DNA from: Gloeobacter morelensis MG652769
GTDB lineage: Bacteria > Cyanobacteriota > Cyanobacteriia > Gloeobacterales > Gloeobacteraceae
Length of the DNA stretch: 64,000 bases
Direction: 5' to 3'
Assembly (NCBI RefSeq): GCF_021018745.1
Contig: NZ_CP063845.1
Location: forward strand, 992,001 to 1,056,000
Part shown: positions 1-64,000 of the stretch, piece after piece
Layout of the letters: every line of letters begins with the position of its first letter
Position numbering within the stretch: the first letter of the stretch is position 1
Program-made: the position numbers and the translations under genes
Notes under the pieces: model-generated
Database searches by the model: none
The model's input: the letters and a program-made list of their open reading frames with translations, nothing else
What the model was told of the DNA's origin: nothing

Positions 1-137
1 AGAAAGTTTAGCTTGAGCTAGATTATGCTCAGGCCTGCACTCTTCCGATGCTTGAGAATTCAGTATCGGGAAAATCCTGTGTGTAAATTATTGCAATACC
101 TGCTCAATCGGTCACGCTGAATTGAAGGAGTTTAAAG

Positions 138-164
138 ATGATTTCACTTAGAGACAGATCATGA
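138..164 (+). CDS. Possible 8-codon leader peptide coupled to the next gene
   Basis: A strong ribosome site (AAGGAG, 124-129) sits 8 nt before an ATG at 138 that opens a reading frame of only eight codons (MISLRDRS). Its TGA overlaps the ATG of the next gene in an ATGA arrangement. The next gene has no other good ribosome site, so ribosomes may reach it by termination-reinitiation. Whether the peptide is made or has any role is inference. The alternative is that the site serves the 161 start directly at a long spacing. Confidence 0.35.
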   Translation: MISLRDRS

Positions 165-1162
165 AGCAGGTTTGGCTGATCCTTCCGTTGCTGGTAGTTT
201 GTCAACTTCCCCTACAGGCCCAAAGCCCTAAACAGGCATCGTCACAACAGACGACCAACGCGGCTGTCGATGCCCAGGTGCGAGAGGCTGTGATCGACAA
301 CTGGTTGGTTCCCAAACTCACCAGCGACGCCATCATCACCGTGAACGCAACACTGCTGCCGGGCGGCACCTTGGCAAATCCCCAACTGTCTGTCGGCGGG
401 GTGCAGGGTTCAGAACTGAACGATACGCGGACAAGTTTTCTCAAAGCGCTCTCCGATACCAAAATCAGCAGCAACCAGCCGGTAGGGCCGGTGAGTTTCG
501 AGGTGGAGGCGCGCACGAGGGCGGGTATCGCACGCTGCTATCCGCTTCGGGTTTACCTTCCAACGACTACAACGGACAGCAAAGAAACGATCCCGACCGA
601 TCTCGAAGAGACGCTGCAAAAGGCGGTTGTCACGTGGAACAAGATGGCTGTCAGCTACTCCAAGGCCAAAACGCTCCCACCTTATCAATTTGTTGACAGT
701 CCCGAGAAGGCAGAAGTGATCGTCGAAGCCTACGCCAACCATCCGAGCTTCAGCGCCTACTTGATCGATGACTTGACCAAAAAAATTATCCTGCGTATCC
801 CGGTCAAGGTTCTGTACGGCGGAATGGTTTCGACCGGTCTGCGCTGGTGGTCTCCCGGGGCGGTCAAACAGATTGCCTTGTTTGAGTTTGGGCGTCTTTT
901 GGGCTTGGGTCTTTCGAACGTTGCTACCAATGTTCTGTACCCTGATTTTTCGCGTGAGATCCTTACAACCGAGACGCAGGACACCCAGACGAGCGACGTT
1001 TCGGTTTATGCCGTGGCTCAGGATGGCGACCCCTACTTTTATCAAGGCGTCGGTACCAAAACAGTCAACAGCAATCAGTTGCAAGCGGTCGACAGTCTGC
1101 TACAGAGCCGCGTCTGTCCAAATGCTCCAAAGAATTTATCCGTGCAGGGAATAGCGCCATAG
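161..1162 (+). CDS. Exported matrixin-like protein lacking zinc ligands
   Basis: The 333-residue product starts with a signal peptide (MKQVWLILPLLVVCQLPLQAQ). Residues about 50-130 resemble a TonB-C-like energy-transducer fold (a VNATLLPGG...FEVEAR pattern). The C-terminal half resembles the matrixin/astacin metallopeptidase fold: helix 'VVTWNKM', then 'ALFEFGRLLGLGLS', then 'NVLYPDF', at the places where active enzymes carry HExxHxxGxxH and a downstream Met-turn such as VMYP. All three histidine positions and the catalytic Glu neighbourhood are changed (F, R, L), so proteolysis is unlikely. Cyanobacterial matrixin-like exported proteins are known; the degenerate form and its role here are inference. 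The start is the ATG overlapping the leader stop. Confidence 0.7.
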   Translation: MKQVWLILPLLVVCQLPLQAQSPKQASSQQTTNAAVDAQVREAVIDNWLVPKLTSDAIITVNATLLPGGTLANPQLSVGGVQGSELNDTRTSFLKALSDTKISSNQPVGPVSFEVEARTRAGIARCYPLRVYLPTTTTDSKETIPTDLEETLQKAVVTWNKMAVSYSKAKTLPPYQFVDSPEKAEVIVEAYANHPSFSAYLIDDLTKKIILRIPVKVLYGGMVSTGLRWWSPGAVKQIALFEFGRLLGLGLSNVATNVLYPDFSREILTTETQDTQTSDVSVYAVAQDGDPYFYQGVGTKTVNSNQLQAVDSLLQSRVCPNAPKNLSVQGIAP

Positions 1163-1229
1163 GATTTTTCAGTTGGTGGAATCGGGGTTGCACCGCCATT
1201 TCACAACTGGTTGTTGAGGAGTTGGGTTC

Positions 1230-2312
1230 ATGTACAAGCGGCTGGGAGATCTGGTGGTTTTCGTTGCGGTGTTTCAGATCGCGCTGAGTTTTTCCTGTCC
1301 GGCAACGGCACTTGCCATTCCGACTCGAATAGCGACGGCACCGGGCGGGCAACTTGCTGCCGTCCAAGAGAGCTTCGTTTTCCCTCGACAGGCACCTTTT
1401 TCAGTCTCACGCCTTGAAAATTTGGCAAAAGTGTCGACTTCAGCCCAGTTTCTCAAATCTGGAAAGGGTCTGGATACCCCTGCCGTCGATGGTTTCTCAG
1501 CACAGAAAATTTCGCAGGACAGTGCGCCGCCACCCTCTGCAAGCCAGGCCGCCAGCGAAGCAATCGATCCTAGCGAAGACAGCAACCGGTGGCACTTTAA
1601 GCTCCAGCCCTACCTGACGATTCCGATCAGCACTTACGGCAATGTAACCGTGGGGGGACGTACGACAAATTACGATCTCGGTCTCGGTTCGTTACTGAGC
1701 GCTTTTACGTTTACAGCCAGCGCCCGTGTTGAGTCGTGGGTCGACAATTTGGGTTTCATTATCGATGCGTACTACGTCAAGCTGGACGCGGCCGAAACCG
1801 TTTCCTTGAGCGTGGCTGACATCGGCACATCCCTAAGCTTCCAACAGGGAATCTACGACTTTGCCCTCAGCTATCACCTCGGCGCTCCCGCCATGTTCCG
1901 CTTACCGGACAAACCATCGAACAAGCCTTTCCCGCTTTTCTGGTTCGAACCGATCGTCGGCACGCGATTAAATTCGTTGAACTCCACAATTGGTTTTCGC
2001 CTGGGTTCACAGAGCTTGAGCGTCAATAGCGGCAGAACCTGGTTCGAACCGATGGTCGGAGCAAAAGTCGGACTGCAACTTTCTGATCCTGTGACTTTAT
2101 GGTTGCGGGGTGATGTCTCCGGTTTTGGGCTGGCCGGTGCTCAAGATCTCAGCTGGAATTTTCTGGCCGGAGGGGACCTGTGGGTTGCACCAACCGTTTC
2201 ACTCCAACTGGCCTACCGTTTGTACGAAATCGATTACGCCAACGGAGACAGTACCTTTGTGTTCAACCAAAGCTTCAACGGTCCATTCGTGGCCGCGACT
2301 TTCAATTTTTAG
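1230..2312 (+). CDS. Predicted outer-membrane beta-barrel protein
   Basis: The 360-residue protein begins with a hydrophobic export signal ending near 'CPATALA'. From about residue 120 it alternates short amphipathic strands rich in aromatic and small residues (for example YLTIPIST, FTASARVES, VTLWLRGDVSG, VSLQLAYRLYEID) and ends in '...ATFNF', a terminal aromatic typical of BAM-inserted barrels. No LPS-porin SLH domain is seen. A GAGGAG site lies 8 nt before the ATG. It follows the pseudo-matrixin gene by 67 nt and lies just upstream of the di-iron protein gene, so the three may be cotranscribed. Channel or sensor role is unknown; barrel fold is likely from composition only. Confidence 0.7.
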   Translation: MYKRLGDLVVFVAVFQIALSFSCPATALAIPTRIATAPGGQLAAVQESFVFPRQAPFSVSRLENLAKVSTSAQFLKSGKGLDTPAVDGFSAQKISQDSAPPPSASQAASEAIDPSEDSNRWHFKLQPYLTIPISTYGNVTVGGRTTNYDLGLGSLLSAFTFTASARVESWVDNLGFIIDAYYVKLDAAETVSLSVADIGTSLSFQQGIYDFALSYHLGAPAMFRLPDKPSNKPFPLFWFEPIVGTRLNSLNSTIGFRLGSQSLSVNSGRTWFEPMVGAKVGLQLSDPVTLWLRGDVSGFGLAGAQDLSWNFLAGGDLWVAPTVSLQLAYRLYEIDYANGDSTFVFNQSFNGPFVAATFNF

Positions 2313-2353
2313 ATCTACCAAAGAAGCGTCATCTTCCCGCTCTAGGAGGTCCA

Positions 2354-3199
2354 GTGGAACTCGGATCGACAACCCATAAAGAACTGTTTTGCCGTAGTAT
2401 CATCGACGCGCACGAAGAATATAACCCTGAAGAATTGCCCTGGCCGCCGTTAGAGAAATCGGCCCTTGAGCTGTTGCGCAGCATTCCTTTTTGGGAAGAA
2501 GCCCTTTATCGGGAGAGGCAGGCGGCGCGTATCGTCAACGCTTACGCCGAGGCGACCAATGACCCGCTGGTTCAAAAGGCAATCGCCCTCCAGGGCGTGG
2601 AGGAAGCACGACACGCCAAACTGCTCGAGGTCATGATGTCTTACTACGACATCAAGGTCCAGTTGCGCGCAGTTGAGCCGCTGCCCCACAATCTCGAAGA
2701 CGCCTTTATGTCCCTCGGTTACGAAGAGTGCCTTGATTCATTTTTCGCCTTTGGCATGTACAAGCTGGCTAGTGAAGCCCAGATTTTTCCCACGGCGATC
2801 TTTTCGATTTTTAACCGGTTGATTGATGAAGAGGCCCGCCACAACCTCTACTTCATCAACTGGGCAGCCTACCATCAGATCCATACTGGCCAGGGAGCCG
2901 AGGTTATCCGTTCGCTGCGCTCGCTCTGGTATTACGGCCAGGCTATTGGTCGCTTGGTGGGCGGTTTCAGCAGTGGTGCCGCCAACTCACCGGGATTTAC
3001 CGCCCACGGCGTGTCGTCCCTTTCGCTCGAGCTGACCATTGAAACGTTCATCCAGACCTGCATAGACCAGCAGGAACGGCGTATGGCCCCATTCGACCGA
3101 CGGCTGCTGCGCCCACTGTTCATGCCGCAGCTTGCCGGATTTGCCTCCTATGTCCTTCGCCTGTTTGGCCAAAGCCGTTGGTCTTTTCACAGAATCTAA
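2354..3199 (+). CDS. Ferritin-like di-iron domain protein
   Basis: The start is the GTG 4 nt after AGGAGG; longer in-frame starts fall inside the preceding barrel gene. The 281-residue, mainly helical protein carries two EExRH di-iron motifs, E83-E-A-R-H87 (GVEEARHAKLL) and E159-E-A-R-H163 (LIDEEARHNLYF), plus an earlier acidic helix (FWEEALYRERQAARIVNAYAEA) that can supply the remaining ligands. This is the ferritin/rubrerythrin-like fold used for iron oxidation, peroxide removal or hydroxylation. No signal peptide is seen, so it is probably cytoplasmic. Substrate is not readable from the sequence. It is only 41 nt from the barrel gene, suggesting cotranscription. Confidence 0.75.
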   Translation: MELGSTTHKELFCRSIIDAHEEYNPEELPWPPLEKSALELLRSIPFWEEALYRERQAARIVNAYAEATNDPLVQKAIALQGVEEARHAKLLEVMMSYYDIKVQLRAVEPLPHNLEDAFMSLGYEECLDSFFAFGMYKLASEAQIFPTAIFSIFNRLIDEEARHNLYFINWAAYHQIHTGQGAEVIRSLRSLWYYGQAIGRLVGGFSSGAANSPGFTAHGVSSLSLELTIETFIQTCIDQQERRMAPFDRRLLRPLFMPQLAGFASYVLRLFGQSRWSFHRI

Positions 3200-3357
3200 C
3201 CCGCGATACCCAGAGGAGAAAGTTCGCCATGTCAAAACTGCTTAAATCAATCACTGAAAAGGCTCCGCAGAACACTCACTCAAGCAGCGGTAGAGAGATA
3301 AATAAGAATATTCCTAATCCATCCAATCCGCCGTCCGATAACAAGGAGAAGTCCATC

Positions 3358-4161
3358 ATGAAAAAAACAAGATTTATTACCCGAACTGTCTGGCGTTGGC
3401 TGGCATTAGGGATTACTCTAAGTATGAGTCTCATAACCGATCCGGTAATGAGTGCGGACGACATCGACCCTGAGGCTGACAAAATCCTGAAATCCATGTC
3501 CTCGTATCTGGCGGAGACGAAGGCATTCAGCATGCAAGCTGATATTGATTTTGAGGTAGTTGCCAAGAATGGTCAGAAGTTTCAATTAAGCAGCTTTGCA
3601 ACAGCTGTCTTGCAACGGCCGGATAAATTGTATATCCGGCGAAAGGGAACGATAGCGGATATTGAGTTCGTCTTTGATGGAAAAACTCTGACCCTGTATG
3701 ACAAGAAGCGCAATATTTTTGCCCAGATAGGTGCCTTGGGAACCATCGATGACGCCATCCGCGCTTACGAACTGGAGACAGGTATCCCTGCCCCAGGCGC
3801 TGATCTGCTGTTTGCCAATTCCTATGCCATCCTCTCTCCAGGGATTGAGAGCAGCACCTATCTCGGCACCGCCTATGTAAACGGCATCGAGTGCCATCAC
3901 CTGGCATTTCGGGAAGATGATTTTGACTGGCAACTGTGGGTCCAATCAGGTACTAGGCCGTTACCGATGAAGTACGTCATTACCAGCAAATGGCAAACCG
4001 CTGCTCCGCAATACGAAATCAGGTTTCGGGACTGGGTTGCAAATCCACAGATCAACAATGCGTTGTTCACATTTTCAGCTCCGACGGGAGCTAAGAGGCT
4101 AGAAACCCTACCAGTCAACGAATTGGACGAATTCATGTCTTCTATAGAGGAGGGGAAGTGA
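3358..4161 (+). CDS. Exported DUF2092 family protein
   Basis: The 267-residue form starts with a basic, hydrophobic signal peptide (MKKTRFITRTVW...SLITDPVMSA), and AAGGAG lies 9 nt before its ATG. The mature part matches the DUF2092 layout: 'ADKILKSMSSYLAETKAFS', 'QRPDKLYIRRKG', 'VFDGKTLTLYDKKRN' and a C-terminal 'WVQSGTRPLPMKYVITSK'. The fold resembles LolA/outer-membrane lipoprotein carriers, with a beta half-barrel. Function is undefined in the family. A second in-frame ATG at 3229, also with a GAGGAG site, would add 43 hydrophilic residues before the signal. Downstream overlap (TGATG) couples it to the next small exported protein. Confidence 0.8.
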   Translation: MKKTRFITRTVWRWLALGITLSMSLITDPVMSADDIDPEADKILKSMSSYLAETKAFSMQADIDFEVVAKNGQKFQLSSFATAVLQRPDKLYIRRKGTIADIEFVFDGKTLTLYDKKRNIFAQIGALGTIDDAIRAYELETGIPAPGADLLFANSYAILSPGIESSTYLGTAYVNGIECHHLAFREDDFDWQLWVQSGTRPLPMKYVITSKWQTAAPQYEIRFRDWVANPQINNALFTFSAPTGAKRLETLPVNELDEFMSSIEEGK

Positions 4162-4475
4162 TGAAATTAAGGAATCGAATCATCATAGCAGCATGTGGTC
4201 TTCTGGCTGCTGGTACAGTGACTGATGGTTTATTTGGCACCACGATAGTGACCCGGGAAACCGCAGCGATAGTTGGCAGACCCTTGACGCCGGGCAGTGT
4301 AGCCGGTGTTGCCCGCCGGACATCCCGGCGTGTAATTCGCCGTTCGACCATCTACGCTCCTTTTTTGCCGGCGGGGTGTTCTACCGTCGTGATCGAAGGT
4401 ACTGCCCTTTCCCGGTGCGGAGCTACGTATTACCAGCCCTACGGCACTCAGTACGTGGTTGTGTACGTCGATTGA
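4161..4475 (+). CDS. Small exported protein coupled to the DUF2092 gene
   Basis: The start codon shares one base with the stop of the upstream gene (TGATG), with a GAGGAGGGG site just before. The 104-residue product has an N-terminal hydrophobic export segment (NRIIIAACGLLAAGTVTDG), a basic central stretch (ARRTSRRVIRRS) and a tyrosine-rich tail (YYQPYGTQYVVVYVD) with two cysteines in between. Small proteins of this composition are often paired with DUF2092 proteins, so the two probably act together in the periplasm. No enzymatic motif is visible and I do not recognise a defined function. Confidence 0.7.
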   Translation: MKLRNRIIIAACGLLAAGTVTDGLFGTTIVTRETAAIVGRPLTPGSVAGVARRTSRRVIRRSTIYAPFLPAGCSTVVIEGTALSRCGATYYQPYGTQYVVVYVD

Positions 4476-4610
4476 ATGGCGTTGCACAATGGAGTGATGA
4501 TGACAGATAGAAGTCTTTAGCAAGAGCAACTCAGTATCGGGATCCCATCGATAGGGTTTGATTCAAATCATTGCTCCGTTAATAACAGGGAGCGGCCAAA
4601 CTTCTCTGCG

Positions 4611-5618
4611 TCAGTCAAAGAAGGAAAAAGTGCGTTGGATAAACCAAAACATGGCGACGCTGCCGATGGCGTAGGGCGGCATGAGTTCTGCCCAACGAGG
4701 CAATGGAATGCGCAGACGGCGTACGATAGCGATCAACAACAGCACAACACTGATAAACAGGCAATGGCCAACCTCGACACCTAGGCTGAAGAAGAGCAAA
4801 GCAGAGGGAATATGTCCGGCTGGCAGTCCGGCTTCATTCAATCCCCCGGCAAAGCCGAGGCCGTGCATGAGGCCGAAACTGAACGCCACGAACCACGGGG
4901 CGCGGGCGGTGATGCCTTCGATGCCTCGCTGCTGGTGGACAATTTCTACCGCGACAAAGACGATACTCAGCGCGATGACAGCCTCGACCGGCTGCTGTGG
5001 GATATGCACCCAGCCGAGCGTCGCCGCCGAGAGGGTGATGGTGTGAGCGATCGTGAAGGCGGTGACGGTTTTGACTAGCTTCCAGCCGCCACGCGTGATG
5101 ATGAGCAACGCGAGCACGAACAGGAGATGGTCGATGCCCGTGAGGATGTGTTCGATGCCCAGCCCAGTGTAGGTGCGGGCGACTTCCAGCACGCTGGGCG
5201 CCGCCTGCACCACGAATGCAGGAATCGATGGCGTAAGCCGGGTGACTTGCTCGGTTCCGTCGAAGCGTTCCAATCGCACAAGCACATCGGTCATCGTCGC
5301 GGTGAGACCGGCGACGCTAATCGTGCCGCCAGTCAGCCCGCCCGCACACTGCATGGTCCAGCGCTCGGTGAAGGCGTTGTTGACCACCGAACCACGGGGT
5401 GCAGTCACGTTCGTGCAGCCCGTCGGAGGCTCCACGTAAAGTCCTAAGCGCAGATTCTCTCCCTGAGCCGGCACCTTCCAGAGCACGTCATAAGTCTCGG
5501 CTTCAGTCTGGCGAAGTTCGAGGTAAGCAGGGCGCAACTCATGTGCGGACGCACCGGTGCCAAGCGTCACGAAGAGGACAAACACAAAGAGAGAAAAGCA
5601 GAGAAGCGCACGATTCAT
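4611..5618 (-). CDS. HupE/UreJ family membrane protein
   Basis: The start at 5618 overlaps the stop of the upstream gene by 4 nt (ATGA). The 335-residue protein has a signal peptide (MNRALLCFSLFVFVLFVTLGTGASA), a periplasmic beta-rich domain beginning 'HELRPAYLELRQTEAE', then about six membrane spans with the family's conserved histidines: 'GIEHILTGIDHLLFVLAL', 'FTIAHTITL' and 'GLMHGLGFAGGL'. HupE/UreJ proteins are linked to nickel/cobalt handling, but the long variant with an N-terminal extracytoplasmic domain is poorly characterised. It is the last gene of a three-gene operon with a PpiC isomerase and a DUF3604 protein. Metal transport is inference. Confidence 0.85.
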   Translation of the reverse strand: MNRALLCFSLFVFVLFVTLGTGASAHELRPAYLELRQTEAETYDVLWKVPAQGENLRLGLYVEPPTGCTNVTAPRGSVVNNAFTERWTMQCAGGLTGGTISVAGLTATMTDVLVRLERFDGTEQVTRLTPSIPAFVVQAAPSVLEVARTYTGLGIEHILTGIDHLLFVLALLIITRGGWKLVKTVTAFTIAHTITLSAATLGWVHIPQQPVEAVIALSIVFVAVEIVHQQRGIEGITARAPWFVAFSFGLMHGLGFAGGLNEAGLPAGHIPSALLFFSLGVEVGHCLFISVVLLLIAIVRRLRIPLPRWAELMPPYAIGSVAMFWFIQRTFSFFD

Positions 5619-6487
5619 GGTGCCTGCCCCAGCTTCTTCACTTGCGCTGTTGGTCCAGGCTGCTCGATCGTCACTGTGTAGCGCTTCAGCAGCTGCTGGT
5701 AGAACTTCTCGTTCGCTTCCAGCTGCCGGGCGTTGTTCCACTCGCGGCGCACGGCACCGCGGACTTTTGCCAGTGCGGGCAGGCTGCCTTCGGTACGTGC
5801 GCTGACCTTCACCAGATGCACGCCGTAGCCGGACTCGACCGGTCCTTGCCATTGCCCGAGCTGAAGTCCGCCCAGCTTCGTGGCGAATGTTTCGCCGAAC
5901 TGCTTCTCGACTTTGCTGGTCGGCACAGCGTCGAACGCCGGCTCCAGCATCAGTGCGTCGCCCATTGCGGAAAGGTCTGCCTGATCGCCAGCCTGGTTCA
6001 ATTGCACAAGCAATTGCGCGGCGTCGTGGGCAAGGTTGCTGCCATGTTTTTGCGGGTTGAGATAAACCTGGCGGAATGTGAAGCGCGGCTCGACGCGGAA
6101 CTTGTCGGGGTGTGCCTGCAGATACGCGGTCAACTCGGCGTCCGTTGGTTCGCGCTGAACGGCGATGTCGTCAGAGACGAACTCCATCTTTTGCCGCAGG
6201 CGGCGGCGGATGATGGTGTCGTCCTTGTGCAGATCGAGCGCGAGCGCCTCGCGGTAATAGACCTCCTCGCGCACTCGGTCGCGGATCAAGCCCGCCAGTT
6301 CCTCAGCAGTGGGCGGGCGATCCCACGTTTTCGCGAAGCCTACGGCGAGATTGACGATCTGCCCCTGGGTGATGACGATCTGCTCCGGCTCACCGCTGCC
6401 GCCTTTCGACACGAAGCTGTAGGCCACAAAAATCGCAGCCCCCAGCAGGAGGAAATGCAGCAGCGGTTCGCGCAGAAGTTTCTGCAT
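5615..6487 (-). CDS. PpiC-type (parvulin) peptidyl-prolyl isomerase
   Basis: A membrane-anchored parvulin of 290 residues: N-terminal hydrophobic anchor (LLHFLLLGAAIFVAYSF), a SurA-like helical region (residues about 35-115, 'AGLIRDRVREEVYYREALAL'), then a parvulin core ending 'GQWQGPVESGYGVHLVKVSART', the typical substrate-cleft signature. It would assist folding of extracytoplasmic proteins, very likely the DUF3604 or HupE domains encoded on either side. AGAGGA lies 8 nt before the ATG. The 4-nt overlap with the HupE gene shows translational coupling; the DUF3604 gene ends 18 nt upstream. Confidence 0.88.
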   Translation of the reverse strand: MQKLLREPLLHFLLLGAAIFVAYSFVSKGGSGEPEQIVITQGQIVNLAVGFAKTWDRPPTAEELAGLIRDRVREEVYYREALALDLHKDDTIIRRRLRQKMEFVSDDIAVQREPTDAELTAYLQAHPDKFRVEPRFTFRQVYLNPQKHGSNLAHDAAQLLVQLNQAGDQADLSAMGDALMLEPAFDAVPTSKVEKQFGETFATKLGGLQLGQWQGPVESGYGVHLVKVSARTEGSLPALAKVRGAVRREWNNARQLEANEKFYQQLLKRYTVTIEQPGPTAQVKKLGQAP

Positions 6488-6505
6488 CGGCTAGTCCTCT
6501 CGGGG

Positions 6506-8413
6506 CTATTTCCCCGACCTGTACCAGATGGGCGAAGTCCAGGCGCGTTCCTGAATGGCAGCGGGCAAGCCTTTGGGAATTGGTACACCAAGCCGCGCAG
6601 CATCCCGCGTGCTCCATCGAGGCGTTGGAATTTCGATGACACGGGAATAGTAAAACGCACTCACCGACGGGTCAAAATCCGGATCGGTCCAGACGGTGGC
6701 TAAATCGGGGGCGCCGATGCTGTTGGTATAGTCGCCCTTGGCGATATCGACGGTGTTGCCGACCGGCGGTAGCATGCCATCCTTGCCGGGTTTGCGGTCG
6801 CCGGACCACACGGCGTCGTAGATCTTCTCATGCTGCTTGCCCTTGGCATCGACCCAGCCCTTGATGATCTGAATACGGTCCAGATTGCCGCTCCGGGGAT
6901 CTTTGATTGCCGTGACTATGAAGCTTGGCGCCTTGCCCGTGGCACTCTTGAGATCGCTGCCCATCGAGACTCCGCGCCCATAGCCGGCCTTGACAAAATC
7001 AGGCCGCTTCACATCGGCGGCGTTGAAGTCCCAACCGCCGAAGAAACGCACCTTAATCATCGGCCCCGAGGTGCCGAAGGTTTCCTTGCGCATCATCGCG
7101 TCGAAGATGGCTTCGCGCGTGTTCTCCTTGGCCCAGACGCCGGCAAGGCCGCCCGAACTGAACTCGCGGATCTGCTGCACCTGCGCGGGCGGCTGGCCCT
7201 TTAAGCCGTTCAACCGCAACTTGGCATCATTTTCGGATACGAACTTGCCGGTGTAGTTGAACTCCTCATTGCTGGCGGCGGCATTGTGCGTGTCGGTATC
7301 GCCGATGAAACCATACTTGAACGGGTTACCCTTCTCTTGCATCTGCAGTGATAGGCCATCGAGCAGCGCCTGCCGGGCAAAGCTGCCCCTGTGGCGTGTC
7401 GGGCGTTCGGCATCGGCGGAAAGCGTGTAATCCCATTGCTCGAAGCCGGCAAATTCGTCTTTCGGTGAGAGCGTCGGGAAAGTTTCGGATGTGCCCTTGA
7501 TCTGCGAGATTTCGTACAGGGGTTCATTCATGGCGCGCGTCCGGCTGTAGGCAGCGTCGATCGGCTTGCCATCGGCCTTGACCAGTTCAAACATGCGACC
7601 GTCACTGGCGTTGCCGTTGTGCGGGATGGCGAGCAGGGTCGACCCCTTGCTGCGCTGAAGATCCATCCATTTCCAAAGGTCTTCGGGTTTGTCCGAATCG
7701 AACGACGACATCACGAGATCGGGCAGTTTCGCGGTATCGCGGAAGACGACCACGCGGTGCAGGTTGCGCTTGTCGGGGTTGGAGGTCCATTCGAAGGCTG
7801 CAAAGGTCGTGAACTTGCCGGGCTGGTAGTTGGCATCTGCAGCCTTGACGATTTCGGCCCAAACTGAACGGCTGATCGCGGGGTCGCTGAGCGCTGGATC
7901 CCGCTTGCCGGCGCTCACGTCGCGCAGCACCTCGCCAAAAGCCTGCATGGCGGTGTTGCCGTCGGTCGAGGTGACACGTTTGGCAAGCGGCAACTTGCTC
8001 AAGGGACTGTCTGGATTGGCCATCTGGTTAAACACGCCCATGTATTCGGCATGGTCGGCGACCGCGTAAAAATCGAGCGGCGTGACGATCTTGAGCTCAG
8101 GGCCAGTGCCGCTGCTGGTGATTGCCTTGCCCTGGGCCCAGGCATAGGCGTCCGCTGGCGTGGTCTTGGTGCCATTGGTAAAGGCATCGAACGAATAGCT
8201 TGTGTGAACGTGCACCGCACCGAAATAGACGTTCCGCTCCGGATTGGGCGGTGGCAGCACAGCTGTCTCTCCAGAGAGGCTCTCCTGTCCAGGCGCACCC
8301 GCTGTCTGGGCAGCGGCTTTGGGTGGCGCAGGCAGCGAATTGACAGTTGCTGCGATTGACAGTGCGCCGAGTACCAGAGGGAGTGAGATAGCTAGTGCAA
8401 CCTTCGGCTTCAT
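6506..8413 (-). CDS. Exported DUF3604 family protein (PHP-like)
   Basis: The 635-residue protein starts with a signal peptide (MKPKVALAISLPLVLGALSIAATV). The mature region begins 'ERNVYFGAVHVHTSYSFDAF', an H-x-H-T metal-binding motif seen in the PHP phosphoesterase superfamily, with further candidate ligands in 'YAVADHAEYMG', 'LLAIPHNGNAS' and 'GFIGDTDTHNAA'. DUF3604 members are large exported proteins whose substrate is unknown. It heads a co-directional operon with a PpiC foldase and a HupE/UreJ membrane protein, an association seen in many bacteria. A longer start 87 nt upstream would bury the signal peptide, so 8413 is preferred. Confidence 0.88.
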   Translation of the reverse strand: MKPKVALAISLPLVLGALSIAATVNSLPAPPKAAAQTAGAPGQESLSGETAVLPPPNPERNVYFGAVHVHTSYSFDAFTNGTKTTPADAYAWAQGKAITSSGTGPELKIVTPLDFYAVADHAEYMGVFNQMANPDSPLSKLPLAKRVTSTDGNTAMQAFGEVLRDVSAGKRDPALSDPAISRSVWAEIVKAADANYQPGKFTTFAAFEWTSNPDKRNLHRVVVFRDTAKLPDLVMSSFDSDKPEDLWKWMDLQRSKGSTLLAIPHNGNASDGRMFELVKADGKPIDAAYSRTRAMNEPLYEISQIKGTSETFPTLSPKDEFAGFEQWDYTLSADAERPTRHRGSFARQALLDGLSLQMQEKGNPFKYGFIGDTDTHNAAASNEEFNYTGKFVSENDAKLRLNGLKGQPPAQVQQIREFSSGGLAGVWAKENTREAIFDAMMRKETFGTSGPMIKVRFFGGWDFNAADVKRPDFVKAGYGRGVSMGSDLKSATGKAPSFIVTAIKDPRSGNLDRIQIIKGWVDAKGKQHEKIYDAVWSGDRKPGKDGMLPPVGNTVDIAKGDYTNSIGAPDLATVWTDPDFDPSVSAFYYSRVIEIPTPRWSTRDAARLGVPIPKGLPAAIQERAWTSPIWYRSGK

Positions 8414-8609
8414 AATGTAGTGACCACTTTGTTTGGAGTAAATGAAAGGGCAAGTACTATCCGTTCTTCGAGAAGGGATTATATCATTTAGGGCATCCAT
8501 AACAACTCAGGGAAAAAGCTCGATTCCGTCGCTAGCAACCGGATTCAACATAATGCTACAATTACCACGCTGGTTCAATCGATTCCCAAAGTCGAGAAGG
8601 ATATTGCTC

Positions 8610-9104
8610 ATGCGCAATTTCATGAGCTGGCTTTCCAGAGAGAGCAAAGAAGTTGGTATTCGGGCGTTATACTTTTTCGTTTGCTTTCTTGCCATCTCCG
8701 TCATCTTGAAACTATTCCTGGCTTCATACTCAATTGGTTTCACGGCGCTGTCGAGTTCGCTGGTGCTGGCGATAGTTGCTGCCAAAACCGTCCTGATTGT
8801 TGATCAAGTAGGCAAGGTATCCAAACTGAGAAGGGATTCCAATCGCTATGTCGTGGTGCTCTACAGGACTGCGCTCTACACTTTCGTAGCGCTGGTGCTA
8901 AACGTTCTGGAGAAGCTGCTTGAAAATCAAGGTCAGATGACAGCATTTCAGGGCAAAGCTCTCGACCACTTTCTCGCCGTGATCTTATTCCTGACAGGTG
9001 TTTTCCTGATCTACAGCGTTATTGACGAAGTCAATTTGTACCTGGAGAGTGTTGGTTTGGGCTCGCTGCGCAAAGTCTTTTTTGAACCGGCTGCGCAAGG
9101 TTGA
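8610..9104 (+). CDS. Small integral membrane protein
   Basis: From the ATG at 8610 the product is 164 residues with about four hydrophobic helices: YFFVCFLAISVILKLFLA, SSLVLAIVAAKTVLIVD, YRTALYTFVALVLNVL and FLAVILFLTGVFLIYSVID. The short cytoplasmic segments are basic. I do not recognise a family. Longer in-frame starts exist (8442) but would add a hydrophilic, low-complexity leader and lie in the divergent promoter region shared with the DUF3604 gene. An AGAAGG-like site is 9 nt upstream of the chosen start. It is 61 nt from the Coq4-like gene and may be cotranscribed with it. Confidence 0.6.
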   Translation: MRNFMSWLSRESKEVGIRALYFFVCFLAISVILKLFLASYSIGFTALSSSLVLAIVAAKTVLIVDQVGKVSKLRRDSNRYVVVLYRTALYTFVALVLNVLEKLLENQGQMTAFQGKALDHFLAVILFLTGVFLIYSVIDEVNLYLESVGLGSLRKVFFEPAAQG

Positions 9105-9165
9105 AAGAGCTACCTGTTTGTAGAGGGCAAATTCGTGAAACCTCAATCACAAAAGGCTATCGACA

Positions 9166-9933
9166 ATGGGCTACCGATACATCAATAGTCTGGCCACTCC
9201 CGACAGTGTGCACAAGTTTTTGGAACTGGCGGATCTGGCCGCAGGTTCTGGTCAAGATGTGCACAATGTTTTCGAATTGTCGAGAAAACTTCGTGCTGGA
9301 ATCCAGATGCAATTGAGTGTTCAAGCTCTTCAGCAGGATCCGGCCTCGGCGAAAATGCTTGAGGAAAAATATGTCGGTCCACCCTACGACATAGAGGCGA
9401 TGCTGAAAATGCCGAAAGGCTCCCTGGGATGGACCTACGCCAGGGTAATGTCGGCACTTGGCTACGATCCACAATTTTACCCTCCCGCCCCTCCAAGCTT
9501 TGAAACGGACGGCGACTATATCAATTTCAGGGTCTTCAAAACCCACGACATCCATCACATAATCACTGGCTACATACTGGATGCGCTAGGAGAGCTGGGG
9601 GTCATCTCTGTGTCTGTGGGACAGTTTCGCTATCCTACTTTCTTGTTTCTGGATCTGACCGCTTTGCTGTTGAGCTTTTTTACCAGCGACAAGCTTATCG
9701 AACCGGGCATGGATCCCCGCGAACTGAATCAAACACTAGGGCATAAATTTCGTTTGATTTCGGACGGGATCGAGATGGGTAGAGCCGCCAAACCTTTGTT
9801 CCCAATCAAATGGGAGGAAGGTCTCGATCGCCCTATTGAGCAGTGGAGACAAGAGTTGAACATCAAGCCCGTCACGGATGGTCCCTGGAGTCTGTATGCG
9901 GACTCCAGGCTGGGAAACGCATTGGAAATGTGA
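9166..9933 (+). CDS. Coq4-like protein
   Basis: The 255-residue protein carries the exact Coq4 metal motif HDxxH-x11-E: H127-D-I-H-H131 and E143, in the context 'FRVFKTHDIHHIITGY'. Around it are Coq4-like features: 'MPKGSLGWTYARVMSALGYDP' (the G-x-x-Y element) and a C-terminal 'HKFRLISDGIEMGRAAKPLFPIKWEEGL', matching the family's 'G..G...KPLFGIDWE' region. Coq4 organises ubiquinone synthesis and was recently linked to C1 decarboxylation/hydroxylation of the ring; cyanobacteria make plastoquinone, so the substrate here is open. AAAAGG precedes the ATG by 9 nt. No signal peptide. Confidence 0.8.
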   Translation: MGYRYINSLATPDSVHKFLELADLAAGSGQDVHNVFELSRKLRAGIQMQLSVQALQQDPASAKMLEEKYVGPPYDIEAMLKMPKGSLGWTYARVMSALGYDPQFYPPAPPSFETDGDYINFRVFKTHDIHHIITGYILDALGELGVISVSVGQFRYPTFLFLDLTALLLSFFTSDKLIEPGMDPRELNQTLGHKFRLISDGIEMGRAAKPLFPIKWEEGLDRPIEQWRQELNIKPVTDGPWSLYADSRLGNALEM

Positions 9934-9981
9934 TTCTTGCTTTCGAGGCTAAGTTTAGGTAACACCCGCTTTTCGCACGCA

Positions 9982-10848
9982 ATGCCGAACTTTGCGCCAA
10001 AAATTTGCCAACCTGCTGTGCGAGGCGCCGTGCTCGCTGCCCCGGCGGTCATTTACCTGCTTGCTTTCCTCGCGGTTCCCCTGGCCCTGGTGGCCGCTAC
10101 GAGTGTGCTGAGCCGCGGCCCCTACGGCGAGGTGATCTTCAAGTTGACCGCCGACAACTACACCCGGCTTTTCGACCCGCTCTATCTCAACATCCTGCTC
10201 GACTCGCTGACGATTGCCGGGGCGACCACGGCCGTTACCCTCCTCATCGGCTATCCGCTCGCCTGGTGGATGGCCCGTGCCCCCCGGCGGGTGCGCTCGG
10301 CGGCGCTGTTTGCTCTGCTGGTGCCCTTTTGGACAAACTTTTTGATCCGCATCTACGCCTGGATCTTGATCTTGCGCTCCGGAGGGCTGCTCGAAGGGCT
10401 GCTGGCGGGATTGGGGCTCTGGCGCGGTGCGATCGAAATTCTCTACACCCCCTGGGCGGTGCTTATCGGCATGGTCTACGAATTTTTGCCCTTTATGGTG
10501 CTGCCGCTATTTGCCAGTCTCGAAAAAATTGACGAAGCGCAGCTGGCCGCCGCCGCCGATCTCGGCGCCAGACCGTTCCAGGTATTCTGGCGCGTCGTGC
10601 TGCCGCTGGGGTTGCCGGGGCTGGTGGCGGGCAGCACCCTGGTTTTTGTCCCGGCGATGGGCATGTTCGCCTTACCCGACTTGATGGGCGGGGCGCGCAC
10701 ACTGCTGGTGGGCAACCTCATCCGCAACCAGTTTCTGGTGGCGAGAGACTGGCCCTTCGGCGCGGCGGCGGCGATGGTGCTGGTGACGCTTACCCTCGCG
10801 CTTCTGGTGCTTTACACCCGCTTCGCAGGCAAGGAAACGCTTGTATGA
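9982..10848 (+). CDS. Spermidine/putrescine-type ABC transporter permease (PotB-like)
   Basis: A six-helix inner-membrane permease of about 288 residues. It contains the binding-protein-dependent transport EAA loop, 'AAAADLGARPFQVFWRVVLPLGLPGLVAGS', and PotB-type signatures 'PFWTNFLIRIYAWILILR' and 'IGMVYEFLPFMVLPLFASLEKID'. The product would form a heterodimeric channel with the next gene product, whose start overlaps this stop by 4 nt. The ATPase and binding protein of the system are not in the neighbourhood. Substrate is polyamine by family, unproven here. An in-frame start at 9937 is possible, but the helix pattern fits 9982. Confidence 0.88.
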   Translation: MPNFAPKICQPAVRGAVLAAPAVIYLLAFLAVPLALVAATSVLSRGPYGEVIFKLTADNYTRLFDPLYLNILLDSLTIAGATTAVTLLIGYPLAWWMARAPRRVRSAALFALLVPFWTNFLIRIYAWILILRSGGLLEGLLAGLGLWRGAIEILYTPWAVLIGMVYEFLPFMVLPLFASLEKIDEAQLAAAADLGARPFQVFWRVVLPLGLPGLVAGSTLVFVPAMGMFALPDLMGGARTLLVGNLIRNQFLVARDWPFGAAAAMVLVTLTLALLVLYTRFAGKETLV

Positions 10849-11618
10849 ACGGCGGGCAGGCACTGTGGCTCAAAGTGTGGGCGGCGGCGGTCTTCGGCTA
10901 CCTTTACGCACCCATCCTGGTGCTGGTCGTTTTTTCTTTCAACAGCCAGAAGCTCAACCTGCGCTGGCAAGGTTTCACCCTCGACTGGTACAAAGTCCTG
11001 CTTGCCGATACGCGCATCCAGGAGGCGGCGGTCAATTCGCTGGTGGTGGCGGGGGCGGCCGCCACCACTGCGACGGTACTGGGCACACTGCTCGCCCTCG
11101 CCCTGGCGCGCTACCGGCTCGCCCAACCGGCGGAACTGCTGCTTTATATCGCGATTATCGTGCCGGAGGTGGTGCTCGGCATTGCGCTACTTATCTGGTT
11201 TTCGCAATTGGGGATTGCTGCGGGCCTGCTCACGGTGGCGGCCGGGCATGTGGTGCTGTGTACGCCGTTTGTGGCCCTCACCGTGCGCGCCCGCCTTGCC
11301 GGTTACGATCGCACCCTCGAAGAGGCGGCGATGGATCTGGGGGCGCGAGAATGGACGACTTTCTGGCGGGTGACGATGCCCGCTATCTGGCCGGGGGTGC
11401 TCTCGGGGGCACTGCTGGCCTTTACGCTGTCGCTCGACGATTACGTGCTGGCGCTGTTTACCGCTGGACCGGGGGCGACAACATTGCCTCTGCGCATCTT
11501 CTCGATGGTGCGCTTCAGCATCACGCCGGAGATCAACGCCCTTTCGACGGTGTGGGTTGTTGGCGTGAGTCTCATCCTGCTGGTCGGACAAATGTGCGTT
11601 AAAAAATCGCCATCCTAA
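10845..11618 (+). CDS. Spermidine/putrescine-type ABC transporter permease (PotC-like)
   Basis: The 257-residue partner permease. It shows six hydrophobic spans, the PotC-type start 'YLYAPILVLVVFSFNSQKL' and the EAA loop 'EEAAMDLGAREWTTFWRVTMPAIWPGVLSG', followed by 'FTLSLDDYVLALFTAGPG', a segment highly typical of PotC/YdcV. ATGA overlap with the upstream permease gene indicates coupled translation of the two channel halves. The tRNA-Thr gene begins only 33 nt downstream, so read-through transcripts could contain both. Confidence 0.9.
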   Translation: MNGGQALWLKVWAAAVFGYLYAPILVLVVFSFNSQKLNLRWQGFTLDWYKVLLADTRIQEAAVNSLVVAGAAATTATVLGTLLALALARYRLAQPAELLLYIAIIVPEVVLGIALLIWFSQLGIAAGLLTVAAGHVVLCTPFVALTVRARLAGYDRTLEEAAMDLGAREWTTFWRVTMPAIWPGVLSGALLAFTLSLDDYVLALFTAGPGATTLPLRIFSMVRFSITPEINALSTVWVVGVSLILLVGQMCVKKSPS

Positions 11619-11651
11619 GCTAAAGTATGCTGGATTAGCATGGATGAGCCA

Positions 11652-11723
11652 GCTGGCGTGGCGCAACGGTAGCGCAACAGTTTTGTAAACTGTCGGTTAG
11701 GGGTTCGAATCCCCTCGCCAGCT
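11652..11723 (+). tRNA. trnT: tRNA-Thr (anticodon UGU)
   Basis: A 72-nt cloverleaf: acceptor GCTGGCG pairs with CGCCAGC, D-stem GCGC/GCGC, anticodon stem ACAGT/ACTGT with loop TTTGTAA (anticodon TGT, 11684-11686), and T-arm AGGGG-TTCGAAT-CCCCT. CCA is not encoded. It decodes ACA (and ACG by wobble) threonine codons. Confidence 0.95.
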
Positions 11724-11751
11724 TAAAAAAGCAAAGTCGGTCTGATTTAAC

Positions 11752-12099
11752 TTATTGAAAGTTGGGCAAGCGGGTGCGGCAGCCGCGGTTGATCAGTCCG
11801 TCAAAGCCCCAGGCGGCGCACTCGATCGAGCGGGTGACGTTGGGTTGGGCGCTCAGGGTGAAGTCGCAGGAGACGTAACCGTTGTTGTCGGTGTCAAAAG
11901 GCTGGCAGCTGGAGCCGCGCAGTTCTTCTTTGAGCACCGAAGCTACGTAGCCTCGCAACTCGCCTTCCGCGTAGGCTCTGCCGAACAGAAATTGCCCGAG
12001 CCCCCGGCCGGCGGTGAGCAGGAAAACGCCCGAGCCGATGACCACCACCACCACACCCACCAGGATCAGCAGGGGAAGAGAACCACGAAAACCGCTCAT
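11752..12099 (-). CDS. Small membrane-anchored protein
   Basis: The 115-residue product has a single N-terminal membrane segment (LPLLILVGVVVVVIGSGVFLL) followed by a soluble domain with four cysteines (SSCQPF, YVSCDF, SIECAAWG, NRGCRTR) that could form two disulphides outside the membrane. 'FDTDNNGYVSCDF' includes a short acidic loop like a calcium-binding turn, but no second loop is present. I do not recognise the family. It points toward, and ends 28 nt from, the tRNA-Thr gene; the exported hydrolase gene lies upstream on the same strand. Confidence 0.6.
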   Translation of the reverse strand: MSGFRGSLPLLILVGVVVVVIGSGVFLLTAGRGLGQFLFGRAYAEGELRGYVASVLKEELRGSSCQPFDTDNNGYVSCDFTLSAQPNVTRSIECAAWGFDGLINRGCRTRLPNFQ

Positions 12100-12159
12100 A
12101 AATCTCGCATCGAGTAACCTGCAGTCTCAGTGTAGCCGCCGGGTCGCGGGCGCGCCCTC

Positions 12160-13158
12160 TTACTTGAAGCAGGACCACTCGCGCGCGTAGGCGAGATTGC
12201 CGTCGCGGCCGGGGGCAGTGTGCGGATTGCCGGCATCGACGGTGATTCGCACCCAGTTGTTGTTGGGGTTGGTCTCGCTGGTTGATTCTTTCATGCCGAG
12301 GGTCTGGTAGTTGGTAGTGATGCTCTCGAAATAGTCGTCGTCCTCGTGGGCGACCCCGCGCAACTGAGAAGTGGGTGTCTTCCAGGTGGTGTCGCTCACC
12401 CAGGCGGCGGAGACGCTTTGCCGCGAGCCGGAGGTGTCGCCGGAGACCGTCACGGTGTCCACCGGCGAGGAGAGAAAGCACACCCGCTGCGAGGCGTTGT
12501 CCCGCGCGATATAGCCGGCGTGACCGCCTCCCTGGCTGCTCCCCCCCAGGCGCATCTTCGACCAGTTCACCTTGGTGCCGCTCAGCGCGGCGGGCAGTAA
12601 ATAGCTCAGCGAATAATTGCTCTTGAGAAAGCGCGAAAGTGCACTCAGGCGATTCATGATGCTGTTGGCGGTGTTGACGCTCACCGCCGATGAGGTGGCC
12701 GTGCCGTAGATAATCTCCTGGCGCGTCGCCCCATAACAGGCGTCGTTGTTGCCGCAGAGAATGCCCACCGGGTCAGTGTTGGCGTGGGCCAGTTGGATGA
12801 CCATGTAGCCCAGGGCAATGCCATTTTCGACAATCTCCAGATTCGAATAGCGGTCGCCATCCGGATCAAACGGCCGATCGCCTGAGCCCCCCAGGTACAG
12901 AAACGTTCCCTTGATCTGGGTCGGATCGCTTGGAATGCCGATGACGTGATAGCCGAACCCCCGACCGCTCGAACCGAGGTCGGTAATGGCCGAGTCGGTG
13001 CGGCTCGGCTGGATGGCACAGGCGATCCCCCCCGCCAGATCGCGCTGCTGATAGGTCTGGGACGGACACACGGCCTTTTCTCCCGCCAGGACAGCCGATG
13101 TAAAGCAGAGTGGCAAAACAGCGCACAAAAGTCCGAAACCCAGGCAAGCTTTCTTCAT
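12160..13158 (-). CDS. Exported alpha/beta hydrolase, BPSS1187-like
   Basis: The start is set by GGAG six bases before the ATG at 13158, giving a signal peptide (MKKACLGFGLLCAVLPLCFTSAVLA). The 332-residue protein has a hydrolase-like order: oxyanion-loop strand 'KGTFLYLGGSGDRP', nucleophile elbow 'LGGSSQGGGHAGY' (G-x-S-x-G), a candidate acid in 'VAHEDDDYFES' and a candidate base in 'AGNPHTAPGRDG'. Cysteines near both ends of the fold suggest disulphides, in keeping with export. The family is seen in proteobacteria and cyanobacteria without a known substrate. An AT-rich tract lies upstream. Confidence 0.75.
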   Translation of the reverse strand: MKKACLGFGLLCAVLPLCFTSAVLAGEKAVCPSQTYQQRDLAGGIACAIQPSRTDSAITDLGSSGRGFGYHVIGIPSDPTQIKGTFLYLGGSGDRPFDPDGDRYSNLEIVENGIALGYMVIQLAHANTDPVGILCGNNDACYGATRQEIIYGTATSSAVSVNTANSIMNRLSALSRFLKSNYSLSYLLPAALSGTKVNWSKMRLGGSSQGGGHAGYIARDNASQRVCFLSSPVDTVTVSGDTSGSRQSVSAAWVSDTTWKTPTSQLRGVAHEDDDYFESITTNYQTLGMKESTSETNPNNNWVRITVDAGNPHTAPGRDGNLAYAREWSCFK

Positions 13159-13221
13159 ATATTTCTCCATACACCACCAGTAACTTTTCTTGGACACTTG
13201 CGTCCGAGAAATTATTATCAT

Positions 13222-14456
13222 AATCCGGCGACCGCCAGGGAAATCAGCAACTAATCTCCCATGAACGGGGGATCTTACTGGTGCGCTTCAGGGGAAAATT
13301 TTCGAGCTTTCTTGAGAGATATACCAAGAAATATGCAATGCCGAAGGTTGCCTGAATCGATGAGCCTTGAGCATCTTTACTTAGAAAAATAGTATCCCTA
13401 TGTGATTGTGTCAGAGGAAGCATTCGACATCTGAGTCAGTGAATTTACGGCAAGTTAAACCAATGCTATCTATTGCAAATTGTTGCAAGACCTCTGTGCC
13501 CAAGGACTATGATTTTAAAATTTATAGTTGCATTTTTTACAATTTATCTGCATATAATGCCATTTTCACTAAATCTTGTGATTATTGATGTTGTACAAAT
13601 TTATTGGTGTGCTAAAAAGCTGCTGGGTTGGTCAACCACATTTGTTCCGGCGATTTTTGGTGGGAGAGTAATCTACAACTCGTCGTTCAAGAGCTAAATC
13701 TCCAGCCCAAGCTTGGGCATGAGTCACCTGCACACCATGAATAGACTTGTTTGGGTTCAGTTTGCTGAGCCTTCGGCTGCCCTGGAGGAAGGAGACATTT
13801 ATCTAATCGCCCGTTGCCAAAAATATTGCTCTTGCAATCGTCAGTCTGGCTCCACAAAAATACTATCATGGAATCTCACTAAAGTAGTATTTTCGTTATA
13901 TTTGCCGATGGTTTTCCTCGCCGACTTTATTTGGAATTGTCCAGTATTGCAGCGACAAAAGCTGCCATCGGCACTTAGGAAATCAATAGCTGTCAGGTCC
14001 AGCATGTTCTAAGCTGAGTCAGACATACACCGGCTGCCGGATTTGCAACAGACTACGGCAGGCAGGCTTCGCATCGAACAAGGGGCTGTGCGAAGGGGAG
14101 CGGCCCGCGCAAAGCAGTCTGCGTCTACGCTCTCAACGCGTGGCAAATGCAGAGTCTTCAGGGCGTCTGGGAAGGGAGACAAACTCTTTGGCGCCATCTT
14201 CCCGGACCGAGTTGCTGGAACTCAGGGGAGGCGCTTCCGTATATTACACCTTCAAGTCCCCAGCGACAGCGGAATTGGCCGCATTCACGCCGAGATCAAT
14301 TAGTACTTTTTCCTATCGTGCTGCGCCATCTGTGCACCTGCAGGTGCGCATTTTGCAGTTTTTATCGACGTGCTGTAATGCAGTGAGAAAGAAGTCTGCA
14401 TAGACCAGTCGGCATAAATCTAAAAAGGGATAACCACCCAATCAGGAGAATTTATT
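13222..14456. other. Gene-poor tract with no convincing gene
   Basis: About 1.2 kb without a supportable gene. The part around 13320-13680 is clearly richer in A and T than the rest of the window. Short frames here lack ribosome sites and coherent composition. Around 13610-13740, minus-strand translation gives an ordered but broken stretch (HAQAWAGDLALERRVVDYSP then a stop after NKCG) that may be the tail of a decayed gene. The section 14040-14300 is high in GC with fragments in several frames. It could be the debris of a mobile or lost gene; I see no inverted-repeat ends. Confidence 0.5.
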
Positions 14457-14684
14457 GTGATTGATTTGTATATTGCTTACTGGCCAGGGGAGGGCGTCGG
14501 TGACGCTGAGGCTGGATGGTACTGGCACACCGGCGACGGCTCGTCGCCCCAAGGCCCCTACGCCTTCCCCGACGACATATTGCCGGACCTACCCGAGGCC
14601 CTGGCCGCTCTGATGCCCAGCAAAGCCCAACCCGCGCAGCGCGCTTTGTTCCAGCCAGGGGTGCGGGGGACCGCTCGCGGGTAA
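14457..14684 (+). CDS. Small acidic protein of unknown function
   Basis: A GTG start with GGAG about 10 nt upstream opens a 75-residue frame. The N-terminal 50 residues look like real protein: 'WYWHTGDGSSPQGPYAFP' followed by an acidic helix 'DDILPDLPEALAALM'. The tail is proline/arginine rich and may be less structured. No family is recognised. It lies between the gene-poor tract and tRNA-Val on the other strand. Composition and third-position GC match the surrounding genes, which is the main reason for keeping it. Confidence 0.5.
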   Translation: MIDLYIAYWPGEGVGDAEAGWYWHTGDGSSPQGPYAFPDDILPDLPEALAALMPSKAQPAQRALFQPGVRGTARG

Positions 14685-14700
14685 AGGGCTGCCGAAGCCA

Positions 14701-14774
14701 TGGACGCGGAGGGGCTCGAACCCCCGACCTCCACGATGTCAACGTGGCGCTCTAGCCAGCTGAGCTACGCGTCC
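14701..14774 (-). tRNA. trnV: tRNA-Val (anticodon GAC)
   Basis: Minus-strand cloverleaf of 74 nt: acceptor GGACGCG/CGCGTCC, D-arm GCTC...GAGC, anticodon stem CCACG/CGTGG with loop TTGACAT (anticodon GAC), T-arm GGGGG-TTCGAGC-CCCTC. CCA is not encoded. It reads GUC and GUU valine codons. Confidence 0.95.
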
Positions 14775-14863
14775 GCAAGGCAAACACCATGATAGAGCAT
14801 CCATGCCACTTTGGGGTGGACGGTGGTACGCTTTGGTGTGTTCGCTGCGCTTTGAGGTTTGCT

Positions 14864-15958
14864 TTGCAGGAACTGGTTCAGCAGCTGGTCAACGGCATCA
14901 CTCTAGGCAGTGTGTACGCCCTTATCGCCCTGGGCTACACGATGGTTTACGGCATCCTGGAATTGATCAACTTTGCCCACGGCGAAGTATTCATGGTCGG
15001 AGCCTTCGTCGCCCTGGGGGTGTTTGTGGTGCTGGGCAGCGCGGGATTGCCCTGGTGGTTGTTGCTGCTTGTGGCTTTGCTGTGTGCGATGGCGGTCTGT
15101 TCGCTGTTGGGAATGGGGCTTGAACGCCTCGCCTACCGGCCGCTCCTGAGCGAAGCAAAACCGCTCGCGGTGGTGGAACTGGGCGTGATCGCGGCGGCGG
15201 GCAGCGGCATCTGGTGGCTGTACCATCAGCTCAAAGGCGGTTTGTCCCAGGGGGAGTGGTTGTTGGGGCCAGTAGTCGGTCTGGGGGCGGCCGCCGCCTT
15301 TTGGGGGCTTTTTGCTTATCTGGGCCGCAGCGGTCCGGCGCGCAGGACGCCGCGCCTGTCGCTGCTGATCACGGCACTGGGGGCCTCGATTTTGCTGCAG
15401 AACGCCATGCGCCTCATCGTCGGCAGCCGCGATCGCATCATGCCCGAGGTGCTGCCGACGTGGAGCTTTGCGCTGGCGGGGGTGCAGATTAGCGCGCCGC
15501 AAATCCTGACGGTGGGGGTGAGCGTTACGGCGATGGCCTTGCTCACCTGGCTGGTGCAGAACACGCGCTTGGGCAAGGCGATGCGCGCCACAGCCCAGGA
15601 TATCGAGGCGGCCCAGTTGATGGGCATCAACACCCGCCTCATTATTGTCATCGTCTTTATCCTCGGCTCCAGCCTGGCGGCGGTGGCGGGGGTGCTCTTT
15701 GCAATCTTCTTTAAATCGATCAATTTCTTCATCGGTTTCCAGGCCGGCCTCAAGGCGTTCACCGCCGCGGTCTTGGGAGGAATCGGCAACATCCCGGGAG
15801 CGGTGCTGGGGGGGCTGTTGCTCGGGTTGCTCGAATCGCTGGGGTCGGGCTATATCTCGAGTGAATGGAAAGATGTATTTGCATTCATAGTCCTAGTCGG
15901 CGTGCTTTTGCTGCGCCCCTCGGGGCTTCTGGGCGAGAACGTACCTGAAAAAGTTTAA
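14864..15958 (+). CDS. livH: Branched-chain amino-acid-type ABC transporter permease (LivH-like)
   Basis: The 364-residue form begins at a TTG with GAGG six bases upstream and starts with the family's 'LVQQLVNGITLGSVYALIALGY'. Further LivH signatures are 'GILELINFAHGEVFMVGAF', 'TRLGKAMRATAQDIEAAQLMGIN' and the C-terminal 'FTAAVLGGIGNIPGAVLGG...LRPSGLLGE'. It is an inner-membrane channel subunit, with eight or more spans. A loop of about 45 residues (VELGVIAAAGSGIWW to GLFAYLGRSG) is longer than in standard LivH. No LivM, ATPase or binding-protein gene adjoins it, so partners are encoded elsewhere. A longer start at 14789 would add a cysteine-rich, poorly conserved leader. Confidence 0.85.
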   Translation: MQELVQQLVNGITLGSVYALIALGYTMVYGILELINFAHGEVFMVGAFVALGVFVVLGSAGLPWWLLLLVALLCAMAVCSLLGMGLERLAYRPLLSEAKPLAVVELGVIAAAGSGIWWLYHQLKGGLSQGEWLLGPVVGLGAAAAFWGLFAYLGRSGPARRTPRLSLLITALGASILLQNAMRLIVGSRDRIMPEVLPTWSFALAGVQISAPQILTVGVSVTAMALLTWLVQNTRLGKAMRATAQDIEAAQLMGINTRLIIVIVFILGSSLAAVAGVLFAIFFKSINFFIGFQAGLKAFTAAVLGGIGNIPGAVLGGLLLGLLESLGSGYISSEWKDVFAFIVLVGVLLLRPSGLLGENVPEKV

Positions 15959-16071
15959 TCCTTTGCGGGTCAAGCTTTCTTGAATATGTCAAGGCGGGTC
16001 TTGCAAACAACCGAAAACCCTCTTTAATGCTCTGTAGGATGTAAAGCGCATCGAACAGTGGAGGGCCGGTC

Positions 16072-18849
16072 ATGGCAGACAACATCGAGCCGCAAAGGCT
16101 GAAAGCAGCCCGCGAAAAGACGCACGCCTGGAAGCGGTGGGGTCCTTACCTGAGCGAGCGCCAGTGGGGGACAGTCCGCGAAGACTATTCCGATACCGGC
16201 AACGCCTGGGACTACTTCAGCCATGACCAGGCCCGCAGCCGCGCCTACCGGTGGGGCGAGGATGGGCTGGCCGGCTACTCCGACGAGAAACAAAGGCTCT
16301 GCTTCGCCCTCGCTCTGTGGAACGGCGTCGACCCGATTCTCAAGGAGCGCTGCTTCGGCCTGACCAACTCCGAGGCCAACCACGGCGAAGATGTCAAGGA
16401 GTACTACTTCTACCTCGACAGCACGCCTACCCACTCGTACATGAAATATTTGTACAAGTATCCCCAGGCTGCTTTTCCCTACGACGACCTGGTGAAGACC
16501 AACCGCCGCCGCAACCGCCTGGAGCTGGAGTACGAATTGCTCGATACTGGCGTTTTCGAGGAGGACCGCTACTTCGACGTGTTTGTCGAGTACGCCAAAG
16601 AATCGCCCGAGGACACGCTTTTTGCCATCAAAGTCATCAACCGCGGGCCGCAGCCGGCTGCGCTGCACGTCCTGCCGCACCTGTGGTTTCGCAACGACTG
16701 GTCCAGCTGGATAGCCGAACCGGCCCCCAAGCCAACTCTGCGGCAAATCGAGGGACCGGCGGGTACCGCAGTGGTCGCTGCCGACCATCCGGTGCTCGGG
16801 GGGTACTACTTCTACTGCCAGGGGGAAGTGCCGGTGCTCTTTACCGAAAACGAAACCAACAACGCCCGGCTGTTTCCCGACCAACCCGACACCGGTCCTT
16901 ACGTCAAAGACGGCATCAACAACTACGTCGTGCACAACAAAACCGACGCGGTCAACCCCGAGCGGGTGGGCACCAAGTGCGCCCCCCACTACCAGGTGGA
17001 AGTGCCCGCGGGCGGCTCGCTTACCCTCAAGCTGCGCCTGAGCCCCGTCGCCCCCGCCGACCTGGCTGGCGCCTACCCGGCGGGCGACCCGTTCGGGGAG
17101 CACTTCGATGAGATTTTTGCTGTGCGCCTGCAGGAAGCGGACCTTTTTTACGACAACATCACCCCGGGCAAGCTGGATGCGGACAACCACCGGGTGATCC
17201 GCCAGGCCCTGGCCGGTATGCTGTGGACCAAACAGTACTACTACTTCGACCTTGACAAGTGGCTTGAGGAGCACGGCGCCAACCCACTGCTGGCCAGAAG
17301 TTCCGGGATCATCCGCAACATCGATTGGTTCCATATGGTCAACGACGACATCATCTCGATGCCGGACAAGTGGGAGTACCCCTGGTACGCCGCCTGGGAT
17401 CTGGCCTTCCACACCAACGCGCTGTTTATGGTCGATCCGGACTTTGCCAAAGAACAGCTCGTCTTGATGCTCAACGAAGTCTACTTGCACCCCAACGGCC
17501 AGATACCGGCCTACGAGTGGAACTTCGGCGATGTCAACCCGCCGGTGCACGCCTGGGCGACCTGGTTTTTGTACCAGAGCGACAAGGAACTGACCGGCAA
17601 ACCCGATTGGAAATTCCTCAAAAGCTCCTTTCAGAAGCTGCTGCTCAACTTCACCTGGTGGGTCAACCGCAAGGACATGACCGGCAGGAACGTCTTTCAG
17701 GGGGGCTTTTTGGGGTTGGACAACATCGGTGTCTTCGACCGCAGTTCGCCTCTACCCACCGGCGGCTTTTTGGAGCAGGCCGACGGCACCGCCTGGATGG
17801 CCTTCTACAGCCAGATGATGCTGGCGATGGCGCTGGAGTTGGCCGAGGACGACCCCGAGTACGAGGAGATGGCCATCAAGTTCGCCCAACACTTTTTGTG
17901 GATCGCCGGGGCGATGGACCGCATCGGCGTCAACAAAGACGAGATGTGGGACGAGCAGGACGGCTTTTTCTACGATGTGCTGCGCTTTCCGGACGGCGGT
18001 GCAACGCGCCTGAAGGTGCGTTCGATGGTCGGGCTTTTGCCACTGTGCGCGGTGACGGTCATCCCCGGCGAAGTGCTCGATCGCTTCCCGCGCTTTCGCG
18101 AGCGCCTCGCCCAGTTCATCCAGCGCCATCCGGAATTGAGCGCCAACATCAACCCGCCCGACAAGCGCGGGGTGGGCGGACGCTATTTGCTGTCGGTCTT
18201 CAATGAAAAGAAGCTCAAGCGCGTCCTCGCCCGCCTGCTCGATGAGAACGAATTTCTCAGCGACTACGGCATCCGCTCCCTCTCCCAGTTCCACCGGGAT
18301 CGTCCGTTTGTCTACTCGCTGGGCAACACCACCTTCCGGGTGGACTACGAACCGGCCGAATCGAGCACCGGCATGTTCGGCGGCAACTCCAACTGGCGCG
18401 GACCCATCTGGATGCCGGTCAACACGCTGCTGGTGCGGGCGTTGCTCACGCTGTTCGCCTACTACGGCCCGGATTTTAAAGTGGAATGCCCGACCGGTTC
18501 CGGCCGGCTGATGCACCTGGGGGAGGTGGCAGGCGAAATCGTCCGGCGGCTGTCGATGATTTTCCTGCGCGATGCGAACGGTCGGCGGGCGGTCTACGGC
18601 GACACCGAAAAATTCCAGCGCGACCCGCACTGGCAGGATCTGCTCTTGTTCTACGAGTACTTCCACGGCGACAACGGCGCGGGGATCGGTGCGAGCCACC
18701 AGACCGGCTGGACCGGGGTGATTGCCCGGCTCATCCAGTACTTTGCCGCCACCACCAGCGAGCAGGTGCTCGAAGACGGCGGGCGGGCGGGTATCGCCTA
18801 TTACGAGGAAGATCAGTCGATGGAGCAGGCTGTGCAGCAGCAGGAATAA
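16072..18849 (+). CDS. Large GH63-like glycosidase (MGH1-like catalytic region)
   Basis: GGAGGG lies before the ATG; the 925-residue product has no signal peptide and is likely cytoplasmic. The N-terminal third is beta-rich ('[20 protein letters not shown]', '[13 protein letters not shown]'); the C-terminal two thirds form an (alpha/alpha)6 barrel with '[19 protein letters not shown]', '[16 protein letters not shown]', '[14 protein letters not shown]' and '[19 protein letters not shown]'. Acidic residues in the [10 protein letters not shown] and NWRGPIW elements sit where GH63/MGH1-like enzymes place their catalytic acids. Members act on alpha-linked glucose or mannosyl/glucosyl-glycerate; this one's substrate is unproven. 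A terminator follows at once. Confidence 0.85.
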
Positions 18850-18884
18850 GCCCGCCCGGGCGCTTACCCGCCTGGCTCTTTTTT
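18848..18884 (+). terminator. Terminator after the GH63-like gene
   Basis: Just after the stop codon, AGCC...GGCT enclose a GC-rich stem (GGGCG with CCCGCC) followed by a run of six T. The stem is imperfect but the T-run and position support intrinsic termination. Confidence 0.6.
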
Positions 18885-18957
18885 GCTGCTGTCTGTCGGG
18901 GCGGCCTGTCTTGCGCCGGGTTGCCGCTCCAGATCCCTGAGCCGGCAGCTTGACGGC

Positions 18958-19323
18958 TTACGCTCCGAACAGCCGCCGGTAAAATCCGGCGGAAAAATCG
19001 CCGGACGAGCCTCCTGCGGCGAGCCATTCGGCCAAAAAACCGACCAGTTCAAAAGTCGGCAGCACCATCTCGCGTTCGAACGAGCACGCACCTTCCCGAA
19101 AATCCAACCGGCACTGCGTCGGATCAACCGGTAAACTCCGAACGTCCCAGCGAGCCGACCAGGGCAGCGCCGCCGCCCCTTCGATTTGGCGCACCCCCTC
19201 CAGGCCGCCGCGCCTGTACAGTGACAGCGCCCTCGGCAACGCTGGACGGCGGGCGGCCTGCAAATAGGGCAAATACACCACAAGCTCGCTTGGAGCGATA
19301 GGGCGGATCTCGGGGCTTTCCAT
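18958..19323 (-). CDS. Conserved hypothetical protein
   Basis: From the ATG at 19323 (AGGA four bases upstream) the product is 121 residues, soluble and without signal or membrane segments. It has a proline-rich start (ESPEIRPIAPSEL), a central 'WSARWDVRSLPVDPTQCRLDF' and a glycine-rich end 'GGSSGDFSAGFYRRLFGA'. No domain is recognised. It lies 54 nt downstream of ndhS on the same strand and may share its transcript, which is the only hint on function. Confidence 0.6.
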   Translation of the reverse strand: MESPEIRPIAPSELVVYLPYLQAARRPALPRALSLYRRGGLEGVRQIEGAAALPWSARWDVRSLPVDPTQCRLDFREGACSFEREMVLPTFELVGFLAEWLAAGGSSGDFSAGFYRRLFGA

Positions 19324-19377
19324 AGTTCCTGCCAGCTCACTTGGTCCAAGGGTACCCAGCTGCAAAAGCGGATCCGA

Positions 19378-19581
19378 CTACTTGCCGCGTTTTTTGCCCC
19401 GCGGTTCGATTACCGTCAGGTCCGACGCAACGAAGCGCACGTGTTTGATCCAGTTGCCACCGCCGAAGATCACACCGACGTAGCCATCGACGACCTTCTG
19501 AATCTGGCCCTCAAACCCGTAATAAAGATCTCGAGGGTTAGTCACTTTGACCGGCATACCCGGACGCAATTCGGGGGTCAC
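19378..19581 (-). CDS. ndhS: NDH-1 subunit S (ferredoxin-binding)
   Basis: The 67-residue product matches the SH3-like fold of NdhS: 'PVKVTNPRDLYYGFEGQIQKV' then 'DGYVGVIFGGGNWIKHVRF', where characterised NdhS proteins have the same VTN-x-x-D-x-Y-Y-x-F-x-G and F-x-GGNW-x-K motifs. NdhS forms part of the ferredoxin docking site of the photosynthetic NDH-1 complex that drives cyclic electron flow and respiration. The C-terminal basic tail (RGKKRGK) fits ferredoxin contact. It lies 39 nt after dgkA on the same strand. Size is normal for the family. Confidence 0.85.
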   Translation of the reverse strand: MTPELRPGMPVKVTNPRDLYYGFEGQIQKVVDGYVGVIFGGGNWIKHVRFVASDLTVIEPRGKKRGK

Positions 19582-19620
19582 GGCTCGTTCCTCTGCTGCG
19601 GTTGTTTTTTCAAGCTAGCA

Positions 19621-20055
19621 CTAGAAGAGCGCCCGCCACAGCGGCGGCAGCAGGATACAGGCGGCCACCACCAAGGCCGCGCTCGAGCCGATGAGCACCG
19701 CCCCGGCGGCGCAGTCCTTGGCAATACCAGCCAGACGGTGGTACTGATCGCCCACGATCAGATCCACCGTCGCCTCGACGGCGGTGTTGATCAGTTCAAG
19801 GGCCAACACAAAGGCGACCGTAAGACCGATGACCGCCATCTCCAACAGCGTGATGCGCAAGCAGGCCCCGAGCACAAAGGCCATCGTGCCCACAATCAGA
19901 TGAATGCGAAAGTTGCGCTGTGTGGCCGTGGCGTAAAGAATGCCGCTCCCGGCGTAGGTGAAGCTTTTGGAGAGCGTTTCGGCCACCTGCCAGGATTGCC
20001 GGCGCCGGATCGTTCTTCTAGCCGACTGGGTAGACGCTTGGCCAGTCATAGACAA
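19621..20055 (-). CDS. dgkA: Diacylglycerol kinase (DgkA family)
   Basis: A 144-residue membrane kinase that phosphorylates diacylglycerol or undecaprenol. It carries the family signature 'LALELINTAVEATVDL', with the catalytic/metal-binding Glu residues, flanked by three hydrophobic helices. An N-terminal basic segment (RRTIRRRQSW) precedes 'FTYAGSGILYATATQRNFRIHLIVG', also typical of prokaryotic DAGK. The start is TTG at 20055 or ATG at 20049; either overlaps the end of ybeY by more than 30 nt, indicating tight coupling. The ybeY-dgkA order is widespread in bacteria. Confidence 0.9.
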   Translation of the reverse strand: MSMTGQASTQSARRTIRRRQSWQVAETLSKSFTYAGSGILYATATQRNFRIHLIVGTMAFVLGACLRITLLEMAVIGLTVAFVLALELINTAVEATVDLIVGDQYHRLAGIAKDCAAGAVLIGSSAALVVAACILLPPLWRALF

Positions 20056-20515
20056 CGTTCACTCCTTTAAGCAATCGCGCTTGCTGGGTCACCATGGCCT
20101 GCCAGCTTTGCTCGTCCGGGTGGTCCCATCCCAACAGATGCAACAGACCATGAACAGCCAGCCAGGCCAATTCCACCTCTAAAGTGTGCCCGAATTCGCG
20201 CGCCTGCCTTGTCGCCGTCGGCACAGAGACGACGATATCCCCAAGATACAGGGGCTCCTCCGCAATCTGCGCTTGTGTGTCCTCCCCTTCAAATTCGAAG
20301 GAGAGGACGTCTGTGGGGGCATCGACGCCGCGAAAGCGGGCGTTGAGCCCCCGGATCTCAGCGTCGTCGGTCAGGCGCAAGCTCAACTCCACCGCCGCCG
20401 CCGGTTGCAGCTCCCGAAGCCACTGATCAAACCAAAACTGCCAGCGCGCCTCCCCAACCGGGTCATCGACCGCAGCTTGAAGGCACAACTCGACAGCTAT
20501 CGGCACAACCGCCAT
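20018..20515 (-). CDS. ybeY: Endoribonuclease YbeY
   Basis: The 165-residue product has the zinc site 'WLAVHGLLHLLGWDHPDE' (HGxLHLxGxDH), the defining YbeY motif, preceded by 'EIRGLNARFRGVDAPTDVLSF', which is also conserved. YbeY processes 16S rRNA 3' ends and takes part in ribosome quality control. I place the start at the ATG 20515, which gives the usual family length; an upstream ATG at 20602 would add 29 residues of non-conserved sequence. The gene overlaps dgkA. Confidence 0.9.
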   Translation of the reverse strand: MAVVPIAVELCLQAAVDDPVGEARWQFWFDQWLRELQPAAAVELSLRLTDDAEIRGLNARFRGVDAPTDVLSFEFEGEDTQAQIAEEPLYLGDIVVSVPTATRQAREFGHTLEVELAWLAVHGLLHLLGWDHPDEQSWQAMVTQQARLLKGVNVVYDWPSVYPVG

Positions 20516-20600
20516 ACCCGGGGCACCCGCGAGATTGATAAGAAATTTAACACACTTGGCCCCGGTTCCCAAATCCTCCCCAAGGCGATAGGCTCTTGCC

Positions 20601-20804
20601 ATGGGTACCCTGGTCTACTGGTGGTTTTGCGGCAGCTTTGTGGTCGCCTTAAGCCTGCACCTGACGGCAAGCCTGCTGATTGGCATCTGGTGGTTCTGGC
20701 GCGAGGAGAACCTGGTGGATTGGCACGGCAACTTGATGCTCGCCGCCCTGCTGTTCGGCATCGGCGGGGCGATCGCCGCCTACCTGCTACCCACAAACAG
20801 CTAG
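20601..20804 (+). CDS. Small two-helix membrane protein
   Basis: A 67-residue frame, divergent from ybeY, with two hydrophobic helices: 'FCGSFVVALSLHLTASLLIGIWWFW' and 'LMLAALLFGIGGAIAAYLLP', joined by a short acidic loop (REENLVDWHGN). The composition is coherent and the length is normal for small cyanobacterial membrane proteins, but no clear ribosome site is close to the ATG and no family is recognised. It is the last gene before the apc region. Confidence 0.55.
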   Translation: MGTLVYWWFCGSFVVALSLHLTASLLIGIWWFWREENLVDWHGNLMLAALLFGIGGAIAAYLLPTNS

Positions 20805-21169
20805 TGCACCAAGAGGCTCGGATCGGCTCGGGGCCGGGACCGTGCCGCCTGCGGTGCAACAAAACTTATCTTCAGGTGCTGTTGATCTCCACCAATCGAT
20901 GTGGTTTCTTTGTAACCAAAGATGCCGAAGAGCGACACCGCGATTTACCTAACGCAATGTTTGTTAATATCGCTTGTCTAGGGGCTCTGGTTGGCTTGGC
21001 TGGTTGAGGGGTGTGTTGAAAGGCCAGGGACGCTGCGGGGTAAGTTTGGGGTCAGTTGTTTTAGACGATTGCGCTCTAGAGCTCCCGTGCGGTCGTGGCC
21101 GCATGTCTAATGACCCGACGACGGACACTAGCCGGTCCGCTTTGGGTTGACTGTTACGGGAGTGTCTGC
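20805..21169 (+). promoter_or_regulatory. Upstream region of apcE
   Basis: 365 nt without a gene before the phycobilisome linker gene. It holds a small perfect hairpin (TCTTTG-TAAC-CAAAGA, 20907-20922). GGGAG lies at about 21157-21162, upstream of the apcE ATG. As the first gene of a highly expressed photosynthetic cluster, apcE should have its promoter here, and a long 5' leader is plausible. I cannot assign the -10 or -35 box. Confidence 0.45.
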
Positions 21170-24100
21170 ATGAGTATTCGGGGAACCAGTGGCAGTACTG
21201 TGGCGCGTCCGCGCTTGTTTCGGACGGTGATGACCGAGACGATCAACGGCATCAACGCCGAAGATCGCTATCCCAACTCCGGCGAAGTGTCCCAGCTCGA
21301 TCAGTTTTTTGGCGACGGCCAGCGCCGCGTCGCCATCGTGGCAAAGCTGACCGAGAACGCCGAGATGATCGTCTCGCGCGCCGCCAACCGCATCTTCGTG
21401 GGCGGCAGCCCGATGGCCTACTCCGAGCGTCAGAAGGCCAAGGCCAAGAGCCCCTCGGCCAACGACGAATTCGGCAATGAGCCGATTGTCGAGGACCGGG
21501 GCGGGTTTTTGGAGTCGCTCAAGTCGATTTTTTCGACCCGCAGCAGCGGTGGCCGGGCGAGCGCCGATTTTGCGGTGCCGCCCGACTTTGAACCGATCAA
21601 CATCGCCCGCTACGGTCCGGAGCGGATGCAAAAATCGATCCGCGACCTCGACTGGTTCTTGCGGTACACGACCTACGCCATCCTGGCGGGGGATCCGAGC
21701 ATTCTCGAAGCCAACTGCCTGGGTCTTCGCGAAATCCTCGAAAAATCCTGCTCAATCAGCGCCACGATCGTGGCGCTGTTGGAGATGCGCAAGAACGCGG
21801 CTCGCCTATTTAAGGACGAAGCCGACAGCAAGCTGGTCTCTTCGTACATCAGTGTCGTCATCCGCGCCCTCGACGCCGACCGCTCCGACGCGCCCGCCGA
21901 CATCGTGCGCCCCAGTTCGGAGGACCGGCCCGGCCTGACGCTGCCCTACATCTATAAGCTCTCGGCCGATTCGCTGACCACTTTTAAGATGACGGCGATC
22001 TATGGTGCCGACGGCCGACCCAGGGTCAACCTTTCCTCCGATGAAAAAGAGCGCGTCGTGCGCGCCGCCTACCGCCAAGTCTTCGAGCGCGACCTCAAAG
22101 CTTACGGCCAGTCGGTCTCAGAAGCCGAATCGAAGGTCAAAAACGGTGAAATCTCGGTGCGCGAATTTGTGCGCCGCCTGGGCAAATCCGAGTTGTATCG
22201 GCGGGAGTTCTACCAGCCGTTTATCAATTCGCGCGTGCTTGAGCTTGCCTTCAAGCACTTTTTGGGCCGCGCACCCGAGTCGCGCGCCGAGGTGCAAAAG
22301 TACTTTTCAATTATTTCCAGCCCGATCGTGCGCGGCCAGTCGTCGATGCCGAGTGGCGGCCTGTATGCGCTCATCGACGCGCTGATTGACTCCGAAGAGT
22401 ACACCAGCATATTCGGTGAGGACACGGTGCCCTACCTGCGGAATCTGGGGGTCGAAGCCCAGCCTTCCTGGAACTGGGGTGCGGCTTATGACCTGTACAA
22501 CTACGCTGCTCCCCGGCGCAAGGTACCGCAGTTTATCACCTTGTTCGCCGACTACACCCAGCCGCTGCCCAACCAACACCCCTACGGTGCGGGCAACGAC
22601 CCACTGGAGATCCAGTTCGGCGCCATCTTCAAAAATTCGACCATCAACCCTGCGGAGCGGGCGGCGCCCATCGGCAAGGACGTCAAGCGCATCTTGATTC
22701 GCAACGGCAACCCGATTTCCAACGAGCGGGGCAATCCCGAGGGCATGAGCGAAGGGGCGACCACCCTGGGGCCCAAGATCTTCAAGCTCACCCAGAATGT
22801 CGGCTTTCGCTCGAAGGGCATGGTGCAGAATGCCGGGGTGGTGACCGTCGAGGGCAGCGTCCAGGCGCTGATCACCGCCGCCTACCAGCAGATCTTCGGC
22901 CGCCAGCTCTACCAGGGTCAGCGCCTGAAGGTCGCCGAGATCAAGCTCGAAAACGGTGAGACCACCGTCAAAGAGTTCGTGCGCGCCCTGGCCCGCTCGG
23001 AGGTCTTCCGCAAGCTCTACTGGGAACCTTTTTACGTCTGCAAGGCGATCGAGTACATCCACCGGCGGCTTCTGGGCCGTCCGACCTACGACCGCGTCGA
23101 GAACAACCGCTACTTCGACATCGCCTCCAAAAAAGGCTTCTACGGCGTCGTCGATGCGATGCTCAACTCGAACGAGTACCAGGAGGTCTTCGGCGAGGAC
23201 GTGCTCCCCTACGAGCGCTACTTGACCCCCGCCGGTCTGAGCCTGCGCAAGGGCCGCTTCGGTTCCTCCGATGTACTCACCACCCCCGGCGGGATCACCC
23301 CCCGCGGCGACGCAGCGCGGATGATGGAGCAGATCCAGCAACTGGGCACCCCGATCAACGAGCGCAGCATCCCTGAGATGTACGTCAACCAGGGGGTACC
23401 GGCCCTCAAGCGCCAGCGCAAGGTCTTCAAGCAGTCGCAGGCGACCGACCGCGAATCTTTCGACGCGCTGGTCACCGCCGCCTACGTCCAGGTCTTCGAC
23501 AAGGACATCGCAAGTTATATCCGCAGCGAGTTCAGTGCCCTCGAAAGCCGCCTGCGCAACCGCGAGACCTCCGTCAAAGAGTTCGTGCGGCTGTTGGGTT
23601 TCTCGGATCTCTACCGCAAGCAGTTCCACGACCGCTACCCCAACACCAAGGTGGTCGAGTTCGCCTTCAAGCACTTCTTGGGCCGCGCCGTCAAAAACCA
23701 GGCGGAGCTCATCAAGTACCACGGCTTGCTCGGCCGCAAGGGCATCAAGGCGCTCATCGGCGCCCTGGTCGATAGCGAAGAGTACGGCCGGCTCTACGGC
23801 GAGGACACGGTGCCCTCGTGGCAGTTCCCCACCCTGCCCGCCGCCAACTACCCGAACTCGGTAGAGCTGTACAACCGCTTCACCCGCCAGGACGACAGCC
23901 TGGTGGTGCCGAGCTTCAAGCCGATTCGCGCCAAGATGGACATCGCGGCGATGCCACTGGTCCAGGCGGCCCTCAAGGAGCAGCAGACCGCCAAGACCGC
24001 CCTCGACATGAGTAAGCCGATGTTCCTCGAACTTGGCCGCTCCTTCAAGGGCGCCGACGGCCAGTCGGTGGAGGTGGGTGTGGGCACCCTGCGCCGCCAA

Positions 24101-24637
24101 CTGGAGTACATCTACCGGATTGCCCCCGACGCGACCCGCAGCGAAAAGGACATAGCCATCAACGCCATCTATCGCCAGGTGCTCGATGTCTTCGCCGGCA
24201 TCCCACCCAGCTATTTGCGCCTGAGCGAAGCGGAGTCCAAGCTCAAGAACAACGAAATTTCGGTGCGCGAGTTCGTCCGCCGATTGGGTCGTTCGGAGAA
24301 CTACCGCAAACGGTTCTTCGAGCCCTATTCGAGCCCTAAAGTCGTCGAACTGCTCACCAAACACTTCCTGGGCCGTGCCCCAATCTCCCAGCAAGAAATC
24401 AGCACCTACGTGCAGATTCTCGGCACCAAGGGATTGGCAGCGGCGGTGGATGCCATCGTCGAGTCGCCCGAGTATCTGACGGTCTTCAACGAAGACATTG
24501 TCCCCTACCGGCGCTACCCGACGCTGCCCGCAGGCAATTACCGTGCTAGCGTGCGCGTCAACGACGAGGAGTTGATCAGCCAGTCCTGGTCGAGCCTATC
24601 GCCGACCTACACGGGCTACCAGTACGTGACCCGATGA
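21170..24637 (+). CDS. apcE: Phycobilisome core-membrane linker (LCM)
   Basis: The 1155-residue scaffold of the phycobilisome core. Residues 1-240 form the phycobiliprotein-like domain, interrupted by a PB-loop (about residues 75-145, 'GGSPMAYSERQKAKAKSP' onward), and carry the bilin-attachment region around Cys194 (ILEKSCSISATI). Four linker repeats follow at about 294-425, 563-685, 763-883 and 993-1115, each with 'AAYRQVF..', 'SVREFVRRLG' and 'KHFLGRAP' motifs. Four repeats fit a large core (pentacylindrical type elsewhere), while three-repeat proteins fit tricylindrical cores. It anchors the antenna to the membrane and passes energy to photosystem II. It heads the core gene cluster, 211 nt before apcA. 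Confidence 0.97.
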   Translation: MSIRGTSGSTVARPRLFRTVMTETINGINAEDRYPNSGEVSQLDQFFGDGQRRVAIVAKLTENAEMIVSRAANRIFVGGSPMAYSERQKAKAKSPSANDEFGNEPIVEDRGGFLESLKSIFSTRSSGGRASADFAVPPDFEPINIARYGPERMQKSIRDLDWFLRYTTYAILAGDPSILEANCLGLREILEKSCSISATIVALLEMRKNAARLFKDEADSKLVSSYISVVIRALDADRSDAPADIVRPSSEDRPGLTLPYIYKLSADSLTTFKMTAIYGADGRPRVNLSSDEKERVVRAAYRQVFERDLKAYGQSVSEAESKVKNGEISVREFVRRLGKSELYRREFYQPFINSRVLELAFKHFLGRAPESRAEVQKYFSIISSPIVRGQSSMPSGGLYALIDALIDSEEYTSIFGEDTVPYLRNLGVEAQPSWNWGAAYDLYNYAAPRRKVPQFITLFADYTQPLPNQHPYGAGNDPLEIQFGAIFKNSTINPAERAAPIGKDVKRILIRNGNPISNERGNPEGMSEGATTLGPKIFKLTQNVGFRSKGMVQNAGVVTVEGSVQALITAAYQQIFGRQLYQGQRLKVAEIKLENGETTVKEFVRALARSEVFRKLYWEPFYVCKAIEYIHRRLLGRPTYDRVENNRYFDIASKKGFYGVVDAMLNSNEYQEVFGEDVLPYERYLTPAGLSLRKGRFGSSDVLTTPGGITPRGDAARMMEQIQQLGTPINERSIPEMYVNQGVPALKRQRKVFKQSQATDRESFDALVTAAYVQVFDKDIASYIRSEFSALESRLRNRETSVKEFVRLLGFSDLYRKQFHDRYPNTKVVEFAFKHFLGRAVKNQAELIKYHGLLGRKGIKALIGALVDSEEYGRLYGEDTVPSWQFPTLPAANYPNSVELYNRFTRQDDSLVVPSFKPIRAKMDIAAMPLVQAALKEQQTAKTALDMSKPMFLELGRSFKGADGQSVEVGVGTLRRQLEYIYRIAPDATRSEKDIAINAIYRQVLDVFAGIPPSYLRLSEAESKLKNNEISVREFVRRLGRSENYRKRFFEPYSSPKVVELLTKHFLGRAPISQQEISTYVQILGTKGLAAAVDAIVESPEYLTVFNEDIVPYRRYPTLPAGNYRASVRVNDEELISQSWSSLSPTYTGYQYVTR

Positions 24638-24848
24638 GCAAGGAGAAAACGTGTCTACCATGCTGCACCCGGTTATCTGTCACAATTTCAGCTCCAACTG
24701 CTCGAACGTATGTCATTCTGGGGATTGACTCAAGTTTTCCGGGTTTAGAACTCGGAGAAGCATCCGTCTGCCCATCAACTGGGGATGAGTGGAAGGGACA
24801 ACGAAGGAGAACCCAGTCGCAACTGACCACTAAGGGAGGAAGACCTTA

Positions 24849-25334
24849 ATGAGCGTTCTTACCAAAGCGATTGTCAACGCTGACGCCGAGGCCCGCTACC
24901 TCAGCCCCGGCGAACTGGATCGCATCAAGTCCTTTGTCGCTTCTGGTGAACGGCGCCTGCGCATCGCTCAAACGCTGACCGAGGCGCGCGAGCGCATCGT
25001 CAAGCAGGCTGGCGACCAGCTGTTCCAGAAGCGTCCCGACGTCGTCAGCCCCGGCGGCAATGCCTACGGCGAAAAGATGACCGCCCTGTGCCTGCGCGAT
25101 CTGGACTACTACCTGCGACTGGTGACCTATGGGATCGTCGCCGGCGATGTCACCCCGATCGAAGAAATCGGCATCATCGGTGTCAAGGAGATGTACAACT
25201 CCCTGCAGACCCCCATCCCGGCCGTCGCCGAGGGTGTGCGCGCGATGAAGAACGTCGCGACCAGCCTGCTGTCGGGCGATGACGCCGCCGAAGCGGGCTT
25301 CTACTTCGACTATCTCGTCGGCGCTATGCAGTAA
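24849..25334 (+). CDS. apcA: Allophycocyanin alpha subunit
   Basis: The 161-residue globin-like biliprotein carries phycocyanobilin on Cys81 ('[19 protein letters not shown]'). With ApcB it forms the (alpha-beta)3 trimers of the core. The helical fold and the '[21 protein letters not shown]' loop are standard. GGAGGA lies about 7 nt upstream of the ATG. The 211-nt gap after apcE is large enough for its own promoter or for transcript processing, so apcABC may be made in excess over apcE, as the stoichiometry needs. Stop to apcB start is 39 nt. Confidence 0.98.
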
Positions 25335-25373
25335 CCGGATCCCCAGCGAGAACCCATCAGGAGTACGACAACC

Positions 25374-25859
25374 ATGCAAGACGCTATCACCGCCGTCATC
25401 AACAACTACGACGTCCAGGGCAAGTACCTCGACGGCGCCGCCCTCGACAAGCTCAAGGCCTACTTCACCACCGGTGCGGTGCGCGTGCGCGCCGCCGCCG
25501 TGATCAGCTCCAACGCGACCACGATCATCAAAGAAGCGGCCGCCAAGGCGCTCATCTACTCGGATCTGACCCGCCCCGGCGGCAACATGTACACCACCCG
25601 CCGCTACGCCGCCTGCATCCGCGACATGGACTACTTCCTGCGCTACGCGACCTATGCGATGCTCGCCGGCGACCCGTCGATCCTCGACGAGCGGGTGCTC
25701 AACGGCCTCAAGGAGACCTACAACTCCCTGGGCGTGCCGATTGCCGCGACCGTGGGCGGCATCCAGGCGATGAAGGAAGTGGTGGGCGGTCTGGTCGGCC
25801 CCGATGCCGCCAAAGAAGCGGGCATCTACTTCGACTACCTCTCCTCCGGTTTGAGCTAG
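25374..25859 (+). CDS. apcB: Allophycocyanin beta subunit
   Basis: The 161-residue partner of ApcA. The chromophore cysteine is Cys81 ('[22 protein letters not shown]'), and the Asn of '[10 protein letters not shown]' (residue 71) is the site methylated by CpcM in the family. 'CAGGAG' stands 12-16 nt before the ATG. It is cotranscribed with apcA and apcC by spacing (39 and 70 nt). Codon use is strongly biased toward C-ending codons, as in other highly expressed genes. Confidence 0.98.
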
Positions 25860-25929
25860 GTTTACCGGCTGAAGCGGGGGGCGGCACCCGCCCCCTTCGC
25901 CCCACCTGGTTATCTCAAGGAGAACCACC

Positions 25930-26139
25930 ATGAGTCGCTATTTCAAAGTGACGGCCTGCATCCCCAGCCTCAAGCGGGTGCGCACCGGCCGCGAATTGCA
26001 AAACACCTTCTTCACCAAGTTGGTGCCCTACGAAAACTGGTTCACCGAACAGCAGCGGATCCAGAAAGCCGGGGGCAAGGTCCTGAGCGTCAAGCTCTTC
26101 ACTGGCGTCCAGGGCGCCAATACGGGCGTCGGCGCCTGA
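25930..26139 (+). CDS. apcC: Small core linker LC7.8
   Basis: The 69-residue CpcD-type linker begins 'MSRYFKVTACIPSLKRVRTG' and contains 'RELQNTFFTKLVPYENWF', both conserved in ApcC. It caps the ends of allophycocyanin trimers in core cylinders and tunes their absorption. AAGGAG lies 8 nt before the ATG. It ends the core operon; an intrinsic terminator follows 28 nt later. Confidence 0.97.
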   Translation: MSRYFKVTACIPSLKRVRTGRELQNTFFTKLVPYENWFTEQQRIQKAGGKVLSVKLFTGVQGANTGVGA

Positions 26140-26166
26140 AGCGGCCGTACCAAACTGTCTGACACC

Positions 26167-26193
26167 AAAAGCTCCGGCCGCCGGGGCTTTTTT
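26167..26193 (+). terminator. Terminator of the apc operon
   Basis: GCTCCGG (26171-26177) pairs with CCGGGGC (26181-26187), including one G-T pair, with flanking A4 and a run of six T. It lies 28 nt after apcC. Confidence 0.88.
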
Positions 26194-26213
26194 GTCGGCC
26201 AACTCCTGGACAT

Positions 26214-26257
26214 ATGCAATTTGTTGCGCCAAGCCCTGGATATGCAACAAATTGCAT
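26214..26257. repeat. Perfect 14-bp inverted repeat, possible operator
   Basis: ATGCAATTTGTTGC (26214-26227) is exactly complementary to GCAACAAATTGCAT (26244-26257), with a 16-nt centre. The arms are AT-rich in a GC-rich genome and there is no T-run, so a terminator is unlikely. It lies 46 nt before the DUF4188 gene start, where a regulator could bind. Confidence 0.7.
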
Positions 26258-26303
26258 TGACTGGTGGAAAGCGCCGGTCGCTGTCGTAGCAGGAGCTTTA
26301 GCG

Positions 26304-26792
26304 ATGACTCAGGTGATGGCCGGGCGCTATACCGCCCGGGTGGAAGGGTCTTTTGTCGTTTTTCTGATTGGCATGCGGATCAACCAGTTTTGGGCTGTGG
26401 GCAAATGGGTACCGACGCTGCGGGCGATGGGGCCGATGTTGCGCACGCTCTACCGCAACCCGGAGAAGGGTTTTTTGGGGGGTGAAACGTTTCTCTACTG
26501 GCGCGGCGTGGCGCTGGTGAGTTACTGGCGATCCTTTGAGGATCTCGAAAAATTTGCCCGAAGCCCCGAGGAGCCGCACCTCGAGGCGTGGCGGCGCTTC
26601 CAGCGCTCGGTGGGTGCCGATGGCAGTGTCGGGATCTGGCATGAGAGTTATCTGGTCGAGCCGGGCCACTACGAGGCGATGTACGGCAACATGCCACGCT
26701 TCGGTCTGGCGGCAGCCACCGAACATATCCCGATCGCCAGGCGGCGGGAAACGGCCCGGGGCCGGATAGGGGCCGCTAAGACTCAAGAATGA
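26304..26792 (+). CDS. DUF4188 family protein (monooxygenase-like fold)
   Basis: AGGAG lies about 9 nt before the ATG. The 162-residue product has the DUF4188 pattern: 'FLIGMRINQFWAVGKWVPTL', 'GFLGGETFLYWRGVALVSYWRSFEDLEKFAR' and 'VGIWHESYLVEPGHYEAMYGNMPRFGLA'. The fold is a ferredoxin-like antibiotic-biosynthesis monooxygenase type barrel. Some relatives are called phenylacetaldoxime dehydratase-like, but activity is not settled. It is a single-gene unit between two intrinsic terminators and has a conspicuous palindrome upstream. Confidence 0.85.
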   Translation: MTQVMAGRYTARVEGSFVVFLIGMRINQFWAVGKWVPTLRAMGPMLRTLYRNPEKGFLGGETFLYWRGVALVSYWRSFEDLEKFARSPEEPHLEAWRRFQRSVGADGSVGIWHESYLVEPGHYEAMYGNMPRFGLAAATEHIPIARRRETARGRIGAAKTQE

Positions 26793-26809
26793 AGAAGCCA
26801 TCCCACGGC

Positions 26810-26848
26810 CCGGGTGCCTCTCACAGGGGGCACCCGGCTTATTTTTTT
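26810..26848 (+). terminator. Terminator after the DUF4188 gene
   Basis: CCGGGTGCC (26810-26818) pairs with GGCACCCGG (26829-26837), followed by TTATTTTTTT. A strong intrinsic terminator. Confidence 0.9.
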
Positions 26849-26949
26849 GAAGGCTTGTGCCGGGCTTAGCGCGCTTTTCGGTGGCATCCATACAGCCGTG
26901 CGGCTGACAACCTCGCCCGACACCTGTCCTGGAGTCCGCCTGGCAAGGA

Positions 26950-27543
26950 TCAAAATTTGTATTTGCAGCTAGCCGGCTGGGGGGTGCTGTTTAGAGCGCC
27001 GACAGGAAAATGTTGCGCTTGCAATCTCTTCACAATTCCCTGGTACGCAAGGACATCCTGGTAGGTTTCCAGGGCAGGTTTTCTGGAAATGATAAAGATA
27101 AAGTCTCGATTCGGGCCTCCAATGGCAGCGAAAGCATAGTCTCCCGCCGAATTGTTAGGATCTTCCACCAGGTCTATGATCCAGTAATCTTCAGCCACGG
27201 GAGAGCCTTCAAATGTAATCAACAATTTTCCCGGGGCATTGGGATCGGCAACAACTGCAACGCCGTCGATAGTCACAAGATTGCCCTGGGGCCGAAAGCG
27301 GTTACAAGTATTAAATACGCTGATCGACGACTCGGAGAGTACAGAATAATTTGCCGTCACGCAAGTGCAACCAATCTGAAAGATATTGGGTGTTCTGGCA
27401 AGCTCGTACCAGCGCCCATCGTACCGGTTAAAATCCACTTCAGCCACCGTCTCAATGGGTTGAGAATCACTTGCCCAAACGACGGATCCGCACACAATCA
27501 GGCCGAGTACCGCTGCAAGCGGCGCGGCTGTTAAGCGAAGCAT
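26950..27543 (-). CDS. Exported lipocalin (Blc-like)
   Basis: AAGGAG lies seven bases before the ATG at 27543. The 197-residue protein has a signal peptide (MLRLTAAPLAAVLGLIVCGSVVWA) and the lipocalin motif 'FNRYDGRWYELARTPNIFQ' (the G-x-W element). The later elements 'DYWIIDLVED', 'YAFAAIGGPNRDFIFIISRKP' and 'LETYQDVLAYQGI' match bacterial lipocalins related to Blc and to plant temperature-induced/chloroplast lipocalins, which act in lipid peroxide stress. A cysteine pair (IGCTCVT) and a C-terminal Cys may form disulphides. No lipobox, so likely periplasmic rather than lipid-anchored. Confidence 0.88.
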   Translation of the reverse strand: MLRLTAAPLAAVLGLIVCGSVVWASDSQPIETVAEVDFNRYDGRWYELARTPNIFQIGCTCVTANYSVLSESSISVFNTCNRFRPQGNLVTIDGVAVVADPNAPGKLLITFEGSPVAEDYWIIDLVEDPNNSAGDYAFAAIGGPNRDFIFIISRKPALETYQDVLAYQGIVKRLQAQHFPVGALNSTPQPASCKYKF

Positions 27544-27965
27544 AACCAAACTCCTTAATGTTGCGCAAAAAACAAGATCGTTCAGCGAACAGTGCCGCAG
27601 TCAGCTTCAAACTGGCCATACAAAGCAACAAGAGGAACTGGCGAGAACTGCCGCCAAAGCCCCAAACTGCTACAACCAATTGCACCGCCGAATCCCAGAT
27701 TTTTGTACCACGTATTGGTGCATCTGGCAAGGCATCCCTCGGGGCTGGGAATTGCGCAATCGATGAGTAGTTGCGATGGAATAGGCGGCAGCTAAGTAGA
27801 TAATATAGCTACGATCCGATCGAAAAAAAGACACCCTCAGGCTGCAAGTACTTGGTAGCTATCCTGGCTGGGACCGGTGCGACGAGCAACCGGGGCAGTA
27901 GCTGGATACTGCCGTAGCCGACCCCAGGACACATCGGGTGCAAGGCGACCGGTATACTGGTGGGT
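27544..27965. other. Intergenic region between lipocalin and hydrolase genes
   Basis: About 420 nt between divergent genes. It must hold both promoters. No coherent gene, hairpin or repeat stands out. Confidence 0.5.
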
Positions 27966-29426
27966 ATGGCGTCGATGTCATGGCGTTTCGCTTTTGCAGT
28001 GCTTCCGGGGATCATTCTGCTCGCCGGATGCGCGGGTGCTCCGGGCAACCGAACCGAAGCGAATATTCAACTTTCCGCTTGTCGGTTGGCAGCGCCTACT
28101 CAAGCGGAGCGGGTTGAAGCGCGTTGTGGACAGCTCAGGGTCTACGAGGACCGCGGGGCGCGTTCGGGGCGCCAGATCCGATTGAATCTGGCGATCTTGC
28201 CCGCCACCGGACGAGCAGTCGACCCGGATCCGCTGTTTATGCTTGCGGGCGGTCCCGGTCAAGCTGCCACCGAAGCGTTCGTACCGCTTCTCAAAGCCTT
28301 CGAGCGCGTCAACCGCAGGCGGGACATCGTGCTGGTGGACCAGCGCGGCACGGGCAAATCCAACCCCCTCGATTGCCCGCTCGACCCGAATACCCCCCCC
28401 GCGCTGGCCCTGGCGAGCACAGCCCGCTGCGCCCAAGCGCTCAAAGCCAATCTCAAGCTCTATACGACCGCCATCGCCGCGGACGACCTCGACGCAGTCC
28501 GCTCCGCCCTGGGCTATGGGCGCATCAATCTCTACGGCGGCTCCTACGGCACCCGCCTGGCGCTGGCCTACCTGCGCCGGCACCCCGAGCGCGTGCGCAC
28601 GGCTATCCTCGACGGCGTCAATCCGCCCGACGCCAGCCTGGGCGAGACGGTCGCCGCCGACGCCCAGCGCGCCCTGGAGATGGTCTTCGCCCGTTGCCGG
28701 GCCGACAGCGCCTGCCACAAAGCTTTTCCAAACCTGAACAGCGCATTGAAGGCCCTCCTGGCACGGCTGGACCGGGGACCGCTCACCGTCACCATTGCCG
28801 ATCCGACCAGCGGCCTGCCCCGCCCGGTAAAGCTCGATAGGACGGTTCTGGCCCTCACTATCCAATCGCTGAGCTACGCCCCGGAGACGGTGAGTTTGCT
28901 GCCGCTACTCATCTATTCAGCTTATCGGAGCGACAACTGGCGGCCTTTGGCTGCCCAGTTGCAACTGACGGTGGGCAACATCGGCGATCAGGTGAGCTTC
29001 GGGATGCGCCTGTCGGTACTGTGCGCCGAGGACATTCCGTTTATCCGCGCGGAGGCGGCGGGCAGCACCTACCTGGGAAACGCCTGGGTACAGGCCCTGC
29101 GCGAGACCTGCAGCGTCTGGCCCCGGGGGGCGATCCCGGCCGATTTTAAACAGCCCGTCACTTCCAATACCCCGGTGCTGTTGCTCTCGGGCGAAGCGGA
29201 CCCGATCACCCCACCGCGCAACGCCGAGCGCGCCCGGCGCACCCTGCCGAACGCCCTCGCTCTGGTAGTGCCGGGGGCGGGCCACATCACCGCGTTTGGC
29301 GGCTGCACCCCCCGGATCGTGGCGGATTTTCTGGCGGCGGGCAGTGGGCGCGCTCTGGATATCGTCTGCTTGAAAAAAAACCGGGCGCTGCCTTTTTTTG
29401 TCGATCCGAGCGGACCGGAGGCTTGA
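27966..29426 (+). CDS. Lipoprotein alpha/beta hydrolase (proline iminopeptidase/TAP-like)
   Basis: The 486-residue product begins with a lipoprotein signal ending in the lipobox 'LLAGC'. The hydrolase part shows the order 'LAGGPGQAATEAF' (oxyanion loop), 'DIVLVDQRGTGKSNPLDC', nucleophile elbow 'LYGGSYGTRLALAYLRRHPERV' (G-x-S-x-G), acid in 'LLLSGEADPITPP' and base in 'VVPGAGHITAFG'. This is the layout of proline iminopeptidase and tripeptidyl aminopeptidase relatives that trim peptides from the N-terminus. A membrane-anchored peptidase acting outside the inner membrane is likely. It is directly followed by an ABC exporter pair, suggesting an operon. Confidence 0.88.
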   Translation: MASMSWRFAFAVLPGIILLAGCAGAPGNRTEANIQLSACRLAAPTQAERVEARCGQLRVYEDRGARSGRQIRLNLAILPATGRAVDPDPLFMLAGGPGQAATEAFVPLLKAFERVNRRRDIVLVDQRGTGKSNPLDCPLDPNTPPALALASTARCAQALKANLKLYTTAIAADDLDAVRSALGYGRINLYGGSYGTRLALAYLRRHPERVRTAILDGVNPPDASLGETVAADAQRALEMVFARCRADSACHKAFPNLNSALKALLARLDRGPLTVTIADPTSGLPRPVKLDRTVLALTIQSLSYAPETVSLLPLLIYSAYRSDNWRPLAAQLQLTVGNIGDQVSFGMRLSVLCAEDIPFIRAEAAGSTYLGNAWVQALRETCSVWPRGAIPADFKQPVTSNTPVLLLSGEADPITPPRNAERARRTLPNALALVVPGAGHITAFGGCTPRIVADFLAAGSGRALDIVCLKKNRALPFFVDPSGPEA

Positions 29427-29431
29427 AGCGT

Positions 29432-30166
29432 GTGATCGAAGCGCGGGGGATATTCAAATCGTTCGGCACAGTGGCGGCGTTGCGCGGAGCGAGCTTCACC
29501 GCCCCCGACGCTCAGATAACCGGGCTGTTGGGACCGAACGGGGCGGGCAAGACGACGCTGCTGCGCATCCTCGCCACGGTTTTCAAACCCGACGGCGGCA
29601 CTGCCCTGGTGGATGGATTTGACGCGGTAAGTTCCCCGCGCGCAGTGCAAAGCCGCATCGGCGTGCTGCCGGATAACCGTGGTCTGTACCCGCGCCTCAC
29701 TGCCCGCGAAAATGTCCGCTACTACGGCCGGCTGCACGGGCTCAAAGGCGACGCTCTCGAAGGGCGCATCGACGATCTGGCCGGGTGGCTGGAGATGGGC
29801 ACATTGATCGAGCGGCGCGCCGAGGGCTTCTCCCAGGGCCAGCGCCTCAAAGTCGCCATTGCCCGCGCCCTGGTCCATGCCCCCGGCAACCTGCTGCTCG
29901 ACGAGCCCACCAATGGCCTCGACGTGATGAGTACCCGCGCCCTGCGCCAGTTCCTGCGCCGGTTGCGCGACGAGGGTTGCTGCGTGCTGTTTTCAAGCCA
30001 CATCATGCAGGAAATCGCCGCCCTGTGCGACCGGATCGTGATTATTGCCGACGGAGCGGTTGCTGCAGAAGGCACCGCGGAGCAACTGCGCACCGCCACC
30101 GGCAAAGCGAGCCTCGAGGACGCCTTTGTGGCTGTGATCGGCAGCGAAGAAGGCTTGCTTCTATGA
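29432..30166 (+). CDS. ABC-2 transporter ATP-binding protein (NatA-like)
   Basis: A 244-residue ATPase: Walker A 'GPNGAGKTT', signature 'SQGQRLKVAIARAL', Walker B 'NLLLDEPTNGLD' and H-loop 'SSHIMQEI'. The C-terminus, ending '...EDAFVAVIGSEEGLLL', matches the NatA/sodium-extrusion-type subfamily. GGAGG (29417-29421) fits the GTG at 29432; a TTG at 29423 overlapping the previous stop is the alternative. The stop overlaps the permease start by ATGA, so the two are translated together. Substrate by family is Na+ or a drug/peptide; unproven. Confidence 0.9.
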   Translation: MIEARGIFKSFGTVAALRGASFTAPDAQITGLLGPNGAGKTTLLRILATVFKPDGGTALVDGFDAVSSPRAVQSRIGVLPDNRGLYPRLTARENVRYYGRLHGLKGDALEGRIDDLAGWLEMGTLIERRAEGFSQGQRLKVAIARALVHAPGNLLLDEPTNGLDVMSTRALRQFLRRLRDEGCCVLFSSHIMQEIAALCDRIVIIADGAVAAEGTAEQLRTATGKASLEDAFVAVIGSEEGLLL

Positions 30167-31359
30167 AATCTTTCGATAGCTGGCAAGCGGGGCTCGAGCG
30201 CATCGGTGTCGTGTTTTTCAAAGAGGTGATCGACAACCTGCGCGACCGGCGCACGCTGCTGACGGCACTCCTCACGCCGCTCACCGGCCCGCTGATCCTG
30301 GCGGCAACCGTGATCCTGGCTGGACAGGTAATTTCCCAGGAGGCTGAAAAGCCCGTGATCCTGCCGGTGGCCGGAACCCAAAACGCACCGCGGCTGGTGG
30401 CGTTTCTGGAAAGCCAGCCCGCGATCGCGGTGCGCCCCCTCACCGCCGTAGACGAAGCGCAGGTGCGAAGCGGTCGGTACGATTTTGCCCTGGTGATCCC
30501 ACCGGAATTTGGCCGCGAGTGGCGCGCCGGCCGACCCGCCGAGGTGCGCCTCATCGTCGATACGGGGCGCCAGCAGACCCGCGCTGCCCTGGCGCGGGTG
30601 CGCGCGCTCCTTGCCGCCTACAGCCGCCAGGTCGCTTCGCTGCGGCTTTTGGCCCGGGGGATCAACCCGGACATCCAGCAAGCGGTGGTGGTCGAGAGCG
30701 TCGATGTCGCCTCCTCCGAGGGACGGGCGGCTTTTATTCTCGGGCTGATGCCTTTTTATCTGATGTTCGCGGCCTTTATCGGCGGCTTCTACGTCGCCAT
30801 CGACACCACGACCGGCGAGCGCGAGCGCGGTTCACTCGAACCCCTGGTGATCAACCCCGTCGCCCGCGGGGAGTTGATCCTGGGCAAACTGGCGGCCACC
30901 CTACTGTTTGCGCTGGTAGTGGTGGCCGAGACGCTCGTGGGACTGGCGGTGGTGCTCGCGGTTGTCCCGCTCGAACAGTTCGGATTGCGCTACAGCTTCA
31001 ATCTGTCGATGTTTGCGGGCTTATTTCTGTTTTGCCTGCCGGTGGTGCTGTTGGCTGGAGCGGTCCTCACGATCCTCGCCTCCTACGCCCGCAGCTTCAA
31101 AGAGGCCCAGAATTATCTGACGCCGCTCATCCTGGTACCCACCTTCCCGAGTTTGCTGGTGGCCCTGCTGCCGCTCAAAGCGGAAGGATGGGCGGCGTTT
31201 GTGCCTATCTACAGCCAGTTGCTGCTGATGAGCCAGATTATCAAAGGTGAGGCGGTGAACTGGGGGTTCGCCGCCGCCTCTTCGCTGGTGACTTTGGTGG
31301 TGGGCGGGGCGCTTGTCTGGCTTGCCACGCGCATCTTCGACCGCGAGTCGGTGGTTTGA
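30163..31359 (+). CDS. ABC-2 transporter permease (NatB-like)
   Basis: The 398-residue permease has an N-terminal helix, a long extracytoplasmic domain (residues about 55-195) and five to six C-terminal spans ('FILGLMPFYLMFAAFIGGFYVAID', 'KLAATLLFALVVVAETLVGLAVVLAV' and others). The element 'TTGERERGSLEPLVINPVARGELILGK' is diagnostic for the NatB/YhaP family. Its ATG overlaps the ATPase stop. The pair probably exports a solute made or handled by the upstream lipoprotein peptidase, a guess from position only. Confidence 0.9.
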   Translation: MKSFDSWQAGLERIGVVFFKEVIDNLRDRRTLLTALLTPLTGPLILAATVILAGQVISQEAEKPVILPVAGTQNAPRLVAFLESQPAIAVRPLTAVDEAQVRSGRYDFALVIPPEFGREWRAGRPAEVRLIVDTGRQQTRAALARVRALLAAYSRQVASLRLLARGINPDIQQAVVVESVDVASSEGRAAFILGLMPFYLMFAAFIGGFYVAIDTTTGERERGSLEPLVINPVARGELILGKLAATLLFALVVVAETLVGLAVVLAVVPLEQFGLRYSFNLSMFAGLFLFCLPVVLLAGAVLTILASYARSFKEAQNYLTPLILVPTFPSLLVALLPLKAEGWAAFVPIYSQLLLMSQIIKGEAVNWGFAAASSLVTLVVGGALVWLATRIFDRESVV

Positions 31360-31362
31360 AAA

Positions 31363-31400
31363 GTGTCAGGTGTCAGAGCGCCCAGGCTGGCACCTGACAC
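31363..31400. terminator. Shared hairpin between natB-like and OCP genes
   Basis: GTGTCAGGTGTCAG (31363-31376) pairs with CTGGCACCTGACAC (31387-31400) with one G-T pair and a 10-nt loop. It lies 4 nt past the natB-like stop and 8 nt past the OCP stop on the other strand. No long T-run, so it may protect transcript ends as much as terminate. Confidence 0.7.
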
Positions 31401-31407
31401 CTGAATC

Positions 31408-32382
31408 CTACCGGTAGCTGGGCGGGCGCAGATTGACCAGTTCCTCGGGCGAAGCGAGCATGTCGATAGCTACGAAGAAGATCTCGCCCTTCGGGTTGAG
31501 GGCGAAGCGCCAGGCGATATTCATCGCCACGTTGACGCCAAACCAGGGGGTCTGGACTTTGCCGGTCACCTTGAGCTTTTTGGAGCCGTCCGGCAGCACT
31601 TCGGTGATGCCTTCGATCGGCATCATCGTGAGCCCCTGCGCCTCCTCGCGCATGTAGGTGGTGATCGCCTCGCGGCCGACGATCGGTTTTTGAAAGGGCG
31701 GCTGCAGGGCACCCTCGGGCTCGAACAGGGCGACAGCCGCCGCGAAGTCGTCGCGGTTCATCGCCTCGAAGTACCGCAGGGGCGTCGGGTCGTCCACCCC
31801 TTTGACTGTGATGCGCTCGGTGGAGACGGGCTCGGTGCGCTCGAACTGGAAATCCTCGCTCTCCGGAGCCTCATCGGGAACAACCGACGGGTCGAAGCCC
31901 ATGTTGAGCACAATGTCGCGCAATACCTGGATCTGCTGGCCACCATCCAGGTTTTTGATGCTCTCAAACAGCAGCTGCGCGTCGGTGGACATCTGGTAAT
32001 TGGTCGGGATAGGGGCGACAGTCCCCTGGGCCATCCACTCGGCCAGCTGGTACCAGAATCCCAGTTTGGTGTTCGCGCTGAAGTAGCCGTAGGAGCGGCT
32101 GATGGGCGTGTCGGCCCGGCGGGCGAGGTCGAACATCACCCGCGTCTGCTCGGCGGGGGGCATCTGCTTGATCTGGTTGAGCATGCCTTCGACGAGGGCC
32201 ATGCTCGCCGCACCCAGAGCGGCACGGGTGATCGTGCGGCCAGTCTCGGTGTAAGCGTACCAGAGCAACGCGAGCCGATCTTCAAGGCTAAGCCGGTTGA
32301 AATCGCTCAGGATGCCCGGAATGGGGCTGGGCTTGCCGGTCTCGGCAAATATCGCCTGGGCCGATTCAAGGGTGAACGCCAT
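31408..32382 (-). CDS. ocp: Orange carotenoid protein
   Basis: GGAGG seven bases before the ATG sets the start; the product is 324 residues. The N-terminal all-helical carotenoid domain (to about 165) and C-terminal NTF2-like domain (about 190-320) are both complete. Key residues are present: Y44, W110 and R155 exactly as in Synechocystis numbering, and Y204 and W291 for Y201/W288, the keto-group partners. E247 fits the R155 salt bridge partner. OCP senses blue-green light and quenches the phycobilisome core, whose genes lie about 5 kb away. No FRP gene is adjacent. OCP clade (OCP1, OCP2 or OCPX) needs phylogeny. Confidence 0.97.
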   Translation of the reverse strand: MAFTLESAQAIFAETGKPSPIPGILSDFNRLSLEDRLALLWYAYTETGRTITRAALGAASMALVEGMLNQIKQMPPAEQTRVMFDLARRADTPISRSYGYFSANTKLGFWYQLAEWMAQGTVAPIPTNYQMSTDAQLLFESIKNLDGGQQIQVLRDIVLNMGFDPSVVPDEAPESEDFQFERTEPVSTERITVKGVDDPTPLRYFEAMNRDDFAAAVALFEPEGALQPPFQKPIVGREAITTYMREEAQGLTMMPIEGITEVLPDGSKKLKVTGKVQTPWFGVNVAMNIAWRFALNPKGEIFFVAIDMLASPEELVNLRPPSYR

Positions 32383-32734
32383 GGAAGAACCTCCGGAGTG
32401 ATTCGGTATTGAAATTGCAATATCCAGACACAGCGAATCAAGACAAAGCAGAACAGCCTGCAACAGGATGCTCCTGCAGATAAACAGGGGAGCGAAATAA
32501 AAGATGCACGCCCAACAGGGAGATGCTCGCTCGGGAGAGGCGCACAACCGCGCCTGTCATCATCATCGTATAACCACTCTTGCGCGGAACAATCAGAAAA
32601 TGCGCAATTTTTCTTTGCTTAACTTTACAAAACTTCGATCAAATCGGCCCCAGGGCCGCCGCTATTGACGAGGGCGGCTATTAATGTTAAGTTTCATTTA
32701 GAAGAATTCAAGATCGCATAACAAAGGACGTGCT
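32383..32734. promoter_or_regulatory. Divergent promoter region of OCP and a 53-aa protein
   Basis: 352 nt between divergent starts, AT-rich around 32570-32720. It must hold the OCP promoter and leader. AAAGGA (32723-32728) is the ribosome site of the small gene. No specific operator could be assigned. Confidence 0.45.
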
Positions 32735-32896
32735 ATGCTGCTGTACTTGAGCTTGATCGGTGTAGGGTTTGCCGCCTGTGTGGTGATTGGTTCGGTGGCT
32801 TGGTATGCCTCCAAGCGGCCGGCCGGCTGGGAAGGTGCCGAGACGCCGGGTTGGGTCAAAAAGCTCGGAGCCGACAAGCTGCGGACGGAGGGCTGA
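32735..32896 (+). CDS. 53-residue single-helix membrane protein
   Basis: AAAGGA lies 6 nt before the ATG, and an intrinsic terminator follows 30 nt after the stop, so this is a complete one-gene unit. The product has one membrane helix (LYLSLIGVGFAACVVIGSVAWY) and then a soluble tail with 'SKRPAGWEGAETPGWVKKLGADK'. Small cyanobacterial photosynthetic-membrane proteins with a helix followed by 'SKRPxGWE' exist; a link to the photosystem II assembly protein Psb35 is possible but from memory of the motif only. Not long enough for usual gene calls, so likely to be missed. Confidence 0.75.
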   Translation: MLLYLSLIGVGFAACVVIGSVAWYASKRPAGWEGAETPGWVKKLGADKLRTEG

Positions 32897-32926
32897 ACGT
32901 CACCGTCCGCTCAGGGCGATTTGTTG

Positions 32927-32959
32927 GAGCCTGCACCGAATCTGGTGCAGGCTCTTTTT
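32927..32959 (+). terminator. Strong intrinsic terminator
   Basis: GAGCCTGCACC (32927-32937) is exactly complementary to GGTGCAGGCTC (32944-32954) and is followed by TTTTT. It ends the small membrane protein gene and may also serve the facing regulator gene. Confidence 0.92.
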
Positions 32960-32979
32960 GCGTGGTGCAGGGACTGCCG

Positions 32980-33303
32980 TCAGTCGATGTAGCGGTCGAT
33001 AGCCTGGTTGAGCGCCTGGATCTCTGCGTGCGCACCCCCGTTTTCGACCGCGTGCACGACGCAGTCGCTCAGGTGTTCTTTCAAAACGAGTTTGGCCACC
33101 TGATTGAGGGCAGCGCGCACCGCCGAGATCTGCACTAACACGTCCGGACAGGGCCGATCCTCGCGCACCATGTTCCCAATGCCCCGCACATGGCCCTCGA
33201 TGCGCGCCAGTCGGTCGAGCAGCATCTTGGTGTGGGCGGGATCGTGGGTGTGGATACTGCCCGTCGGGCTGGTGGGCAGGCTTGGACGCACTTCGGGGGC
33301 CAT
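32980..33303 (-). CDS. CsoR/RcnR-family metal sensor, InrS-like
   Basis: A 107-residue four-helix repressor. It contains 'LLDRLARIEGHVRGI', the family DNA-binding helix, and the metal set C52 ('RPCPDV'), H77 and C81 ('KEHLSDC'). The N-terminal 'HTHDPAH' provides H20. These positions equal His21/Cys53/His78/Cys82 of the Synechocystis nickel sensor InrS when shifted by one residue, so nickel is a better guess than copper. Regulators of this family are tetramers that leave DNA on metal binding. No metal exporter gene adjoins it, so its target lies elsewhere or is itself. The weak ribosome site fits low expression. Confidence 0.85.
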   Translation of the reverse strand: MAPEVRPSLPTSPTGSIHTHDPAHTKMLLDRLARIEGHVRGIGNMVREDRPCPDVLVQISAVRAALNQVAKLVLKEHLSDCVVHAVENGGAHAEIQALNQAIDRYID

Positions 33304-33497
33304 AGTCGTCGAATGTCTTCTCGTTCAACGTATGCCATATCTGCTCCCCCGGCAACCTGCTTGAAGCGCGACTCAGTAAATTGCGCAGAAAATCTGCGAA
33401 TAATCTGCACAGCGATTGGCTTTTTCACCCTTGTTCCAAAGGCTGAAAACTGGAACGCTTTTTGTAGCACATTTCACTTTTTTCCGGAAGCTCGACC

Positions 33498-35255
33498 ATG
33501 CTGCGCAACCTTCCTGCCATCGTCCCTGTGGCTGTACTGGCACTGAGCCTGACTCCAGCCTCCCCCGCCGCCGCCCAGGCGAATGTCGCCTTCGGCTCCA
33601 CCCGCGTCGTGACCAACGACATTATCGGAGGTGCGCCCGGCACCCCCCGCAATGTCACCATCACCAACAACGGCAGTGCCGCTTTGAACCTCTCCGGTCT
33701 GACGCTCACCGGCGTCAGCGGCGGTGAGGAGAGCCAGTTTCAGCTCACTCCTGCCCAACCCCTGCCGCTCGTTTTGGCGCCCGGGGCCTCGACCACCGTG
33801 GCGGTGGTCTTCAACCCAACGGTGGCTGGGCCGGTGATCGCCCGGCTGGGTTTGACCAGCGACGCCGCCAACAACGATGCGGTCTCCGTCTCGCTGCAGG
33901 GGCTGGGTACGCTCGGCATCGGCACCGGCAAAGAGCCGTCGCTGCAGTGGATCCTCGACACTTACTTGCTCCCCATCAACGTCGGAGATACGAATCCAGC
34001 CACCGACGCCCTGCCGGCTACCGTCCCGCTGGGCGAAGAAATCAGCCCGCCGCAGTTTCGCAAGGCCGGTTCTTCACCGGTCACCGTCGAGGCGCTCGCT
34101 GTATTCAGCGGTCAGGGTGCCCCCGGCTACGTGGTGAGTCTCGGCTACTACACCGCCGGCAACCCGAACGCCAAGACCCAGCTGTTTACCGTACCCAACC
34201 CAAACTACCAATCGCTCGCCCCGGCCACCAACGGCACCTTGAGCTTCGATCCGGGAAACAATAGCTTCGGTTTCTACTCAGTCTGGCCGTTTCTTTCGAA
34301 TCGGACGGTCTACAGCGAAGAGCGTCTTAACACGTTCTCAGGGGCTATCCCGCACCAGACGCGCGTCTACCCGCTCAAACGAGCCGACGGTTCGCGCGAG
34401 CCGAACGCTTATGTGGTGAGTGTCGAGGAGACCACCATCAACTTTGACTTTCAGGACATTGTCTTTATTGTGCGCAATGTCAAGCCAGTTCCCCCAGGCG
34501 ACTTCCAAGGCACCGTCGGCAAATCGGATATTTTGCTGCGCAACCCGGCCACAGGCGAAAACATGGTCTGGCAGATGAACGATGCGGCGTTTCTGGAGGA
34601 GTTTGAGATTGCCCCAGTCGGTGATCCCAACTGGGAAATCGGCGGCACCGCCGATTTCAATTTTGACGGCAAGGTAGACATTCTCTGGCGCAACAAGGCC
34701 ACCGGCGCCAACACCGTCTGGCTGATGAACGGCACCGCCTTCGTCTCCTCCGCAGCGCTGGCGGCGGTGGGCGATCTCAACTGGCAGATAGCCGGGACGG
34801 GCGATTTCAATTTTGACGGCAAGGTAGACATTCTCTGGCGCAACAAGGCCACCGGCGCCAACACCGTCTGGCTGATGAACGGCACCGCCTTCGTCTCCTC
34901 CGCAGCGCTGGCGGCGGTGGGCGATCTCAACTGGCAGATTGTCGGAGCGGGTGATTTTACTGGCGATAGCCGTCCGGACATTCTCTGGCGCAACCAGGCC
35001 ACCGGCGCCAACACCGTCTGGAGGATGAGCGGCACCACCTTTGGGGCCGCCCTGGCCATACCCTCGGTGAGCGACCTGGGTTGGCAAATCGGCGGGGTGG
35101 GCGATTACAACTCCGACAACAAACCGGACATTCTCTGGCGCAACACCGCCACCGGCGCCAACAGCATCTGGAGGATGAACGGCACCACTTTGGGTTCTGC
35201 GGTGGCCATTCCTGCCCTCGACGATCTCAATTGGCAGATTCGCGGTCCCCGCTAG
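33498..35255 (+). CDS. Exported ASH-domain protein with FG-GAP/VCBS-like repeats (paralog 1)
   Basis: The 585-residue protein has a signal peptide (ending near 'ASPAAAQ'). Residues about 30-140 form an immunoglobulin-like ASH/choice-of-anchor D domain ('NVTITNNGSAALNLSGLTL', 'LAPGASTTVAVVFNPTVAG'). A middle domain (about 145-335) is shared only with the next gene. The last 250 residues carry five repeats of about 50 residues with 'DxNxDGKxDILWRN..TGANTVWLMNG', whose Asp-rich loop resembles calcium-binding FG-GAP/VCBS blades. A beta-propeller-like surface or secreted adhesin is inferred. A nearly exact 150-nt duplication lies inside the repeats. It is followed by a paralog 108 nt later. Confidence 0.85.
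   Translation: MLRNLPAIVPVAVLALSLTPASPAAAQANVAFGSTRVVTNDIIGGAPGTPRNVTITNNGSAALNLSGLTLTGVSGGEESQFQLTPAQPLPLVLAPGASTTVAVVFNPTVAGPVIARLGLTSDAANNDAVSVSLQGLGTLGIGTGKEPSLQWILDTYLLPINVGDTNPATDALPATVPLGEEISPPQFRKAGSSPVTVEALAVFSGQGAPGYVVSLGYYTAGNPNAKTQLFTVPNPNYQSLAPATNGTLSFDPGNNSFGFYSVWPFLSNRTVYSEERLNTFSGAIPHQTRVYPLKRADGSREPNAYVVSVEETTINFDFQDIVFIVRNVKPVPPGDFQGTVGKSDILLRNPATGENMVWQMNDAAFLEEFEIAPVGDPNWEIGGTADFNFDGKVDILWRNKATGANTVWLMNGTAFVSSAALAAVGDLNWQIAGTGDFNFDGKVDILWRNKATGANTVWLMNGTAFVSSAALAAVGDLNWQIVGAGDFTGDSRPDILWRNQATGANTVWRMSGTTFGAALAIPSVSDLGWQIGGVGDYNSDNKPDILWRNTATGANSIWRMNGTTLGSAVAIPALDDLNWQIRGPR
34652..34939 (+). repeat. Exact tandem duplication, 150-bp period
   Basis: 34652-34789 and 34802-34939 are identical over 138 bp; the unit is 150 bp, or one 50-residue repeat. 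Other repeats in the gene have diverged, so this copy is recent. Confidence 0.9.
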
Positions 35256-35363
35256 CCTGTGGCAGGGTCGGACAACCGACCCCCGCCCCGCCGGATCTTG
35301 CCAACGGGTACCAGGCCTGAAAGACTTGCCCATAGAACGGGTAATGTTATCTGGGGTTGGCCT

Positions 35364-37130
35364 GTGTTTTCCATCAAAGCGCTCCGGCTCGTTGCGACAG
35401 CCCTCGCCTGGGTGGGTGGGCTGTCGCTGGGCCGGGCCGTACCACTCAAAGCCGAGCCGGTAGTAAGCGCCACCCCTACCCAGATCGTCCTCAACGATGT
35501 GCTGGGCGGAGCCGCGAGTGCCCCTCAGACGGTGACCATCACCAATAGCGGTTCGACCGACCTGAGCGTCCAGGGGATCACCCTCGTTTTGGTCGCCGGT
35601 GCCGCCGGCCAATTTCAGATCGCTTCACAGCCGATGTTGCCCGCCACGGTCGCCCCTGGCGCTTCTGTGAGCGTTGGGGTGGTCTTCAATCCGACCATTG
35701 CCGGTCCGGCCATCGCCCAGCTCGACATTGCCACCAATGCACCGGATAACCCCACAGCTTCGGTATCGCTGCAGGGCCTGGGTACCCTTGGCGTCGGCGG
35801 CAACCTCGAACCCTCGCTGCAGTGGATTTTCGACACGTATTTGATCGCCGTCGATGTGGGTGATACCGACCCGGCCGAGACCGGCCTGGCGGCGACGGTC
35901 CCCCTGGGCGGGGAAACAAGTATTCAGCGCTTTCTCAAAGCCGGGTCGGGGCCGGTCACCGTCGAGCCCCTGGCAGTCTTTGCTCCCCAGAGCAATTCGG
36001 GGCTCGTCTTTCGCGTCGGGTACCACCCATCGGGCAACCCGACCGCCAAAAACGAACTATTCACCGTAGCCAATCAATTTCACCAGTCGCTCGCCCCGCC
36101 GGTGAGCGGCAAACGCGAGTTCGATCCGGGAGCGGGCGGTTTCGGCTTCTACGCGATTTTGCCCTTCCAGGGCAACCGCGAAGTATTCCTCGAAGATGAG
36201 CTGAACACGTTCACCGACGCCCTGCCGCACCACATGCGCGTCTATCCCTTCAAAAGAAGTGACGGCACCGTAGAAGCCAATGCGTTTGTCGTGGCCCTCG
36301 AAGGGATTACCAGCAGTTTTGATTTTCAAGATCTCGTCTTTATTGTGCGCAACGCAAAGCCGATTCCTGCCGCCAACTTCCTGAACAGCGGCTGGTCGGA
36401 TATTCTCTGGCGCAATGCTAGAACGGGTGCGAATACCCTCTGGCAGTTGCTGGCTACCCCACCCGCCAGCGTTGAAGCGGTCTCCTTGCCGGCAGTTGGC
36501 GACTTGCATTGGAAGATTGTCGGCACGAACGACTTTGACTTCGATGCCAAAGTAGACATTCTCTGGCGCAACACCGCCACGGGAGCCAATACCGTTTGGC
36601 TGATGAACGGTGCACTCCTCACCTCGACTGTCGCTTTGCCTGCTGTAGGCGATCTGGCCTGGCAAATCGCCGGCACCGGCGATTTCGATTTTGATGGCAA
36701 GCCGGATATTCTCTGGCGCAACACCGCCACCGGTGCCAACACGGTCTGGCTGATGAATCGCTCGACTTTCGTCGCTTCGGTGGCGCTGCCGGCCGTGGGC
36801 GATCTGCCCTGGCAAATCGCCGGCACCGGCGACTTCAATGGCGACGGCCGCACCGATATTCTCTGGCGCAACAGTGCGACCGGTGCCAATAGTCTCTGGT
36901 TGATGGACCAGACCCTCCTGAAGAGCACCGTCGCTCTGCCGGTGGTGGGACTCGACTGGCAGATGGGCGGGGTGGGCGACTACAATGCCGACAACCGTCC
37001 CGACATTCTCTGGCGCAATACCACCACCGGCGCCAACACCGTCTGGTTGATGAACGGTACGGTCCTGGGCGTCTCCGCTGCTCTGCCTCCTGTCTCCGAC
37101 TTGCAATGGCAAATCCGCGGACCGCGCTAG
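35364..37130 (+). CDS. Exported ASH-domain protein with FG-GAP/VCBS-like repeats (paralog 2)
   Basis: The GTG at 35364 gives a signal peptide (ending near 'VPLKA') and a 588-residue product that matches paralog 1 end to end: ASH domain ('TVTITNSGSTDLSVQGITL', 'VAPGASVSVGVVFNPTIAG'), the shared middle domain ('EPSLQWIFDTYLIAVDVGDTDPAE') and five-to-six 50-residue repeats with 'DILWRNTATGANTVWLMNG'. Both end in the same 'LQWQIRGPR'-type tail. A longer in-frame start at 35259 would add a hydrophilic leader and is not preferred. Two tandem exported copies with the same tail suggest paired surface proteins; ligand unknown. Confidence 0.85.
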   Translation: MFSIKALRLVATALAWVGGLSLGRAVPLKAEPVVSATPTQIVLNDVLGGAASAPQTVTITNSGSTDLSVQGITLVLVAGAAGQFQIASQPMLPATVAPGASVSVGVVFNPTIAGPAIAQLDIATNAPDNPTASVSLQGLGTLGVGGNLEPSLQWIFDTYLIAVDVGDTDPAETGLAATVPLGGETSIQRFLKAGSGPVTVEPLAVFAPQSNSGLVFRVGYHPSGNPTAKNELFTVANQFHQSLAPPVSGKREFDPGAGGFGFYAILPFQGNREVFLEDELNTFTDALPHHMRVYPFKRSDGTVEANAFVVALEGITSSFDFQDLVFIVRNAKPIPAANFLNSGWSDILWRNARTGANTLWQLLATPPASVEAVSLPAVGDLHWKIVGTNDFDFDAKVDILWRNTATGANTVWLMNGALLTSTVALPAVGDLAWQIAGTGDFDFDGKPDILWRNTATGANTVWLMNRSTFVASVALPAVGDLPWQIAGTGDFNGDGRTDILWRNSATGANSLWLMDQTLLKSTVALPVVGLDWQMGGVGDYNADNRPDILWRNTTTGANTVWLMNGTVLGVSAALPPVSDLQWQIRGPR

Positions 37131-37149
37131 CCGCAGGTCGGCCGGCTCT

Positions 37150-37596
37150 TCAAAAACTATCCTGGGCGGTTTTGACCTGCAGGCGATCGATGCCCGCTTT
37201 GATCCAGGCCAGGCACTCCGCCTCCGAGGCAAACAGCTTCGGGGCGGCAATATTGTCGAGGCCGCCAGGCAGATAGTGATCGTAAAAAATCTTCTCCCCG
37301 ATCCGACAGAGGACAATCAGGTTGTCGCAGTAGACGTAGCGCTGTGCAAAATGATCGTCGGCAATCGGCGTATCGCCGTGGCGATCGAGGTGCTCGCGGG
37401 CGATCTCGACAATGCCTGTGAGGGTAGACGAGTAAAGACCAGCAGGATTTTCGGTGCGGTGCCAGCGACTGCGATAGGCGAGAGCAGAAAGCAGCCAGTA
37501 CGAATAAATCTCCCTGCCGACCATGGCACCGTAGCAAAACGGCACCATCAAAAAGCCCCGGTGCGAGACCGAATTTTCGTACAGCAGACGTTTCAC
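37150..37596 (-). CDS. Conserved hypothetical protein
   Basis: A GTG start with AGGTGGA upstream. The 148-residue protein is soluble, aromatic-rich and helical ('FCYGAMVGREIYSYWLLSALAYRSRW'), with a second part 'GEKIFYDHYLPGGLDNIAAPKLFASEAECLAWIKAGIDRL'. No signal, membrane span or known motif. It runs toward paralog 2, ending 20 nt away, so the two genes are convergent. Function unknown. Confidence 0.65.
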   Translation of the reverse strand: MKRLLYENSVSHRGFLMVPFCYGAMVGREIYSYWLLSALAYRSRWHRTENPAGLYSSTLTGIVEIAREHLDRHGDTPIADDHFAQRYVYCDNLIVLCRIGEKIFYDHYLPGGLDNIAAPKLFASEAECLAWIKAGIDRLQVKTAQDSF

Positions 37597-37842
37597 AGGC
37601 GTTCCACCTGCAGGAGCGCAACCGGTGTGGATTCAGTCTACCAGCGGGTCCATCCTCCAGATCAGCAATGCAGTACTGCTTGTCCGGTCGGGGTACTGTG
37701 AGCTGAATGCCAGTGTTTAAAGTGAATACTCACCTGTTGATGTCTTTTTGCAAGCTTTTTTGTGGCGTCGGGTATGGGCATTTAAGCTGAGGTCAGAAAC
37801 CTGTCCCATTACCTTTCTGCAACATTCTGCAGAAATACGGCC

Positions 37843-38253
37843 ATGCCACAACAACTGCTCAGCCGAGCGACGTTGGGGGAGCGCAGACCTCAGATGGTGT
37901 ATCTTGCTGCTCACCGCGATTGGCCCCTGAGCGTCGGCACGACCTCGCAGGTTGTGCCCCGTACGGGTATTGCTGTGGTGCAGACCGACTCCTGGGCGCT
38001 GACGGTCTGGCTCATCGAGGCTATCAACGCCATCCTGGACGGCAAAGATTTTCACGCCCGCCGTCCCCCCGGCAAGATCCAGCGCAGCGGGCGCTTCGAG
38101 GTGATTGAGGGCAATTTGTTCGTCTGGGGTTGGCCGTGGAGCTGGAGCCGCAGCAGCATTCAGGTGGCCCGGCAGGTGCCCGCCGCCCTCGGCGAAGAAC
38201 TGAACCTCCTGTGCGGCGCGAGTGCCGCCCGCAGTGCCGAATCGCCTGGCTGA
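37843..38253 (+). CDS. Hypothetical protein, tryptophan-rich
   Basis: A 136-residue frame starting at an ATG without a strong ribosome site. Notable is the run 'NLFVWGWPWSWSRSS' and the earlier 'DSWALTVWLIEAINAILDGK'. The tail is alanine/serine rich. The reverse strand across this stretch has a shorter, cysteine/histidine-rich frame and is less convincing. No family is recognised. Composition matches other genes of the genome. Confidence 0.5.
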   Translation: MPQQLLSRATLGERRPQMVYLAAHRDWPLSVGTTSQVVPRTGIAVVQTDSWALTVWLIEAINAILDGKDFHARRPPGKIQRSGRFEVIEGNLFVWGWPWSWSRSSIQVARQVPAALGEELNLLCGASAARSAESPG

Positions 38254-38494
38254 CGGGCGTCCGTCAGTGGGACACCCTTGCTGAGCTGAGCTTGGGATTG
38301 CGGTGTTGAGACCGGTATCGCGATCTGGCTCGCCACCATAGCCACACCTGAACGGTCCCCACAGCAGAATTGATGTCTACCGAACACGGCTACAGACAAG
38401 GGTGTCATACCGATTTGCTAAATCTCAGATCTTGCACCAATTAAGAAAAGGCGGGCATAACAAGTAATAGCAAAGTTCAACAGTTCCCCCGCCT

Positions 38495-38884
38495 ATGCTC
38501 GACTGGGGAGCCGCAGCCCGCAAAGCGATGCAGGAGTTGTTTCCTCTGGCTCTATGGGACGAGTTGGAGATTGTCCTCAGCAACCTTCAGCCCATACTCG
38601 ATAGCTTGGGCGTCACGCTTGAAATAGGCAGGTGCAAGATTCTGAGTTCAAGGCCAAGGCTGGACGGCAGCGGAAAAACTGCGGGTCGGGGAGCGGGTGC
38701 AGGCGGCCGATTGCCGATGGCTTCGGGCCATTGGATTGCGGGCGCAGGAGCACAGGCAAAGGACGTACAATCTGGAGGCCGAGGGGGACCATGCTTTCTT
38801 CGTCGTTTTTTTGTTTGGGCTCGGGGCACTGTTTCGAATTTCTTATCTGTATCGATGCTTGGAATGCTTGTTCAGAGAGGATGA
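38495..38884 (+). pseudogene. Decayed Hint-domain (pretoxin-HINT-like) relic
   Basis: In the frame of 38646-38800 the translation reads 'VQGQGWTAAEKLRVGERVQ' then, 24 residues later, 'RTYNLEAEGDHAFFV'. This is the end of a Hint/intein-like domain, where active forms read 'F-x-V-x-GxGW-x-x-A-x-x-L-x-x-G' and 'VYNLEVEGxHTYFV'. Upstream sequence in another frame (from the ATG at 38495, 'MLDWGAAARKAMQELFPLALW') leads into it, and stops and frame changes separate the pieces. The usual C-terminal toxin is absent. Remnants of polymorphic toxin or Rhs-type proteins are the likely source. About 38254-38494 has nothing I can assign. Confidence 0.5.
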
Positions 38885-38990
38885 GGCCCTACTTTGTCGC
38901 CCCTTGGACGCCTGGAGAGAGAACGACCTTTACGCACGCACAAGTCGGCTCGTTAAACCGGGAACCCTCGTCCGCAAAGGGCGAGAAGTG

Positions 38991-40097
38991 TCACTCGTTG
39001 TCCTGCTCGCCGTCGCGGGGACGGCTCTTGCGAAAGGCCGGTTTGGGCAGCGACTGGAAGGCTCGCGGCGGGGGATCGCTGACAGCAAGGGTCTCGTAGA
39101 GGCTTTTGATCACACCACTAATCGGGATGGCCAGCAGCACCCCCAGCAGACCCGCGATCTTGGCGCCGATAAGCAGGGCGCCGAAGATGAGCACGGGACT
39201 CAGCCCGGTAAAGTTACCCAGAATGCGCGGAGCAAGCACGTTGTCTTTGATTTGCTGGATGAGCACCGAGGCGACCAGTACCCAGAGCGCCAGCCACAGA
39301 TTCTGGGTGAGGCAGATAATCACGACCACCCCGATGCCGAGAGTAGCACCGATAAACGGAATCAGTTCCATCGCTCCGACAAACAGCGCCAGCACCAGCC
39401 CAAACGGCACCCCCAGCAGCAAATAGGTGGGGGTGAGCAACAGCGCCATAAACAGACCCAGTACGAGCTGACCGGTGAAAAAGCCGCGCAGGTTGTACTG
39501 AAGCGCATCGGAAAAGCGCCCCCGGATAGTGGCGGGCAAAAAACCAAGCACCTCCTGCCAGAGTTTCTCACCCTCCAGCAGCATGTAAAAGGCGATCACC
39601 AGAATCAAGATGAAGTTCAGCACCCCGGTGAAGGTCCCCAACAGAAATTCCACCGACTGCGGTGAGGTGATCACCTGCAGTTGCTCCTGCAGCCGGAGGC
39701 CAAATCCACCTACCAGTCGATCGACATCCACCGGCAGCCCGAGATTGCGCGCCCAGCTCAAAAACGCCTCCAACTGCAGCGAACCGGAGCGCACGATATC
39801 CGGCAGCGAGGCAATCAGTTGCGCCGTCTGCTGCGAGACGAGCGGACCGAGGGCCACCGCCAGGGTACCGACTACCACCCCCGCGCTCGAGTAGACCACC
39901 AGCACCGCCGCAAACCGGGGCAGACGGCGACTTAAGAGTGCCACCGGGTAGCTCAGCAAAAACGCAATGATCCCGGCAATCACAAAGACGCTGATAAATT
40001 CGCGAAAGTACTCCAGTACCTGGAGGGCCGCCCAGCCCGCGGCCACCAACAATAGCCACGTGAGCAACGTGCGTTGCAGGTTCGTCAGCATCGGCAT
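38991..40097 (-). CDS. AI-2E family transporter (PerM-like)
   Basis: The 368-residue membrane protein has eight or so spans in the family's arrangement: two at the N-terminus, a large loop ('[24 protein letters not shown]' region) and a C-terminal block with '[31 protein letters not shown]' and '[33 protein letters not shown]', both signatures of the family. Members export the AI-2 signal or work as Na+/H+ antiporters; substrate here is unknown. The last residues are charged ([13 protein letters not shown]). The ATG at 40097 or the one six bases later may start it. Confidence 0.88.
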
Positions 40098-40233
40098 CGC
40101 AGCCTATTGTGACATGAGTTTGTGTGGCGCAAGCGCCCACGGCAATCGCAAAAGTACTCGTTTCGTGATGAATATTGCTTGCACTAGGTTACGAAAAGCG
40201 AAGAACTGTGGACCATTCGCGAGGGGCTCCCCC

Positions 40234-41184
40234 ATGATGAGTGCACGGGGAACGCTATTCAATCGGCATGGGGTATCGATCGTGGCAGAACCAGCACAGG
40301 GCAAGCCGGCAGAGGCCCGCAAAACTCGGCAAAGCGCTTCATTTGAGAGAGATTCGGTCGGGCTTTACCTGCAAGAGATCGGCAGGATCCCCCTGCTCAA
40401 GCCCGAAGAAGAGGTGATGCTCGCCCGGGCGATTGCCCAGGGTGGCCCCAAGGGCGAGTGGGCCAAGCGCAAGCTGGTGCAGGCCAACCTGCGCCTGGTC
40501 GTGTCGATTGCCAAAAAATATCTCAACCGCGGCGTGCCGTTTCTGGATCTGATCCAGGAAGGCTCGATGGGCCTGATTCGCGCCGCCGAAAAATTTGAGC
40601 ACGAGCGCGGGTACAAATTCTCGACCTACGCCTACTGGTGGATCCGCCAGGCGATCACCCGGGCGGTCGCTTCCCAGGCGCGCACTGTGCGTTTGCCGGT
40701 GCACCTGGTCGAAAAAATCAACCGCGTCAAAAAGGTCCGCCGCACCCTCGCTCAGGAATTGGGCCGCACGCCGAGCCAGGGGGAACTGGCCGAGGCTTTG
40801 GAATTGGCCGAAGAAGATCTTGAGCACATCCTGCGCGCCGCCCGGCGCACCGTGTCGCTCAACATCACGGTGGGCAAAGAGGAAGACACCGAGCTGATTC
40901 ATCTGATCGAAGACAGCCAGACCGACCAGCCCGACGTGCACATCGACCGCGAGTCGATGCGCGTCGAGGTGAGCGACTTGCTCGACCGGCACCTGACTCC
41001 CCGCGAGCGCGACATTTTGCAGTTGCGCTTTGGGCTGCGCGACGGCCAGCAGCGCACCCTCGATCAGGTGGGCAAAATGTTCGACCTTTCGCGCGAGCGC
41101 ATCCGCCAGATCCAGGCCAAAGCCTTCCGCAAACTGCGCCGGGTCCGCCAGCGCCAGCGTCTGCAGGATTGGATCGGGCTTTGA
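40234..41184 (+). CDS. RNA polymerase sigma factor (group 2-like)
   Basis: GAGGGG lies 6-7 nt before the ATG at 40234; the product is 316 residues. Regions are clear: 1.2 '[25 protein letters not shown]'; 2 '[38 protein letters not shown]' with 2.4 '[16 protein letters not shown]'; 3 '[17 protein letters not shown]'; 4.2 '[28 protein letters not shown]'. The absence of a long acidic region 1.1 and the size fit a group 2 (alternative) sigma rather than the housekeeping one. Such factors govern dark, nitrogen and stress responses. A longer frame upstream (39967) is not coding. Confidence 0.92.
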
Positions 41185-41196
41185 TTGGCAAGACGA

Positions 41197-41868
41197 CTAC
41201 TGACCGTTTGCCACCGGCTTTTGCAGCATCCGGCTGAGGTGATTCTGGGCCAGGGTGAGTTCGGCCGGATCCACGAAGTGCCGGACGGTGCGGCTGTCGG
41301 GGTCGAAGATGAGCAGATGGGCGCGGCTGCGCAGTCGTCGCTGTTCGCGCTCCAGGGTGCGGCGCTGGGCGAAGGGGACTTCGCGCGCGCTTTTGCCGAG
41401 CAGGGCGTATTCCTCGCGATTGCCGCTTTTGAGCAAAGCCTCCACCAGACGGCCGCTCCAGTCGGGCACCACCAGAGCAGTGGGGGGGCTGTAGGCGAGC
41501 CCGGACACCTGGAAACGCGCTTTGAGGCTGTCCTCGGTCTCGCGGATTTTTTGGCGGATCTGGCCGGTCGCCCACTCGTGCAAAAAAGGCGGAATTTCGC
41601 TCATGTCGATCACCGAGAGCATGACCACCTCGCGCCGACCGCGCAGCTCAAAAGCCAGCTTCTGGCCCATCTCGCAGGCGGCATCGGCGTGGTCGCGGTC
41701 GGCCACCAGCACCACCACCGGCCGGCTGTCGAGATTGGGGATCGCGCGCCCATCGACATCCTGAGCCGGCAGCACCGCAAATACCTGCGGTTGGGCCAGG
41801 GCCGGCAGGTTCAGCGCTATCAGCAGGGACAGCAGCAAGGCAAGACGCAGGCAAGATCGGCAGAACAA
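41197..41868 (-). CDS. Exported protein with a thioredoxin-like pattern
   Basis: The TTG start gives a signal peptide ('LRLALLLSLLIALNLPALAQ') and a 223-residue product. Its pattern 'DSRPVVVLVADRDHADAACEMGQKLAFELRG' and later 'SPPTALVVPDWSGRLVEALLKSG' is like thioredoxin-fold beta-alpha units, but no CxxC is present, so redox activity is not expected. The C-terminal 'AHLLIFDPDSRTVRHFVDPAEL' repeats the theme. No family recognised. It converges with the sigma gene, ending 12 nt away. Confidence 0.65.
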   Translation of the reverse strand: MFCRSCLRLALLLSLLIALNLPALAQPQVFAVLPAQDVDGRAIPNLDSRPVVVLVADRDHADAACEMGQKLAFELRGRREVVMLSVIDMSEIPPFLHEWATGQIRQKIRETEDSLKARFQVSGLAYSPPTALVVPDWSGRLVEALLKSGNREEYALLGKSAREVPFAQRRTLEREQRRLRSRAHLLIFDPDSRTVRHFVDPAELTLAQNHLSRMLQKPVANGQ

Positions 41869-41949
41869 GCGCGTAGTTCAAGAAAAATGTTGAACTTTCA
41901 GCATAATACCCGTCCGTAGCGGCCTCGCTGCATATGGGAAGATAGGCCC

Positions 41950-42264
41950 ATGGATGCCGGACGTGGGTGGGCTGCGACGCTATGGGTGACCGCCTGGATG
42001 GCCGCGGCCGGTGGTGCTCTAGCTGCTCCTTACGAATTTCCGCCCGCCGAGGAGACGCCCGAGGAGGTGTTGCGCCTGGAGGAACCGGGCTACGGCAATT
42101 CGGCGGTGAGCGGCGAGAGGCTGAGTCTGGGCGATTATGCCCGGTTACAATCGCAGTTGCAAGAAGCGCAGAAAACCGAACCTCAGATCAGCCCGCAACT
42201 GCAGAACCTCATTTTCTTGCTGAGGATCCGCAAGTTCCTGCGCACCTTCGTTCCCTTTATTTAA
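41950..42264 (+). CDS. Small exported protein
   Basis: The 104-residue product has a hydrophobic signal-like start (WAATLWVTAWMAAAGGALAAPYEF) followed by an acidic segment and a glutamine-rich region, then a hydrophobic/basic tail (LIFLLRIRKFLRTFVPFI) that may bind membrane. No clear ribosome site. It precedes ycf4 by 68 nt on the same strand and could be cotranscribed; a photosynthetic role is only a guess from position. Confidence 0.6.
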   Translation: MDAGRGWAATLWVTAWMAAAGGALAAPYEFPPAEETPEEVLRLEEPGYGNSAVSGERLSLGDYARLQSQLQEAQKTEPQISPQLQNLIFLLRIRKFLRTFVPFI

Positions 42265-42332
42265 AGGCCGGGCATCCGCCCGCAAGCGCATATAAGATCA
42301 AAAGTGTTTCAATCCTCGATGGAATCAGGCCC

Positions 42333-42899
42333 ATGGCCGCACCGGCAATTTATCAAACGGACAAGGTTTTGCGCTTCGAAGTGCCAGGTTCCCGCAGGCC
42401 GAGCACCTACTTTTTTGCGCTGGTGCTCACCCTGGGCGGGTTGGGCTTTTTGCTCGCGGGTCTGTCGCCCTTTGTCGAAACCAACTTGCTGCCCTTTAGC
42501 GACACCCGCGACCTCACCCGCTTTCCACAGGGGGTAACGATGATCTTCTACGGCGCGCTTGCCACCCTCTTTTCGCTCTACTACTGGCTGGTGCTCGCCC
42601 TGGATGTCGGCTCCGGCTACAACGAGTTCGACAAACAAAACAAAAAAGTGACCGTCCTCCGGCGCGGCTTCCCCGGCAAGAACCGCATCATCGAAATCGT
42701 CCATCCGCTCGAAAACATTCTGGGCCTCAAGGTGCAGATCAAAGAAGGGCTCAACCCGCGCCGCGCCTATTTCCTCAAACTCAAAGGAGCGCGGGATCTG
42801 CGCCTCTCGCCGGTCGGCCAGCCCCAAGCGCTCGCGGCGGTCGAAGATCAAGTTTCGGCGATCGCCCGCTTCTTGAATATCGGCGTAGAAGGAATCTAG
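42333..42899 (+). CDS. ycf4: Photosystem I assembly protein Ycf4
   Basis: The 188-residue protein has the two membrane helices ('YFFALVLTLGGLGFLLAGLS' and 'MIFYGALATLFSLYYWLVLALD') and the soluble domain of Ycf4: 'VGSGYNEFDKQNKKVTVLRRGFPGKNRIIE', 'IKEGLNPRRAYFLKLKG', 'FLNIGVEGI'. It is an assembly scaffold for photosystem I at the membrane; in cyanobacteria its loss slows but does not abolish assembly. Start at the ATG 42333 gives the normal family length. The next gene begins 3 nt after the stop, an unusual partner for ycf4. Confidence 0.95.
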   Translation: MAAPAIYQTDKVLRFEVPGSRRPSTYFFALVLTLGGLGFLLAGLSPFVETNLLPFSDTRDLTRFPQGVTMIFYGALATLFSLYYWLVLALDVGSGYNEFDKQNKKVTVLRRGFPGKNRIIEIVHPLENILGLKVQIKEGLNPRRAYFLKLKGARDLRLSPVGQPQALAAVEDQVSAIARFLNIGVEGI

Positions 42900-42902
42900 C
42901 CC

Positions 42903-45900
42903 TTGCGCCGGTTCGCCCCCCTGCTTGCCGCCGCTGCCTTCGCCCTGGTGGCTCCCGCTGCAGCCCCGGCCGCTCCCTTAACTGAAAGTCTGGTCAAACT
43001 GCGCTCCATCTCGCGCGTGCCGCTCATGGCAGGCTGGAAGCTGCACCAGGGAGATCTGCCCGATGCCGCCTCGCCCACGTTGGACGACGGCGCCTGGCCG
43101 GTGGCCAAACCCGACGCCAAAGGCAACATCGGCTGGCCGAAGGGCCGCCGGGTGCTCTGGCTCAGGCAGTGGGTGACGATTCCGCCGGGCTGGCAGGGTT
43201 ACGCGAGCGCCGGAACCCGGGTGCACCTCAACCTCATCTGGTGGGCCGAAAAAACTGAAATCTATGTGGGCGGCCGCTTCGTGCAGGCGGGCGATCTCTA
43301 CGACGCAGTCCAGCGGGTGCCCGTCACCGCCGCCGCCCGGCCGGGGGAGCGCTTCTTGATTGCCCTGAAGCTCACCAGTCCCGGCCACGACCTCGGAGCG
43401 CTCAGCCAGGCGCGGCTCGACATCGCCGCCCCCGCCGGGCGCACCGATCCGGGCCTGCTGGCCGACGAACTGGAAGTGGTGGACGGCTATCTTAAGGAAA
43501 TTGCCACCCCCGCCGAGCGCCGCCAGGGGCGCCCCGCCCTCGACCGGGCGCTCGCTGCCCTCGACTGGCGCGCCCTTGCCGGGCGCGATCAAGCCCGCTT
43601 CGAAAAGTCGCTCACCCGTGCACGCCAACGGCTTGCCTCTGCAGCCCAACTCACCCGAGCGCGCACGATCGCCTTACTTGGGCACTCCCATATCGATATG
43701 GCCTGGCTGTGGACGGTGCCGGAGACCAAGGAGGTAATCGAACGCACCTTCCGCTCGGCCCTTGGGTTGATGGAAAACCACCCCCGCCTCGACTTCGCCC
43801 AGAGCACCGCCCAGTCCTACCAGTGGCTGGAGCGCGAAAGGCCGCAATTGTTCGAAGCTATCCGGCGGCGCGTGGATGACGGGCGCTGGGAACTGGTGGG
43901 GGGGATGTGGGTCGAACCGGACCTCAATTTGCCCGACGGCGAGTCGCTCATCAGACAGGTGCTCTACGGCAAGCAGTACTTTCAAAGCCGCTTCGGCCGG
44001 GATATTCGCGTCGGCTGGAACCCTGATTCGTTCGGTTACACCTGGCAACTGCCCCAGATCTACAAAAAATCGGGGATCGATTATTTTCTGACCACCAAGC
44101 TCGACTGGAACGACACCACCCAATTTCCGCACCGGCTCTTCTGGTGGCAAGGGCCGGACGGCTCGAAGATCCTGACCTATTTCTCCAACCTCCTGGGAGC
44201 CCAGATCGAGGCGGTGCCGATGGCCGAAAAAGCCCGCGCCTACGAAAAAAACACCGGCCACCCGAAATTGATGTGGATCTACGGGGTCGGGGATCACGGC
44301 GGCGGCCCGACCCGGGACATGCTCGATCAGGCCGAGCGGCTTGCTTCCTCGCCCGTCTATCCGAAGATCGAAAAGACGACGGCACTCGCCTACTTCGAGC
44401 AACTGGCGGCAGCCGACCCCAAGGCCCGCCGCTTCCCGACTTGGAATAGCGAGCTGTACCTGGAATTTCACCGCGGCACCTTCACCACCCACGCGGGCCA
44501 GAAGCAGAAAAATCGGCGTATGGAAGTGATACTGGCCGAGGCTGAAAAGTTTTCCGCTGCCAGTAGGGTCCTCCAGAGCACCGCATATCCCGCCGCCGAA
44601 CTGGAAGCGACGTGGAAAAAAGTGTTGTTCAACCAGTTCCACGACATCCTGCCGGGCTCGGCCATCCCGGCGGTCTACGAACAGGCCGACCGCGAGTGGC
44701 ACGAAGCCCAAGACGCGGGGGAAGACCTGCGCACCGCCGCGCTGCGCGCCCTCGCAGCCCAGGCCGATACCCAGGGGGCGGGCCTGCCCGTGGTCGTCTT
44801 CAACAGCCTCGCCACCCCCCGCGACGCCCCGGTGGCTTTGCCCGCGCCGGGCCACCTGCGCGGTGCCCGACTGATGGCGGTCGATCGCACGGGCAAGGGC
44901 GTGCCGGTCCAGGCGGCGGGCGATTGGCTCCATTTCTGGGCGGCGGGCGTACCGGGCATCGGCCACAAGGTCTTCTGGCTGCGCCCGGGGGACATACCGG
45001 CACCGGCGACGGCCGGGTTGGAGAATGCCTATCTGCGCGTCGAAGTCGATCCGCGCACCGGGAATCTCGCGAGCATTTTCGACAAGCGCACTGGCCGCGA
45101 AACCCTGAATGGCCCGGGCAACCAGTTGCAATTTTTCAAAGACGCAGGCCAGTACTGGGACGCCTGGAATATCGATCCTGACTACGAAAAACATCCCCTC
45201 GAAGCGCCTACCCTGGTTGCACTTCAGACGGTTGAGCAAGGACCGGTGCGCACGGTGGTGCGCGTGGTGCGCCGCTTTCGCCAATCGACGTTTGAGCAGG
45301 ATCTGATTTTGTACCGGGAGGCACCCCATCTGGAGATTGCCAACCGCGTCGACTGGCAGGAGCGCCATATCTTCGTCAAAGCCGCTTTTCCCCTGGCGGT
45401 ACGCTCCGAGCAGGCTACCTACGAAATTCCTTTTGCCGCGATCGAGCGCAGCACGCTGCGCGACACGCCCGCGCGCAAGGCCCAGTGGGAAGTACCCGCC
45501 CTGCGCTGGGCCGATGTCGCAGATGCGCGCTCCGGGGTAAGCCTGATAAACGACAGCAAGTACGGCCACGACGCCCGCCGGACAGATACGGGTACGCTGC
45601 TCAGGCTATCGCTGTTGCGCGGTCCGGAGTGGCCCGACCCGAAGGCGGATCTGGGGGAGCACAGCTTTCGCTACGCGCTCTACCCGCACCCGGGTGATTG
45701 GCGCGAGGCCGCTACTGTTCGGGCGGGGTTGGAGTTTAATACGCCTTTGCACGCCCTCCCGCAGACCACCCACCCCGGAACGCTGCCGGAGAGCTTTTTG
45801 CAGCTGGACAACCCGCAGGTGGTGGTGGCCGCCTGGAAACAAGCCGAGGACGGCAAGGGCTGGCTTCTCCGGCTCTACGAATCGCAGGGCCGACCGGCCG

Positions 45901-46049
45901 CCGCTCGCCTGCGCCTTGCCATCCCCGTGCGAAGCGTCGTCAAGACCGACTTGCTTGAAAGACCCATCGCAGCGCTTGCGGTGCAGGATGGGCAAGCTTC
46001 ATTGCAGCTTGGTCCCTACGAAATCCAGACCGTTCGCGTGCAGTTTTAA
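42903..46049 (+). CDS. Exported GH38 alpha-mannosidase
   Basis: A TTG start with GAAGGA 9 nt upstream gives a signal peptide (MRRFAPLLAAAAFALVAPAAAPAA) and a 1048-residue enzyme. GH38 features: zinc ligands in 'GHSHIDMAWLWTVPET' (H261 S H263 I D265), 'WELVGGMWVEPDLNLPDGESL', the nucleophile Asp in 'GWNPDSFGYTWQLPQI' and a downstream 'FNQFHDILPGS'. A jelly-roll domain at the N-terminus (about 40-190) and beta-sandwich C-terminal domains complete the usual layout. The enzyme would remove alpha-mannose outside the inner membrane, from imported or own glycans. It is placed 3 nt after ycf4, so it may share its transcript. Confidence 0.93.
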   Translation: MRRFAPLLAAAAFALVAPAAAPAAPLTESLVKLRSISRVPLMAGWKLHQGDLPDAASPTLDDGAWPVAKPDAKGNIGWPKGRRVLWLRQWVTIPPGWQGYASAGTRVHLNLIWWAEKTEIYVGGRFVQAGDLYDAVQRVPVTAAARPGERFLIALKLTSPGHDLGALSQARLDIAAPAGRTDPGLLADELEVVDGYLKEIATPAERRQGRPALDRALAALDWRALAGRDQARFEKSLTRARQRLASAAQLTRARTIALLGHSHIDMAWLWTVPETKEVIERTFRSALGLMENHPRLDFAQSTAQSYQWLERERPQLFEAIRRRVDDGRWELVGGMWVEPDLNLPDGESLIRQVLYGKQYFQSRFGRDIRVGWNPDSFGYTWQLPQIYKKSGIDYFLTTKLDWNDTTQFPHRLFWWQGPDGSKILTYFSNLLGAQIEAVPMAEKARAYEKNTGHPKLMWIYGVGDHGGGPTRDMLDQAERLASSPVYPKIEKTTALAYFEQLAAADPKARRFPTWNSELYLEFHRGTFTTHAGQKQKNRRMEVILAEAEKFSAASRVLQSTAYPAAELEATWKKVLFNQFHDILPGSAIPAVYEQADREWHEAQDAGEDLRTAALRALAAQADTQGAGLPVVVFNSLATPRDAPVALPAPGHLRGARLMAVDRTGKGVPVQAAGDWLHFWAAGVPGIGHKVFWLRPGDIPAPATAGLENAYLRVEVDPRTGNLASIFDKRTGRETLNGPGNQLQFFKDAGQYWDAWNIDPDYEKHPLEAPTLVALQTVEQGPVRTVVRVVRRFRQSTFEQDLILYREAPHLEIANRVDWQERHIFVKAAFPLAVRSEQATYEIPFAAIERSTLRDTPARKAQWEVPALRWADVADARSGVSLINDSKYGHDARRTDTGTLLRLSLLRGPEWPDPKADLGEHSFRYALYPHPGDWREAATVRAGLEFNTPLHALPQTTHPGTLPESFLQLDNPQVVVAAWKQAEDGKGWLLRLYESQGRPAAARLRLAIPVRSVVKTDLLERPIAALAVQDGQASLQLGPYEIQTVRVQF

Positions 46050-46111
46050 AGCTTGGCCGCCCACTGGGCTAGGATCAAGGCGATCTTCAGACCGACGCGC
46101 GCGAGGGTGCC

Positions 46112-46705
46112 ATGCTCAAAAAAAGCGAGAACCAGTCGATAGCCCGCACGATCAAAAGCCAGGCTCAGATCTTGGGAGGGACGGTGGCGGCCTTCTGGGG
46201 CATCGAGATTGTCGATCAGGTGCTCTTTGCCGGACGCTATCTCGACTTGTTCGGCATCCACCCGCGCGATCTCGATTCACTGATTAATATTTTCTTCGCA
46301 CCCTTTCTGCACGTCGGCTTCGGGCATTTGATTGCCAATACCGTGCCCTTTGTGGTGCTGGGCTGGCTGATTATGGCCCGCAACTTCAAAGATTTTTTCT
46401 GGGTGACGCTGATTGTCACGCTGGTGAGCGGCCTGGGGGTCTGGCTGTTCGCCCCGGCCAATACAGTCCACCTGGGGGCAAGCGGCGTCGTGTTCGGCTA
46501 TCTGGGCTATCTGCTGCTGCGCGGCTACTTCGAGCGCAGCTGGCAGTCGGTGCTGATTGCCCTGGGGGTCGGCTTTTTGTTCGGCGGGGCGCTGTGGGGG
46601 GTGCTGCCTCTGCAGGCGGGGGTTTCCTGGCAGGCGCACCTGTTCGGCTTTTTAGGCGGGGTGCTCGCCGCCCGCTGGCTCACCCCGCGCCGCCCGGCTG
46701 CCTAG
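46112..46705 (+). CDS. Rhomboid family intramembrane serine protease
   Basis: A 197-residue six-helix protein. The catalytic dyad is present: S124 in 'HLGASGVVFGYLGYLLL' (GxSG) and H176 in 'SWQAHLFGFLGG'. 'FLHVGFGHLIANTVPFVVLG' gives the oxyanion-hole His/Asn (HxxxN). It cleaves transmembrane substrates within the membrane; targets cannot be read from the sequence. GAGGG lies in front of the ATG. It is 62 nt downstream of the GH38 gene on the same strand, and convergent with the glycosyltransferase gene. Confidence 0.92.
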   Translation: MLKKSENQSIARTIKSQAQILGGTVAAFWGIEIVDQVLFAGRYLDLFGIHPRDLDSLINIFFAPFLHVGFGHLIANTVPFVVLGWLIMARNFKDFFWVTLIVTLVSGLGVWLFAPANTVHLGASGVVFGYLGYLLLRGYFERSWQSVLIALGVGFLFGGALWGVLPLQAGVSWQAHLFGFLGGVLAARWLTPRRPAA

Positions 46706-46773
46706 CTTTAGACCGGTCTGCCCCACCAGCGGATCGCGAAGAATAGCCATGTGCAAGCCTGGCTCCCAATCGT

Positions 46774-47922
46774 CTAATTTTTGAGCAGTCGGGCGGGGGT
46801 GCGCTCAAGCACTTCTGCATATAAATTCTCCAGTGCCCAGATGTTTGAAGAGAGCGTATAGCGCTCGATGACGCGGGCGCGAGCCTTCTGGCCGAGCAGG
46901 GCGGTAAATTCCGGTTGCTCGCCGAGCATCGGCAGCAGCGTGCGCAACTCCGAGCGCACCCGCAGCGGGTTGACCAGCAGCCCCGCCCCACCGGCCAGCA
47001 CCTCGCCGTCGGCACCGACGTCGGTGGCCAGACAGGCGGTACCACAGGCCATCGCCTCAAGAAGCGACAGCGACAGTCCTTCGACCAGCGACGGGAGCAC
47101 AAACACGTCCGCCCCCTGCAAAATCTCGATGCGGCGCTGCTCGGAGGCCAGATAGCCAAGCCAGCGCACGCCCTCTTCGGTGCCGTAGAAGCCCTGGAGG
47201 TTGGCGCGCTGGGGACCGTCGCCGATAATGGCGAGCCGGGCACCCAGGGCGTGCATGCCTGCCTGCTTCCACGCTTTTAGCAGTTGCTCGACATTCTTCT
47301 CGACCGTGAGACGGCCCATGTAGACAAACAGCCGTCCGGCGCGCAGTTCGTCTTTGATGCGCGAGTAGCCGGGGCAGTAGCGAGCAGTGTCGACGCCGTT
47401 GGGGATGACCGCGATACGCCGCCCCGGCACGCCCAGGCGGATGAGCAGTTCCTTTTGCAATTGCGAGAAGATGATCACCCGGTCGTAGTTGGCCAGGGTC
47501 GAGGTATACCACTGATACATCAGATACTGGGTATTGGCGGCAAAGTTGCGCCGCCGCCGGTCGAAGGCCGGGTGGAAGGTGGCCACCAGCGGCAGGCGCA
47601 ACTCTTCGCAAATTTCGGGCAGGGCAAAATCGAGGGGCGAGAGGGTGAGGCTCGCGTGCACCAGGTCGGGCTTCAACTCGCGCAGCGAATCGACCAACAC
47701 CTTGCGCGCCCGCAAGGACGGAATGGTGTACGCCTGGGACTTATAAAGACATGGCAAGGTCACTTCCCCCAGGTCCGCCCGCGGCGGCAGTATTTCTTCT
47801 TCCTGGACAAAATGCAGAAAACTGACCCGGTGTCCCAACTCCATCAGGGCGTTGGTCACTTCGCGACTGTAGGTAACGTTTCCGCAAAAAGGGGTCTTCT
47901 TACCCAGCCAGGCTATATGCAT
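46774..47922 (-). CDS. GT4-family glycosyltransferase
   Basis: The 382-residue GT-B enzyme shows the N-terminal Rossmann region ('HIAWLGKKTPFCGNVTYSREVTNALMELGHRVSF'), a linker and the C-terminal nucleotide-sugar domain: 'LFVYMGRLTVEKNVEQLLKAWKQ', 'LAIIGDGPQRANL', 'LPSLVEGLSLSLLEAMACGTACLATDVG' (the EX7E motif). It adds a sugar from NDP-sugar to lipid or glycan. The ATG is 4 nt after the stop of the MFS gene, so both are in one operon with recO. The acceptor is unknown. Confidence 0.9.
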   Translation of the reverse strand: MHIAWLGKKTPFCGNVTYSREVTNALMELGHRVSFLHFVQEEEILPPRADLGEVTLPCLYKSQAYTIPSLRARKVLVDSLRELKPDLVHASLTLSPLDFALPEICEELRLPLVATFHPAFDRRRRNFAANTQYLMYQWYTSTLANYDRVIIFSQLQKELLIRLGVPGRRIAVIPNGVDTARYCPGYSRIKDELRAGRLFVYMGRLTVEKNVEQLLKAWKQAGMHALGARLAIIGDGPQRANLQGFYGTEEGVRWLGYLASEQRRIEILQGADVFVLPSLVEGLSLSLLEAMACGTACLATDVGADGEVLAGGAGLLVNPLRVRSELRTLLPMLGEQPEFTALLGQKARARVIERYTLSSNIWALENLYAEVLERTPARLLKN

Positions 47923-47926
47923 CACA

Positions 47927-49171
47927 TCATTTCGAGAGGTCCCGGGAGAACCATTTGCTCACGAACCCTGCCAGCAGCACCACCAGACCTAGAGCCAGAA
48001 TAACAGGGCGCAGACCGAACAGGGCAGCGGCCCGCTCCGCGAGCACCAGAGGCAGGCTGAGGGCGATATTGACCAGGTTGTTCTGCAGGCCGAAGACTTT
48101 GCCGCGCATCTGCTCGGGGGTCTGCTCCTGAATCAGGGTTTGCATCGGCACCCCGATGCAGGCGCCCCCCAGACCCAACAACAAAGTGAGAGCGAGGGCC
48201 AGCCAGACACTGCTCGCCCAGTACAAGCCAATCAAGGCCGCTCCCATCAAGATCGCCCCGACCAGGGCGAGGCTCGGGCGCGGCAGGCGGTTGCCAAATT
48301 TGCCCACCGCGATCGCTCCTGCCACCAGACCGCCGCTCGCCGAGGCGAGCAGGAAGCCGAATTGCTCCTGCTTGAGGCCGATGGCGGGGGCCAGGTTGAT
48401 TGCCAGGATCGTGAGGGCGGCGATGACGCTGTAGAGCACGATCAGTTGCACGAAGGCAAAGCGCACACCGGCGTTCTGCTTGAGGTAGACGAACCCTTCG
48501 CGCAGGTCTTTGGCCAGATTTGGTTCGGGGCGGTGCTTGAGGGTGTCCTTCTCGCCGGTGTGCATAAACCCGATGAGCAGCGAGGCGATCACATAGGCGC
48601 CGCCCACGATCCAGTGGCCGTCGTCCGCCCCGCCGATCAGGCTCAGCAGTGGTTCGCCGATGGCAAACCCGACCACCGCCGCCACCATCATCGTGGCAGT
48701 AAAGAGCGAATTGGCCGACAGCAACCCGCGCCGCTCGATAATCAGCGGAATCGCCGCCGTCTCCGCCGGCGCAAAAAACTGAGTGAGCGTCGAGACCAAA
48801 AAAGTGATCGCCAGCCAGAAGGCGTACTGGACAGGCAAAAAGGGCACCGCCAGTACGAATAGACCGCGCAGCAGATTGGAGACGATGAGCACGGTCTTTT
48901 TGGGCCAGCGATCGACGTAGACCCCGGCCACCGAACCGAACAAGATGGCCGGCACGGAGGAAGCGATCATGATCCCCGAGGACAGTTGGGCGGTGAGCGC
49001 CTCGGCAAAGTGCACGGCGATCAGCGCGATCATATAGACCAGAAAGATTTTGTCGGCCAGTTGCGAGAAGACCTGTCCGCTCCACAAAAACAAAAAATTT
49101 CGGTTGCGCAGGACGTCGCGAAAACCGAGGGTTTTGTGCTGCTGTGAGGAATCCTGGGTCGTGGGTGCCAT
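47927..49171 (-). CDS. Major facilitator superfamily transporter
   Basis: The 414-residue protein has twelve hydrophobic helices and the MFS motif-A region 'GSVAGVYVDRWPKKTVLIV' between helices 2 and 3. The middle loop ('KDTLKHRPEPNLAKDLREGFVYLKQ') and the layout resemble the enterobactin-exporter/macrolide-efflux type of MFS. Substrate not known. It lies between recO (17 nt upstream) and the GT4 gene (4 nt downstream), suggesting one transcription unit. Start ATG at 49171. Confidence 0.9.
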   Translation of the reverse strand: MAPTTQDSSQQHKTLGFRDVLRNRNFLFLWSGQVFSQLADKIFLVYMIALIAVHFAEALTAQLSSGIMIASSVPAILFGSVAGVYVDRWPKKTVLIVSNLLRGLFVLAVPFLPVQYAFWLAITFLVSTLTQFFAPAETAAIPLIIERRGLLSANSLFTATMMVAAVVGFAIGEPLLSLIGGADDGHWIVGGAYVIASLLIGFMHTGEKDTLKHRPEPNLAKDLREGFVYLKQNAGVRFAFVQLIVLYSVIAALTILAINLAPAIGLKQEQFGFLLASASGGLVAGAIAVGKFGNRLPRPSLALVGAILMGAALIGLYWASSVWLALALTLLLGLGGACIGVPMQTLIQEQTPEQMRGKVFGLQNNLVNIALSLPLVLAERAAALFGLRPVILALGLVVLLAGFVSKWFSRDLSK

Positions 49172-49188
49172 AAAAACGCGCCGTCGGG

Positions 49189-49974
49189 TTATTGGGGCGA
49201 AGCACCCGCCGGGACGGCGAGCGGCTCAAAACAGATCTCCAGCAGTGTCGCTGCCCGGAGCGGCCGGTCAAAGTGGAATTCGATATGGCGGCGCAACAGC
49301 CGCTCCAGACCGATCCAAAGATAGTTCCAATCGAGGCTTGCGGGCGTGAGATCCACATCGGCCAACAGCTGCAGGGCCGCCACCTGTTCGATATCGAGGC
49401 GAAAACCCACCCGCTCGTGGGACAGGCACTCGAGGGCCACAAGCCCACCCGCTTCGACGCTAAAACCGGCCGACTCGGCTGCAATCGGCCGGTGGCTCAC
49501 GGTACAAAAATGCACTTCCGGCGCCACACCGCCCACAGCCAACAACTGATACACCCCGTGCACCAGGCGGGCGGCAATCTGGTGGGAAGGGGTGACGGCG
49601 AGTCGCTCCAGGTGGACCAACAGCAGATCGTAAAGGTCTTCCTGGGGCTGGCCCTCGGTGGCTTCCTGCAGCACCCCTTCGGCCAGGTACTGCGCTGCGG
49701 TGAGGCGGCCTAGATCCTGCAGCAGGCCCGGGAAAGTGCGCAAGCTCTCCGCCTGGGTGAGCTGGTCGAGGCTGCGGCCCCGGTACAATTGCAGGTCGTT
49801 GACGACAAATTGCTCGGTGCGCCCGCCGATCCGGGCATTGGCCTTGCGCGCTCCCCGGGCGACCGCCCGCACCAGACCGTTCTCGCGCGTCAGAATCGTC
49901 ATCAGCAAATCGCTTTCGCCAAGGGGCATGCGCCGCAGGTTGATGCCGGTAGCCCGGTAGGTTTTCCCAGACAA
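49189..49974 (-). CDS. recO: DNA repair protein RecO
   Basis: The TTG start gives 261 residues. The N-terminal OB fold has the family's '[39 protein letters not shown]', and the helical C-terminal part follows ('[20 protein letters not shown]'). RecO anneals ssDNA and loads RecA with RecR. The zinc-binding cysteine cluster (CxxC...CxxC) of many RecO proteins is absent: only isolated cysteines appear ('[11 protein letters not shown]'). Zinc-free RecO proteins are known, so it can still work. It heads an operon with the MFS and GT4 genes and is divergent from rplC. Confidence 0.92.
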
Positions 49975-50152
49975 GAGCGTTTTTACCTATGGATGGGTAG
50001 CCGTCTTTCTAATGTACCGCTCCGCCGGGCGCTTGTTCGCTCCCCTGGACAGAACCGGAGCCTCCCTGGTATCATGAGAGCTTGTGATTCAAACCCAGGG
50101 CAAGACAAAGCCCACGGTTTGGCCCCTAATTTCTTGGTCAGGGAGAAAAGCG

Positions 50153-50800
50153 ATGTCACTGGGCATCCTGGGCCGCAAGCTCGGCATGACGCAAATTTTC
50201 GACGAAGAGGGTCGGGCGATACCGGTGACGGTGGTCGAGGCGGGGCCGTGCCCCGTCACCCAGGTCAAAAGCGAAGCCACCGACGGTTATACCGCTGTGC
50301 AACTGGGCTTTGGTACGGCCCGCGAGAAGGTCTTGACCCGTCCGGAGGTCGGCCACTGCAAAAAGGCCGGTCTGGAGGCGCCGGTGCGCCATCTGCGCGA
50401 ATTTCGCCTTCCCGACAGCTCCCAGTACACCCCCGGTCAGCAGATCACCGTCGATTTGTTTGCGGCGGGTCAACTGGTCGATGTCGTCGGCACCAGCATC
50501 GGCAAGGGCTTCGCGGGCGGCCAGAAGCGCCACCACTTCGGGCGCGGGCCGATGGCCCACGGCTCGAAGAACCATCGGGCCCCCGGTTCGATCGGCGCGG
50601 GTACTACGCCCGGACGCGTTTTCCCCGGCAAGCGCATGCCCGGCCGTATGGGCAACGAGCGCGTCACCGTGCGCAAGCTGACGGTGGTGCGGGTGATACC
50701 CGAGCGCAATGTGATTTTGATTCAAGGTGGCCTGCCCGGCGTCGAGGGCGGCCTGCTGATGATCTCGCCCGCCAAGAGCGTCGGGCGCGCCAAGGGCTAG
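50153..50800 (+). CDS. rplC: Ribosomal protein uL3
   Basis: GGGAG lies about 8 nt before the ATG. The 215-residue protein begins '[15 protein letters not shown]' and contains '[24 protein letters not shown]', the central loop reaching the peptidyl-transferase centre, followed by '[20 protein letters not shown]'. L3 is a primary 23S rRNA binder. It leads a short cluster with L4 and L23, but the usual next gene (rplB) is missing. The upstream S10 gene is not seen either; recO runs the other way. Confidence 0.98.
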
Positions 50801-50832
50801 AGCCCTCCACACGATTTGTGCGAGCAAAGACA

Positions 50833-51474
50833 ATGGCAACCTGTTCGATAAAAGATTGGCAGGGCAACGCGACCGGCGAGGTCGATCTCGATTTGCCCGT
50901 CGCCTCCGAGGCCACCGCCTCCCACATCGTCTATCTGGCCTTCAAGCGGCAGATGGTCAACTCTCGCCAGGGAACCGCCTCCACCCTCACCCGCGGCGAG
51001 GTGCGCGGCGGCGGCAGAAAGCCCTGGAAGCAAAAAGGCACCGGTCGCGCCCGCGCAGGCTCGATCCGCTCGCCGCTGTGGCGCAAGGGCGGCGTTATCT
51101 TTGGCCCCAAGCCGCGCGACTTCGAGATCAAGATGAACCGCAAGGAGCGGCGGCTCGCCCTGCGCACGGCCCTGCAAAGCCGTGTGGAGGATTTAATCGT
51201 CGTCGACGAGTTCGAGGGGCAGCTTGCTGCCCCCAGGACCAGAGAACTGGTGCAGGCGTTCGAGCGCTGGGGTGTCGATATGGCGAGCCAGTCGATCCTC
51301 TTGATCCTGCGCGAGCGACAGACCAATACCTATCTGTCGGCGCGCAACCTCCCCAACGTCAAAGTGATCACCGCCGGCAATCTCAACGTGCGCGACTTGC
51401 TTGCCACCGACTGGATCGTGGTTACCAGTCCCGCCCTTGAACTCATCAAAGAGACCTATGGAGCAGTGGCATGA
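50833..51474 (+). CDS. rplD: Ribosomal protein uL4
   Basis: The 213-residue protein carries the L4 extended loop '[45 protein letters not shown]' in parts, which lines the exit tunnel with L22. Start at the ATG after a weak ribosome site; 32 nt after rplC. Its stop overlaps the rplW ATG by 4 nt. In many bacteria L4 also represses its own operon, but no leader structure of that kind is evident here. Confidence 0.98.
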
Positions 51475-51773
51475 GTAGCGGAACCAAGCGCGCCCTCGCC
51501 GACATCATCCGTCGCCCCCTGATCACCGAGAAGGGCACACGATTGCTCGAAGAGAACAAGTACCTCTTCGAAGTCACCCCCGGCGCCAACAAAATCCAGA
51601 TTGCCCAGGCGATCGAAGAGTTGTTCAGTGTCAAGGTGACCAAGGTCAACACCTTCAATCCGCCGGCCCGCCAGCGCCGCGTGGGCAAGTTCCTCGGCAC
51701 GCGCTCAAGCTACAAGCGCGCCATCGTCACCCTTCAAGAAGGCGATTCAATCACACTTTTCCCCGAAGTCTAA
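51471..51773 (+). CDS. rplW: Ribosomal protein uL23
   Basis: The 100-residue protein has '[26 protein letters not shown]', '[23 protein letters not shown]' and '[14 protein letters not shown]', all typical of L23, the docking site for trigger factor and SRP at the exit tunnel. Translation is coupled to rplD by ATGA overlap. An intrinsic terminator follows 17 nt after the stop, so the cluster ends here rather than continuing to rplB. Confidence 0.98.
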
Positions 51774-51790
51774 ATCTCAATGCGCCATTA

Positions 51791-51826
51791 AGCCGGGCTG
51801 ACCTTTGGATCAGCCCGGCTTTTGCT
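51791..51826 (+). terminator. Terminator of the rplC-rplD-rplW cluster
   Basis: AGCCGGGCTGA (51791-51801) is exactly complementary to TCAGCCCGGCT (51810-51820), followed by TTTGCTT. Strong stem, weak T-run. Confidence 0.82.
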
Positions 51827-51951
51827 TGGCCGCACGGCAGAGATGCGGCCCGCCGAGAAGCCCCCCAGCGACAGAGGGAAATGCCGGGTCGCTTTTTCTA
51901 GCATTGCTGTGGACTTCCTCAATTTTTCAATGCACAGGAGCTATTTCAACT

Positions 51952-52527
51952 ATGAAAAAGACCCAGGCCCTTTTGCTGAGCCTGCCGCTGATTGTCGGTC
52001 TGGCGGCTTGCAGCACCCCGAACACGACCGCTGAGGGCGTCCGTCAGGATCAAACGGCCTCCGACCAGCGCGCCGAGACCCAACGGGAGAACGCGGGTGA
52101 AGCGACCGGTGAAGCCGCCAATCGCACCGGTCAGGCGATGGAAAACACGGCGGACAACGCCGACAAGCGCGCCGAGAATGCCATGCAGGACGGTGCCCAG
52201 ACGGCCACCGGCGAGTCGGGCGCCGAGGCCAAGGACGACGCCGCAAGCGACACGCGCAAGCGTCAGCTCGAATCGGATATCCGGGCGCGCGAACAGCGCA
52301 CCGATACCACCGGCCAGGTGAGCGACGGCGACATCGAGAGCAAGGTGCGCAGCAAGCTCGAAGCCAACATCCAGCAAGGCTCGATCGCCGTCACAGCCAA
52401 AGAGGGCAATGTTACTCTCAAAGGCCGCGTACCGGTCCAGTCCGATGTCGACAGGGCCGTGAACCTGGCGAAGGAGATCAACGGCGTCAAGCAAGTGCAG
52501 TCCGAACTGACGGTGGGCAAAGGTTAG
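51952..52527 (+). CDS. BON-domain lipoprotein
   Basis: The 191-residue product starts with a lipoprotein signal ending in 'GLAAC'. The middle region (residues about 25-115) is highly charged and low in complexity, rich in Ala, Asp, Glu, Asn and Thr, probably an extended linker. The C-terminal BON domain reads 'SDGDIESKVRSKLEANIQQGSIAVTAKEGNVTLKGRVPVQSDVDRAVNLAKEI' in parts. BON domains bind membranes or phospholipid and are common in osmotic-stress proteins. AGGAG lies 11 nt upstream. Its stop codon overlaps that of the convergent hydrolase gene. Confidence 0.9.
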   Translation: MKKTQALLLSLPLIVGLAACSTPNTTAEGVRQDQTASDQRAETQRENAGEATGEAANRTGQAMENTADNADKRAENAMQDGAQTATGESGAEAKDDAASDTRKRQLESDIRAREQRTDTTGQVSDGDIESKVRSKLEANIQQGSIAVTAKEGNVTLKGRVPVQSDVDRAVNLAKEINGVKQVQSELTVGKG

Positions 52528-53516
52528 CCCTGGCGGGCGGCGGCTTTGACCGCTCCGGCGATGTGCGCTGCGACACCGGGGTTGGAGAAGTAACTGTTGT
52601 GGGCTGTGCCACCGTTGAGCAGGGCAAATTCCGTCTGATCAAAAGCAAGGTCAATGACGCTTCCAAACAGGTCGTTGCGGGTGGCGAGGATGTCCTCCAC
52701 TTCCAGGTGGCGGCGTTCGCCGTCCACCAGGTCAAAGATCAGCGGATCGAGGGGGTAGGCCACCGGGTCGCCCGGGTGAATATAATTCAGCCACGGCAGG
52801 CGCCCCCCCAGGTTGGCGAGCAACTTTTGCAACTGGGGGGTGACGTCGTGGGTGGCCACCCGCACCCTTTGCTCCCAGCTCAGTTCGGCCACGCCGCGCT
52901 CTTGGTCTGGGCCGCTTACCACATTCATTAAGCTAAAAATCGCCACGGGGGAACCCATGGTGTGAATGCTCGCCAGCCGCACCCCCAAATCGGTATGGGG
53001 CTCCAGCCCGAAAATGGCGTTGCGGATTTCCTGGGCCTCCCGGTAAGCGGGAATATCCGGTTGATCCCAGCGGGCGGCAAAGAGCACATCGAAGAGGATA
53101 ACCGTGCCCATACTGTGGGTGACCAGGTGCAACCGGTCACCAGGTTCCAGTTGGTTAAATCCCGGCTGTCCGTTTACTCCTTCGATGGCCTGTTCGCGCA
53201 ATGTTTTGACCACCTTCGAGCCGATGTAGCGGCTGATGTAGAGCGCCGCATCCCCGGCAAACTGCAACATCTGCAATTCACGAAAGCCGCGAAACCACAT
53301 CTTGTTCCAGATCTTGGAGGCGCGAAAACGCGAAAGTAGACGCTCTTCTTCTGCTCGATTGACATCGCCCCAGTAGAGCGGCAGCGGCACGACCTCCAGA
53401 CCCAGGCCGTCAGTCTGCTCAGCCACCAGGGTAATCAGTTCATCGGCATAATTGGGGCTCTCGCGCTCCTCGCGGGTATTGACTCCATGGATGTATAAAA
53501 CGTAGTCCTTGGGCAT
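52524..53516 (-). CDS. Alpha/beta hydrolase (lipase-like)
   Basis: GAGGAG six bases upstream fixes the ATG at 53516, giving 330 residues and no signal peptide. It has 'KDYVLYIHGVNTREE' (oxyanion strand and HG), the elbow 'LHLVTHSMGTVILFDVLF' (T-H-S-M-G), and candidate acid and base in 'GDPVAYPLDPLIFD' and 'GTAHNSYFS'. The sequence around the elbow is like proteins acting on bulky esters or on lipid-linked substrates. Family function is not settled. It is divergent from the next small gene with its ATG only 74 nt away. Confidence 0.8.
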   Translation of the reverse strand: MPKDYVLYIHGVNTREERESPNYADELITLVAEQTDGLGLEVVPLPLYWGDVNRAEEERLLSRFRASKIWNKMWFRGFRELQMLQFAGDAALYISRYIGSKVVKTLREQAIEGVNGQPGFNQLEPGDRLHLVTHSMGTVILFDVLFAARWDQPDIPAYREAQEIRNAIFGLEPHTDLGVRLASIHTMGSPVAIFSLMNVVSGPDQERGVAELSWEQRVRVATHDVTPQLQKLLANLGGRLPWLNYIHPGDPVAYPLDPLIFDLVDGERRHLEVEDILATRNDLFGSVIDLAFDQTEFALLNGGTAHNSYFSNPGVAAHIAGAVKAAARQG

Positions 53517-53589
53517 CTGCATCTCCTCATCCACCAGATAGGACGAATTTTCACAATTCTCGCACCGCTGCTGCTGCCCTTCACGCACA

Positions 53590-53853
53590 ATGGGGCAGGG
53601 TGCCCAGGGTACAGCATTGATCGATCATCCTTACATCGAAGGCGAGCAGGCGAAGGCGATCTTGCGCCTGGCGGACCGGGTGCGCACAGCGGCCCCGGCG
53701 GCCCGCGCGGCACTGTTTGACGAGTTGATCCGCACCTGTGCAGGCTACCGGCCCGCCAACGATAAGGAGCGCATGTGGGTGCTATTGGAAATGATGAACC
53801 TGCGCCAGTTTTTGCTCAGCCGCAGCAATTTTGATGTCTGCGACGGTGACTAG
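53590..53853 (+). CDS. Small conserved hypothetical protein
   Basis: An 87-residue helical soluble protein: 'EGEQAKAILRLADRVRTAAPAARAALFDELIRTC' and 'ERMWVLLEMMNLRQFLLSR'. No signal or metal motif. The ATG at 53590 lacks a clear ribosome site; a TTG at 53617 is the alternative. Two helices of this kind could make a dimer or a subunit of a larger complex. I do not recognise the family. Confidence 0.55.
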   Translation: MGQGAQGTALIDHPYIEGEQAKAILRLADRVRTAAPAARAALFDELIRTCAGYRPANDKERMWVLLEMMNLRQFLLSRSNFDVCDGD

Positions 53854-53969
53854 CCGCACTGTCGCCTGAGCGGCCGGGTTGCACAGTAGATGCGCAGTTC
53901 CGTCGGCCGATAGAAGCTGCAGCGGGCAGCAAGCAGGATACTAAATAAGCCCCGATTCTGGAATAGACC

Positions 53970-54440
53970 ATGTTGAACCGTCTGCGCGAACTGCGCTCCC
54001 GCTACTTCGGCGAGCGCGAAGAGGCAATCGAAGATGTCGATGCTGATACCGGTGGTGAGGCGCTGCTGACCGACACCGACGCAGTGGATGCGGAAGCTGC
54101 GGAGGCTGCGGCTGCCGAAGGCATCGACCCGGAGGTGCGCCAGGCGGTCGTCGATCTTTATCGCCGCTGCCTGGGGCGCTACGAGTACGTCAAAGAAGCG
54201 AACGAGAAGTTCCTGGCTATGCTCGATGAAGATCTGATGAACGATCTGGCGGACAACCAAGAAGCTCAGGCTATCTGCAGGTTCGCCGAGAGCCTCACCC
54301 TCGATCCGGTGGATCAACCGATGGCCTTCGCCAACTACGAGGCGGAGGACATCGTCGATGAAGCCCAGGCGCTCACCGAAAAGGAAGCGGTGCTTTTTGG
54401 CGATGACACCAATTTGAATAATCGCTCCGAAAGAGAGTGA
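53970..54440 (+). CDS. Acidic hypothetical protein
   Basis: A 156-residue protein with an N-terminal basic helix ('MLNRLRELRSRYFGERE'), a low-complexity acidic stretch (Asp/Glu/Ala, residues about 20-50) and a helical domain 'DPEVRQAVVDLYRRCLGRYEYVKEANEKFLAMLDEDLMND'. Net charge is strongly negative. No signal or catalytic motif, family unknown. It runs into the GNAT gene with only 4 nt between the convergent stops. Confidence 0.65.
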   Translation: MLNRLRELRSRYFGEREEAIEDVDADTGGEALLTDTDAVDAEAAEAAAAEGIDPEVRQAVVDLYRRCLGRYEYVKEANEKFLAMLDEDLMNDLADNQEAQAICRFAESLTLDPVDQPMAFANYEAEDIVDEAQALTEKEAVLFGDDTNLNNRSERE

Positions 54441-54444
54441 GCGC

Positions 54445-54996
54445 CTAGCTTGTCAAATCTGTGCGGATGAGTGAGTAGAGCACCGCATCATGGATATGGT
54501 CTCCTAGAGGCAATCGGCGGCGCAGCAGGCCCTCGCGCCGGGCGCCGACTTTCTGGGCCACCCGCTGGCTTGCAGTATTGGTGGCGGCGGCGATGATCTC
54601 CAGGCGCTCCAGATCCAGATAGTCGAAGCCGAAGCGGGCTACCAGCCGGGCGGCGGCGCTCGCTGCTCCCCGGCGGGTGCAGGAACTGCGCACCCAGTAG
54701 CCGAGGTTGGCGAGGCGGTAGGCGCGGCTGAGGTGGTTGAGTCCCACTCCCCCGACAAGCCGGCCGCCGGCGCGCTCGTAGATCACAAAATCGTAGGTAC
54801 GGTCAGCCTTCCAGTCGTCCTCGCGCGATAGCACCCAGGCGGCGCTGTCCTCGCGGGAGTAGCCCCGATGACACCAGGGCATCCAGGGGGCCAGCTCCGC
54901 CATCGATTCGCGCACGGCCTGGTAAATGGGCTCGATGTCTGCGAAGCCATAGCGGCGGATGGCAAAATCTGCCTCGGGGGGCGGTTCGGGGATCAT
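54445..54996 (-). CDS. GNAT acetyltransferase (RimJ/RimL-like)
   Basis: The 183-residue protein has the GNAT core: 'FAIRRYGFADIEPIYQAVRES', 'DFVIYERAGGRLVGGVGLNHLS', 'ANLGYWVRSSCTRRGAASAAARLVARFGF' (acetyl-CoA loop R/Q-x-x-G-x-A/G region) and 'LERLEIIAAATNTASQRVAQKVGARREGLLRR', a RimJ/RimL-type signature. It transfers acetyl to an N-terminal or side-chain amine. The target is not known. Ends close to the acidic protein gene on the other strand. Confidence 0.9.
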   Translation of the reverse strand: MIPEPPPEADFAIRRYGFADIEPIYQAVRESMAELAPWMPWCHRGYSREDSAAWVLSREDDWKADRTYDFVIYERAGGRLVGGVGLNHLSRAYRLANLGYWVRSSCTRRGAASAAARLVARFGFDYLDLERLEIIAAATNTASQRVAQKVGARREGLLRRRLPLGDHIHDAVLYSLIRTDLTS

Positions 54997-55075
54997 GGGG
55001 ATACCCTATCGCAACCGGGCAGCGTCGCCGAACGTAAAATTGAGGTAAGCGCTCTAAACCTGTGGGATTCCCTCG

Positions 55076-55393
55076 ATGCTAAAACATTTTGCGCTCTCGC
55101 TGCCCCTGCTGGCGCTCTTGGCGGCTCCGGCCTTCGCCCAGGGTGAACCGACGGTAGTGACCACCCCGCCCGCCGCCGTCACCCCCGACGGCCTCGGTGC
55201 CCTCGACGAGGCGGCCCCGCTGCCGCCGGGCGAATTTCTCGACGAAGTGACCGTGACGGCCACCCGCCGTCCGGCCCGTATCGGCGATACAACGGTGAAT
55301 ACCTATATCCTGCGCAAGGAAGACTTCAAGGCGGTCGGTGCGGTGACCGTGCGCGACGCCCTCATCCTGGTGCCGGGGTTCTTTGGAAAATAA
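55076..55393 (+). CDS. Truncated TonB-dependent receptor (plug fragment)
   Basis: The 105-residue frame has a signal peptide (ending at 'APAFAQ'), a proline-rich linker and then the beginning of a receptor plug: 'LDEVTVTATRRPARIG' (a TonB-box-like region), 'YILRKEDFKAVGAVTVRDALILVPGFFG'. A complete receptor would go on for about 600 more residues with a 22-stranded barrel. The frame stops at once after the plug's first part, and the next gene's ribosome site (TAAGGAG) uses the stop. It may be a deletion remnant or a small exported protein made on its own. Kept as a gene because it is intact in itself. Confidence 0.6.
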   Translation: MLKHFALSLPLLALLAAPAFAQGEPTVVTTPPAAVTPDGLGALDEAAPLPPGEFLDEVTVTATRRPARIGDTTVNTYILRKEDFKAVGAVTVRDALILVPGFFGK

Positions 55394-55404
55394 GGAGCAA
55401 GGCG

Positions 55405-56793
55405 ATGACGGCATGGATGGAGCGCCCTTCGGTGGCCGAGACCCTCAAGGAGCGGCGGCGGCGGCTTGCCACCCTGGTGGAAGGACCCGCCGTCCTCTGG
55501 TCCGGCCAGAGTATCGGGCGCAACTATCCGGCCAACACCTACCCGTTTCGGGCCAGTAGCCACTTTCTTTACTTTGCCGGGGTGCCCCTGGAAGGGGCCG
55601 CCATTCGCCTGGAAGATGGTCGCCTGGAGCTGTTTCTGGATGAACCGGGTCCGGCCCACGCCCTGTGGCACGGCGAGGTACCCGGCCGGGAGGCGGTGGC
55701 CGCCTTTGTCGGAGCCGACGCCGCCTATCCGCTTGCGGAACTCGGCGCGCGCGCAACCGGGGCGGCGACATTGCCGGCCACCGACACTACCACCCGCGCC
55801 GCTCAGACCCAACTTTTGGAACGAACGCTCCCGGCCTTCTACGAACTGGACAGGGCCGACCGCGCCCTGGCCGAGGCGGTGATTGCCCTGCGCCTGTGCC
55901 ACGACGAGGCGGCCCTGGGTGAACTGAGGCGGGCTGCCGCCGTGAGCGTCGTCGCTCACCAGGCGGGCATGCGGGTCACCCCCAAGGCCAAGTACGAGTC
56001 GGAGGTGCGCGCCGCCATGGAGGGGGTGATCATCGCCAACCGCATGGCCACCGCCTACGGCAGCATCGTCACCGTCCACGGCGAAGTGCTCCACAACGAG
56101 CAGTACCACCACACGCTGACCCCGGGCGATCTGCTCCTGGCCGATGTCGGTGCGGAGAGCGCGCTGGGCTGGGCCTCCGACATCACCCGCACCTGGCCGG
56201 TCTCGGGCCGCTACTCACCTGCCCAGCGCGCGATCTACGACATTGTGCTCGCCGCCCACGACGCCTGCATCGTCGCCATCAAACCGGGTGTCGAATACCG
56301 CGACGTGCATCTGCTCGCCTGCACGGTGATCGCGGCGGGGCTGGTGGATCTGGGCATCCTGCGCGGCAAACCCGAAGACCTGGTCGAGCGCGACGCCCAC
56401 GCCCTGTTCTTTCCCCACGGCATCGGCCATCTACTCGGTCTGGATGTGCACGACATGGAAGATCTGGGGGATCTGGCGGGCTACGCCCCCGGCCGCGAGC
56501 GCTCCGAACGCTTTGGACTGGGCTACTTGCGCCTCAACCGCCCCCTGGCCGCCGGTATGCTCGTCACGATCGAGCCGGGCTTCTACCAGGTACCGGCTTT
56601 GCTAAATGATCCACTGCACCGCGAAAAGTACGCCGATGCGGTGAACTGGGAACGGCTCAGCCAGTTTGCCGACGTGCGCGGTATCCGCATCGAGGACGAC
56701 GTACTGGTGAGCAAGACCGGCACCGAGGTATTGACCGCCGCTTTGCCCACCGCGGCCGAGGCGGTCGAAAGCCTGGTTCTGGCGGGCGCATAA
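55405..56793 (+). CDS. Xaa-Pro aminopeptidase (PepP family, M24B)
   Basis: AAGGAG lies 10 nt upstream. The 462-residue enzyme has the N-terminal creatinase-like domain ('RRLATLVEGPAVLWSGQSIGRNYPANTYPFRASSHFLYFAG') and the pita-bread catalytic domain with the five metal ligands: D in 'LLADVGAES', D in 'SDITRTWPVSG', H in 'FFPHGIGHLLG', E in 'MLVTIEPGFYQ' and E in 'IRIEDDVLV'. It removes N-terminal residues before proline using two Mn or Zn ions. No signal, so cytoplasmic. It follows the receptor fragment by 11 nt. Confidence 0.95.
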   Translation: MTAWMERPSVAETLKERRRRLATLVEGPAVLWSGQSIGRNYPANTYPFRASSHFLYFAGVPLEGAAIRLEDGRLELFLDEPGPAHALWHGEVPGREAVAAFVGADAAYPLAELGARATGAATLPATDTTTRAAQTQLLERTLPAFYELDRADRALAEAVIALRLCHDEAALGELRRAAAVSVVAHQAGMRVTPKAKYESEVRAAMEGVIIANRMATAYGSIVTVHGEVLHNEQYHHTLTPGDLLLADVGAESALGWASDITRTWPVSGRYSPAQRAIYDIVLAAHDACIVAIKPGVEYRDVHLLACTVIAAGLVDLGILRGKPEDLVERDAHALFFPHGIGHLLGLDVHDMEDLGDLAGYAPGRERSERFGLGYLRLNRPLAAGMLVTIEPGFYQVPALLNDPLHREKYADAVNWERLSQFADVRGIRIEDDVLVSKTGTEVLTAALPTAAEAVESLVLAGA

Positions 56794-57201
56794 CTCCCGA
56801 CCATCGAGAAAGCGCAATGATCATGGACATCCTCGCCGACTAAGGGCGATCGGCTTTCTCCCGCCACTCAAGTAACCAGCTATTGGAAATAGCCAGTCCC
56901 TTACCGACTTGTGGGAAGTCGTACCAACTGGCAGTCATCGTGTAAAAGGAGGCAATTTCCCCTGGACTTGCAAGACCGACCCTGTTTGTTTCCAAGAGTA
57001 ACAACTATCTATAGTTTGATTTCTCGATCGGCATATTTTTCAGGAAATAAGTATACAGGATAGATGAAAGCACCGGTGCACCCGTTCTGCCCTTAGCTCG
57101 GCGCGGCAGACAGGGATCAATCGCAACAAAGTTTAGCACCTGAGTTTGAATGAATCCCTTTCGGCCTCTGTTGGAGCTTTTTTCTAACAGGAGATATGCC
57201 C
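56794..57201 (+). promoter_or_regulatory. Upstream region of the caspase-like gene
   Basis: About 400 nt without a gene. AT-rich around 57000-57070. It ends with AGGAG 8 nt before the chosen start at 57202. No stem-loop or repeat stands out; the promoter of the next gene must be here. Confidence 0.4.
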
Positions 57202-59361
57202 ATGGCTGACATCAAAGCCCTGGTCGTTGCCATCAACGACTACCCGGGTACGACCAACGATTTGCCCAGTTGTCTGGAGGATGCGAGAAAATTTATCGAA
57301 GTGCTGAAATCCCCATCCTACGGGCTTCGCACTCAACAGTTGCGCACGCTGTACGACGCTGAAGCCACGATCAAAAATGTCACCGATGGCCTGGACTGGT
57401 TGTTGAGTGGTGTGAGCCGTTCCGCCAACGGCAAGCAGGACGCGCGCCGGATCTTGTATTTTAGCGGGCACGGTTTTCGAACCGAACTAGAAGGCATTTT
57501 GCGCGAGTGCCTGTGCCTGTACGACGGCTTTTTCTTCGATCAGCAACTGAGCGCCAAAACCCAGGGATTGCCGCCCGGGGTGCTCACAGTCATCCTGGAC
57601 AGTTGTCATTCCGGCGGCATGGAGAAGCCATTTTTGCTGGTGGTGCCCACCGACGAGACCGAAGAGCGCACCCGCAACAAAGTCTGGATTCCGGAGGATC
57701 TTTCCAAAGAGATCGCCGTGGAGCTGGATCAAACCGCCAGTTTGCCCTTCAAAGCTTTTGGCGGTCCGGTCGAACCGCCCCTGGCCGCCTCCAAAGCGGG
57801 CTCCATGCGGTTGATGGCCCTGGAAGCCATTGCCCAGCAGAAGGCGGATGCGCCGCGGGTCAACGGCCTGGTGCTCACCGCCTGCCGGGCAGATCAGACC
57901 GCCGCTGCCAGCACCTCGCGCACCCAGGGTATGTCCGCCTTCACCTACGGGATCGTCACCGCTCTGGCCAAGGTGGGCCAGTCGCTGCCCTCCTACGATC
58001 GCTTGTCCAACGCCCGCCTGTTGCAGGCGGTTGCGGCGGAACTGTCCACGCTCAACTTCCAACAGACCCCGCAGGTCAAAGAACCCGACACTCCCCGGGA
58101 TTTGGGTTCCTACACCTTTATCACGCTGCAGCCGATGGGTTCGGATGTCATCTCACCGACCCAGCCCACCGTACCCGCCGCCGGTTCGAGCAGTTGGCTC
58201 ACCAGCCTGTGGGCGATGCTGCGCGGCACGACCGGTAAATCCTTTGCAGGAGAACAGACCATGGTTTCTTCGATGAGCACGTGGACGATCACCAAATCGC
58301 AGCTGGAGACAAACGCGGTCGAGGAGAAATTTTTCGGCTCCGTACTGCGCACTGCGGTACGCCTCGCCCCGGTGATTGCCAATGTCGTTAGCCAACTGAA
58401 CAAGGACTACCAGCCGGACGGTTCGACCCAGCAGCAGGAAAAATTCCTGGGTGCCCTCATCGGCATCGGCAGCAGCGTGATTCCCTATATTCCGAGGATC
58501 ATCCGGGCTTTGCGCAAGGACTTCGAGGTCGATGCGTCGCCGGAAGCCGATGAGAAATTCCTGGGTGCGGCGTTGCGCATGGCGATCCATCTGGCTCCAA
58601 CCGTTTCGCAGATCATCGAAGGTCTGCGAAAAGACTACCAACCCGACGGCAGCGGCACACCCGAGGGTGAAGAGAAGTTCGTTGGAGCTGTTCTGCAGAC
58701 AGCCCTGACAATCTCTCCCACCCTTTCGAACCTGCTAGAAAGGCTGCGCCAGGATCTGCGCAAAGATTACGAACCGGCCGCCTCCGAAGAAGACGAGCAG
58801 AAATTCTTCGGTGCCGTGCTGCGGGCGGGCCTCCAACTGGCGCCGGCCATCGCCGGTATGGTCCAGGCTCTAGGCAAAGACTTCCAGATAGGAGAGTCCG
58901 AACAGACCGACGAAAAGTTCTTCGGCGCGCTGCTGCGGGTGATCCGGCAGGTCGCTCCGGTGGTTGGTGAGATTGTCCAGGAACTGCGCAAGGACTATCA
59001 GATCGACAAGGCTGTGGTTGATGAGGAGGTCGAGGAGAAATTCTTCGGCTCGGTGCTGCGCGCCGCGGTGCGCCTCGCCCCGATGATCGTCAATGTCGTT
59101 AGCCAACTGAACAAGGACTTCCAGCCGGACGGTACCTCCCAGCAGCAGGAAAAATTCCTCAGTGCCCTTGTCGCGGCGGTCACCACCATTGCCCCGGCGA
59201 TCCCCGACATCATCCAGGCGTTCCGCAAAGACTTCGAAGCCGACGGCACAGCCGCAAAGCTCTTGAGCGAGCAGGTCTCCAACGGGCATGGACGCAAACT
59301 CCCGATCCCGGTGTCGCGCGCATCCTCCCATGAGCTACCGGTGGGAGCAGGGATGGGCTGA
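57202..59361 (+). CDS. Caspase-like protease with eight C-terminal helical repeats
   Basis: The ATG at 57202 has AGGAG at a good spacing (8 nt); an ATG six bases earlier is too close. The 719-residue protein has a caspase/C14-type domain (residues about 1-310): 'IKALVVAINDYPGT', catalytic H90 in 'ILYFSGHGFRTE' and C135 in 'VILDSCHSGGM'. After a linker, eight repeats of about 39 residues fill 374-688, with consensus 'EKFFGALLRxAxxLAPxIxxIVQxLRKDYQxDG'. Amphipathic helices of this type may stack or bind a membrane. No signal or membrane span. Metacaspase-like proteins act in stress death or defence; function here is open. It is followed by MazEF. Confidence 0.88.
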   Translation: MADIKALVVAINDYPGTTNDLPSCLEDARKFIEVLKSPSYGLRTQQLRTLYDAEATIKNVTDGLDWLLSGVSRSANGKQDARRILYFSGHGFRTELEGILRECLCLYDGFFFDQQLSAKTQGLPPGVLTVILDSCHSGGMEKPFLLVVPTDETEERTRNKVWIPEDLSKEIAVELDQTASLPFKAFGGPVEPPLAASKAGSMRLMALEAIAQQKADAPRVNGLVLTACRADQTAAASTSRTQGMSAFTYGIVTALAKVGQSLPSYDRLSNARLLQAVAAELSTLNFQQTPQVKEPDTPRDLGSYTFITLQPMGSDVISPTQPTVPAAGSSSWLTSLWAMLRGTTGKSFAGEQTMVSSMSTWTITKSQLETNAVEEKFFGSVLRTAVRLAPVIANVVSQLNKDYQPDGSTQQQEKFLGALIGIGSSVIPYIPRIIRALRKDFEVDASPEADEKFLGAALRMAIHLAPTVSQIIEGLRKDYQPDGSGTPEGEEKFVGAVLQTALTISPTLSNLLERLRQDLRKDYEPAASEEDEQKFFGAVLRAGLQLAPAIAGMVQALGKDFQIGESEQTDEKFFGALLRVIRQVAPVVGEIVQELRKDYQIDKAVVDEEVEEKFFGSVLRAAVRLAPMIVNVVSQLNKDFQPDGTSQQQEKFLSALVAAVTTIAPAIPDIIQAFRKDFEADGTAAKLLSEQVSNGHGRKLPIPVSRASSHELPVGAGMG

Positions 59362-59492
59362 GGCGCCGATAGTTGCAAATTGGCGGTACCCACAGCCCTG
59401 GCGGTCGTGGGTACCGCATTCTCGTCCTCCTGAGGATATGAATAGAGGGATATACTATGGATATCCTGATGCCAAGTGTGTGGGAGGAAAGT

Positions 59493-59732
59493 TTGAAGTC
59501 GCAAGTTGCCCGCTGGGGGAATTCGCTCGCTTTTCGCATTCCCAAGCAGATCGCGATCCAGCTCGATCTCAAGCCAAGCACTACGCTCGTATGCAGTGTA
59601 GAAGCCGGGGCCTTGGTTGTCAGGCCTGTGCGGGAGGTCAAAGAGTACAGCCTTGAGGAGTTGCTTACCGGCCCGACTGAAGTCGAAGACGAGGTCGATT
59701 GGGGCAAACCCGAAGGCAAAGAAGCTTGGTAG
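59493..59732 (+). CDS. mazE: Antitoxin MazE (AbrB-like)
   Basis: GGGAGG (59482-59487) 5 nt before a TTG gives the standard MazE start 'KSQVARWGNSLAFRIPKQIAIQLDL'; the 79-residue product continues to an acidic tail ('EELLTGPTEVEDEVDWGKPEG') that would wrap the toxin. A longer start at 59457 is possible. The N-terminal SpoVT/AbrB domain binds DNA and represses its own operon, as with other MazE proteins. It overlaps mazF by 7 nt. Note the acidic tail has 'VDWG', typical of the neutralising end. Confidence 0.9.
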   Translation: MKSQVARWGNSLAFRIPKQIAIQLDLKPSTTLVCSVEAGALVVRPVREVKEYSLEELLTGPTEVEDEVDWGKPEGKEAW

Positions 59733-60061
59733 AGTACGTTCCCCAGCGTGGGGAGTTCATTTGGCTTAGTTTTGATCCACAGGCCGGGCACGAGCAACTG
59801 GGGGTTAGGCCTGCCTTAGTGGTCAGCCATACCCTATTCAACGAGAGGCTTGGCTTTGTTTTCGTTTGTCCTGTCAGCAACACGAGGCGCAAGAATGCGT
59901 TCTACGTACTTATCCCCGAAGGACAGGCAGTAACGGGTGTAATCATGGCCGATCAACTGCGCTCCCTCGATTACCGAGCCCGGCGGGCAGCTGCGATCGG
60001 CTTATGCCCCGAGGAACTGTTGAGCGAGGTGCTGCGCAAAATTCAACCGATTCTTTTTTGA
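59726..60061 (+). CDS. mazF: Toxin MazF endoribonuclease
   Basis: The TTG at 59726 gives the normal start 'VEYVPQRGEFIWLSFDPQAGHEQLGVRPALVVS' and 111 residues. The core 'FVFVCPVSNTRRKNAFYVLIP' and 'VIMADQLRSLDYRAR' are typical of MazF; the toxin cleaves mRNA or tRNA at a short sequence that cannot be read from the protein. The 'RG-x-x-W' element and the Arg of 'GVRPALV' that usually sit in the active site are present, so it should be active. Start overlaps mazE by 7 nt. The stop falls just before the left end of the TnpB element. Confidence 0.9.
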   Translation: MVEYVPQRGEFIWLSFDPQAGHEQLGVRPALVVSHTLFNERLGFVFVCPVSNTRRKNAFYVLIPEGQAVTGVIMADQLRSLDYRARRAAAIGLCPEELLSEVLRKIQPILF

Positions 60062-60067
60062 CAGTAA

Positions 60068-61347
60068 CGGGCTTTAGCCCGCCGCAAGTCACGGAACTTC
60101 AGTCCCAGTGGTGAGGCGTTTTTCAGCTTTAGCTACTGTTCTGTCCTGTCAACATGGCCTACATTTGTGTTATAATAGCCAGCAATAAAATCAATAGTTT
60201 CTGATGCTCAAGACCTTCCAGTACCGGCTCTATCCATCGAAGACGCAGGCTAGAAGTCTTCAGGCGATGGTCGAGACATGCCGCAGGTTCTACAACCTGT
60301 GCCTGGAAGAGCGCAAGATAGCCTATCAGCTTCAGGGCCAGACTATCACTAAAGTCCAACAGCTTCGCCGGGTCAAAGAATACAGAAAATCCAATCCCTA
60401 CGCTGCCAGTGTCCACAGCCACGTACTCCAGGTAGTAGTGGCAGACCTGGACAAGGCTTTCCAGGCATTCTTCCGGCGAGTGAAAGCAGGCCAGACGCCT
60501 GGCTACCCCAGGTTCAAGGGCCGTAACCGCTTTCGTTCCTTTGGCTTCAAAGAACTCGGCAATGGCTTCAAAATCGATGGTCGTCGCCTGAAACTGTTCG
60601 GCGTTGGCCGGGTGGCTATGCGTTGGCATCGGCCTTTTGAGGGCAGCATCAAAACCGCTCGTATCAGTCATAAGGCTGGCGAATGGTTTGCATCCTTGGC
60701 CTGTGAAGTGCAGACTGCTGTACCACCAGCTACAGGCCAAGAAGTTGGAGTAGACCTGGGCATCAACAGCTTGCTTGTTACCAGCGATGGTGAGCACATC
60801 GAAAATCCCCGCTGGTATCGGGCTGAGCAAGCCAAGCTCAGAGTGCTTCAGCGTTCAGTGGCCAGAAAGAAAAAGGGTGGCACTCACCGAAAAAAAGCAG
60901 TGTGGGTGCTCCAAAAGCAGCACGCTCGGATAGCCAATCGCAGAAAAGACTTCCTCAACAAAGTGGCGTATCGCCTGATAGGCAGGTACGACCGCATTGC
61001 GATAGAAGACCTGCGCATCAACAACCTGGTGCGCAACCAACACCTGGCTAAGAGCATCCTGGATGCTGGGTGGGGATACCTCACGCAACGACTCACGCAT
61101 GCGGCTGGAAGTGCTCATCGCGTGGTCCGTCTGGTTAACCCTGCCTACACCTCCAAGACTTGCTCGTGCTGCGGTGCCCTGTTCGAGCATCTCACCCTTG
61201 GCGATCGGTGGATGGAGTGTCCTTGTGGTTTGTCGATGGACCGCGATGAGAACGCAGCCAGGAATATTCTGAGGCTCGGACAGAGCCTTTGGGGGCTAAG
61301 CTCGGCACCAGCCGGGTTTCCCCAAGAAGCCGTCGGGCTTTAGCCCG
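60068..61347 (+). mobile_element. IS605-type element carrying only tnpB
   Basis: Both ends show the same hairpin sequence CGGGCTTTAGCCCG (60068-60081 on the left, 61334-61347 on the right), enclosing a tnpB gene with no tnpA. Such hairpin ends and lack of terminal inverted repeats fit IS200/IS605-group elements moved by a TnpA elsewhere in the genome. The right hairpin runs over the tnpB stop codon. True cleavage ends may lie a few tens of bases outside the hairpins. The left end lies about 7 nt after mazF; the right end is next to the Clp N-domain gene. Confidence 0.78.
60204..61343 (+). CDS. tnpB: RNA-guided nuclease TnpB (IS605 OrfB)
   Basis: The 379-residue protein has the OrfB start 'MLKTFQYRLYPSKTQ', the RuvC motifs D184 ('VGVDLGINSLL'), E268 ('IAIEDLRINNL') and D346/D348 ('SMDRDENAARNIL'), and a zinc finger 'TCSCCG...CPCG' between them. 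TnpB proteins are RNA-guided DNA nucleases, ancestors of Cas12, whose guide is encoded by the end of the gene and the right end of the element. All key residues are intact. The rest of the element is at about 60068-61347; the last codons overlap the right-end hairpin. Confidence 0.92.
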   Translation: MLKTFQYRLYPSKTQARSLQAMVETCRRFYNLCLEERKIAYQLQGQTITKVQQLRRVKEYRKSNPYAASVHSHVLQVVVADLDKAFQAFFRRVKAGQTPGYPRFKGRNRFRSFGFKELGNGFKIDGRRLKLFGVGRVAMRWHRPFEGSIKTARISHKAGEWFASLACEVQTAVPPATGQEVGVDLGINSLLVTSDGEHIENPRWYRAEQAKLRVLQRSVARKKKGGTHRKKAVWVLQKQHARIANRRKDFLNKVAYRLIGRYDRIAIEDLRINNLVRNQHLAKSILDAGWGYLTQRLTHAAGSAHRVVRLVNPAYTSKTCSCCGALFEHLTLGDRWMECPCGLSMDRDENAARNILRLGQSLWGLSSAPAGFPQEAVGL

Positions 61348-61359
61348 TGCGGAGTGTCA

Positions 61360-61830
61360 CTACAAGGTCTGAGCCTGCCTCACCAGCAGTTCATTCAGCC
61401 GACTGTTGAGATCCTTCATATCCACTCCAAGCGCTTCAAGCACGGCACAGACATTCGATGTCTCGGTGTAGATCAAGCCTGCCAAAAGGTGCTCCGGGTA
61501 AAGTTTCTCAGAAGCGAAACGGGTAGCCTCAACCCCGGCCTGCTTGAAAGCAATTTGTGCATCCTTTTCGAAGAAATATTCCGTTCCCCAGCCGAACGGT
61601 GCCCAACCGAGACGGGTTCGGCCACGACCGGCAAGTCTTGCCACTTGAAGGCGGGCAGGCCATAGCTCCGCCCCTACTCCATGCAACAGTTTGGCTACTT
61701 TGCCCTGGCTATGGCGCATCAGGGCAAGTAGAAGATGTTCAGACCCGACAGCGGACTGACCAAGGCGACGGGCCTCAGCAACCGCCAGAAAAAGTATCCA
61801 GATTGTTCTTTCAGAAAAACGATCGAACAT
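61360..61830 (-). CDS. Stand-alone Clp N-domain protein
   Basis: The 156-residue protein consists of a double Clp repeat: 'FLAVAEARRLGQSAVGSEHLLLALMRHSQGKVAKLLHG' and 'AGVEATRFASEKLYPEHLLAGLIYTETSNVCAVLEALGVDMKDL', as in the N-domain of ClpA/ClpC, without any AAA+ ATPase part. Such proteins (for example ClpS-like or ClpT in plants) bind Clp complexes or adaptors. The stop is 12 nt from the right hairpin of the TnpB element, so an insertion may have changed the 3' end. Next gene is a Uma2 protein 21 nt away on the same strand. Confidence 0.85.
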   Translation of the reverse strand: MFDRFSERTIWILFLAVAEARRLGQSAVGSEHLLLALMRHSQGKVAKLLHGVGAELWPARLQVARLAGRGRTRLGWAPFGWGTEYFFEKDAQIAFKQAGVEATRFASEKLYPEHLLAGLIYTETSNVCAVLEALGVDMKDLNSRLNELLVRQAQTL

Positions 61831-61851
61831 TGATTATTCTCTCAATGCAGA

Positions 61852-62631
61852 TTACCGCAATGCTTCGATGCCATGGAGCTTATCCGGATCGAGGCCCTGC
61901 GCGCGCAGGGCCTCGGCTAAAATTTCGGCCCGTCGCCGTTTGCGGTCGAGTTGTTGTTCGGCTTGACCGAGTTGTTGTTCAACTTGCTTGAGCCGCGCGG
62001 CGGTAGAACGCAACTCGGCAGCCAGTTCACTGGGAATCAGCAGCTTTTCGCCCGTGTCGAGCCGGTAAAAATTCACCAAGGCCCCTTCGGCTACCAGCCT
62101 CAGCCCCAACACCGCGCTGAGGCCGCCCACAATCGGGGTGTAAACCATCTGGGGCAGATCCGGATCCGCCAGGGTTGGGGTGAGGCGGTAACCGAGCAGC
62201 GGTTCGGCCAACCACTCGCCCTTCGGATCGAAAAGCCAGTACTCGCCGACGCCCAGTTGCTCGTACAGCGCCTTTTTGATGCCCTGATCCTGTGCACGGG
62301 TGGCAGCAGAGGTGATCTCGAAGACGACCGAGGGCACCCGGCCTTCTTCCCAGATCTTGTAATTGTCCCTGCCGCCGGGCTCTACACCGAAGATGACCAT
62401 TACGTCAGGAACTACCCGGGCTGTGGGGATCCCCGGTGCGTAATAAAGAAACTGGTGGGCGAGCACCGTCGCCTGTTGGCCTTCAAGATACTGCCTTAGC
62501 ACTTCGAGGATGACCAGGATTGCGTAGAGGTGCGCAAAGGTTTCGGCCACGGGCGTACCGTCCCCGCTCGGGTAGGTGACAGGTTCGAGGGCACGAGTCA
62601 TGGGCGACTTTAGGCGAGTCTTTGCTGCCAT
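61852..62631 (-). CDS. Uma2 family endonuclease-like protein (DUF820)
   Basis: The 259-residue protein has the PD-(D/E)xK-like core of cyanobacterial Uma2 proteins: 'RVVPDVMVIFGVEPGGRDNYKIWEEGRVPSVVFEITSAATRAQDQGIKKALYEQLGVGEYWLFDP', with D in 'VPDVMV', E in 'VFEI' and K in 'IKKALY'. The C-terminal 60 residues are coiled coil (ARLKQVEQQLGQAEQQLDRKRRR). The family is hugely expanded in cyanobacteria; role unknown and possibly linked to mobile DNA. An ATG at 62601 is an alternative start. Confidence 0.88.
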   Translation of the reverse strand: MAAKTRLKSPMTRALEPVTYPSGDGTPVAETFAHLYAILVILEVLRQYLEGQQATVLAHQFLYYAPGIPTARVVPDVMVIFGVEPGGRDNYKIWEEGRVPSVVFEITSAATRAQDQGIKKALYEQLGVGEYWLFDPKGEWLAEPLLGYRLTPTLADPDLPQMVYTPIVGGLSAVLGLRLVAEGALVNFYRLDTGEKLLIPSELAAELRSTAARLKQVEQQLGQAEQQLDRKRRRAEILAEALRAQGLDPDKLHGIEALR

Positions 62632-62705
62632 TGTCGCATCGGCTCGGAGACAGGGTGCACCTGCAGCGGGTGCTCAATCCCAATGCCCGACCGGCCTGGC
62701 ATCGC

Positions 62706-63179
62706 CTAGCGCAGTTGGCGAATGAGCGTGTTCAGTTGTTCGCCGTAAAGCTGGTATTTGTCGATCTGGCTTTTGTAGATAAGCAGGTCCGACTCGTAGC
62801 GGGTCTTTTTGAACTCTGCACCGTTGATGCGGCGGGTCTCGATGTGTTCGAGCACCCGGCCCATTGTCTGTACGGCGAAGCGCAGCGACTCGACGTAATT
62901 GATAAAGACTTTGAACAGGCCCAACAGCGGCGCTTTTTCGGGAATCTCCTCCGGCAGCTCGCCCGCTGCGCTCTGGAGATCTTTGATTTGTTTGCTCACC
63001 GCCAGGAGCCGCTCGATGAGCGGTTGTACCAGCGGTTTGAGGGGGCTCACGTCGTTCCAGCCAAACGTGTTCTTCCACGAAAACATCCGGTCGTCGATGG
63101 CCAGATAGGCGTCGAGCACCGCGGCCGCCTCCACCACCAGTTCTCCTGCCGCCTGTTTGAACCGGTCCACATCGCTCAT
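62706..63179 (-). CDS. Helical protein of unknown function
   Basis: A 157-residue soluble, all-helical protein with coiled-coil character: 'QAAGELVVEAAAVLDAYLAIDDRMFSW', 'LIERLLAVSKQIKDLQSAAGELP' and 'YVESLRFAVQTMGRVLEHIETRR'. It lacks signal and membrane segments. No family is recognised. It is divergent from the ABC-F gene with 87 nt in between; codon use is like that of neighbouring genes. Confidence 0.65.
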   Translation of the reverse strand: MSDVDRFKQAAGELVVEAAAVLDAYLAIDDRMFSWKNTFGWNDVSPLKPLVQPLIERLLAVSKQIKDLQSAAGELPEEIPEKAPLLGLFKVFINYVESLRFAVQTMGRVLEHIETRRINGAEFKKTRYESDLLIYKSQIDKYQLYGEQLNTLIRQLR

Positions 63180-63266
63180 GCTTTATTGTGGCGCGGGTTT
63201 GGACGGCTACCCGGAATGATGTTGCAGATCCGTTACACTGTGTAGGTGTAGTGAGGGCAAGCCGCC

Positions 63267-64000
63267 GTGCTCAGGCTCGAATCGGTCAGCAAGATTTATC
63301 CGACCGGAGAAGTGCTCCGCGACTGTACGTGGGAGGTGCTCCCGGGCGAGCGCATCGGGCTGGTGGGCGCCAACGGTGCGGGCAAGTCGACCCAAATCAA
63401 GATGCTCCTGGGACACGAGGAGCCGACCAGCGGTCAGGTGGTCCGCCCGAGCCACGTCAAAATTGCCTACCTGGCCCAGGAATTCATGGTCACCCCGGGC
63501 CGCACCGTGCGCGAGGAGCTGCTCTCGGTCTTCGAGGAAGCCCAGGCCGTTCAGCATGAGCTCAACGAGGCGAATCTGGCCCTGGCGGAGGCCGGCGGCG
63601 CGTCGGAGGCGGAACTCACCCGGTTGCTCAAAAAAATCGACCGCCTGCAGTCCCACTTCGAGGCCCTCGACGGCTATTTGCTGGTGAGCAAAGTCGAAAA
63701 ATTGCTGCCCGAACTGGGTTTTAGCGACGTCGACGGCGATCGGGCTGTGGAGACGTTTAGCGGCGGCTGGCAGATGCGCATTGGCCTCGGCAAACTGCTG
63801 CTCACCGAACCGGACGTGCTGTTGCTCGATGAACCGACCAACCACCTCGACTTGGAGACGATCGAGTGGCTCGAAGGCTACCTCAAAGATCTCAACCGGG
63901 CGATGGTGATCGTCTCCCACGACCGGCGCTTTCTCGATCGGATCGTCACCAAAATCGTCGAAGTCGAACGGGGAGTGGCGAGCACCTACAGCGGTAACTA
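63267..64000 (+). CDS. ABC-F family ATPase, partial
   Basis: A GTG with GAGGG about 10 nt upstream starts a frame open to the end of the window (244 codons). It holds the first ATPase domain and the start of the linker: Walker A 'GLVGANGAGKST', signature 'FSGGWQMRIGLGKLLL', Walker B 'VLLLDEPTNHLDL' and the H-loop 'IVSHDRRFLDRI'. ABC-F proteins (Uup, EttA, YheS types) act on ribosomes, resolving stalled translation, and have no membrane domain. The second ATPase domain lies outside the window, so the subtype cannot be set. Confidence 0.92.
   Translation, partial: MLRLESVSKIYPTGEVLRDCTWEVLPGERIGLVGANGAGKSTQIKMLLGHEEPTSGQVVRPSHVKIAYLAQEFMVTPGRTVREELLSVFEEAQAVQHELNEANLALAEAGGASEAELTRLLKKIDRLQSHFEALDGYLLVSKVEKLLPELGFSDVDGDRAVETFSGGWQMRIGLGKLLLTEPDVLLLDEPTNHLDLETIEWLEGYLKDLNRAMVIVSHDRRFLDRIVTKIVEVERGVASTYSGN

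Follow-up and report, generated by a model that had tools for sequence, protein, structure and literature searches.

A metacaspase-type protease and a tandem array of amphipathic helices, fused or in adjacent genes, point to an undescribed two-part module in cyanobacteria and proteobacteria

The 64,000-nucleotide stretch of DNA analyzed (the window) was placed in contig 1 (4,921,229 bp) of a Gloeobacter genome and carries a gene for a protein in which a caspase/metacaspase-type protease domain is followed by a linker, eight repeats and a short tail (aa 1-312, 313-374 and 375-686 for the first three parts; Table 1). Another in-frame ATG is located two codons 5' of the 57202 start, at 57196. Genes of the MazE and MazF/PemK types follow, and between mazF and the next shared gene (60204-62631) the window holds an IS605 OrfB/TnpB-like gene, a Clp_N protein gene and a Uma2 nuclease gene, all three of which are missing from the G. 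violaceus-like locus L155.

Table 1. Positions of the protease-array gene, its residues and repeats, and its neighbors in the window, followed by genes at related loci (L numbers, in the coordinates of those loci).
Feature	Position	Strand	Evidence or remark
Caspase-helix-array protein CDS, 719 aa	57202..59361	+	ORF; G001 ortholog; dN/dS 0.23 over gene
Caspase/metacaspase-type protease domain, aa 1-312, p20-like and p10-like halves	57202..58137	+	PF00656; metacaspase-9 alignment
Asp27, equivalent of TbMCA2 Asp95, S1 pocket	57280..57282	+	Invariant; pocket per PMC4357240
Ser88, equivalent of TbMCA2 Ser156, S1 pocket	57463..57465	+	Invariant; PMC4357240, PMC7206013
Catalytic His90	57469..57471	+	SGHG motif; invariant in 11 relatives
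Asp133, equivalent of TbMCA2 Asp211/AtMC4 Asp137, S1 pocket	57598..57600	+	Invariant
Catalytic Cys135	57604..57606	+	DSCHSG motif; invariant in 11 relatives
Lys142, replacing Ca2+-site Asp (TbMCA2 Asp220)	57625..57627	+	Invariant Lys in subfamily; opposite Asp in AtMC4
Linker, aa 313-374, least constrained part	58138..58323	+	dN/dS 0.45
Repeat 1, aa 375-412	58324..58437	+	Repeat alignment, profile
Repeat 2, aa 413-450	58438..58551	+	Repeat alignment, profile
Repeat 3, aa 451-490	58552..58671	+	Repeat alignment, profile
Repeat 4, aa 491-532, with 4-aa insertion	58672..58797	+	Repeat alignment
Repeat 5, aa 533-570	58798..58911	+	Repeat alignment, profile
Repeat 6, aa 571-611	58912..59034	+	Repeat alignment, profile
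Repeat 7, aa 612-649, DNA 90% identical to repeat 1	59035..59148	+	Repeat alignment, profile
Repeat 8, aa 650-686	59149..59259	+	Repeat alignment, profile
MazE-type antitoxin gene, directly downstream	59457..59732	+	PF04014, E 3e-8
MazF/PemK-type toxin gene	59699..60061	+	PF02452, E 2.5e-26
11-unit array, 54-aa units	L149 6962-8890		Rhizobial plasmid
16-unit array, 54-aa units	L164 9962-12700		Rhizobial plasmid
8-unit array, 54-aa units	L165 9962-11404		Rhizobial plasmid
Peptidoglycan hydrolase genes near split modules	L148 8624-9163; L154 11349-11867; L150 9089-9877

The protease domain matched Pfam Peptidase_C14 (PF00656) at aa 5-295 (E 1.7e-24; 87.3 bits against a cut-off of 21.4), and this match, together with the SGHG and DSCHSG motifs, bears out a sequence-only reading of the gene, which had described a C14-type domain with an intact His90/Cys135 pair. 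The subfamily profile aligned over nearly its full length to metacaspase-9, and in this profile alignment the C-terminal half of the domain lay against the p10 part of metacaspase-9, a part that orthocaspases in the strict sense (p20 only) lack. The EACC1-associated caspase family of NCBIfam (NF047832) scored 34.5 bits, far below its curated cut-off of 140. The S1 pocket of TbMCA2 is formed by Cys92, Asp95, Ser156 and Asp211 (PMC4357240), which correspond to C24, D27, S88 and D133 in the Gloeobacter protein; the Cys92 position is C24 in the clade described below and Ser in two plasmid members. Basic residues are the cleavage sites of orthocaspases (PMC5756287), and AtMC4 holds a lysine (Lys225) in the same pocket before cutting there (PMC7206013). 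As judged by residue correspondence, the clade protease has retained the acidic S1 residues with which metacaspases accept Lys/Arg, and Lys/Arg cleavage is predicted. The premise that Ca2+ would activate the protease, on which an assay had been suggested, appears weak: the Asp220 position of TbMCA2, one of the four aspartates of the Ca2+ site, holds an invariant lysine (Lys142), and Ca2+ dependence is therefore doubtful. An assay with Ca2+ alone might overlook activity.

The repeats start at aa 375, 413, 451, 491, 533, 571, 612 and 650, confirming the eight copies that had been placed at residues about 374-688. Successive periods are 38, 38, 40, 42, 38, 41 and 38 residues, such that the 39-residue period proposed earlier describes the average (39.3) but not a fixed length (38-42). 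Five positions (K2, F3, P16, K27 and D28) are invariant in all eight copies. Repeat ends had been read as RKDYQ or RKDFE; K-D indeed occurs in all eight, but no more than five have R-K-D, with N-K-D in two and G-K-D in one. Profiles built from any seven repeats recovered the eighth at E 7e-14 or better, and a repeat HMM made solely from alphaproteobacterial sequences found exactly eight domains with the same starts (E 4e-29 among 6,227 ORFs), scoring the tail at 108.5 bits compared to 7.0 for the best of 1000 shuffles. Divergence at the DNA level placed the copies beyond the reach of Tandem Repeats Finder, with the exception of repeats 1 and 7 (90%).

Searches of the tail against Pfam and NCBIfam returned no credible family match (WD40, TPR, HEAT or others), in keeping with the earlier remark that the repeat belongs to no named family, and no gasdermin domain was matched in fused or split arrays. 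Several candidates were judged to be composition effects: PF21822 in the tail (27.8 against a whole-protein cut-off of 22 over 52 residues, with no single stretch significant), nSTAND1 in the tail (below its cut-off, in repetitive sequence), and, among others, DUF4167, CobS_N and GapR_DNA-bd in 54-aa arrays from related plasmids (at or just above their cut-offs, with no significant stretch). Helical moment was high for most repeats (z of approximately 1.2-2.7 against shuffles of the same residues), which upholds the description of amphipathic helices; a central proline is conserved in them. A high moment would fit membrane binding and, equally, a buried helix face. Mean hydrophobicity is low, and a transmembrane array is not favored. 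AlphaFold predictions of the full protein and of a related array from Roseomonas, each based on 4-6 sequences, reached pLDDT values of 33 and 38; one helix per repeat is readable, and at this quality a solenoid cannot be distinguished from free helices.

Relatives were sought in 84,980 genomes using tandem EKFxG codons, with matches read in frame. The same fused architecture is present in Bradyrhizobium (L088, 668 aa with eight EKFWG repeats; L119; L113). In Roseomonas aerilata (L096), a caspase (331 aa) and an eight-repeat protein (387 aa) are encoded by separate adjacent genes, the array gene having its own start codon and a purine-rich stretch upstream. A five-member caspase profile found L135, L146, L136/L149, L137/L138 and L147 (Acetobacteraceae) blind to the array; L146 is the Bradyrhizobium quebecense chromosome, with repeats of the form KDWIDD..SKGYQANG. 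A plasmid protein search added Sinorhizobium meliloti, B. quebecense, B. barranii, B. septentrionale and Paraburkholderia sabiae, and an 11-member profile found, again blind, another cyanobacterium (G144) whose EKFWG repeats are interrupted by an assembly gap. All of the blind-found members L135, L146, L147, L137/138 and L149 have an adjacent helical partner, as does L162, found with the 11-row profile. In every neighborhood that was read, the gene after the caspase encodes a repetitive helical protein that carries no annotation beyond hypothetical. Overall, 14 of 14 loci have a helical array, fused or as the next gene, although in L154 there is only a short weak match: the partner there is a short protein (161 aa) with no clear tandem array, and it is the least convincing of the set.

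Hosts of the clade comprise Gloeobacter, another cyanobacterium, Bradyrhizobium, Sinorhizobium, Paraburkholderia and Acetobacteraceae. The module has a sparse, patchy distribution: in evenly drawn samples, members were detected in 4 of 262 genomes from the class to which the window belongs (3 being Gloeobacter) and in 1 of 385 genomes of the Bradyrhizobium class, and profile searches detected no member among 229 genomes of Gammaproteobacteria and 198 of Actinomycetota, with one partial 99-bit match outside the clade. Searching plasmids and phages with the tail (tblastn) gave only tape-measure proteins and low-identity noise, the Roseomonas array had no match in plasmids, and the tandem EKFxG pattern in viral contigs marked only chance or unrelated proteins. 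Viral caspases fell outside the clade and were without an array.

The 14 array-linked caspases scored 339-443 bits with a clade profile that contained 11 of the 14 or near-identical copies of them, while the next best score was 125. An IQ-TREE phylogeny unites them in a single group (ultrafast bootstrap 90, SH-aLRT 97), within which well-supported branches force at least three changes between the fused and split states. Repeats of the split Roseomonas array correspond one for one to those of the fused Bradyrhizobium array (p 0.0006), and a change between fused and split therefore occurred with the array intact. Gloeobacter and alphaproteobacterial repeats show no correspondence in order (p 0.33-0.83) even though all of these arrays have eight, implying that arrays were rebuilt between phyla. 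We accordingly rejected eight as an ancient fixed structure, given the unmatched order and the variable copy number elsewhere (2 to 16 across arrays). Three Bradyrhizobium plasmids illustrate this variability, with a caspase that is identical (0-1 aa difference) beside arrays of 8, 11 or 16 units (Table 1). Units are near-identical in the three plasmid arrays and identical in DNA within the 11-unit array; by sequence comparison, the change in copy number on these rhizobial plasmids is very recent.

Within Gloeobacter, the ortholog in G001 (a 4,659,019-bp genome) keeps all eight repeats at 92% identity, and the full copies preserve one-to-one repeat identity between two species. Between two full copies, dN/dS was 0.16 for the repeats, 0.23 for the caspase and 0.45 for the linker, and the array is therefore under selection. 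The Aphanocapsa lilacina HA4352-LM1 draft has two repeats left, a hybrid of repeats 1 and 7 followed by repeat 8, which could reflect true recombination or an assembly collapse; one further genome in the genus lacks the gene. The G. violaceus ortholog is probably GI 37519663. A list from 2012 enters GI 37519663 as a lone Bac_PepC14 domain (PMC3501461).

Most of the divergent arrays share a K-[D/G]-[Y/F/Q]-[Q/E] box after each amphipathic helix, found in 10 of the 12 array sequences examined in variants such as KDYQP, KDFE, KGYQA, KDQQP, KGQQP, KDNQ and KEYQP, with Glu after Lys in G144. Asp follows Lys/Arg 46 times, compared to 15 expected from composition. The box is shifted or missing in several alphaproteobacterial repeats, and the strict pattern detected none in the Acetobacteraceae array. 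Arrays of S. meliloti, Paraburkholderia and the B. quebecense chromosome escape the EKFxG profile, and so the kinship of these three sets rests on position, helix pattern and box.

Protease and array are thus a lasting pair across cyanobacteria and proteobacteria, as fused or adjacent genes, and the sequences point to an undescribed two-part module in which the helix array is the partner of the protease. At the sequence level, this linkage with exchange between fused and split states shows that the two parts work together, though not in what way. The idea that the tail is the protease's own substrate, raised in the sequence-only reading, was strengthened and appears plausible, because the pair lasts whether fused or split, most arrays carry the box in spite of their divergence elsewhere, and the acidic residues of the S1 pocket do not vary. 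The array may be a dedicated multi-site substrate, in cis or in trans, cut after the box lysine; of the readings considered we favor this one, tentatively, as a proposal slightly more apt to fail than to hold. Freedom in copy number and the box would both favor this substrate reading, and an array length that varies freely at identical caspase would be expected of a peptide store rather than of one fixed fold. Purifying selection and one-to-one conservation in Gloeobacter would fit a folded domain or scaffold equally. We consider it somewhat unlikely that the array is instead an uncut helical scaffold, either a solenoid or a flexible multivalent arm, serving to bring protease molecules together or to recruit targets. 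C-terminal repeat domains are common in other bacterial caspases, WD40, TPR and HEAT tails are thought to serve this way in other orthocaspases, the repeats are more constrained than the caspase by dN/dS, multivalency tolerates changes in copy number, and proteins split from their own scaffold are common. However, a scaffold does not require the Lys beside Asp/Gly that is kept in otherwise dissimilar sequences, no known scaffold family was matched, and no compact AlphaFold fold was obtained, a weak point as it derives from 4-6 sequences only.

Two further possibilities draw on precedents among metacaspases. Box lysines might occupy the S1 pocket as a tethered pseudosubstrate, holding the protease inactive until a signal or an initial cleavage releases it, much as Lys225 is held in the AtMC4 pocket (PMC7206013), and MaOC1 activity needs the p20 domain to be cleaved from the rest of the chain (PMC5756287); however, one site would suffice for this, leaving the 8-16 copies and the array on a separate plasmid gene unexplained, and we regard it as quite improbable. 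In Gloeobacter, the main job of the protease might be control of MazEF, with MazE cut, the toxin halting growth and the array secondary. Both genes lie directly downstream on the same strand, and mazE and mazF also adjoin in L155 and L156 with the MazE frame intact in both, but the MazF frame is broken in L156 (at about 2026-2400 of this 24,992-bp contig from the Aphanocapsa lilacina draft). MaOC1 of Microcystis precedes a toxin-antitoxin pair and cuts its ParD-like antitoxin (PMC7935541), and because of this parallel MazEF is a sound lead, for Gloeobacter only, with MazE a possible second substrate candidate by analogy with MaOC1. The alphaproteobacterial members inspected showed no type II toxin-antitoxin pair, and MazEF control therefore cannot explain the module; as the main job in Gloeobacter we hold it to be very improbable. 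MazE contains ..REVKEYSLEE.., which resembles a K-[D/E]-[Y/F] box and may be chance.

Returning to the array as substrate, we propose that the fused protein would combine a metacaspase-type protease with tandem amphipathic helices, each followed by a box, and that cutting at many sites after the box lysines would free helix-Pro-helix peptides of 38-42 aa. These peptides may act on membranes, a step for which helical moment is the evidence and which we hold with less confidence than cleavage, and through them an activated protease would permeabilize the cell. Lysis could then be finished by a nearby peptidoglycan hydrolase in the versions from rhizobia and Paraburkholderia: GH108 or N-acetylmuramidase genes lie within approximately 5 kb downstream in S. 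meliloti, Bradyrhizobium G879 and Paraburkholderia, in some loci only and with IS elements between. Unlikely in our estimation is the complete scheme, namely a caspase whose substrate is a polyprotein of 2-16 membrane-active helical peptide units, in cis or in the next gene, forming a gasdermin-like module for killing or lysis with short peptides replacing the folded pore protein.

To our knowledge, hardly any natural substrate of a bacterial caspase has been identified, and whether these enzymes have a role in cell death is a matter of dispute. With its lasting, physically linked candidate substrate, this caspase clade would make the substrate question testable with one purified protein. If the proposal is true, this would be a second protease-activated membrane system beside the bacterial gasdermins, with representatives in legume symbionts and in the cyanobacteria that branch earliest; if the array is not a substrate, it is a new helical repeat family accompanying one caspase clade. 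A literature search of papers available without subscription returned no description of these repeats or of the pairing. Metacaspases and orthocaspases (C14B; MaOC1, AtMC4/AtMC9) share the catalytic dyad, the acidic S1 residues and the near-full metacaspase-9 profile match, but no known member has been reported to carry a tandem helix array, either in cis or in trans, and the Ca2+-site Asp is an invariant Lys here. AtMC4 releases a peptide from a precursor, as proposed here, but from one encoded elsewhere, whereas the array is adjacent or fused; the position of MaOC1 beside a toxin-antitoxin pair resembles that of the Gloeobacter gene beside MazEF. Orthocaspases with WD40, TPR or HEAT repeats likewise have a protease followed by a repeat region, but the repeats here, one helix-Pro-helix each, belong to no described family, their copy number ranges between 2 and 16, and the array is in some cases encoded by a gene of its own. 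Bacterial gasdermin operons place a caspase-like protease beside a membrane-acting partner, sometimes with a lysozyme-type gene near (PMC9612521), an arrangement that resembles the protease beside a presumed membrane-acting partner here. However, the partner here has no gasdermin domain and consists of short helices in an array of variable length, and its membrane action is a prediction.

Other genes were observed around the proteobacterial modules. A BTAD/SARP-like regulator lies directly upstream of the caspase in Bradyrhizobium (L088 4322-5227, minus strand; L153 8126-9169, minus strand). Downstream of the module, Bradyrhizobium (L088 1641-2021, minus strand) and Roseomonas (L096 3183-3605, plus strand) share a small conserved Cys-rich protein (50% identity) that had no Pfam or NCBIfam family and ends CPSGIT.C.GSV..CC.DF.VIG....GAWGC. 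On the S. meliloti accessory plasmid, L148 9483-11138 encodes a helical repeat protein rich in leucine (GAGIAGLAPELQQRLIVLVEGLDDP units), the N terminus of which weakly resembles an F-box.
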